Virus record (IMG/VR): IMGVR_UViG_3300044729_001357
Location: 1 to 26,863 of that record
Direction: 5' to 3' (one strand)
DNA from: a virus
Length of the DNA stretch: 26,863 nt
Under the pieces are notes generated by a model. The model had not been told where the DNA came from. It ran no database searches and worked only from the letters and a program-made list of their open reading frames with translations. Of this stretch, positions 1 to 26,863 are shown piece by piece (the stretch's first letter is position 1; each line of letters starts with the position of its first letter). A program made the position numbers and the translations under genes.

Positions 1-96
1 CGTCGCCAGCGTCGGCCCTCTGTACGAGCCTGCTATGGCGTCCGTGGTGTCGGTTGTCGGCGGCGAGATCGTGCCATCCATGAGGGGTTGGGTCAT
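1..96 (-). CDS. Start of an unidentified gene, cut by window edge
   Basis: The ATG at 96-94 overlaps the TGA of the preceding 69-residue gene (ATGA), and the frame stays open for 32 codons to the edge of the window. The visible N-terminus begins MTQPLMDG and is rich in Thr, Pro and Asp (residues 10-20), so it looks like a flexible leader. Too little is present to assign a family. In T7-like gene orders, the region after the tail fibres holds lysis and terminase genes, so either is possible, but this is only positional inference. Confidence 0.55.
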   Translation of the reverse strand, partial: MTQPLMDGTISPPTTDTTDAIAGSYRGPTLAT

Positions 97-302
97 CCCT
101 TGGAATCCACCTTACGACGACGCTTCTTCCGATAGGCGGCGGGGTCCACGCAGAAGCCGAGGGGGCCTCGCTGGGGTTCAAACGGTCTCCCCGGCGGGTC
201 CGACGAGCGGAGTTCCGCGATGCTTCCCGCGAACGCTTCGCCAAGGTGCGACCCTACCTCATGCCAGTCGGGGTCATCGTACTTTACGCGACGCCTTGGC
301 AT
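93..302 (-). CDS. Small basic protein of unknown function
   Basis: A 69-residue ORF starting MPRRRVKYDD. The ATG at 302 was chosen over an upstream start at 326 because a purine-rich SD (GGGAGGG) lies just before it. It overlaps the 3' end of the metallophosphoesterase gene by 29 bases and ends in an ATGA overlap with the next gene. The C-terminus is strongly basic (KKRRRK near residues 60-65), which could suit nucleic-acid binding. I recognise no family. A small terminase subunit was considered from position alone, but the protein is short for one and no helix-turn-helix is evident. Confidence 0.6.
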   Translation of the reverse strand: MPRRRVKYDDPDWHEVGSHLGEAFAGSIAELRSSDPPGRPFEPQRGPLGFCVDPAAYRKKRRRKVDSKG

Positions 303-1434
303 TGGCCCTCCCGCGCTTGGCCTCAAGGATCTCGGACGCCTCTGCCAAGTCCGTGTAGGCGTTCACGCTGCCCCGAGCCGGGTCCACGACGATGCCCACG
401 GTCGAGCCGTAGTTGCTCGCCTGAGAGGCATATTGGTGCATGGCGGCGAAGCTGTCGATGTGCTTGTAGCCCCGCGCACGGACCAGCCAGAAGGGCTTGT
501 GCCCCTTGTCCGCGTCCTGACCCTGATAGATCTCCGCGTGGTGCTGGTGCCCGGCGCAGAGGATGTCGGCCTCGCCCGAGGAGAACTTGTGCGCCCGCAT
601 CAGCCCATGGACGGGGTTGTAGATGGACGATCCCTTGAAGTCGTGCCGGGCGTCCACCTTGAGCACATGGCCCGAGGGCGTGGCGACCTCGAACTGGGCC
701 ATCCAGTCCTCCTTCACCGCATGGCCCCGAGCCATCCAGTCAAGCGGGTCTCCGTTGCCGTGCGATGAGGACCAGAGGTCGTGGTTGCCAGCGATGATCA
801 CCATCCACGGCACGGCCCGGAAGAACCACTCGGCCAACTGCCATGCTTGCGAGCGGGTGGTCGGCTGCTCCGCATAGAGCTTCACGAGCCTCCCGGACCA
901 GTTGTTCGTCACATCGCCCAAGCAGATCGCATGGACATGGGGTCGGCGCATCAACTCCACATCGCGCTTCAGCAGGGGCCAGTTGCAGCCGGGATCATCC
1001 AGATGAGGGTCCCCGACCACGGCCAGCATGTAGGGGCCATCGTCGCGGAGGCTAAAGCGCATCCACTTCTTGGCAGCCTCATGCCGGGCCTTGCGCTCGT
1101 ACCCCTCTGCCAGCTTGTCGATCAGCTTCTCGACCGGGATGTCCGAGGCGGGGATGAAGGGCGGGTCGTAGCGCGGCTCCAGCGGAGGGGCTGGCTGAGA
1201 GACCTCTGTGCAGAGCGACCAGTTGATCTTGCGACCGGCTGCCCGCTCAATGGCGCGGATGTTGTCCTGCCTGCCGTGGACGAAGAGGTTGAGGCGTGAC
1301 ATGGCCTCCGCGAAGGCTGCCCTCTGGCCTGCCTTGGGGTAGTGGCCGGGCGGGACGAAACCCTCGCGCAGGCATTGCTCGATCATCTCAACGCGGCGAA
1401 GGCCCTCTGCCTTGCCGAGACCGGGGTTTGGCAT
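274..1434 (-). CDS. Calcineurin-like metallophosphoesterase
   Basis: A 386-residue protein with the ordered metal-binding motifs of the calcineurin-like phosphoesterase superfamily: D142-x-H144 in GDPHLDD, GDVTNNW (residues 173-179), GNHD (216-219), a lone His in HDFKG (264), and GHQHH (295-299). These motifs coordinate a two-metal centre that hydrolyses phosphoesters; the substrate (DNA, RNA, nucleotide or protein) cannot be told. Residues 13-48 form a helical segment that could be a small DNA-binding or helix-turn-helix module, as in some phage nuclease-type members. The ATG directly abuts the TGA of the upstream 81-residue gene (TGAATG). The C-terminus is basic. It lies after the holin-like gene and before the window edge, in the late region. 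A role in DNA processing at packaging, or a host-directed phosphatase, are both open. Confidence 0.9.
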   Translation of the reverse strand: MPNPGLGKAEGLRRVEMIEQCLREGFVPPGHYPKAGQRAAFAEAMSRLNLFVHGRQDNIRAIERAAGRKINWSLCTEVSQPAPPLEPRYDPPFIPASDIPVEKLIDKLAEGYERKARHEAAKKWMRFSLRDDGPYMLAVVGDPHLDDPGCNWPLLKRDVELMRRPHVHAICLGDVTNNWSGRLVKLYAEQPTTRSQAWQLAEWFFRAVPWMVIIAGNHDLWSSSHGNGDPLDWMARGHAVKEDWMAQFEVATPSGHVLKVDARHDFKGSSIYNPVHGLMRAHKFSSGEADILCAGHQHHAEIYQGQDADKGHKPFWLVRARGYKHIDSFAAMHQYASQASNYGSTVGIVVDPARGSVNAYTDLAEASEILEAKRGRANAKASRKVR

Positions 1435-1680
1435 TCAGGCACCCTTGCCAAGCATGCGGAACTCCCCGCCCATCGGCCCCACGCAAGCGATGCCGCTAGG
1501 GGCGACGATGACCAGCGTCCAAGAGCCGCTGCGGGATGTGTAGATCACCAGCACGTTGCCATTCGCCATGCGCCCGGCAACGAAGGCGCTCTCGTTGTAG
1601 TCCTTGAGGACCGTTTCGATCCGGTCCAGCGGCAGGCACAGCGGCTGGCTGTCCTGCACAAGGAAAAGAAGACCCTCCAT
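1435..1680 (-). CDS. Unknown 81-residue late protein
   Basis: The start at 1680 (MEGLLFLVQD) is set by a near-perfect AGGAGGG SD a few bases upstream; the longer reading frame from 1776 would run back through the preceding gene and is not used. The product has alternating hydrophobic strands (residues 3-13, 40-58) and a glycine-rich C-terminus. The hydrophobic stretches are too short and interrupted for a clear membrane span. It sits between the holin-like gene and the metallophosphoesterase, so a lysis accessory role is possible but unsupported by any motif. Confidence 0.7.
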   Translation of the reverse strand: MEGLLFLVQDSQPLCLPLDRIETVLKDYNESAFVAGRMANGNVLVIYTSRSGSWTLVIVAPSGIACVGPMGGEFRMLGKGA

Positions 1681-1688
1681 GTTCCCTC

Positions 1689-1988
1689 CTATCGAAGCGG
1701 GAATAATGGCATCCACTTCACCACGACAGCCGTGACAGCCCCGCTCAACCCGCCAACGGCAACCAATACCCTCCATCCTCCACCAGCAGCGTCCATGGCA
1801 GAGCGCACAGCCTTGAGGTCAGCGGACATCGCCTCGACGCACTTGGTCAGGGCCTTTACTTCGGCCTCCAAGCGACCAAACTCACGGGGGTCAATCTCGG
1901 ACACCTTCGACCTCCATCCACGAACGAGGGGCTTGGCGTCGCTCCATCTTGGAGATCCGATGGTCCACTTTTCGTCCTCCAGATCCAT
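1689..1988 (-). CDS. Holin-like single-span membrane protein
   Basis: A 99-residue product with a helical, coiled-coil-like segment (about residues 36-68), a Gly-Gly-Gly-Trp hinge, one hydrophobic segment (about 72-90) and a short basic end. This layout, with a cytoplasmic coil and one C-terminal span, is shared by many small phage holin or lysis-associated proteins placed after tail-fibre genes, as here. The start is uncertain. ATG at 1988 lies 3 bases after the fibre gene stop but has a poor SD. A GTG at 1904 has a good GGAGGT site 5 bases upstream and would give a 71-residue protein beginning at the coiled coil. Function is inferred from topology and position only. Confidence 0.65.
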   Translation of the reverse strand: MDLEDEKWTIGSPRWSDAKPLVRGWRSKVSEIDPREFGRLEAEVKALTKCVEAMSADLKAVRSAMDAAGGGWRVLVAVGGLSGAVTAVVVKWMPLFPLR

Positions 1989-1991
1989 TGG

Positions 1992-3629
1992 TCACGGGTT
2001 GACCTGTGCATTGTTGGGCTTCCGAGACTGCACGAACCGCTTGCCAGCAGTCGCCGTCCAAGTGTTGGAGCCGCTCGCGTTGTAGCTGGAGCTCGACGAG
2101 CGCAGCTTGAACCCGCCAGCGGTCTTGTCCGCATGGGTGCCAAAAGTCACGGCGTTTCCGTTGATCGTCAGCGTCGCGGGGTTGCCGTCCGTCCACACGA
2201 AAGGCCCATCCGCCGCCGCATTGCCAGTGAAGGTTCCGCTGGTGGAGACTGCGGTGCTGGTGATGTTGGCAGTAGAGAGCGCCTTGAAGCCGCTGGGCGG
2301 GGTGTAGGCGAAGGCGCGCTGGCCGAAGTTGAAGTCGCCAAGCCCACCATTCTCAACGTGGACTGCCACGCGGAACGGCCCCGTCAGGCTTGTGAACGCG
2401 GCATTGGTGCCAGCGACGGGATCTCCGCTGTTCTGCACGGTCCCATTCTTGCTGAAGTAGAGCTTGCCGTTGTCTGCGTCGATTATGATCCCGATGACAT
2501 CGCCAGCCGTCCATGAGTTGCCGTATGCGGTGTACGAGCCGTTGTTCACTTTCTGGCCGCCAGGATCATAGGCGTAGGTGAACGCATCCTGACCAAGGTA
2601 GCGGTTGGCCCCAGCGTTCACGCTTCCGGTGATGATGCCGGGCGAGAGATTGGCGACATCCGCTCCAGCAGTCATCTCGCAGTACCACTTGCCGCTTGAC
2701 GGCCAGATGGAAGAGTACGCCTGCGCCAGTGAAGCACCGCTGCGCGTGACCTGTAGGTTGGCCCGTTGGAACGTCGCAGCAGTTCCGCTCAGGTCGAGCG
2801 GGTTCATCACCGCGTAGTTCAGCGTCGGAGTGTCGGTCATCTGGTCAAACGTCGTGCCAGCCGTCACCGAGATGCCGCTCGTCGTGAAGTTGTTGGAGTT
2901 GCCAGAGGTGTCGTAGCCGATGGTCGTGGTGCTGGTGGCGTCCTTGAACTGAAGGAAGAAGCCGTTGGCCCCGAACGTGCCAGAATACGCTTTCGGCACC
3001 CATACGCCGGTGGTGGCGTCGGTCTGGCCGAAGGAGGAGGGCGTCAGGGCCTGCCCGTCGATGAAGTAGACGTTCGCCATGTAGCCGTCGAAATTATATG
3101 AAGACGCTGCTGGAGCATCAAGACCAACTCTCTGAGCTGCTGAAGCATTATTAAATCCAAGTGTTGTATTTTGAGTTGGATTATTGCTTGTACCAAAAGA
3201 TGTTAACTGCGTACCATTTACATACAGCTTAATACGATCAGCAGCCGTAGCGAGTGTTGTATCTACAGCCATTACAATGTGATACCAAGCAGATGGATCT
3301 CTGAATGTTGCAGATGAAATTCTCCAGTCTGTTGCCCATCCGCCAACTTGAAGAGATGGAAAACCAGAAACAACATTTGAAATTCTTAGAGTTCCTCTCC
3401 CAGCATCATTGCTTGCAGTATAACCACTAAATAGAGTTCCATAATCAGCATTGCTGGTAACAGATAGTCCAAGTTTTACCCACCCAGACCAAGTAAAAAT
3501 CTTGTCATTTGTTGGAGTAACTCCAGCGGTGCGCGACAGGTGACCGTTATTGCTTGCCCGGAAGCGCAGCGAGTTGGCGATCTGGTAGCCACCGCCACCG
3601 ATGCGGAACATCGGATGAGCGCCGAACAT
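1992..3629 (-). CDS. Tail receptor-binding protein, LamG + SPRY domains
   Basis: 545 residues. Residues about 18-228 resemble a concanavalin-like LamG fold, with the strands FTWSGWVK (45-52), WYHIVMAVD (115-123), RIKLYVNG (132-139) and the hallmark FDGYMANVYFIDG (180-192). Residues about 300-440 resemble a SPRY domain (SGKWYCEM, GDVIGIIIDADNGKLYFSKNG, NFGQRAFAYTPPSGF). The C-terminal 90 residues match the NGNAVTFGTHADK-type tail seen in many phage fibre proteins. Both folds bind glycans or proteins, so a virion-surface receptor-binding or decoration role is likely. It is coupled to the upstream fibre gene by TGATG. Bases about 3091-3522 (residues 36-179) are AT-rich, unlike the rest of the gene; see findings. 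Confidence 0.85.
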   Translation of the reverse strand: MFGAHPMFRIGGGGYQIANSLRFRASNNGHLSRTAGVTPTNDKIFTWSGWVKLGLSVTSNADYGTLFSGYTASNDAGRGTLRISNVVSGFPSLQVGGWATDWRISSATFRDPSAWYHIVMAVDTTLATAADRIKLYVNGTQLTSFGTSNNPTQNTTLGFNNASAAQRVGLDAPAASSYNFDGYMANVYFIDGQALTPSSFGQTDATTGVWVPKAYSGTFGANGFFLQFKDATSTTTIGYDTSGNSNNFTTSGISVTAGTTFDQMTDTPTLNYAVMNPLDLSGTAATFQRANLQVTRSGASLAQAYSSIWPSSGKWYCEMTAGADVANLSPGIITGSVNAGANRYLGQDAFTYAYDPGGQKVNNGSYTAYGNSWTAGDVIGIIIDADNGKLYFSKNGTVQNSGDPVAGTNAAFTSLTGPFRVAVHVENGGLGDFNFGQRAFAYTPPSGFKALSTANITSTAVSTSGTFTGNAAADGPFVWTDGNPATLTINGNAVTFGTHADKTAGGFKLRSSSSSYNASGSNTWTATAGKRFVQSRKPNNAQVNP

Positions 3630-4333
3630 CAGGCAAATCCGGTGCTGATGCGGGCGTAGATCACGCTGGTCTCCGCGACGAAGTACGCAACCATGTCACG
3701 CGCCGATGCGGTCGTGGACAATCCGGGGAACGCCCCCCCCTCCCAGATCCACGAATTGGTGAACGTCGCCGCTTGGTTGCCCGAGACGTTCTGGATGCAC
3801 TCGATCACCCCGGTCGCACCCGGCACCGCACCCGTGGGGGCGTTGAACGTCACGGCACCCGAGAGGACCATGCGGTGGTTGAGCGCGGTGTTCAGGTTCA
3901 GCGTGATCGTGCCAGCCGTGGTGCCCATGGAGTTGATGGCACCGAAGACCGCCGCACCGCTGTTGGCCTGACCGGCGACGAAGACATCGCTGCCGAGCGT
4001 CCCCGCCCCAAGGCCCGTGATAGCCGCTGCCGTGGTCGCAGCAGAGAAGACCCTCGCCCCAACCGCACCGGCCCCAATGGCCGTCTGGGCTGCGGTCGTC
4101 GTGGCTGCCGAGAGGAGGGCAATGCCCGTGGCCCCGACCGGGAGGATGCTTGCCGAGGTGGAACTGATGAAACGCGGGACGCCCGTCTGCCCTGCCGAAA
4201 CGAGGTTGGTCGCCACCGCAAGGGCCTCTTGGTAGTCAGCCCATGAGTCGATGAGGTTGCTGAAGTCAGCACTCGTGGGCTGGAAGTACGCCTTCCAGAG
4301 GGCCTTGAGCGCTGACTTCGACAGGGCAGTCAT
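3629..4333 (-). CDS. Tail-fibre-like protein
   Basis: 234 residues. The N-terminus (about 5-33) carries a helical motif, LK..F.PTSADFSNLIDS, that is also found in the 229-residue protein at 13791-14480 and is typical of the attachment end of phage fibre or spike proteins. The middle (60-120) is an Ala/Gly/Thr-rich repetitive shaft. The last 110 residues form a beta-rich head with the pattern LNLNTALNHRMVLSG...GATGVIECIQN...WIWEGG, common at the ends of phage fibres. The SD is GAGGGTG before ATG 4333. The gene is followed at once by the LamG/SPRY gene, suggesting the two act on the same appendage. A run of eight G residues (mRNA sense) codes the tip region. Confidence 0.75.
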   Translation of the reverse strand: MTALSKSALKALWKAYFQPTSADFSNLIDSWADYQEALAVATNLVSAGQTGVPRFISSTSASILPVGATGIALLSAATTTAAQTAIGAGAVGARVFSAATTAAAITGLGAGTLGSDVFVAGQANSGAAVFGAINSMGTTAGTITLNLNTALNHRMVLSGAVTFNAPTGAVPGATGVIECIQNVSGNQAATFTNSWIWEGGAFPGLSTTASARDMVAYFVAETSVIYARISTGFA

Positions 4334-4340
4334 GGCACCC

Positions 4341-4529
4341 TCAGTAGCTGCGGTTCCGGCGGGCGGGGTTCGTCTTCTGCGCCCCCATGGATACCTTGGC
4401 CGAGGGGATCGTGCCAGTTGGGTACTGGCAGTTCACCTTGCAGGAGGCCATGGACTTCTTGCCGCCGCCATACTCGCGGGCCTTCTCTGCCTTGGACTCG
4501 GTCTTCTCATGGTTGTAGTGGCTGGGCAT
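4341..4529 (-). CDS. Small basic protein of unknown function
   Basis: 62 residues beginning MPSHYNHEKT. The ATG at 4529 overlaps the stop of the preceding mini-gene (TGATG) and is served by GGAGGAAG in that gene's tail; the GTG immediately before it is a less likely start. The product is rich in Lys, Ser and Asn with two Cys (C-K-V-N-C near residues 31-35) and no membrane segment. A CxxxC pair alone is not enough to call metal binding. It lies between the ejection-protein and fibre genes. Confidence 0.65.
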   Translation of the reverse strand: MPSHYNHEKTESKAEKAREYGGGKKSMASCKVNCQYPTGTIPSAKVSMGAQKTNPARRNRSY

Positions 4530-4696
4530 CACTTCCTCCGCTTCTTGGACATGCCTGCTTCCGAGAGGGCAATGGCGATGGCCTGCCCCCGCTTCTTGAC
4601 GACGGGACCGCGCGGGGAGCCGCTGTTGAGCGTGCCTCGCTTGTATTCGCCCATCACCTTCTCGACCTTCTTCTGGCCCTTCGACATCTTCTTCAC
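4529..4696 (-). CDS. Lys-rich mini-protein, DUF6496-like
   Basis: 55 residues, starting at GTG 4696 with a TAAGGAG SD six bases upstream, where the TAA is the stop of the 1139-residue gene; an in-frame ATG at 4687 is an alternative. It is too short to appear in a 60-residue ORF screen. The sequence MGEYKRGTLNSGS...KKRGQAIAIALSEAG resembles the small basic family I know as DUF6496, whose members share a tail of the form KQAIAIALSEA and have no known function. That family name is from memory and unsearched. Strong positive charge (KKRRK end) suggests nucleic-acid contact. Confidence 0.75.
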   Translation of the reverse strand: MKKMSKGQKKVEKVMGEYKRGTLNSGSPRGPVVKKRGQAIAIALSEAGMSKKRRK

Positions 4697-4706
4697 GGCT
4701 GGCTCC

Positions 4707-7700
4707 TTATGGCTTTGTCAGTTCGCTCCACAACCTTGTGGCGTTGTCCGTGGCGTATTGGCCGAGGCGCACACCACCCCTGACCAGCTTGTCCCCAAAG
4801 TCGGAGTCCCCACGCCTTGGCTCGAAGTCGTTGTAGATGTCCCTCGCCACCTGAGAACTCAGTCCAACTCCGAGGCTTGTCGCCAAGGTTGCGGCCTCGT
4901 TGCTCCGGTTGCCGATGGAGACCAGCTTACCAAACCGAATGGGGTCGAGGAGTGCCCTTGCCGCCCTTTCCTGAAGGTTCCCCTGCTGCCACTTGATGAG
5001 GGAGTTGGCGATGCGAGCCTCCGAGGACAGGACGCCAAATGCGAGCTTTGCGGTGCCCTTTGCAAAGTTTAGGGCTGTCAGGGCCGGGTTCTGCCCCTGA
5101 GTCACCACAACGTGCTGGCTCTTCGGGTTGAGGATCGCGCCTGTCCGGGCGAGGTCGGCAATGGCCTTCACGGGGTCTGCCCCATCCCCAAGCACCGTCT
5201 TGAGGAACTGCATGGACGGGCCATCGTTCACGAACTTGAACATGCCCTCGACATCCATCGCGAGGTCTCGACCGCCCGTTGTCGTCCCGCGAGCCGTCTC
5301 GGACTGGATCGCCATCTTTTTGTAGAAGGCCCCGAGGATGGAGCGGCGAAAGTCTGGGATGAGTTCCGGAGCCTCCTTCGCCATCCAATCCATGACCTGT
5401 CGAGCGGCGTCTGGATTGGCTTGGTCAAGGAACTTTTCTGCGATGCGGGAATAGTCGTTTGAGGCGACGCCCGTCTTCATGCCAACTGCACCGCGAAGGG
5501 TGCGCGCCATGGTGTTGGCGAGGGTGACGGCTTTCTTGTCCTCTTCGATGCGGGCAGACGCAGCGAGGATGTTGGTCTGGAGATAATCAAGCTGCGCTGC
5601 CTTGCGCTGGGCGTCCTCGCGCAGGAACGTCGTCAACTCACGCATTCTCGTCCCGAACCCCGGAGAGATCGCCTTCGATACCCAATCCGCACGGCCACGC
5701 TCCATCTCGTTGAAGAACTTGGCCGTGTCGAAGACCTCGTTCCCCTCCTTGTCGAAGGAGATGTATTGGCGGCGGAGCTTCAGGTTGGACAGGGACTGGA
5801 TTTGCGTGACCAGCTTGTCTGCCTCTTCCTTCGGGAGCCTCCTGCGAATGGCGGAGACAGCGTTCTGGGCTTGGTCAGGAGGCATGTCCAAGAAGCGATT
5901 GAACCAGTTGTCGTAGGTGTCACCGGGCTTGATGCCAAGCGCAACGCGACGTTCCGAGAACGTCTCAAGGTTGCGGATCTTGACCAACTCATCGGGCGTG
6001 AACCACGACTTCAGGATCACCTCGTTGTCGGCAATCCATCGGCGCAGGCCATTGGCGTTGACGTTGCCCTGCGCGTCGATGAACCGCTGGTCGAGATCCC
6101 AGAGCAGGCCGCCCTTGATCGTGTCGCGGACGGGCTTGTCTTCCGGCTTCGTCAGGAGGCGGGACAGGGCCGTGGACGTTTCCACGTTGCCGAGGATCTT
6201 CCCGGCTGCCGTGGAGTTGCTCAAAAGGTCTGCACCACCAGAACTGCGCTGGAGGAACCTGTCGATTCCAGCCTGTCGGTACGCCTGCTTGGTTGCGTAA
6301 TACTGGGCGTTCGCGTCAGTCAGCCTCTCCGCAAGGTTTTGCGGTAGGCGACTGAGCATCTCCTTGCCGATGGACTCCTCAAGATCAGCCATCATCTCAA
6401 GGTTGGCGTTCCATTCCTTTGTCCAGCCGTTGCGGATGGATGCCTTGAGGTTGCTCGACGCCTCCATCAACTGCTGGTAGGTGACGGGGACGGGATTGCC
6501 ATCCTCGTCAACGAGCATCCGAAGGGCGCTCTTGACGATGCTCGCGTCTGTCTCCGAGAGGGCCGGGATGATGTCCCGCTCAATCTGCTTCTCCCACCCC
6601 TTCAGGGTCGAGATGACGCCCTCTGCCGGTGCGCTGCCAGATGCGCCACCGACCTTCTTGGCCTCGTCCATGATCTCTCTGGATCTCTGGACTGCGCGGT
6701 TGAAGGCGTCGTCGGCAGCCGTCTTCCCCTGCGCTCCAAGCTGGAGATCCGGGTGGACGACCTTGCCGACAGCTTCGACCTCTTGCCGCGCAGAAGGCCC
6801 AACTGCGCTGACGATGGCGCGCCCAACGTCCTGCTGCGTGGTCTGCGGGGAGATTGGGACGCCACCGTTTGCCTTGATGATGTCATCGAAGCGAGCGATG
6901 GCTTCCTTGTTGAGCAGGATCGGCGTGGACTTCTGGAGGTCGGCAAGCTGCTGCTTGAGTGCCCTCACCTCCTCCCCTTCCGGCATCCCGGACAGGGCAA
7001 GGCGGGCATCAAGTTCGCGGAACACGCTTGCGGAGTCCGTCGCCTCAAGCCTCCCACCTGTCGCTTGACCCAGCTTGTCGATGAGGAACTGTTCCTTCTC
7101 GCGCGCACGCTTCAGGAACGCGACGCTGAGATCATCCCCTCGCTCGCGGAGGTATCTCTCGATTGCCACCACAAAGGATCCGGAGTCCTTCGCGGCAATG
7201 ACATCAGATGCGGTGAGAAGCTGTGCGGCATCTTCACCGATCAGGTCCGCAAGCTCGTCTCGGATCTTCTTGTATTCGTCCCCCGCGAGGTTGCGGATAG
7301 GCACTCCAGCCGAACGGAAATACCGCACCACCTTGTCGAAGTAGTTGCCAAGTTGGGCGGCTGCCGCCTCCATGGCTCCGGACTTGGCCGCCTCATACAG
7401 GCGACTGGATCCGCTTTCCGGAGGCATACCGAACACGGACTGCCCGATCTGCGTCCGACCAAGTTCTCCGCCGAACCCGCCAATGCCAGCGCCAACCACG
7501 CCGCCAACACCGCCAAAGCGCGCGCCAGCGAGGCCACCAAGAAGAAGGGCCCCGGCGGTCTGCGGGACGCTTCCGGCCATGGAGGCGATGTCCCCCATCG
7601 TGATTGTTCCCGGCTTCGAGAACGTCGTCCATTGCCCCGGCTGTCCACCTATCTCCGCACGCTTGCGGAACACCATCTTGCCCTCAAGCGGACCTTGCGT

Positions 7701-8126
7701 GGCGAGGCCCGGGTACATCCCGGCCCTGACACGCTCTTGCGTGACCGGGTTGAACCCCTGCCCAACCATCTCGAACTCGTACTGCGGATAGCGCCTGCGG
7801 AGTTCCGAGATCTCGTCCATGGCAAACGTGGACACGGCGCGGCTCTCCGGAAACTCGCCGGGCTCGATGCCGAGCATCTGGGCCTGCTGCGTCGCGGTAA
7901 GAGACGGAGATCGGGCTATGCGAGCGGGCATCCCCTCAGATGGGGGGACGCTCAGGAATGGGGCGACACCCGGAGGGGGCTTGGCAGCAAACTCGGCCTC
8001 CTGCCTTGTCAGGGCTTCGACTGGGCTTTCTCCTGCTGGAGCTTGCACAGGTTTATCGCCAGCACCCCAATCGTCTACGACCCTGTCCTCGCTTCCCCAG
8101 TCATCCGTTCCTGCAACATCTGTCAT
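4707..8126 (-). CDS. Large internal virion (ejection) protein
   Basis: 1139 residues, the longest gene in the window, coupled to the upstream 738-residue gene by ATGA. The N-terminus is acidic and holds a DDWG repeat (residues 8-21). Residues about 188-223 are a glycine-zipper stretch (GALLLGGLAGARFGG...GAGIGGFGG) able to insert in a membrane. The rest is overwhelmingly alpha-helical. Size and position (third and last of three consecutive helical proteins after the nozzle) match the ejection proteins gp14-gp15-gp16 of T7-like phages, of which this is the gp16-like counterpart by position. No lysozyme or transglycosylase motif of the T7 gp16 kind was found at the N-terminus. The role inferred is formation of the DNA-delivery channel across the cell envelope. 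Confidence 0.75.
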   Translation of the reverse strand: MTDVAGTDDWGSEDRVVDDWGAGDKPVQAPAGESPVEALTRQEAEFAAKPPPGVAPFLSVPPSEGMPARIARSPSLTATQQAQMLGIEPGEFPESRAVSTFAMDEISELRRRYPQYEFEMVGQGFNPVTQERVRAGMYPGLATQGPLEGKMVFRKRAEIGGQPGQWTTFSKPGTITMGDIASMAGSVPQTAGALLLGGLAGARFGGVGGVVGAGIGGFGGELGRTQIGQSVFGMPPESGSSRLYEAAKSGAMEAAAAQLGNYFDKVVRYFRSAGVPIRNLAGDEYKKIRDELADLIGEDAAQLLTASDVIAAKDSGSFVVAIERYLRERGDDLSVAFLKRAREKEQFLIDKLGQATGGRLEATDSASVFRELDARLALSGMPEGEEVRALKQQLADLQKSTPILLNKEAIARFDDIIKANGGVPISPQTTQQDVGRAIVSAVGPSARQEVEAVGKVVHPDLQLGAQGKTAADDAFNRAVQRSREIMDEAKKVGGASGSAPAEGVISTLKGWEKQIERDIIPALSETDASIVKSALRMLVDEDGNPVPVTYQQLMEASSNLKASIRNGWTKEWNANLEMMADLEESIGKEMLSRLPQNLAERLTDANAQYYATKQAYRQAGIDRFLQRSSGGADLLSNSTAAGKILGNVETSTALSRLLTKPEDKPVRDTIKGGLLWDLDQRFIDAQGNVNANGLRRWIADNEVILKSWFTPDELVKIRNLETFSERRVALGIKPGDTYDNWFNRFLDMPPDQAQNAVSAIRRRLPKEEADKLVTQIQSLSNLKLRRQYISFDKEGNEVFDTAKFFNEMERGRADWVSKAISPGFGTRMRELTTFLREDAQRKAAQLDYLQTNILAASARIEEDKKAVTLANTMARTLRGAVGMKTGVASNDYSRIAEKFLDQANPDAARQVMDWMAKEAPELIPDFRRSILGAFYKKMAIQSETARGTTTGGRDLAMDVEGMFKFVNDGPSMQFLKTVLGDGADPVKAIADLARTGAILNPKSQHVVVTQGQNPALTALNFAKGTAKLAFGVLSSEARIANSLIKWQQGNLQERAARALLDPIRFGKLVSIGNRSNEAATLATSLGVGLSSQVARDIYNDFEPRRGDSDFGDKLVRGGVRLGQYATDNATRLWSELTKP

Positions 8127-10339
8127 CGCGCCCCACCCTTTTCTTTGACGATGCCATCTCGACCGTCAATGTACCGGCTTCCGGGCTCTAGGGCGTCGTA
8201 CTCAGCCCTGCTGTTGATGGTTTTCAACTGTGGCTGACCGGACTGCTGCTGCGCGCCCGGCTGCGAACCAGCCGAGGGCGCTGGTGCCTGCGGTGCACCG
8301 CGAGGCTGCTGAAGGCCGCGCTGGTACTGCTCAAACTTTTCCCTGCGAGCGTTGAGCCGATCCACGAGGATCTGGTCAGCGGCCTTGATGGCAGCAATGG
8401 CCGCGTCGGAGGATGTCCAATTTCCGCCCAGCGCACTCAGGACTTGCCGCGTGTCGTTGTTCGAGAGCGCGCCCCGACCATCAAGGGTCTTGGCGATGTA
8501 ATACACCGCAAAGATCATGTTCGTCTTCATCGTCTGAGCGGCTTGGTCGGCGCGGGGAGACAGGAGATTGGCAATGCCGCTGCGCTCCAGACCAGCCTGC
8601 CGCATGACATTGTCAAACCGAGATGCAATCTGCTCGTCTGAGCCCCTCAAGTCGGCAGGAAGGGCATCTCCAAAGATTGCCTTGGACTGGTCCTTGATGA
8701 AGCCAGCAAACCTAGAAAGAGTGGCGGCGGGGCCAATCACGGCTCCGCCACTCTCTTGGAGGGAGGCGATCATGCGATCAAGGACTGGCTTGACCGACTT
8801 GTAGCCAACTTCTGCGGCGTCAAACTCCGTTTGCGCGCTCTTCATGCCAGCATTCACCGCCCCTGCGGTGGAGACCGTCACCGTGCCATCTTGACCAACG
8901 ACAACTGCCAACCCATTCCCGCTTTCGGTCGCCTTCCCAATCTTCCTCTGCCACATGTCTGCTCGTTGCTCTAGGTTGGCAGAGTTCCAAGTACGCGCCC
9001 ACTCGGTCTTCGGGTTCGGGATGGTCTTGGTGTAGTCCGGCTTCCCATCAGCAGTCATAGGAACGGCAGAAAGCTGCGGATCGGATGGTGCCCTCCTGTT
9101 TTGCGGCGGCACCACAAATCCCTGCTCGCCAATGTGCCTGATGGCATCGGTGAAGATCCTGCGGCGCGCAGCGAAGTTGTTTGGATCAACACCGTTGTCT
9201 TCATACTGGTTCTGAATGAAATCGCGCATGGCGGCTTCCACTTCAGAGGACTTCTCTCCGTACCTCCTCGCGACGTTGCCGATCATGCGGTCTTCGTTAG
9301 CGCTGAAGGATCGGGTCGAGGCGTTTTCCGCCTGTCCTTCGCGGAACCTGAACCCTGCCTGCTGGCGGTCGGTGGCCTGCGCTCCAGATGTCTTGCGCGA
9401 GCGTTCAAGAACGAACGTATTGGCCGCCTCCGGTCCCTCTTGCAAAGCGATGTAGTTTGCCTGCGACATCCACTCGGGCATGGTTGCCCCGGCCTTTGCG
9501 GGACGGAATGGCTGCCACTTGGCCTCTCCCGAGCCCTCGTCGTAGTAGAGGCCATACTGCGCCGTCTCGGCAGCTTCTCCTCCAACGCCTCCACCGGCAC
9601 CCCTTGCAGACCTTGCGGTGCGGAGTCCGGACTCGGAAAGCCGTCGAGCGGCTTCCGCCATGAGCCTGTTTCCGGTGGCGTAGTCGGTGATGCCCTTGTC
9701 GTTCTCCACAAGGAAGTCACGCATGATCTGAGCCGCCTTGGCCGGATCTTCGTAGCGCGACGAAATCGTGCGGATGAACGACTCGACGCTGTTCCGGAAA
9801 GAGGACTGCTCGCGAGAGGCGACCTCGCGTTCGCGATTGATGACCTGAAGAAGCTGGTTGGGCGTGAGTTGCCCAGCGTTCTGGGACTTTGCAAGTCCGC
9901 TCAGGGCATTGGCGATGTTGTAGGCGCGCGACAAGTCCTGCTGCTGGATGGCAGCTTCTGCCTGCGGGAAGGAGACCTTCCCCTGACCGGCGAGGGTCTG
10001 CATGGCAGCGGAGCCGATGCGCTCAAGTCCGCTGCTTTCCTCCAGACCCTTCAGTCCGGAGGCGAGGATCTTGGCGATGCGGTTCTGCGCCGTCGCCACA
10101 TCAGCCGCGAATGCCGGTCGCGCCTGCCCCTGAGATCCGGCATTCAGGGCTTGCGCTGCGTAGATGCGGTTGATGCGGTCGATTGCGTCGATGTCCGCCT
10201 TTCTCTCAGCAGCGTTTGCGGCTGGACGAGGGAGGATCGTTAGGGCTTCCCCTTCGCCCCCGCCGCCGGAAAGCGGCTCTCCGTTCTCGTCAACGAGTTC
10301 CCCTTCCCCATCAAAATTCTGGCCGCCGTAATCGCTCAT
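8123..10339 (-). CDS. Internal virion (ejection) protein, second of three
   Basis: 738 residues, mostly helical, rich in Ala, Gln and Arg, with a Gly-rich acidic N-terminus (residues 1-32) and a low-complexity Gln/Pro/Ala segment near 690-715. No catalytic motif and no signal peptide are visible. It starts nine bases after the 216-residue gene and overlaps the 1139-residue gene by four bases, so the three are translated as a block. Position and composition fit the gp15-like member of a podovirus ejection set. This assignment rests on gene order and protein character, not on recognised homology. Confidence 0.7.
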   Translation of the reverse strand: MSDYGGQNFDGEGELVDENGEPLSGGGGEGEALTILPRPAANAAERKADIDAIDRINRIYAAQALNAGSQGQARPAFAADVATAQNRIAKILASGLKGLEESSGLERIGSAAMQTLAGQGKVSFPQAEAAIQQQDLSRAYNIANALSGLAKSQNAGQLTPNQLLQVINREREVASREQSSFRNSVESFIRTISSRYEDPAKAAQIMRDFLVENDKGITDYATGNRLMAEAARRLSESGLRTARSARGAGGGVGGEAAETAQYGLYYDEGSGEAKWQPFRPAKAGATMPEWMSQANYIALQEGPEAANTFVLERSRKTSGAQATDRQQAGFRFREGQAENASTRSFSANEDRMIGNVARRYGEKSSEVEAAMRDFIQNQYEDNGVDPNNFAARRRIFTDAIRHIGEQGFVVPPQNRRAPSDPQLSAVPMTADGKPDYTKTIPNPKTEWARTWNSANLEQRADMWQRKIGKATESGNGLAVVVGQDGTVTVSTAGAVNAGMKSAQTEFDAAEVGYKSVKPVLDRMIASLQESGGAVIGPAATLSRFAGFIKDQSKAIFGDALPADLRGSDEQIASRFDNVMRQAGLERSGIANLLSPRADQAAQTMKTNMIFAVYYIAKTLDGRGALSNNDTRQVLSALGGNWTSSDAAIAAIKAADQILVDRLNARREKFEQYQRGLQQPRGAPQAPAPSAGSQPGAQQQSGQPQLKTINSRAEYDALEPGSRYIDGRDGIVKEKGGAR

Positions 10340-10348
10340 GTCAGCCTC

Positions 10349-10999
10349 TTAGCTCGGGGCCGGATTGCCGGTGCGGTACACATCCAGAATGGGATTGTAC
10401 CCCTGCACAAACGGGTTTACTGGCTGCCCCTGCGTTCCGGGGGCGAAAGTCTTCGCCGCCTCCCCGAGGAAGCGGCTGGCCCCGAACAGGCCAGAGGGGA
10501 CGCCAACCTGACGCATCAACTGGTTCTGGGCCTGCATCTGCCCGGCCTGCCCGAGGGCCTGCGTGGAGGTGCCAAGGGCACTCAGGCCACCGGCCAGCGT
10601 CTGACGGGCCTGCTGGTTGGCCTGCGCCTGCTCGTTCTGCCCTGCCATCATCATAGCGCGGGCTATGGCCTCATCCCGGCGGGGATTGCGCGCAAACAGG
10701 CTCACGTTGCCGGAGGAAGAGGGGAAGCGCCTCGCCTGCCTCTCCTGCTCCCGGACGAAGTCAGAGATGCCCTGTAGCCTCGCCGTGCGCTGCTGCTGGA
10801 GGGCGTCAGCCGACATCTGCTGGAACAGGGGGCTGTTGGGGTTGGTGAGGGCTTCCGAAAGCTGGACGGCCCGCTCCGCCTGTGCCCGGACAGCCTTCTC
10901 CGTGGCCCGGTTCCGGCCCATGCCGAACAGGTTGGCGACCGAAGCACCGGCACCGGCAAGGTTGAGGGCTGTCTGGGCGGGGGCTAGGAACTCAAACAT
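10349..10999 (-). CDS. Small internal virion (ejection) protein, first of three
   Basis: 216 residues. A hydrophobic, Gly/Ala-rich N-terminal segment (about 8-26, LNLAGAGASVANLFGMG) is followed by long Gln/Ala/Arg-rich helices and a Pro/Gly C-terminus. This is the usual character of T7 gp14-like proteins, which insert in the outer membrane during DNA ejection. The ATG overlaps the stop of the nozzle gene (TGATG), the expected order for podoviruses (nozzle, then ejection proteins). The functional call is from context and composition. Confidence 0.7.
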   Translation of the reverse strand: MFEFLAPAQTALNLAGAGASVANLFGMGRNRATEKAVRAQAERAVQLSEALTNPNSPLFQQMSADALQQQRTARLQGISDFVREQERQARRFPSSSGNVSLFARNPRRDEAIARAMMMAGQNEQAQANQQARQTLAGGLSALGTSTQALGQAGQMQAQNQLMRQVGVPSGLFGASRFLGEAAKTFAPGTQGQPVNPFVQGYNPILDVYRTGNPAPS

Positions 11000-13074
11000 C
11001 AGCGTCTCCCGTGGATGTCCCCATATATCGTGAAACCGGCCAGTACGTCAGGCCCGTACTGGTCAAGAGTCCGGAACGAGACCCGGAAGTGGGCACCCCG
11101 CCAGCGGAGGGGGATCTTGCCCTCCGTGGTCCGGGCCATGCCCACGAAATCCGTGCCGATCCTGAAGGTGCCAATCCCCCGGCCCCCGATCTCCTCCTGA
11201 GCCGTGACCGACACAAGGTCGTAGGACTGGAGGTTGAAGTCGCCTGTGGCTTCGATGTCGTAGACCACCCGCCCTCCAACTTGGAAGTTCGGCACCACAT
11301 AGGACCCGGTCTTGATCCGGTTGCTCTGGCGCGGCTCCTCAAAGTTCAGCCAGCCGGGCATGTATTCGGTCGGGTACAACGCCCCGTCGTCCGTAAAGGT
11401 GTTCTGGTCGAAGACGTAGACCTTGCCATCCGCCCCACCCAGAAGGAGGTCGGAGTTGGCCCGGACGTAGAGGACGCTCTGGAGGCCGATCTGCCCGTCG
11501 AAGTCAGACCAACTCGCACCGGCCACGATCTTCCCGTCATCCAGCACGAAGTTCGCGTAGTTGTAGATGTAGAGCTTGCTCGCGATCTTCATCACGATCC
11601 AACTGCGCCGCTGGTAGTTGACGATCTGGATCTGCGGGTTGGGGCTCTCCACCACATCGCGGATGATTGCGCGCAAAGTGTTCTTGATCGGCTCCGAGAT
11701 GTTGGAGCGTTGGAGGTTGTTCGTGTTGATGAGCAGGCTAATCGACAGCAGTCCGTCGTAGCCGATGAAAGACAAGTCGTTGCCGGTGTTGACGAACCCA
11801 TCAGCCGCGACCACGCCCTGCGGAAACAGGCCAGCGGGCTCAAGGTCCGCCGGTGCGGTGCCGCGATAGGCAAAGACCGCTCGCTCCGTTCCGATGATGA
11901 GGTAGGTCTGGAACGAGGCAATCGTGCGCGCCGGATCGGCACCGGGCTGTTGGCTGCCAATCGAAACCGTGCGCGTCTCAAGCGACTGGCTGTCCACCGT
12001 GAAGTCTTGGATGTCGTTTGCCCCCGAAACCACGACGTTGCGCGGATCACGGGAGTCGATCATCCACGCGCGCCCGTAGTGCACATGAATCCAACTCGCG
12101 ACCGGCATGGCGGACTGGTACAACACGATGGAGTCTCCCGCCGAGGTCGTGGCAATCGCGGGCGCGACGTAGAAGCCAGAGGACAGGATCTCGGAGACGA
12201 AGGAGCCAGCGGTCTTGGTCGTGTTGTGGACGACATCGCCAACGCGCATCGTCGTGCCGGTCCAATCCGCTACCCTGTCGGCAGAGACGGAGATGTAGGT
12301 CTGCGTGGGGCTGCTGCTGGTGCCCACGATGGTCGCGACGTTGTCGAGGACGCCATCGTAGGAGACGACGTTCAACTCGATGCTGTCGTAGATCTTGTAG
12401 CCGTCTCCGGGGGTCGGCTCGCCGCCGACAGGGACGCCAGAGATCGGGGCAAGGGTGGAGCCGAAACCGCGCGCCGCACCCGAGATCGCCGTGTGGCTCA
12501 CCCGCGACGAGGTCACGGCAGTCACGATGCCGTATGCCCCACGCTTGGCGTTGAACACGATGTCGCCGGGAGCCACGAAGGTCTGCGCCGTCCAGTCCGT
12601 GACTGCGGCGTCTGTCAGCGCGTTTGCAGAGGTGGACGCACCGCAAGTGCCGTTCTCCATGACCGGCTGCAACCGCTGGAACTGTGCCGTCGCGCTGTCG
12701 ATGTAGACCTGACGGTCCACGCCATTGAAGAAGACGAGCTTGTCATCAAACTGGACCGACCGCAGCCGCGCTGCCGTGGTTGCCTGCCACACCTGTGTCC
12801 ACGCGGACGAACCGTTGTAGCGGAACACGATGCCATCGGACGACGCGAACAGCGTGGCCGTGCCGTCCCGGTCGATGTATTCGTGCAGGCCCGTGACGAT
12901 GCCCTTGGTTGGCAAGGCACCCGAGAGCGCGACGTAGCCGGGGCGCTTCTCTGCACCGCCCGCTGCGTTGATGAAGCGGTTGCGGAACCTCTGCGCGTAG
13001 TCGAGCGGGATCTCGGTCTCGGTGAAGTTCGTGGCGAGACCGCGCCGCGCTATCTGGTAGAACCGCTCGGGCAC
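10999..13074 (-). CDS. Tail nozzle / tail-hub protein
   Basis: 691 residues, translated from a GTG at 13074 preceded by GAGGT. The N-terminus carries the pattern N-F-T-E...RFRNRFINAAGGAEKRPGY (residues 15-46), where the N..N....G...KRPG signature is typical of podovirus tail tubular B or nozzle proteins and of related head-proximal hub proteins. The remainder is beta-rich with repeated blade-like strands (FASSDGIVFRYNG, LLLGGADGKVYVFDQN), consistent with the beta-propeller platform of these proteins. It follows the adaptor gene by one base and precedes the ejection proteins, as in T7 (gp11-gp12-gp14). It would form the short tail tip below the adaptor ring. Confidence 0.85.
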   Translation of the reverse strand: MPERFYQIARRGLATNFTETEIPLDYAQRFRNRFINAAGGAEKRPGYVALSGALPTKGIVTGLHEYIDRDGTATLFASSDGIVFRYNGSSAWTQVWQATTAARLRSVQFDDKLVFFNGVDRQVYIDSATAQFQRLQPVMENGTCGASTSANALTDAAVTDWTAQTFVAPGDIVFNAKRGAYGIVTAVTSSRVSHTAISGAARGFGSTLAPISGVPVGGEPTPGDGYKIYDSIELNVVSYDGVLDNVATIVGTSSSPTQTYISVSADRVADWTGTTMRVGDVVHNTTKTAGSFVSEILSSGFYVAPAIATTSAGDSIVLYQSAMPVASWIHVHYGRAWMIDSRDPRNVVVSGANDIQDFTVDSQSLETRTVSIGSQQPGADPARTIASFQTYLIIGTERAVFAYRGTAPADLEPAGLFPQGVVAADGFVNTGNDLSFIGYDGLLSISLLINTNNLQRSNISEPIKNTLRAIIRDVVESPNPQIQIVNYQRRSWIVMKIASKLYIYNYANFVLDDGKIVAGASWSDFDGQIGLQSVLYVRANSDLLLGGADGKVYVFDQNTFTDDGALYPTEYMPGWLNFEEPRQSNRIKTGSYVVPNFQVGGRVVYDIEATGDFNLQSYDLVSVTAQEEIGGRGIGTFRIGTDFVGMARTTEGKIPLRWRGAHFRVSFRTLDQYGPDVLAGFTIYGDIHGRR

Positions 13075-13075
13075 T

Positions 13076-13789
13076 TCACGACCTCGTCGTCACGCCCGGC
13101 TGGACACGCACATACTCGCCCGTCTTGGCGGTCTGGCGTCCAAGGGCATTGTTGCGCGCGGCAAGGTACTTCAACTGCGCTGCCTGATACTGGCGCGTCT
13201 CTGCACCCGCGCTCTCGTCAAGGATCGCCGCAGCGACGAGGCCGAGGATGACCACGCGACCGGGGAACGGCACCACGACCGAGTCATCGGACCCAGCCAC
13301 ATACTTCGGCGGCAGCACTTGGAACTTCACGAAAGCCTCGTTGCCAGCGTAGTTCGCACCGGGGCGCGGGAAGATACCGAGGCGAGGATTGCCGAGCGTG
13401 TCCACGCCTTCAATGATGTAGCGCGACGGCTGGCCGATGGAGTTCACGCGGTTGAGCATGCGGAACTCGTTCTTGTCCGAGATCGGCTCCAGCGGCGGGA
13501 CGCGACCCGACACCGAGACCTCTTGGATGGAGTGGATGAACTGCTTGGCCGTGACGAGCGTCGTGGTGTCGATGGTGTAGATCGACTGCCCGCAGACCAT
13601 CGTCACCGAGGCCGATGCCTGCAACTCGTTCCAAGTCCCGAAGTCGGCCATCTCCTCCATAATGTCGTTGAGGAGGTTGATGCAGTTCTTCGTGAATGCG
13701 TTCTGGTTCGTGGTGGTCACGCGGCGGATGTTCATCCGGTCGCAGACCTCGTTCACGATCTCCAGAATCGTGAGGTAGGGCGAGGCCAT
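13076..13789 (-). CDS. Head-tail adaptor (tail tubular A-like)
   Basis: 237 residues. The N-terminal helical part (residues 4-57: TILEIVNEVCDRMNI..., LLNDIMEEMADFGTWNEL) followed by a beta hairpin region (SVTMVCGQSIYTID) and C-terminal helices is the typical plan of podovirus adaptor proteins (T7 gp11-like, P22 gp4-like), which form a ring under the portal. The length is usual for the family. SD GGGAGGT lies five bases before ATG 13789. Direct adjacency to the nozzle gene supports the call. Confidence 0.8.
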   Translation of the reverse strand: MASPYLTILEIVNEVCDRMNIRRVTTTNQNAFTKNCINLLNDIMEEMADFGTWNELQASASVTMVCGQSIYTIDTTTLVTAKQFIHSIQEVSVSGRVPPLEPISDKNEFRMLNRVNSIGQPSRYIIEGVDTLGNPRLGIFPRPGANYAGNEAFVKFQVLPPKYVAGSDDSVVVPFPGRVVILGLVAAAILDESAGAETRQYQAAQLKYLAARNNALGRQTAKTGEYVRVQPGVTTRS

Positions 13790-13790
13790 G

Positions 13791-14480
13791 TCAGACCTCC
13801 CTTGCGCGTAGGTTCAGCTTCTCGAAGAGGATGTTGCTCACGTTGAGCGTGGCAGTCGAGAGAACCTCGACGTAGGAGTTTGCCGTCAGCGTCACGATGC
13901 CGCCAACATGGCCCGCATAGGGGGCGGAGGAGGCTGCCATCCGCAGTTCCATCGTGGTCTTGGCAAGAGAGGTCCCGTCCTTGCCAAGGCGCACCGCGAC
14001 GTTCTGGGCTGCCGTCACTCCGCTGACCGTGAAGTCAACGTCGAACATGAAGGTCTTCGGCTGTGTGCCCGTGTAGGTTAGGCGACCGGAGCCGTTGTGC
14101 GTGAACTGGTTGGTGAACTCAGCCGAAGTTCCGACGTTGGTCACCACATAGGAATTGATCGCAGTCGTGGAGATCAACCCCGTGCCCGTGGCGTAGCATT
14201 CTGCCTTGGCAAGCCCGAAGATCCCATTGGCCGAGACCTGAGTGAACGTACCCGCTGAAGCGGCGATGGTCCCGAAGGTGCCCGTGCTGCCGCCGATGGT
14301 AGCCGCAGAGACCGACGCGAACGTCACGCCACCCGCGAAGTTGACCGGGCCGTTGATCGTCTGCGCCGTGGTCTCGGCAAGGTTCAACTGGCTGTCGATG
14401 AGGTTCTCGAAGTCGCTACCCGTGGGCGCGTCTCCGGTCTCGAAAGCCTGCTTGAGGGTTGCCTTGTCCTGCTGTGCCAT
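13791..14480 (-). CDS. Fibre/spike-like virion protein with shared N-terminal anchor
   Basis: 229 residues. The N-terminus (about 7-33) reads KATLKQAFETGDAPTGSDF-ENLIDS, a motif matched by the 234-residue fibre at 3629-4333 and found widely at the attachment end of phage fibres. Residues 40-90 are a low-complexity Ala/Thr/Gly shaft, and the last 130 residues look like a compact beta-sandwich head (VAVRLGKDGTSLAKTTMELRM, GGIVTLTANSYVEVL). The predicted role is a trimeric appendage. It sits just upstream of the adaptor gene, away from the other fibre genes, so it may be attached to the head or the neck. Confidence 0.7.
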   Translation of the reverse strand: MAQQDKATLKQAFETGDAPTGSDFENLIDSQLNLAETTAQTINGPVNFAGGVTFASVSAATIGGSTGTFGTIAASAGTFTQVSANGIFGLAKAECYATGTGLISTTAINSYVVTNVGTSAEFTNQFTHNGSGRLTYTGTQPKTFMFDVDFTVSGVTAAQNVAVRLGKDGTSLAKTTMELRMAASSAPYAGHVGGIVTLTANSYVEVLSTATLNVSNILFEKLNLRAREV

Positions 14481-14486
14481 GATGGG

Positions 14487-14861
14487 TCACCGTGGAGGGT
14501 AGGGGCCGCTGTCGGGGAACACGATGAAGCTGCACTCGATCTCCATGCTCCCGATGCTGCTGCCCACATAGAGGTTGTAGCCGGGGAAGCTCTTGATCGG
14601 TCGGTTCGCCGCATCGTAGGCAGGCCCGGTCTTGCAGGCGGGGCCAGCCGGTTGGTCAGGGCGGACGAACGGGACGTTGGTCGGGTCGGACTCAGCCGTG
14701 ATGAACCATTGCGGATCAATCGGCTCGTCTTGGTCCTTGCGGACGTACATCCCATCCCAGCGCCGAACGACCTGATCGGCGTAGTGGACAAAGCCGCTCT
14801 CGTCGTCGCGGACGAGCCATTGGCCCCGCCGCCAGCGATTGCGCTCAGTCCACCGGCCCAT
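14487..14861 (-). CDS. Conserved phage structural-region protein of unknown function
   Basis: 124 residues starting MGRWTERNRW, coupled by TGATG to the upstream gene. Its first half (RGQWLVRDDESGFVHYADQVVRRWDGMYVRKDQDEP, residues 12-47) fits a pattern I associate with small proteins in phage structural clusters (short W/R-rich beta segments followed by a D-E-P/H-P-Q stretch). No catalytic residues stand out. The C-terminus ends in beta strands (SMEIECSFIVFP). A minor virion or assembly role is inferred from context. Confidence 0.7.
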   Translation of the reverse strand: MGRWTERNRWRRGQWLVRDDESGFVHYADQVVRRWDGMYVRKDQDEPIDPQWFITAESDPTNVPFVRPDQPAGPACKTGPAYDAANRPIKSFPGYNLYVGSSIGSMEIECSFIVFPDSGPYPPR

Positions 14862-15205
14862 CAGGCCACCCGCTCAGGACCGGACTGCATCGCCATGAGG
14901 TCGTAGGTCGCCGCGCCGCTGGAGCGCACCGTGAGCCGCCAGCAGGACACCGGACCCAAGAAGGTCGCGGCAGTCCCCGTGCTGAACGCCACACGCTCCG
15001 TCCAATGGGCCGAGGTGACGCCGGTTTGAAGCACCCGGTCAATGGTCGAGGAGGCGGAACACCCCGCGAGGAACGAACCCGATCCCGAGATGACCCGGAA
15101 GTTGAACGCATATTCCTGCGTGGAGACCCAAGTGTCGGTGGGCCAGTAGATGACCGTGGACTCGGCGTTAGCCAGCGTCACGGTCCAGTTCTTGGGGCGG
15201 GCCAT
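14861..15205 (-). CDS. Small beta-rich virion-region protein
   Basis: 114 residues with start MARPKNWTVT at ATG 15205, immediately after the triple-repeat gene stop; the longer frame to 15268 runs back into that gene and is rejected. The protein is made of alternating Ser/Thr-rich beta strands with two Cys (residues about 50 and 88). It has no signal peptide or membrane segment. The family is not recognised. Position between beta-rich appendage genes suggests a virion component. Confidence 0.7.
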   Translation of the reverse strand: MARPKNWTVTLANAESTVIYWPTDTWVSTQEYAFNFRVISGSGSFLAGCSASSTIDRVLQTGVTSAHWTERVAFSTGTAATFLGPVSCWRLTVRSSGAATYDLMAMQSGPERVA

Positions 15206-15206
15206 G

Positions 15207-16643
15207 TCAGACTCCGTAGGTGGAGGGGTCGAGGCGGGTGTAGACGATCTCAACCGCCGCGTTCGCACTCAGCGTGGCGATGCTACCAGAGGCAGCCGCG
15301 ACGTTGAGGTAGATGGCCTGCGCGGTGGCACCACTCTTGGCGCGATTGACGCCCGAGTCATCGAAGGCCCGGACTGCCGTCGAGGAGATCACGCTGTAGA
15401 TGCCAGCCGCAGAGACCGACACCGCGCCCAGCGTGTCCGAGGTGAAGACCGTGGGGGACGTACCCGCCCGCACCGTCGCCTCACCCCCGGCAGCCGTGCC
15501 AGCGATGTAGTTGATCTCCACCAGCGCCGCCCCGATGGGGAGGTAGCCGACGAGAAGGCCGGAAACCACACCGTTGGTCGAGGGGATCGTGGTCGTGAGC
15601 TTGGAGAACCGGCCCCACCCGATCTCGGGCTTGGCGTTGCCCCACAAGCCGTTGTTGACGCCCGTGGCGATGGGGCCTTGGAACGTGGTCTCCTTCTGGC
15701 CGGGGCCGGGGTAGCCGTCCGACTGGCCCCTGCGGACCATGACAAGCTCGCCCATGCCCTGAAGGGCTGCGACGGAGCCCGAGGCCGCGAGGACCGACAT
15801 CCTGACCGGCTGGCCCGAGCCGCTGTTGATGCCCAGCGGGACCGTGGCGCGGACGGCAGAGGTCAGGGCAACCGAGTAGACGCCAGCGGCAGAGACCGAG
15901 ACGCTCCCGAGGTTGTCCGACTCCCCGTTGATGGCAAAGCGAACCGTCGCCTCGCCAGCCGGGGCCGTGCGGCAGTAGAAGTTGATCTCCTTGAGGTACG
16001 CGCCGTAGGGGATCATCCCCACCACCTGACCGCTGACCGGCGAGGACGCTGCCGTGGCCTGCTGGATGGTGACAAGGTTGCCGACCGTGGACCGGGACGG
16101 GATGCCGACATCTTGGCCGCCAGACCGAACCGGCCCCTGAAAGGTCGTGTCATTCCCCTTGTGCGCCGCAACAAGATCCGGGCGATCCGTCAGGGAAATG
16201 CGGGTGTAGATGACCTCCACGAAGGCAGCCGAGGCGAGTGCGCTCGTCGTGCCCGAGATCGTGCCCGTGGAGAAGTAGATCGGGGTCGGGTTGGCCGAAA
16301 CGCCCGAGTGGCCGAACGGCAGGGTGGTCTGGGCCGTGGCCGAGTTGACGAATGCCCGGTAGACCGAGTTGCCCGAGATAGAGACGCTGCCGAGGTTGTC
16401 CGAGCCGCCCGTGGCCGTGCCGAACCTGAAGGCCGCCTCGCCCGTGAAGGCCCCGGTCTTCCAGATGTTGATCTCATGCAGGACCGCATCAAAGGGCAGG
16501 ACCGCGACGGGCTGGGCCGTGATCGGAAGGGTCGTCAGCGGGGTCCACACGGTGAACCGACCGAAACCCTTGTTGGTCGTGGGGATGTTGCCCGTGTCGA
16601 TGCCAGAGGCAACGGGGCCGGAGAACTGCGTCTTGAGGGTCAT
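15207..16643 (-). CDS. Three-fold tandem-repeat beta protein (head or appendage decoration)
   Basis: 478 residues built from three copies of one domain of about 140-150 residues: residues 5-149, 166-305 and 319-471. Each copy begins T-x-F-x-GP-(I/V) and contains L-P-x-x-A-x-L-x-E-I-N, then GEA-(A/T)-(F/V)-R, then L-G-(S/A)-V-S-(I/V)-S...(V/I)-Y, then a closing hydrophobic (E)-(I/L)-V-(Y/M)-(T/V)-R strand. The sequence is wholly beta-type. The gene is the first after the capsid-gene terminator, with its own SD (AAAGGA) in a 117-base gap. A tandem beta-sandwich of this kind could be a capsid or neck fibre; no established family name is claimed. Confidence 0.8.
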   Translation of the reverse strand: MTLKTQFSGPVASGIDTGNIPTTNKGFGRFTVWTPLTTLPITAQPVAVLPFDAVLHEINIWKTGAFTGEAAFRFGTATGGSDNLGSVSISGNSVYRAFVNSATAQTTLPFGHSGVSANPTPIYFSTGTISGTTSALASAAFVEVIYTRISLTDRPDLVAAHKGNDTTFQGPVRSGGQDVGIPSRSTVGNLVTIQQATAASSPVSGQVVGMIPYGAYLKEINFYCRTAPAGEATVRFAINGESDNLGSVSVSAAGVYSVALTSAVRATVPLGINSGSGQPVRMSVLAASGSVAALQGMGELVMVRRGQSDGYPGPGQKETTFQGPIATGVNNGLWGNAKPEIGWGRFSKLTTTIPSTNGVVSGLLVGYLPIGAALVEINYIAGTAAGGEATVRAGTSPTVFTSDTLGAVSVSAAGIYSVISSTAVRAFDDSGVNRAKSGATAQAIYLNVAAASGSIATLSANAAVEIVYTRLDPSTYGV

Positions 16644-16713
16644 GGAGAGATCCTTTGCTGATCCGTCCCCAATCTACCTACCGGGCAAGGACGGGGAAGG
16701 CCCCTATGAGAAA

Positions 16714-16735
16714 GGGGCACCCTCTCGGATGCCCC
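16714..16735 (-). terminator. Hairpin terminator after the capsid gene
   Basis: In the minus-strand RNA, GGGGCAUCC pairs with GGGUGCCCC (nine pairs including one G-U) around a GAGA tetraloop of the stable GNRA type, followed by UUUCU. It begins 26 bases after the capsid stop codon. A wider inverted repeat (ggcaagg at 16684-16690 with ccttgcc at 16739-16745) encloses it. The U-run is short, so termination may be partial. The rest of the 16644-16760 gap holds only the SD of the next gene. Confidence 0.7.
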
Positions 16736-16760
16736 TTCCCTTGCCGGGTATGTGCCGGTC

Positions 16761-17651
16761 TTACGCGCCAGCCGAAGCGTAGCCGTAGCGCCAGTCGGTG
16801 ACACCCACCGAGAAGCGCGAGGTCGTCTTCGTCTTGAGGATCTCCGTGTCGAACTCGTTGTCACGGGTGATCTCGGCGTTGCGGCGACGGTAGAACGTCG
16901 CGCCCGCCTTGGCGTTCGTGATGATGAACCACGCATCCGGGTCCGTGAGGAACGGGTTCACGATGAGGTCAAGCTGGCCCGCCATCGGATTGATGTCGTT
17001 GTCAGCCGAACCCACCGCGAACTTCGTCCCGAGGATCTTCTCCGCCACGAAGCGGTTGGTCGGAGCGACCAGCAGCTTCTCGGGCATGAGGTTGATCTTC
17101 AGGTCGGAGTCGTCGCGCCAGTCGTGGATGTCGATGTACGCCTGCTCCAGCGACGCCTGCGTCAGGTCCGAGGCAACAGCGGGGATGTTCCGCTGGGTGC
17201 CACCACGGACATTCGGGTGCGTCGAGGAGAAGAAGGACGAGCCATCCGCAGTCAGCATCGTGCTGAAGCCGAGGTTGAAAACCGAAGCGGAGACGGTCTC
17301 TTCCGTCTGACGCATCGACTCAGCCAGCATCTTCGGCACGTTGTTGATGACGTTGTATTGCTCGTCTTCCATCAGTTCGCGGGTGATCGTCGTGCCCAGC
17401 CCGTAGGTCAGGTTGACGTACTCGCGCTGATAGCCCTGAAGCATGTCCACATACGGGACGCTGTCACCATCGTCCTTCTGCCCGACGAGGCCGAAGCCCG
17501 TCACGCCCTGCTCCTTCTCGAACGCCTTGTTCGAGCGACGCAGGATCATGAAGCGGTTCCACAGCGGCGGGTAGCGGCGGTAGGTGTCGGCCCAGATCGT
17601 GGAGATGCCGGGCCACAGGAGTTCAGGGAGATTGCCAGTTCCGGTCGTCAT
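16761..17651 (-). CDS. Major capsid protein
   Basis: 296 residues. It matches the HK97-fold family related to Mu gpT-type major head subunits: an N-terminal LPELLWPGISTIWADTYRRYP (residues 8-28), central YGLGTTITRELMEDEQY (about 83-99), T-E-E-T-V-S-A-S-V-F-N (116-126), the HP-x-x-RGG-T-x-R-N loop (about 144-154), LLVAPTNRFVAEKIL and a C-terminal RFSVGVTDWRYGYASAGA. The length is normal for the family. SD GGGAGGA precedes ATG 17651. It is last in the head cassette and is followed by a terminator, consistent with high expression. It would form the icosahedral shell. Confidence 0.93.
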   Translation of the reverse strand: MTTGTGNLPELLWPGISTIWADTYRRYPPLWNRFMILRRSNKAFEKEQGVTGFGLVGQKDDGDSVPYVDMLQGYQREYVNLTYGLGTTITRELMEDEQYNVINNVPKMLAESMRQTEETVSASVFNLGFSTMLTADGSSFFSSTHPNVRGGTQRNIPAVASDLTQASLEQAYIDIHDWRDDSDLKINLMPEKLLVAPTNRFVAEKILGTKFAVGSADNDINPMAGQLDLIVNPFLTDPDAWFIITNAKAGATFYRRRNAEITRDNEFDTEILKTKTTSRFSVGVTDWRYGYASAGA

Positions 17652-17666
17652 GTGCGGTCCTCCCTA

Positions 17667-18260
17667 TCAGGTCGAGGTGTAGGAGTGGAGGGCGATGCGG
17701 ACCTCAAGGTCGATGTACGCATTGCCCCAAGCCGAGTTGTTGGCGACCGAGCCGAGGCCGCGAGCCTCAGTCGGAGCCAGACCCAGCACCTGAAAGGTCT
17801 TCACGGACGTATCCGCCGAACCCGCACGGATCTGCATCACCGAGGTGCCCGCAGCCGTGTTGCCGTTCGTCGCCGCAGTCAGCGAGACGTACTGCCCGAC
17901 CATCGTCTCCGCAGCGGAGGCGTCGGCCTGACAGATGAACGTGATCTGCTGGCTGTCGTAGACCGCCGCCCACCCAGCCGTCGAGGCGGGGAGGAAGGGG
18001 CCACGGCCCGGCTGACTGAACGTGAGCGGGCGACCGTTCTCGTCGAACAGTTCCGAGACCACGCCGAGGCATCGGGTGTTCGCGGCAGCGTTGGACGAGA
18101 GGCGGATCACGCCGAGGCCCGCCGAGTTGAATCGGACGGGGTCGTTGATGAACAGGCCCTGCGTGTTGCCCGACGCAGTCACTCGATAGAGCTTCGTGCG
18201 AAGGGTGTTGCCAGCGGCCTTGTTCCGAATGGCCTGAAGGCCATAGGGAGCGTCGGTCAT
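17667..18260 (-). CDS. Putative capsid decoration or head-fibre protein
   Basis: 197 residues, beta-rich, beginning MTDAPYGLQAIRNKAAG. The N-terminal pattern (short Gly-Leu-x-x-x-R-N, then strands with T-K-L-Y-R-V) and strands such as FICQADASAAETMVGQYVSL, together with the position directly before the capsid gene, resemble small capsid-associated proteins that stabilise or decorate phage shells. No enzymatic motif is seen. The gene starts 21 bases after the upstream 149-residue gene, with an AAGGAA SD. The decoration role is inferred from neighbourhood and fold type. Confidence 0.7.
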   Translation of the reverse strand: MTDAPYGLQAIRNKAAGNTLRTKLYRVTASGNTQGLFINDPVRFNSAGLGVIRLSSNAAANTRCLGVVSELFDENGRPLTFSQPGRGPFLPASTAGWAAVYDSQQITFICQADASAAETMVGQYVSLTAATNGNTAAGTSVMQIRAGSADTSVKTFQVLGLAPTEARGLGSVANNSAWGNAYIDLEVRIALHSYTST

Positions 18261-18281
18261 TTGGGGTTCCTTCTGGAGGGG

Positions 18282-18731
18282 TTAGTCGATGGTGATGTCG
18301 CCCTCGACGGTGACGCCCGTCTTGGAGCGGATGTCCTTCTTGGTCCTTGTCTTCAGACCCTGAAGCTGCTCCTGAGATGCGTTGCGGTAGTACGCCTCGC
18401 GCTCCTGAGCCATCTCTTCCGGCATCTTCATCAGGACCATGTCCCGATACTCCAGCACACCGGCTGGGCTTCCCTTTCCAGACTCGACCCCATTGGGACG
18501 GTCGTGGACAGCGTCTCCAGCATCCGCCTGCTCCCAGCCTTCGGCACGCTTCTTCAGCATGTTGGCGGGTTCGGCGTGGACCCAGCGAAGCCTGCTGGAC
18601 GAGTCCCTGCTCTTGATGCCGAGAGGCGCGGCGGGGGTCCAGCTACGGTTGCCCTTCTTCGCCGTCTTCTTTCGGCCTTTCATCGAGTCTGCGATCACAC
18701 CGGAACCAGACCCAAGTTCACTATCCGACAT
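18282..18731 (-). CDS. Conserved head-region protein of unknown function
   Basis: 149 residues. The start at ATG 18731 (MSDSELG) is chosen because it lies one base after the scaffold stop and has GGAGGA inside the end of the scaffold gene; the longer frame to 18791 overlaps scaffold coding sequence. The central segment SRLRWVHAEPANMLKKRAEGWE followed by L-E-Y-R-D-M-V-L-M-K-M-P-E-E is a pattern I know from small proteins encoded between scaffold and capsid genes. The charged N-terminus (KGRKKTAKKGNR) and lack of motifs leave the function open; a minor head or scaffold-associated component is likely. Confidence 0.75.
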   Translation of the reverse strand: MSDSELGSGSGVIADSMKGRKKTAKKGNRSWTPAAPLGIKSRDSSSRLRWVHAEPANMLKKRAEGWEQADAGDAVHDRPNGVESGKGSPAGVLEYRDMVLMKMPEEMAQEREAYYRNASQEQLQGLKTRTKKDIRSKTGVTVEGDITID

Positions 18732-18732
18732 T

Positions 18733-19659
18733 TCAGTCCTCCACCGCAACCGCCCTACCGGACAGTCGCTTCTGCTTGAGATACAGTTCATGCGCTTCCT
18801 TGGCTGTCTTCGCCAGAGAACCGCGCGAACCCATGAACATCATCTCCGCAACGGCCCGCTCCTGTGCGGAGAGCGAGTTGCGTTCGCGGTCTTGTGGTGC
18901 CGGTCGGCCACGAGGGGCAGAGAAGGCCCGGCGAACCGGGTTGGGCTGGTCGTCATCCTCCTCGTCATCCGCCCCGAGGATCTTCTCCATGCGCTTGTCC
19001 ACCTCGCGGAGGATCTCGCGCACCGAGGCGTCCGGCATTGCCTTCGCCACCTTCTGGATGAGGTCCTGCGTGGCGGCGAACTCAGGATGGTTGGGCATGG
19101 CCCACGGACGGAGAGGCTCTCCGTCTCCATCCTTCTGGGACTGCCACGAGTTGATGACCTGAACTTCCACCTGAGAGATGGCGGGGTCAGGCTCCTTCGG
19201 AGGCTCGGCCTCCTTCTTGGCCGACTGCCGCATCTCCAGAAGGCGCTCGTTGGCCTCCATGAAGGCTTCCGTGTCGCCCGTGGCGAGGGCTTCCTTGGCG
19301 TCCTTCTTGAGGGTCGCCAGTTCAGCCTGCATCTCCTTGTCCCGCATGCCCCCGGCGATGGTCTCAAGGGCCTTCTGGAGCTTGGTGTTCTGCTCGGCAA
19401 GCAGGGATATCTGCCGCTCGGTCTTCTCCGCTCGCTCGTTCGCCTCCTTGGTGTGGCGATAGAGGCGATTGAAGCGGGCCTTCAGCTTGGGGTCTTCGAT
19501 CTCAACCCAATCCGTTCCCTTCTCTTCGGGTTCCTGATCGACAGCTTTCGGCGCGGCCTTGGGGGCTGCGGCTTCGGTCTTCGCGACAGGAGCCTTCGCA
19601 GGCGCAACAGGAGCGTCGTCATCGGTGACCTCCACGCGATTTCCGATCCTCTCGGTCAT
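18733..19659 (-). CDS. Capsid scaffolding protein
   Basis: 308 residues, hydrophilic and helical. It has an acidic, Pro/Ala/Lys-rich N-terminus (residues 11-48), a long predicted coiled coil (about 55-175, HTKEANERAEKTERQISLLAEQ...), a second helical part (220-255) with an acidic run (DDEEDDD), and a basic C-terminus (LYLKQKRLSGR). This is the usual make-up of phage scaffolds, whose basic C-terminal helix contacts the capsid protein. ATG 19659 overlaps the stop of the GroES-like gene by four bases (ATGA), and the gene precedes the capsid gene by two small genes. No protease motif is seen, so the scaffold may be released intact rather than cleaved. Confidence 0.85.
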   Translation of the reverse strand: MTERIGNRVEVTDDDAPVAPAKAPVAKTEAAAPKAAPKAVDQEPEEKGTDWVEIEDPKLKARFNRLYRHTKEANERAEKTERQISLLAEQNTKLQKALETIAGGMRDKEMQAELATLKKDAKEALATGDTEAFMEANERLLEMRQSAKKEAEPPKEPDPAISQVEVQVINSWQSQKDGDGEPLRPWAMPNHPEFAATQDLIQKVAKAMPDASVREILREVDKRMEKILGADDEEDDDQPNPVRRAFSAPRGRPAPQDRERNSLSAQERAVAEMMFMGSRGSLAKTAKEAHELYLKQKRLSGRAVAVED

Positions 19660-19973
19660 GCGGCGACAGCCTTGGCGTCATCCTCGATGACACCGATGAT
19701 GTCTTCCTCCTGCATGACGTACAGGCCCGGCTCGAAAGCGATGGGCTTGGCCGCCCACTTGCCGAAGAGAACCCGGTCACCGGCCTTCATCACCTCGCAG
19801 GCATCGCCCACGGAGATCACGATGCCTTCGTCGGGGATCATCTTCTCTTCGACCGACTTGGGGATCTCGAAGCCCATCTTGTTCAGGGCCGAGTATTTGG
19901 TGCCGATGGACGCCTGAAGCGTCTCCGCGCGCACCACAACCCTCGCGAAGAGGGGTCGCAGTTTCTTGCTCAT
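19656..19973 (-). CDS. GroES-like co-chaperonin (Cpn10 family)
   Basis: 105 residues, close to the usual 95-100. Cpn10 landmarks appear in order: LRPLFARVVVRAE (residues 5-17, equal to the L-x-D-R-V-L-V strand), a mobile-loop region (about 19-42) ending G-F-E-I-P-K-S, then D-E-G-I-V-I-S-V-G (48-56), V-M-K-A-G-D-R-V-L-F-G-K (61-72) and L-Y-V-M-Q-E-E-D-I-I-G-V-I-E (84-97). The GroEL-contacting IVL tripeptide of E. coli GroES is replaced by F-E-I. The start at 19973 has a GAGGA SD five bases upstream; the longer frame to 20075 crosses the leader hairpins and is rejected. ATGA overlap with the scaffold gene points to a role in head-protein folding with host GroEL, as for T4 gp31. Confidence 0.88.
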   Translation of the reverse strand: MSKKLRPLFARVVVRAETLQASIGTKYSALNKMGFEIPKSVEEKMIPDEGIVISVGDACEVMKAGDRVLFGKWAAKPIAFEPGLYVMQEEDIIGVIEDDAKAVAA

Positions 19974-19984
19974 ACTGTCCTCTT

Positions 19985-20017
19985 TGGGCGGAATGCCCAG
20001 AGAGAACCTAACGGTTC
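19985..20017 (-). promoter_or_regulatory. Two short inverted repeats in the groES-like leader
   Basis: tgggc (19985-19989) pairs with gccca (19995-19999), and gaacc (20004-20008) pairs with ggttc (20013-20017). Together with the 14-base-pair hairpin at 20029-20068 they make most of the 108-base leader potentially structured. The first lies close to the SD (GAGGA) and could affect its exposure. No convincing -35/-10 promoter pair was found here. Confidence 0.4.
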
Positions 20018-20028
20018 CGAAAGTTGTG

Positions 20029-20068
20029 GTAAGGGGGGATGGGGGAGGGACGGACCATCCCCCCTTAC
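20029..20068 (-). promoter_or_regulatory. Perfect 14-bp hairpin in the leader of the head cassette
   Basis: gtaaggggggatgg (20029-20042) and ccatccccccttac (20055-20068) are perfect inverted complements around a 12-base loop. It lies between the stop of the micro-ORF and the GroES-like gene. No U-run follows on either strand, so it is not a classic intrinsic terminator. It could be an RNase III-type processing site, a stability element, or an attenuator. The length and perfection make chance unlikely in otherwise fully coding DNA. Confidence 0.7.
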
Positions 20069-20081
20069 GGGCCATCGCAGC

Positions 20082-20120
20082 TTAACAGCCGCGACCACCC
20101 TTTTTCGGCTTCTTCTTCAT
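20082..20120 (-). CDS. 12-residue micro-ORF with a strong ribosome binding site
   Basis: The frame encodes MKKKPKKGGRGC followed by TAA. The SD TAAGGAGGTGG, five bases before the ATG, is among the strongest in the window and includes the stop of the upstream 302-residue gene. Half of the residues are Lys or Arg and it ends in Cys. It is directly followed by the 14-bp hairpin and the head cassette. It could be a true basic mini-protein, or a leader peptide whose translation controls the downstream hairpin. No family is known to me. Confidence 0.5.
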   Translation of the reverse strand: MKKKPKKGGRGC

Positions 20121-20133
20121 GTTGACCACCTCC

Positions 20134-21042
20134 TTACAGGAAGGCGCGGATGGACTCATAGGAGGAGGCCGAATCCGCAGGGTTGGAGATCGGGCGTCCG
20201 AGGACAGCCGAGGCATACTGCTGTTCGATGGGCAGTATGTATGGGTTCGATACCGGAGCGCCAGCGTCAGAGATCAGCCCCCGCGAGAGGAGGTTGGCGT
20301 AGTACCGGCGCACCGGATCGGTACGGAAAGCGGAGTTCACGCCCTGCGTCCCGTAGGTGGAGATGAGCGCACGCTGCTGGATGTCGCTCATGCCGGGGCC
20401 GATGAAGGAACTGATCTCCTGCGGCGGGGCCATCTCGCCCCCACGGAGGTAGCGGGGCGTGGGGTTGGCGACGGGGACGAATGCCTCGTTCCGCATCTCG
20501 CCAAGGCCAGTACCGAGGTTGCCGGGGAAGCCAGCCTCAAACGCAGAACGCTCGCTGATTGGGTCCTGCACATCATACCCGGCTGCCCTTGCCTCTCTGT
20601 TGAGGGCAGACATTGGTCGGCCAAGAGCCTGCCCCAAGATGCCAAATCCCGGTATCGCATCCGGGTCCATCAGAACTTCGCCAAGCCTTGCCATACCTGT
20701 CTGCACGGGATTGGGCGGCGCGGTTGGGCCAAACTCCTCGCCATACATTACGCCAGCATTGCTGCTGCCGTCAGAGCCGAAAGAAGGGCCAGACCCCATC
20801 CCAAGGTCGCCCTGCGCTGCTGGTCCTTGGTCTCCTCCACCAACGTCAACACCGGCCTCGTAATACTCACGCAGGCCCGTGCGGGGGTTGCGGCTGCCAG
20901 CGCCGCCAAGCGCCTTCAGGAGAGCCTTCTCGCGCGGGTTCACATGGGCAAGCTCGGTGTCCCCATTGCGACCCTGCTTGCGGAGGATCTCCATGGCGGC
21001 GGCACCGGGCGAGGTCTTCATGCGGTTTTGGCGGCGGATCAT
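20134..21042 (-). CDS. Conserved virion-type protein of unknown function
   Basis: 302 residues starting MIRRQNRMKT, with a GGAGAG SD. Residues 27-61 contain GDTELAHVNPREKALLK followed by GGAGSRNPRTGLREYY, a motif I associate with phage internal or head-associated proteins that carry it near one end of otherwise variable sequences. The middle is Gly/Pro-rich and low in structure (65-115); the end is helical. No enzymatic motif is present. The stop codon forms part of the SD of the following micro-ORF. A virion-internal or head-associated role is inferred only. Confidence 0.7.
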   Translation of the reverse strand: MIRRQNRMKTSPGAAAMEILRKQGRNGDTELAHVNPREKALLKALGGAGSRNPRTGLREYYEAGVDVGGGDQGPAAQGDLGMGSGPSFGSDGSSNAGVMYGEEFGPTAPPNPVQTGMARLGEVLMDPDAIPGFGILGQALGRPMSALNREARAAGYDVQDPISERSAFEAGFPGNLGTGLGEMRNEAFVPVANPTPRYLRGGEMAPPQEISSFIGPGMSDIQQRALISTYGTQGVNSAFRTDPVRRYYANLLSRGLISDAGAPVSNPYILPIEQQYASAVLGRPISNPADSASSYESIRAFL

Positions 21043-21061
21043 GCGGCTCTCCGTTTTGCGG

Positions 21062-21283
21062 TCACTCTATGATTCCGGGGGAATCAAGCAACCTCCCTAC
21101 GAGTTGAAGCGCCTCGTCAAAGCCCTGCGCGCGACCCATCGTCAGCAAGTCCTGCGCCATCCGGTAGCGGTGGTGGACGTTCTGCTTGCGGATCTCCTGA
21201 ACGAGGTACTGCGTCACCGGGTGGCGACGCCAGTTCTCCACCTCATCCGGGTCGAGGCGATGGATCACTTCCCCATCTCCCAT
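21062..21283 (-). CDS. Small unknown protein
   Basis: 73 residues starting MGDGEVIHRL, overlapping the end of the upstream gene by 19 bases. The sequence is charged and helical (residues 12-35 and 38-68), with no Cys and no membrane segment. No good SD precedes the ATG, so the start is uncertain and translation is probably coupled. Not recognised; it lies among other small structural-region genes. Confidence 0.65.
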   Translation of the reverse strand: MGDGEVIHRLDPDEVENWRRHPVTQYLVQEIRKQNVHHRYRMAQDLLTMGRAQGFDEALQLVGRLLDSPGIIE

Positions 21284-21741
21284 TGGAGGGCTGCGTCTGG
21301 GTCAGAAAACCCAAGCTCGTCCGGGTTGATCCCGGTCCCGCTTTGGAAGAACTCCTTCCACGTTGTGGGATGATGCGGAGCCTTAAGCATCGTGCCGCTT
21401 GAGGTTCTGGACGGCCAATGAATGCGGTTGTCGTATGGGTCTCGCGACATCTTTGCCTGATCCAGCCAAGCCCCACGATAGTCGTAGTCGGGATTCTCCA
21501 TGAGCATCTGGAAAACTCGCGGGTTATCCAAGTCTGCCAATGGGATACCATCCTCTTTGGCTATCAGATCCTTCATCTCAGAGAACCAATTCGTCCCCAT
21601 CAGCCAGTTCTGGAACTGCTGTTCCTGCCTTGGAGATAGAGCGGTTGGAGACCATTGAGACCCCTTGAATGACTGATACTTTCGATACCAATCAGGGGTT
21701 GCCTGTGCCATCGCCTGTGCAAGCAACTGCGCCCGGTCCAT
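21265..21741 (-). CDS. Conserved phage protein of unknown function
   Basis: 158 residues starting MDRAQLLAQA. Helical N-terminus (2-80) with WYRKYQSFKG...FQNWLMGTNWF, then a C-terminal signature DYDYRGAWLDQ...HWPSRTSSGTMLK followed by HPTTWKEFF (about 86-130). The combination D-Y-D-(Y/L)-R-G-(A/Y)-(W/F)...H-P-T-(F/W) is one I associate with small proteins of many tailed phages, usually in the structural region; no biochemical role is known to me. It starts one base before the stop of the upstream 53-residue gene. Confidence 0.75.
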   Translation of the reverse strand: MDRAQLLAQAMAQATPDWYRKYQSFKGSQWSPTALSPRQEQQFQNWLMGTNWFSEMKDLIAKEDGIPLADLDNPRVFQMLMENPDYDYRGAWLDQAKMSRDPYDNRIHWPSRTSSGTMLKAPHHPTTWKEFFQSGTGINPDELGFSDPDAALQWEMGK

Positions 21742-21742
21742 G

Positions 21743-21904
21743 TCACTTCCTCTTCCTCGCCGCCCTCATGTTGTCCACGAGGTTGGGGTAGGGTCGCCCA
21801 GCCTTCTTGGCTGCCGCCTTGGCGGATGCCTTCTGCGCCGGGGACAGGGCCTTGGGCTTGCCAAGGGACTTCGGGCGGGCGCGGTCCCAGATGGGCTTCT
21901 TCAT
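21743..21904 (-). CDS. Lys/Ala-rich basic mini-protein
   Basis: 53 residues from ATG 21904 (MKKPIWDRARPKSLGKPKAL), one base after the stop of the upstream 80-residue gene. The frame can be read further upstream to 22000, but that part is antisense-like and overlaps the upstream gene. The sequence PKSLGKPKALSPAQKASAKAAAKKAGRPYPNLVDN is a histone-H1-like basic, Ala/Lys-rich helix followed by a conserved-looking YPNLVDNMRAAR end. Similar mini-proteins occur in phage structural regions. A DNA-binding or capsid-internal role is suggested by charge alone. Confidence 0.7.
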   Translation of the reverse strand: MKKPIWDRARPKSLGKPKALSPAQKASAKAAAKKAGRPYPNLVDNMRAARKRK

Positions 21905-21905
21905 G

Positions 21906-22148
21906 TCAGCACTTCCATGCACGGAGGGACTTTCGGAGCCTGCTGTTTGGGTCCTTGGCAGCGGCGGGGAACTTCTTTGCCATCCCGCCCATCCTCGCAC
22001 AGAACGACCTCTTGCGCGGCCCCCCTTCCGGCTGCGGGGGCTTGAGCGTCCCCCCCGTTGCGGCCTTGTAGCTGGCCCGGCCCTTGGCGTTCAAACCACC
22101 CTTTGGATTCTGCCCGGCTTTGCGCTGCCATGCGGGGGTCTTCGGCAT
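21906..22148 (-). CDS. Basic mini-protein, DUF6321-like
   Basis: 80 residues starting MPKTPAWQRK, with a GGAGTG SD six bases upstream. It carries N-P-K-G-G-L-N-A-K-G-R-A-S-Y (residues 14-27), then A-T-G-G-T-L-K and later S-F-C-A-R-M-G-G-M (48-56), ending WKC. This set matches a small family I recall as DUF6321, found in phages, function unknown; not searched here. The two Cys and many Lys/Arg would suit nucleic-acid or metal contact. It is followed at once by the 53-residue basic gene. Confidence 0.75.
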   Translation of the reverse strand: MPKTPAWQRKAGQNPKGGLNAKGRASYKAATGGTLKPPQPEGGPRKRSFCARMGGMAKKFPAAAKDPNSRLRKSLRAWKC

Positions 22149-22157
22149 CAGTCACTC

Positions 22158-22616
22158 CTATGAGTTGAGAAGGAGGAAGACGACATCCTCGTCATCCTCG
22201 CGAAGGGAAATCTCCCTGTCCAGCGTCGCGCGCAGCTTGGCGTTGACGGCTCGGGACAGGCGCTCCTGCTCGGCAAGGCGGGCTTCCAGTTCGTTGACCC
22301 GCCTCAGTTCCTTGCGGATCTTCCTGACGGCACGGTCGCCAAGGATCTGCTTGGCAAGGTTGTTGGTGCTGATCGTGGCGGCGGGAGCGATGACCTCTTC
22401 GTTGACCACCACCTGTGGGTCGAGGTTCTCTGGCGTGACGCGGAGGTAGACGCCGGGCGAGACCTGACGGATGAACGATCCCGGAATCTTCTGGTAGGAC
22501 GCCCACCGCTGGAACTTCTGGGGTACGGACGGGCCGGTCTGGACAGGCGGGACAGCACCGTAGCCCCACGAATCCGACCATGAGGTGCCCCATGAGTCGC
22601 CCCAACTTGCGAACAT
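22158..22616 (-). CDS. Unknown protein with SWG repeats and C-terminal coiled coil
   Basis: 152 residues. The ATG at 22616 overlaps the stop of the upstream gene (TGATG) and is preferred over a start at 22631 that lies inside it. Residues 4-18 hold three short repeats (SWGDSWG, TSWSDSWG). A mid-region of about 40 residues is beta-type, and residues about 95-140 form a charged coiled coil (KIRKELRRVNELEARLAEQERLSRAV). The SWG repeat is seen at the N-termini of some phage structural-region proteins. Function is unknown; an oligomeric virion component is plausible. Confidence 0.7.
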   Translation of the reverse strand: MFASWGDSWGTSWSDSWGYGAVPPVQTGPSVPQKFQRWASYQKIPGSFIRQVSPGVYLRVTPENLDPQVVVNEEVIAPAATISTNNLAKQILGDRAVRKIRKELRRVNELEARLAEQERLSRAVNAKLRATLDREISLREDDEDVVFLLLNS

Positions 22617-23158
22617 CACACGGGGTTCCAAGGATCAGCGGTGGTGCCGGTGCCCTTGACCTGAATGTCGTTGACGTACTGGATGTTGGCGTCCACCTGA
22701 CCGGCGACCGTGAAAGCAAGCGAGTCGGTCTTGGCCTTGATTGCGGTGACTTTGGTGTCGGTTGTGGTGAGATCGGAGGTTGTGGCAAGACCGCTCTGGA
22801 TCTCCGTCACCGCATCGGCAGCGATGGACGCAGCCGTTATGACGTTGTTTGCCAGCGAGGAGACCGTGACGCTGTCGCCGGGGAGGGCCGCGAAGACCTC
22901 CTCGCGAACGTCGGTCGGGTCCGCGCCCGAGGCCGTGACATGAACGACGAAGTCGCCCAGCGTGTCGGTGTGCGCCGTGGTCAGGGCCAGCGAATACCAG
23001 CCGACGCCAAGCTCGGTCACGGTCGGGGTGATTGACGCGAAGGCCGCACCGCTCTTGCTTGCCGAGATCGTGAGCGTCAGGCCGGTCGCGCCCGTGATGT
23101 GATCGGTGCTGCTGATCATCAGCACCATCAGGTTGCGCGCCGTCGATTGCTTCAGCAT
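22616..23158 (-). CDS. Phage appendage protein with Ig-like N-terminal domain
   Basis: 180 residues from ATG 23158 (MLKQSTARNLMVLMISS); the longer frame to 23374 overlaps the previous gene and is rejected. Residues 17-95 read as one Ig-like beta-sandwich: HITGATGLTLTISASKSGAAFA, a middle strand set, GWYSLALTTAHTDTLGDFVVHVTASGADP. This domain is common in phage tail or baseplate accessory proteins. The C-terminal half is a Thr/Ala/Asp-rich helical stalk (115-165) ending DPWNPV. It would be a small fibre or connector in the spike cluster. Confidence 0.75.
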   Translation of the reverse strand: MLKQSTARNLMVLMISSTDHITGATGLTLTISASKSGAAFASITPTVTELGVGWYSLALTTAHTDTLGDFVVHVTASGADPTDVREEVFAALPGDSVTVSSLANNVITAASIAADAVTEIQSGLATTSDLTTTDTKVTAIKAKTDSLAFTVAGQVDANIQYVNDIQVKGTGTTADPWNPV

Positions 23159-23162
23159 GGCA

Positions 23163-24404
23163 TCACCTGTTGACGACGCGGCTGCGGGAGTAGGTCTCCC
23201 CGCCAGCCGGGGCAGAGGGCGGCGGGTAGTGGAGGATCGTGGCTTCGATGTTGTAGTTGATGAAGGTGCTGTTCGACAGAAGCCCGGCGGTCCCGGCGAG
23301 CAGGCCCACGCCCTCACCCGGCCGCACGATGATCCCGTTGCCCGGCTCGGCGGCGAAGATGTCGATGTCAGCAAGTCCGTTTAGCTGAATGCCGTTTAGC
23401 GACTGCCCGATGGCTCCGAACACCTTCATCGCTGGGTTGCGCCGGAACACGCCAGCATTCTGCTGCTGGAGGACGCTGATCGTTGCGCCATGCGTGTAGG
23501 ACCAGTCCCATTGCCACGAGCCTTCAAGACGCGAGCGGAACGGGCCGACGACGGCGCGCATGCTCGCGGGAGTCGAGACGGTCGTGTCGGGCTTGATGAT
23601 GTTCGCCGCGTCAGCCGAGGTGTCGAGGCCAAAGATGCGCGCAAGGCGTAGATTGACGGCAGGCACGGTGAGGGAGAGCGAGGTGGTGGCGTTGGTCTCT
23701 TCGTCCAGCGGGATGAACGCTACGCGCACGGCCAGCGCGACGCCGCTGCCAGAAGCGTTGAACAGGCTGACGAGGGGGCCGTCAATCAGGGCATTGGTGG
23801 CAACGTCCGTGCTGAGGTAGGCGTAGGTCGCGCCCGTCGCGGTGTTGGCGACGAACATCGCCACGATCATGCCGTGTGGAACGCCGTACTCTGTCTGCGT
23901 GACTGCAACTCCCTCGCCCTCGCGCAGGACGATTGGCTCCACATCGACGCTCGCGCCGAAGTCGCCAAGCGTTGCAAAGGCGTCGTGCTTCCACGTTACC
24001 AAGCCGCCGCTGAACTGCCGCGACGAAAGGCTCGTGCCACCAATGGCTGCGAAATATGTTGGGGCATCAGCAATGAGCTTGAGGGCAATTCCAGAGGTCG
24101 TGACGCTGTTGGGGTTGGTCGTGAACGTCACCTCAGATGGCAGGCTGGCCGATGCGGTGTCGTGTTTGAGGGGCGAGACAGCATCACCGCCGCTGCTCGC
24201 CGTGGTGCGAAAGAGGGCAAGAGCGCCCGCGCGACCCGAGCCGTACTGCGCGTTGCTTGTCGGCGCGACGGGCGAAAGCCTGAGATTGACCAACTCGTAA
24301 TACCGGCGCAAGTCAGATGCCTCGTCGTTGAAGATGGCGAATAACCCATCCTCAAGCGGACGCACATTGACTGCGCGCTGGTAGACGAGGAAGGTCTCAG
24401 GCAT
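23163..24404 (-). CDS. Spike-like beta protein, related to the 173-residue neighbour
   Basis: 413 residues, wholly beta-type, starting MPETFLVYQR; it overlaps the end of the 59-residue gene by eight bases. Residues 71-90 (GDAVSPLKHDTASASL) match GTAVTPVKHDTNSSAL of the 173-residue protein at 24580-25101, and later VEPIVLREGEG matches VEPIVCRATQG, so the two genes are paralogues. A second copy of the R-x-GEGV strand (about 362-370) points to an internal duplication. No catalytic motif is visible. Likely a virion surface protein; the exact site is not determined. Confidence 0.75.
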   Translation of the reverse strand: MPETFLVYQRAVNVRPLEDGLFAIFNDEASDLRRYYELVNLRLSPVAPTSNAQYGSGRAGALALFRTTASSGGDAVSPLKHDTASASLPSEVTFTTNPNSVTTSGIALKLIADAPTYFAAIGGTSLSSRQFSGGLVTWKHDAFATLGDFGASVDVEPIVLREGEGVAVTQTEYGVPHGMIVAMFVANTATGATYAYLSTDVATNALIDGPLVSLFNASGSGVALAVRVAFIPLDEETNATTSLSLTVPAVNLRLARIFGLDTSADAANIIKPDTTVSTPASMRAVVGPFRSRLEGSWQWDWSYTHGATISVLQQQNAGVFRRNPAMKVFGAIGQSLNGIQLNGLADIDIFAAEPGNGIIVRPGEGVGLLAGTAGLLSNSTFINYNIEATILHYPPPSAPAGGETYSRSRVVNR

Positions 24405-24576
24405 CGGGCGTCACGACGACAAATTCGCTGTACCGCGACGGCACCTTGCACCCGGGACAGACGATGGGAGGCGACGCCGGGCCAAGCCCTCCATTGATGT
24501 CGTTCTCCACGCGGGAGGCGAAGGACTCCTCCACCTCCCACTCATGCAAACAAGCCTTGTGGCGCAGCGTCTTCAT
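24397..24576 (-). CDS. 59-residue zinc-ribbon-like protein
   Basis: An ATG at 24576, four bases after the TAA of the 173-residue gene, opens a 59-codon frame ending at 24397. It starts MKTLRHKACLHEWEVEESFA and holds C9-x-H11 and C40-P-G-C43, a potential four-ligand metal site like the small zinc ribbons of phages, with the first knuckle reduced from CxxC to CxH. The -EWE- after the first pair is typical of such ribbons. It fills a gap that would otherwise be 175 bases without a gene. The SD is weak, so coupling to the upstream gene is likely. Confidence 0.75.
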   Translation of the reverse strand: MKTLRHKACLHEWEVEESFASRVENDINGGLGPASPPIVCPGCKVPSRYSEFVVVTPDA

Positions 24577-24579
24577 GGC

Positions 24580-25101
24580 TTACGTCGCAGAATCGGTGAA
24601 CTCGATTTCGAGATCGGCGGTGCCCACCGTCGAGGAGCCCGAATGGAAAAGCTCGAATCCTTGGGTGGCGCGGCAGACGATAGGCTCCACGTTCGTGTCG
24701 CTGTAGCCAGCGTTCCAGACCTCCGCGAACGGGATCAGCGTCAGCCAGTTGGCCTGCGTCGTACCGGCCACCACGGGCTCCTCGTTCACGAAGAGGAAGC
24801 GGCGGAAGATGTCGCTGCCGGTGACCGTCTGGTTGGTGCCACAGGTCGTGCTGGCGTTAAGGGCCGACGAGTTGGTGTCGTGCTTCACGGGCGTCACAGC
24901 GGTGCCGACCGAAGCTGCCGTGATGCGGCGGCATTGGGCAGTCGTGATGACGCCGGTCACCGCTGTGGTGCCGTTGTTGAACCAATACGCCCTGTAGGCG
25001 CGGATGATGCGCGTCGATGCGGTGGCGTTGAAAACGTTGAGCATGTCCTTGCTGGAAGCATACGCCACCGCACCAGAGGTCGCTCGCCAAGTCGCTGCCA
25101 T
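24580..25101 (-). CDS. Spike-like beta protein, paralogue of the 413-residue protein
   Basis: 173 residues from ATG 25101 (MAATWRATSG), one base after the stop of the 100-residue gene. Beta-rich, with TAVTPVKHDTNSSAL (68-81) and NVEPIVCRATQGFELFHSG (137-155) shared with the larger neighbour at 23163-24404. It resembles a single copy of the beta-sandwich unit from which the larger one is built. Four Cys are spread without pattern. A virion surface or appendage role is inferred. Confidence 0.75.
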   Translation of the reverse strand: MAATWRATSGAVAYASSKDMLNVFNATASTRIIRAYRAYWFNNGTTAVTGVITTAQCRRITAASVGTAVTPVKHDTNSSALNASTTCGTNQTVTGSDIFRRFLFVNEEPVVAGTTQANWLTLIPFAEVWNAGYSDTNVEPIVCRATQGFELFHSGSSTVGTADLEIEFTDSAT

Positions 25102-25102
25102 G

Positions 25103-25405
25103 TCAGGCTCCCATGTCCATGATTGTCTTGCCGGTGCCCTGCGTCGCGCCGAACACCGTGATCTCCCCGCGCCCGTCCATGCTCGGGCCAGCAGCCCATT
25201 GCTGGATGCGGTTCTCGTTGAGTGCGCGGACGCTTGCGTCAAGATCGTCGCGGATGTCGCCCGGCATCAGCCCGATGCGACGCCCCGCTTGGATCTTCAA
25301 CATGAACTCCTTGCAAGCGCGTACATGACGCTCGGCAAGGGGCTGCTCCGTCCTTAGCAACCAGCAATCCATTGCCGGTCGCCACTCCATCGCTGGCTGC
25401 TTCAT
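25103..25405 (-). CDS. 100-residue protein ending in a P-loop-like motif
   Basis: Starts MKQPAMEWRP at ATG 25405, overlapping the portal stop by four bases. The body is helical and basic (residues 17-70). Near the end, a beta-strand-like E-I-T-V-F runs into G-A-T-Q-G-T-G-K-T followed by I-M-D-M, which fits the Walker A pattern A-x4-G-K-T (87-94). The protein stops eight residues later, leaving no room for the rest of an NTPase fold, so nucleotide hydrolysis is doubtful. The function is unknown; its position after the portal suggests a head or connector role. Confidence 0.7.
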   Translation of the reverse strand: MKQPAMEWRPAMDCWLLRTEQPLAERHVRACKEFMLKIQAGRRIGLMPGDIRDDLDASVRALNENRIQQWAAGPSMDGRGEITVFGATQGTGKTIMDMGA

Positions 25406-26863
25406 TGCATCATCCCTCCGGGTACGACCTCGACGCCCTCCGCCCTGCCATCGGCACCACGAATGATCCTTCGCGGCGCGCCCATGGACTGCATGAGGGA
25501 CTGGATCATCTGCATCATGCGCTGGTCGCGGGCAGCGTTCTGGGCGTCCATCTGAGCGATCATGGAGCGCACATCCTCGCCCATGCTCGTCGCAAGCTGT
25601 TGCGTGGACGAGGTCACGGCTTCGATGCCGGGGACATCCGCACCGGCAGCACCGATGCGCGCCACCATGATCTTCGTGTCGGCCTCCATCTTGGCCTTCT
25701 GGGCCTCCATGGCTTGCTTGGCGACGAGTTCCTGCTGGACGCGCATGTTCTCGTACTCTTGCTTCATGCGCGCGATTTCGGCCTCGTTCTGGATTCGCAT
25801 CTCCTGCAACATCCGCTCGTTTTCGATGCGAAGCTGCTGAAGCTGCTGGTCCCCAACCATCTGCGCCTGCTTCATCTGCTGATCGACTTGCATCTTCTGC
25901 GCTTCGATCTGCAACTGCTGCTGCGCCGACTCGGCCTCTAGCTGGAGCTTCTGCTGCTCGACCTGAACCTTGGCCTGCTCAGCCATCGCCTTCGGATCCG
26001 GCGGAGGCGGCGGAAGTTCGTCCACGCTTCTCGGAAGAATGCCATCAATGCCGTCAATTTCCATCTCCTCCAACAGCCTCCTCGACACCGCAAGGAGGGC
26101 TTCCGGGTTGTTCGCCACAAGGGGATTGTTCTTGGCGAACTCGAACAGGAACTGTGCCTTCTGGACCCTGCTCTGCTGGTTCATCATGCGGGGATCGGCC
26201 ACCGGCATGATGAGCATGTCGTCCATGAAGTCCTGCTCGGTTACGACCATCTCCTCCGGACCCTCCGGAGTGACCGAGATGAAGCTCTCGATTCCACGGA
26301 AGTAGATTCCGTGGAGGCGATAGATCTTGTTCAGTTCCTTGGACCAAGAGTGCAGCAGGAACTCCTGCACCGAGGTGAACATCACCAGCGACTGCTCGAC
26401 CATCGTCTGCATGGTCGTGGGCTGGAAAACTTTGTTGATGTCGCCCGCAGCAGCATCCGTGGTCGCGCCAATGCGCTGGGCGCGCGTCTCAAGCTGGGCA
26501 ATGGCCTGCATGAGGGTGGGAGGCGGCGCGGGGAAGGACAGCGTCTTGATGCCCTTCTGGATGTCGTCCGTGCTGGCCGAGACCGTCTTCAGGCTGCCGA
26601 GTTCGATCTTCACCGGCCCCTTGCTGATGTTCAGGGCCTCCGAGATGAACCCGCTCATGTTGCCGTGGATCGACAGCGTGGTCGCGTCAATGAACTGGCG
26701 CAGGAGCTTGTTGACCGCGATGTTCGTCTTGCCCAGAAGGAAGCCAAGACCGTAGCCGTAGAAGCCGTCCGGGTTCACGAGGAAGCGGTAGTGCGTGTAT
26801 TCCTCAATCGGGAGGCGACCATTCAATGGTAGCCCTGACTGGTCTACCTCATACCGCACTTCG
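25402..26863 (-). CDS. Portal protein (5' part missing at window edge)
   Basis: About 487 residues of the C-terminal part; the frame runs off the window, and the GTG near 26859 is internal rather than the true start. The segment G-F-Y-G-Y-G-L-G-F-L-L-G...N-K-L-L-R-Q-F-I-D-A-T-T-L followed by E-L-N-K-I-Y-R-L-H-G is typical of podovirus (P22-like) portal proteins, whose ring forms the DNA entry vertex. After a Pro-rich hinge (P-P-P-P-P) comes a very long Gln/Met/Glu-rich coiled coil (about residues 290-400 of the visible part), as in the barrel domains of such portals. It overlaps the downstream 100-residue gene by ATGA. Confidence 0.88.
   Translation of the reverse strand, partial: EVRYEVDQSGLPLNGRLPIEEYTHYRFLVNPDGFYGYGLGFLLGKTNIAVNKLLRQFIDATTLSIHGNMSGFISEALNISKGPVKIELGSLKTVSASTDDIQKGIKTLSFPAPPPTLMQAIAQLETRAQRIGATTDAAAGDINKVFQPTTMQTMVEQSLVMFTSVQEFLLHSWSKELNKIYRLHGIYFRGIESFISVTPEGPEEMVVTEQDFMDDMLIMPVADPRMMNQQSRVQKAQFLFEFAKNNPLVANNPEALLAVSRRLLEEMEIDGIDGILPRSVDELPPPPPDPKAMAEQAKVQVEQQKLQLEAESAQQQLQIEAQKMQVDQQMKQAQMVGDQQLQQLRIENERMLQEMRIQNEAEIARMKQEYENMRVQQELVAKQAMEAQKAKMEADTKIMVARIGAAGADVPGIEAVTSSTQQLATSMGEDVRSMIAQMDAQNAARDQRMMQMIQSLMQSMGAPRRIIRGADGRAEGVEVVPGGMMQ

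Follow-up and report, generated by a model that had tools for sequence, protein, structure and literature searches.

A divergent Cpn10 co-chaperonin with a long mobile loop and a reduced roof behaves as a fixed member of a phage head cassette

The Cpn10 family is well known, and its phage-encoded members have been described in several settings. In T4, gp31 replaces GroES to fold gp23 (PMC3012670), and it differs from GroES in having a flexible loop of 22 rather than 16 residues and in missing the roof (PMC6318259). Why T4 needs gp31 over GroES is still argued: a larger chamber has been offered as the reason, though according to the review that reports this, subtler features may matter (PMC3012670). 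For HTVC023P-type pelagiphages, GroES has been reported as part of the core genome (PMC9599517); it is also carried by CRP-901-type phages (PMC10149686) and encoded by the Pseudoalteromonas siphovirus B8b (PMC4294664).

The DNA that we analysed, hereafter the window, is an IMG/VR virus record of 26,863 bases, linear and probably a fragment. On its minus strand, an ORF of 105 aa runs from an ATG at 19973 to a TGA at 19658-19656. A reading based on the sequence only had placed a GroES-like gene at 19656-19973 and proposed a Cpn10 profile search; the coordinates are correct, and the assignment is borne out by the Pfam profile PF00166 (Cpn10), which matches from position 1 to 93 of 93 (E=2e-8, 34.6 bits against a gathering score of 21.1). 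In addition, PHROG 3188, ‘co-chaperonin GroES’, matches at 3e-7 and the solved GroES 8wuc at 2e-7. The NCBIfam GroES models give E values down to 1e-11, but at 20-45 bits they stay below their cut-offs of 96-215, and this score, together with a roof segment of only 8 residues, sets the protein apart from the canonical bacterial GroES equivalog. The protein is a true but divergent member of Cpn10, not a GroES equivalog. Within its clade of close relatives, the gene is under purifying selection (dN/dS about 0.06-0.15), with amino-acid change faster in the loop than elsewhere in the protein. The gene and the parts of it discussed below are as follows.

19656..19973, minus strand: Cpn10/GroES-like co-chaperonin gene, 105 aa (PF00166 E=2e-8; PHROG 3188; AlphaFold2 model with GroES chains on top; purifying selection)
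19827..19931, minus strand: codons for residues 15-49, the mobile-loop segment with its added length (counted between alignment anchors in 15 clade sequences; low pLDDT)
19860..19874, minus strand: G-F-E-I-P, aligned with the GroEL-contacting GGIIIP / GGIVL motif (alignments)
19782..19805, minus strand: codons for residues 57-64, the shortened roof segment (anchored alignment count; model without a roof hairpin)
19656..19659, minus strand: ATGA stop-start overlap of the co-chaperonin and scaffold-like genes (sequence; junction alike in nearly all clade loci)

An AlphaFold2 model of the monomer, built from 24 related sequences, contains a confident barrel (core pLDDT above 90) and a stretch of low confidence at about residues 17-45, as expected of a mobile loop. 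The structures closest to the model are GroES/Cpn10 chains (VIA Z 9-10.6), with gp31 at Z 8.3 and 7.5. The sequence-only reading had expected a genuine Cpn10 to show both the barrel and the roof hairpin; the barrel is present and the roof hairpin is absent, and since T4 gp31 is also roofless (PMC6318259), absence of the roof is the wrong test for a Cpn10. To put numbers on both parts, residues were counted between fixed alignment anchors, which for the loop are V14 and G50. The loop segment has 35 residues in 15/15 distinct clade sequences, compared with 25 in nine bacterial GroES, 30 in T4 gp31 and 28-45 in more distant relatives that carry the same cassette (cassette cousins), which agrees with the earlier suggestion that the mobile loop is lengthened at about residues 19-42. 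The short roof had escaped that reading: its segment has 8 residues in all 15 distinct clade sequences, while bacteria have 16-17, gp31 has 10 and the cassette cousins range over 9-27. The replacement of the I-V-L tripeptide by F-E-I was read correctly, as FEI occupies residues 35-37 and aligns with the bacterial motif. Across the clade the tripeptide is FEI, FQV, FKV or FEV, always with a polar middle residue (E/Q/K), and the predicted GroEL-contact motif G-F-[EQK]-[IV]-P falls in the low-confidence loop of the model. Two cassette cousins, L035 (4657-4992) and L057 (2972-3304), combine a roof of 9 residues with a loop segment of 30 and are the only cousins with so short a roof; in them the roof was lost without a loop of clade length, and hence roof loss and loop growth are separable.

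Set against the known systems, the protein resembles bacterial GroES of the alphaproteobacterial type in its full-length PF00166 match, its barrel fold, its loop motif G-h-x-h-P and 36-39% identity, but differs in both segment lengths (loop 35 not 25, roof 8 not 16-17), in having no groEL beside it and in its location in a capsid cassette. With T4 gp31 and RB49 CocO it shares its nature as a phage co-chaperonin, the longer mobile loop, the missing roof (PMC6318259) and the precedent of a capsid client (PMC3012670). Because gp31 has both a long loop and no roof, the pair of changes in the clade is of the same kind, and in shape the protein falls with gp31 (loop 35 versus 30, roof 8 versus 10). 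In sequence, however, it is not of the gp31 family: PHROG 931 gives E=0.0076 for it and 3e-50 for gp31 itself, and PHROG 3188 matches better. Moreover, gp31 is encoded outside the head cluster, and the capsid protein of T4 is about 56 kDa, whereas the one encoded here is 33 kDa. GroES of the HTVC023P, CRP-901 and QDWS535 type of podovirus shares the slot between the portal and the scaffold-like gene as well as the capsid family. These podovirus-cassette proteins are 18-27% identical to the window protein; those of the HTVC023P/CRP-901 type differ in having a bacterial-like loop motif, a roof of at least normal length and, in many of them, an extended N terminus, while that of QDWS535 has a long loop and a roof of 15. 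The GroES of B8b, which we liken by description and not by sequence, is encoded just before the tail tape-measure gene and not in such a head cassette (PMC4294664).

The gene is the first in a conserved run of five, in the order Cpn10, scaffold-like, 149 aa, 197 aa and major capsid protein, in keeping with the earlier view that it heads a scaffold-capsid cassette. The remaining genes of the run and the portal gene are given here.

18733..19659, minus strand: scaffold-like gene for an acidic protein of 308 aa (role suggested solely by where it lies and by its composition)
18282..18731, minus strand: cassette gene for a 149-aa protein with distant counterparts in cousins (blastp to L036, L037, L038, L040)
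17667..18260, minus strand: cassette gene for a 197-aa protein (by position; weakly matched by L041)
16761..17651, minus strand: major capsid protein of 296 aa and 33.2 kDa, the probable client (PF25209 6e-18, Mu gpT 5e-15; mass)
25402..26859, minus strand: C-terminal part of the portal protein, truncated where the contig ends (PHROG 1216 2e-10; blastp to cousins)

The capsid protein belongs to the PF25209 / Mu gpT-like group of Pfam. The scaffold-like protein of 308 aa has no family match above the cut-off in Pfam, PHROG or NCBIfam, and a longer ORF of the 149-aa gene matches PHROG 36003, a family of unknown function, at 4e-6. A scan of the cassette for sigma-70 promoters and terminators returned nothing exceeding shuffles. 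Between the portal and Cpn10 genes, the window has about 5 kb of clade-only genes (20134-25242, minus strand); in the cassette cousins, this interval holds a single ORF of 55-77 aa that looks helical. As the sequence-only reading stated, four bases are common to the co-chaperonin and scaffold genes, the ATGA at 19659-19656 being shared with the acidic 308-aa ORF. That reading took the overlap as a tight genetic link, which we do not uphold: in other cassettes this junction ranges from overlaps of 4-8 bases to gaps of about 5-73 bases, and with such variability four shared bases say little for a special link.

The link to the capsid family is better judged from how often the two genes occur together. 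Among the 31 nearest IMG/VR relatives of the co-chaperonin (68-100% identity), the scaffold-like and capsid genes adjoin it in every one. Conversely, in a scan for relatives of the capsid protein that kept 80 IMG/VR loci, a Cpn10 ORF was found upstream of the capsid gene in 58, usually 2.0-2.3 kb away, and in 3 more at a lower ORF cut-off. In the 19 remaining contigs, under 2.0 kb of sequence precedes the capsid gene, which leaves no room for a Cpn10 gene; where there is enough upstream sequence to check, Cpn10 is present in 61 of 61 capsid loci. The gene of the window, upstream of the scaffold-like gene and about 2 kb before the capsid gene, occupies the slot that defines this group. Nine capsid relatives from named phages have Cpn10 in the same place, most of them labelled GroES already: the gene is annotated as GroES or chaperonin 10 in Alcaligenes QDWS535, Roseobacter CRP-902, Pelagibacter HTVC027P, Planktothrix Pag-Yong1, DSL-LC04 and three Manatee Spring genomes, and in Caulobacter GB2A it stands unannotated in the same cassette position. 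Thus, Cpn10 behaves as a core gene of this lineage and a fixed member of its head cassette, not as a rare extra. The contrary impression that phage GroES-like genes are uncommon, given by the sequence-only reading, does not hold here, in view of the checkable loci, of the annotations in several phages and of the HTVC023P-type core genome (PMC9599517). L161 (BK063670.1), a virus assigned to Methanomicrobiales whose capsid protein is 28% identical, has one Cpn10 gene (22-378, plus strand), which lies upstream of the terminase gene and not at the scaffold position, and the Mu-like phage JBD26, with a capsid protein 23% identical, has no Cpn10 anywhere in its genome. A search of 12 clade contigs of up to 46.7 kb turned up no Cpn60 (GroEL), and so the partner must be GroEL of the host.

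The leader of the co-chaperonin gene (19974-20100, minus strand) is strongly structured, with a fold-energy z of -7.9.

19977..20007, minus strand: leader hairpin pairing with the co-chaperonin Shine-Dalgarno (SD) sequence (RNA folding z -7.9; SD paired in 17/17 distinct leaders)
20029..20068, minus strand: perfect 14-bp inverted repeat around a loop of 12 nt (relatives have hairpins of altered sequence)
20082..20120, minus strand: 12-codon ORF MKKKPKKGGRGC with a strong Shine-Dalgarno sequence, a possible leader peptide (clade-wide conservation, with synonymous codon changes)

RNAalifold, applied to the leaders as aligned by MAFFT, gave little covariation (2/12 pairs changed on both sides), which is partly due to misalignment of hairpins in L025 and L027; in L027 the large leader hairpin has a sequence unrelated to the others. 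The leaders were instead folded one by one. All 17 distinct clade leaders fold better than shuffles (z -2.8 to -8.0) while their sequences change, and in each the SD sequence is predicted to be paired, with a mean probability of 0.78-1.0. No Rfam family matches the leader or the window. The short ORF, which immediately precedes the leader hairpins, has 12-15 codons across the clade, ends in R-[GS]-C-stop and has many synonymous changes; as third-position changes are largely synonymous, it is probably translated. The structured leader and the ATGA junction together suggest translational control of the co-chaperonin and, by coupling, of the scaffold-like gene.

What might such a protein do? Since Cpn10 genes and this capsid family go together so consistently, we take the capsid protein as the most plausible client, and consider it likely that the phage Cpn10 caps host GroEL and serves the folding of head-cassette products, above all the major capsid protein encoded about 2 kb downstream. 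A heptamer of the protein would then form and dock on host GroEL through G-F-x-[IV]-P, the longer arms and open apex may alter the cage by analogy with T4 gp31, the capsid protein would be the client of the capped cage, and the ATGA could couple translation of the scaffold-like gene to that of the co-chaperonin. The polar middle residue of the predicted contact tripeptide speaks against this explanation. Furthermore, a capsid protein of 33 kDa fits an ordinary cage, so that, if it is the client, its size is not the reason for the open lid; what matters instead may be affinity tuned through the long loop, the open top of the lid or the inner lining of the cage. The proposal of the sequence-only reading that the capsid protein needs a modified GroEL cage therefore stands in part: the link to the capsid is strong (61/61) and the lid is indeed modified, long-looped and roofless, but an enlarged cage is unneeded for a putative client of this mass. 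It is unlikely, in our view, that the protein is a plain supplement to GroES that raises the late dose of co-chaperonin without client specificity, its loop and roof changes being neutral drift. That the nearest sequences are ordinary bacterial GroES (36-39%), that the capsid protein would fit a normal cage and that cousins with the same cassette show the normal short loop motif and a full-length roof would all be in line with this idea, yet the loop and roof lengths are invariant in 15/15 clade sequences despite a spread of about 70-100% identity, dN/dS is low, and the placement in the head cassette is constant. Alternatively, Cpn10 could accompany the capsid gene because the portal, scaffold or tail proteins need it, or simply because the genes are linked in one conserved block. 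In particular, the co-chaperonin gene overlaps the scaffold-like gene and not the capsid gene, and in a siphophage the GroES gene adjoins the tail tape-measure gene (PMC4294664). However, we regard it as quite improbable that one of these other proteins (scaffold-like, portal or tail) is the main client: the scaffold-like protein has no detectable similarity between clade and cousins while the capsid protein is a recognisable constant partner, the Cpn10 gene of the methanogen virus has left the scaffold position and still accompanies the capsid family, and the portal and large tail proteins are above the usual cage limit.

Where the Cpn10 of the clade came from is a separate question. Its best full-length matches outside the clade are bacterial GroES (42-59 bits), the top ones being alphaproteobacterial (36-39% identity, 51-59 bits), whereas the cassette cousins reach about 40 bits at most. 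In three tree builds, one of them from barrel columns only, the clade nests with alphaproteobacterial GroES (98/99, 95/91 and 97/93), although the bacterial GroES in these trees come from plasmid records only and are mostly alphaproteobacterial, which limits the test of origin. We therefore favour, on these sequence comparisons, the reading that an older cassette Cpn10 was replaced in the clade by an alphaproteobacterial-type gene, which may then have been remodelled in a gp31-like way. Vertical inheritance of the cassette gene, with the likeness to bacterial GroES retained or convergent, is nevertheless a real possibility, which we rate only a little short of even. It has to contend with the better bacterial scores and the three trees, but it would explain the unchanged gene position and the ATGA or 8-base overlaps also found in L033 and L034; the nearest capsid cousins are long-looped too, the loop of L138 reads KKMGLEIP against NKMGFEIP in the window, and that of L034 is also similar. 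In addition, two alternative groupings survive the AU tests: one that keeps all bacterial GroES apart as a group of their own (p=0.08, or p=0.32 on the barrel only), and one that unites the clade with its nearest capsid cousins (p=0.08). In view of these tests and the L138 loop, we dropped the claim that replacement by a host gene is proven, and, because bacterial GroES match better, likewise the claim that descent must be vertical since the slot is the same. The fuller form of the replacement reading, in which a host-type alphaproteobacterial GroES replaced the resident co-chaperonin in place and then became an open-topped, long-armed lid for a 33-kDa capsid protein independently of T4 gp31, is more tentative still, and we hold it rather doubtful.

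While the Cpn10 family and the annotation of GroES in this cassette are known already, three things are new as far as could be checked: how constantly the two genes are paired, a roofless long-loop Cpn10 that occurs outside T4-like phages and alongside a small capsid protein, and the structured leader. A literature search, weak in that subscription papers lay mostly outside its scope, found no description of a general link of Cpn10 with the capsid cassette or of the roofless form. A gene that is easily mistaken for a host-like extra thus behaves, in a phage group that is widespread, like part of the core set for head assembly. Moreover, a lineage that pairs a small capsid protein with its own Cpn10, with loops of 28-45 and roofs of 8-27 residues, makes the gp31 question testable by swaps of lid and capsid. 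If replacement and independent remodelling are true, roof loss and long loops would be no answer to client size, and lid and capsid would be an exchangeable, co-evolving pair, further controlled by the leader ORF and an RNA that hides the SD sequence.

As to the wider distribution of the clade, neither the clade alignment nor the single protein, used to scan bacterial and archaeal genome contigs, retrieved any relatives, and hence no prophage or host emerged; a megablast search of named phages with 25 kb of the window gave no match. In tblastn of the 105-aa protein against named phages, the sole match was L042 (CAKLQH020000021.1), which we set aside as an apparent Acinetobacter chromosomal groESL region. 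Although filed as Acinetobacter phage MD-2021a, this record has groES-groEL amid glycerol metabolism and other chromosomal genes, and looks like a mislabelled bacterial contig.
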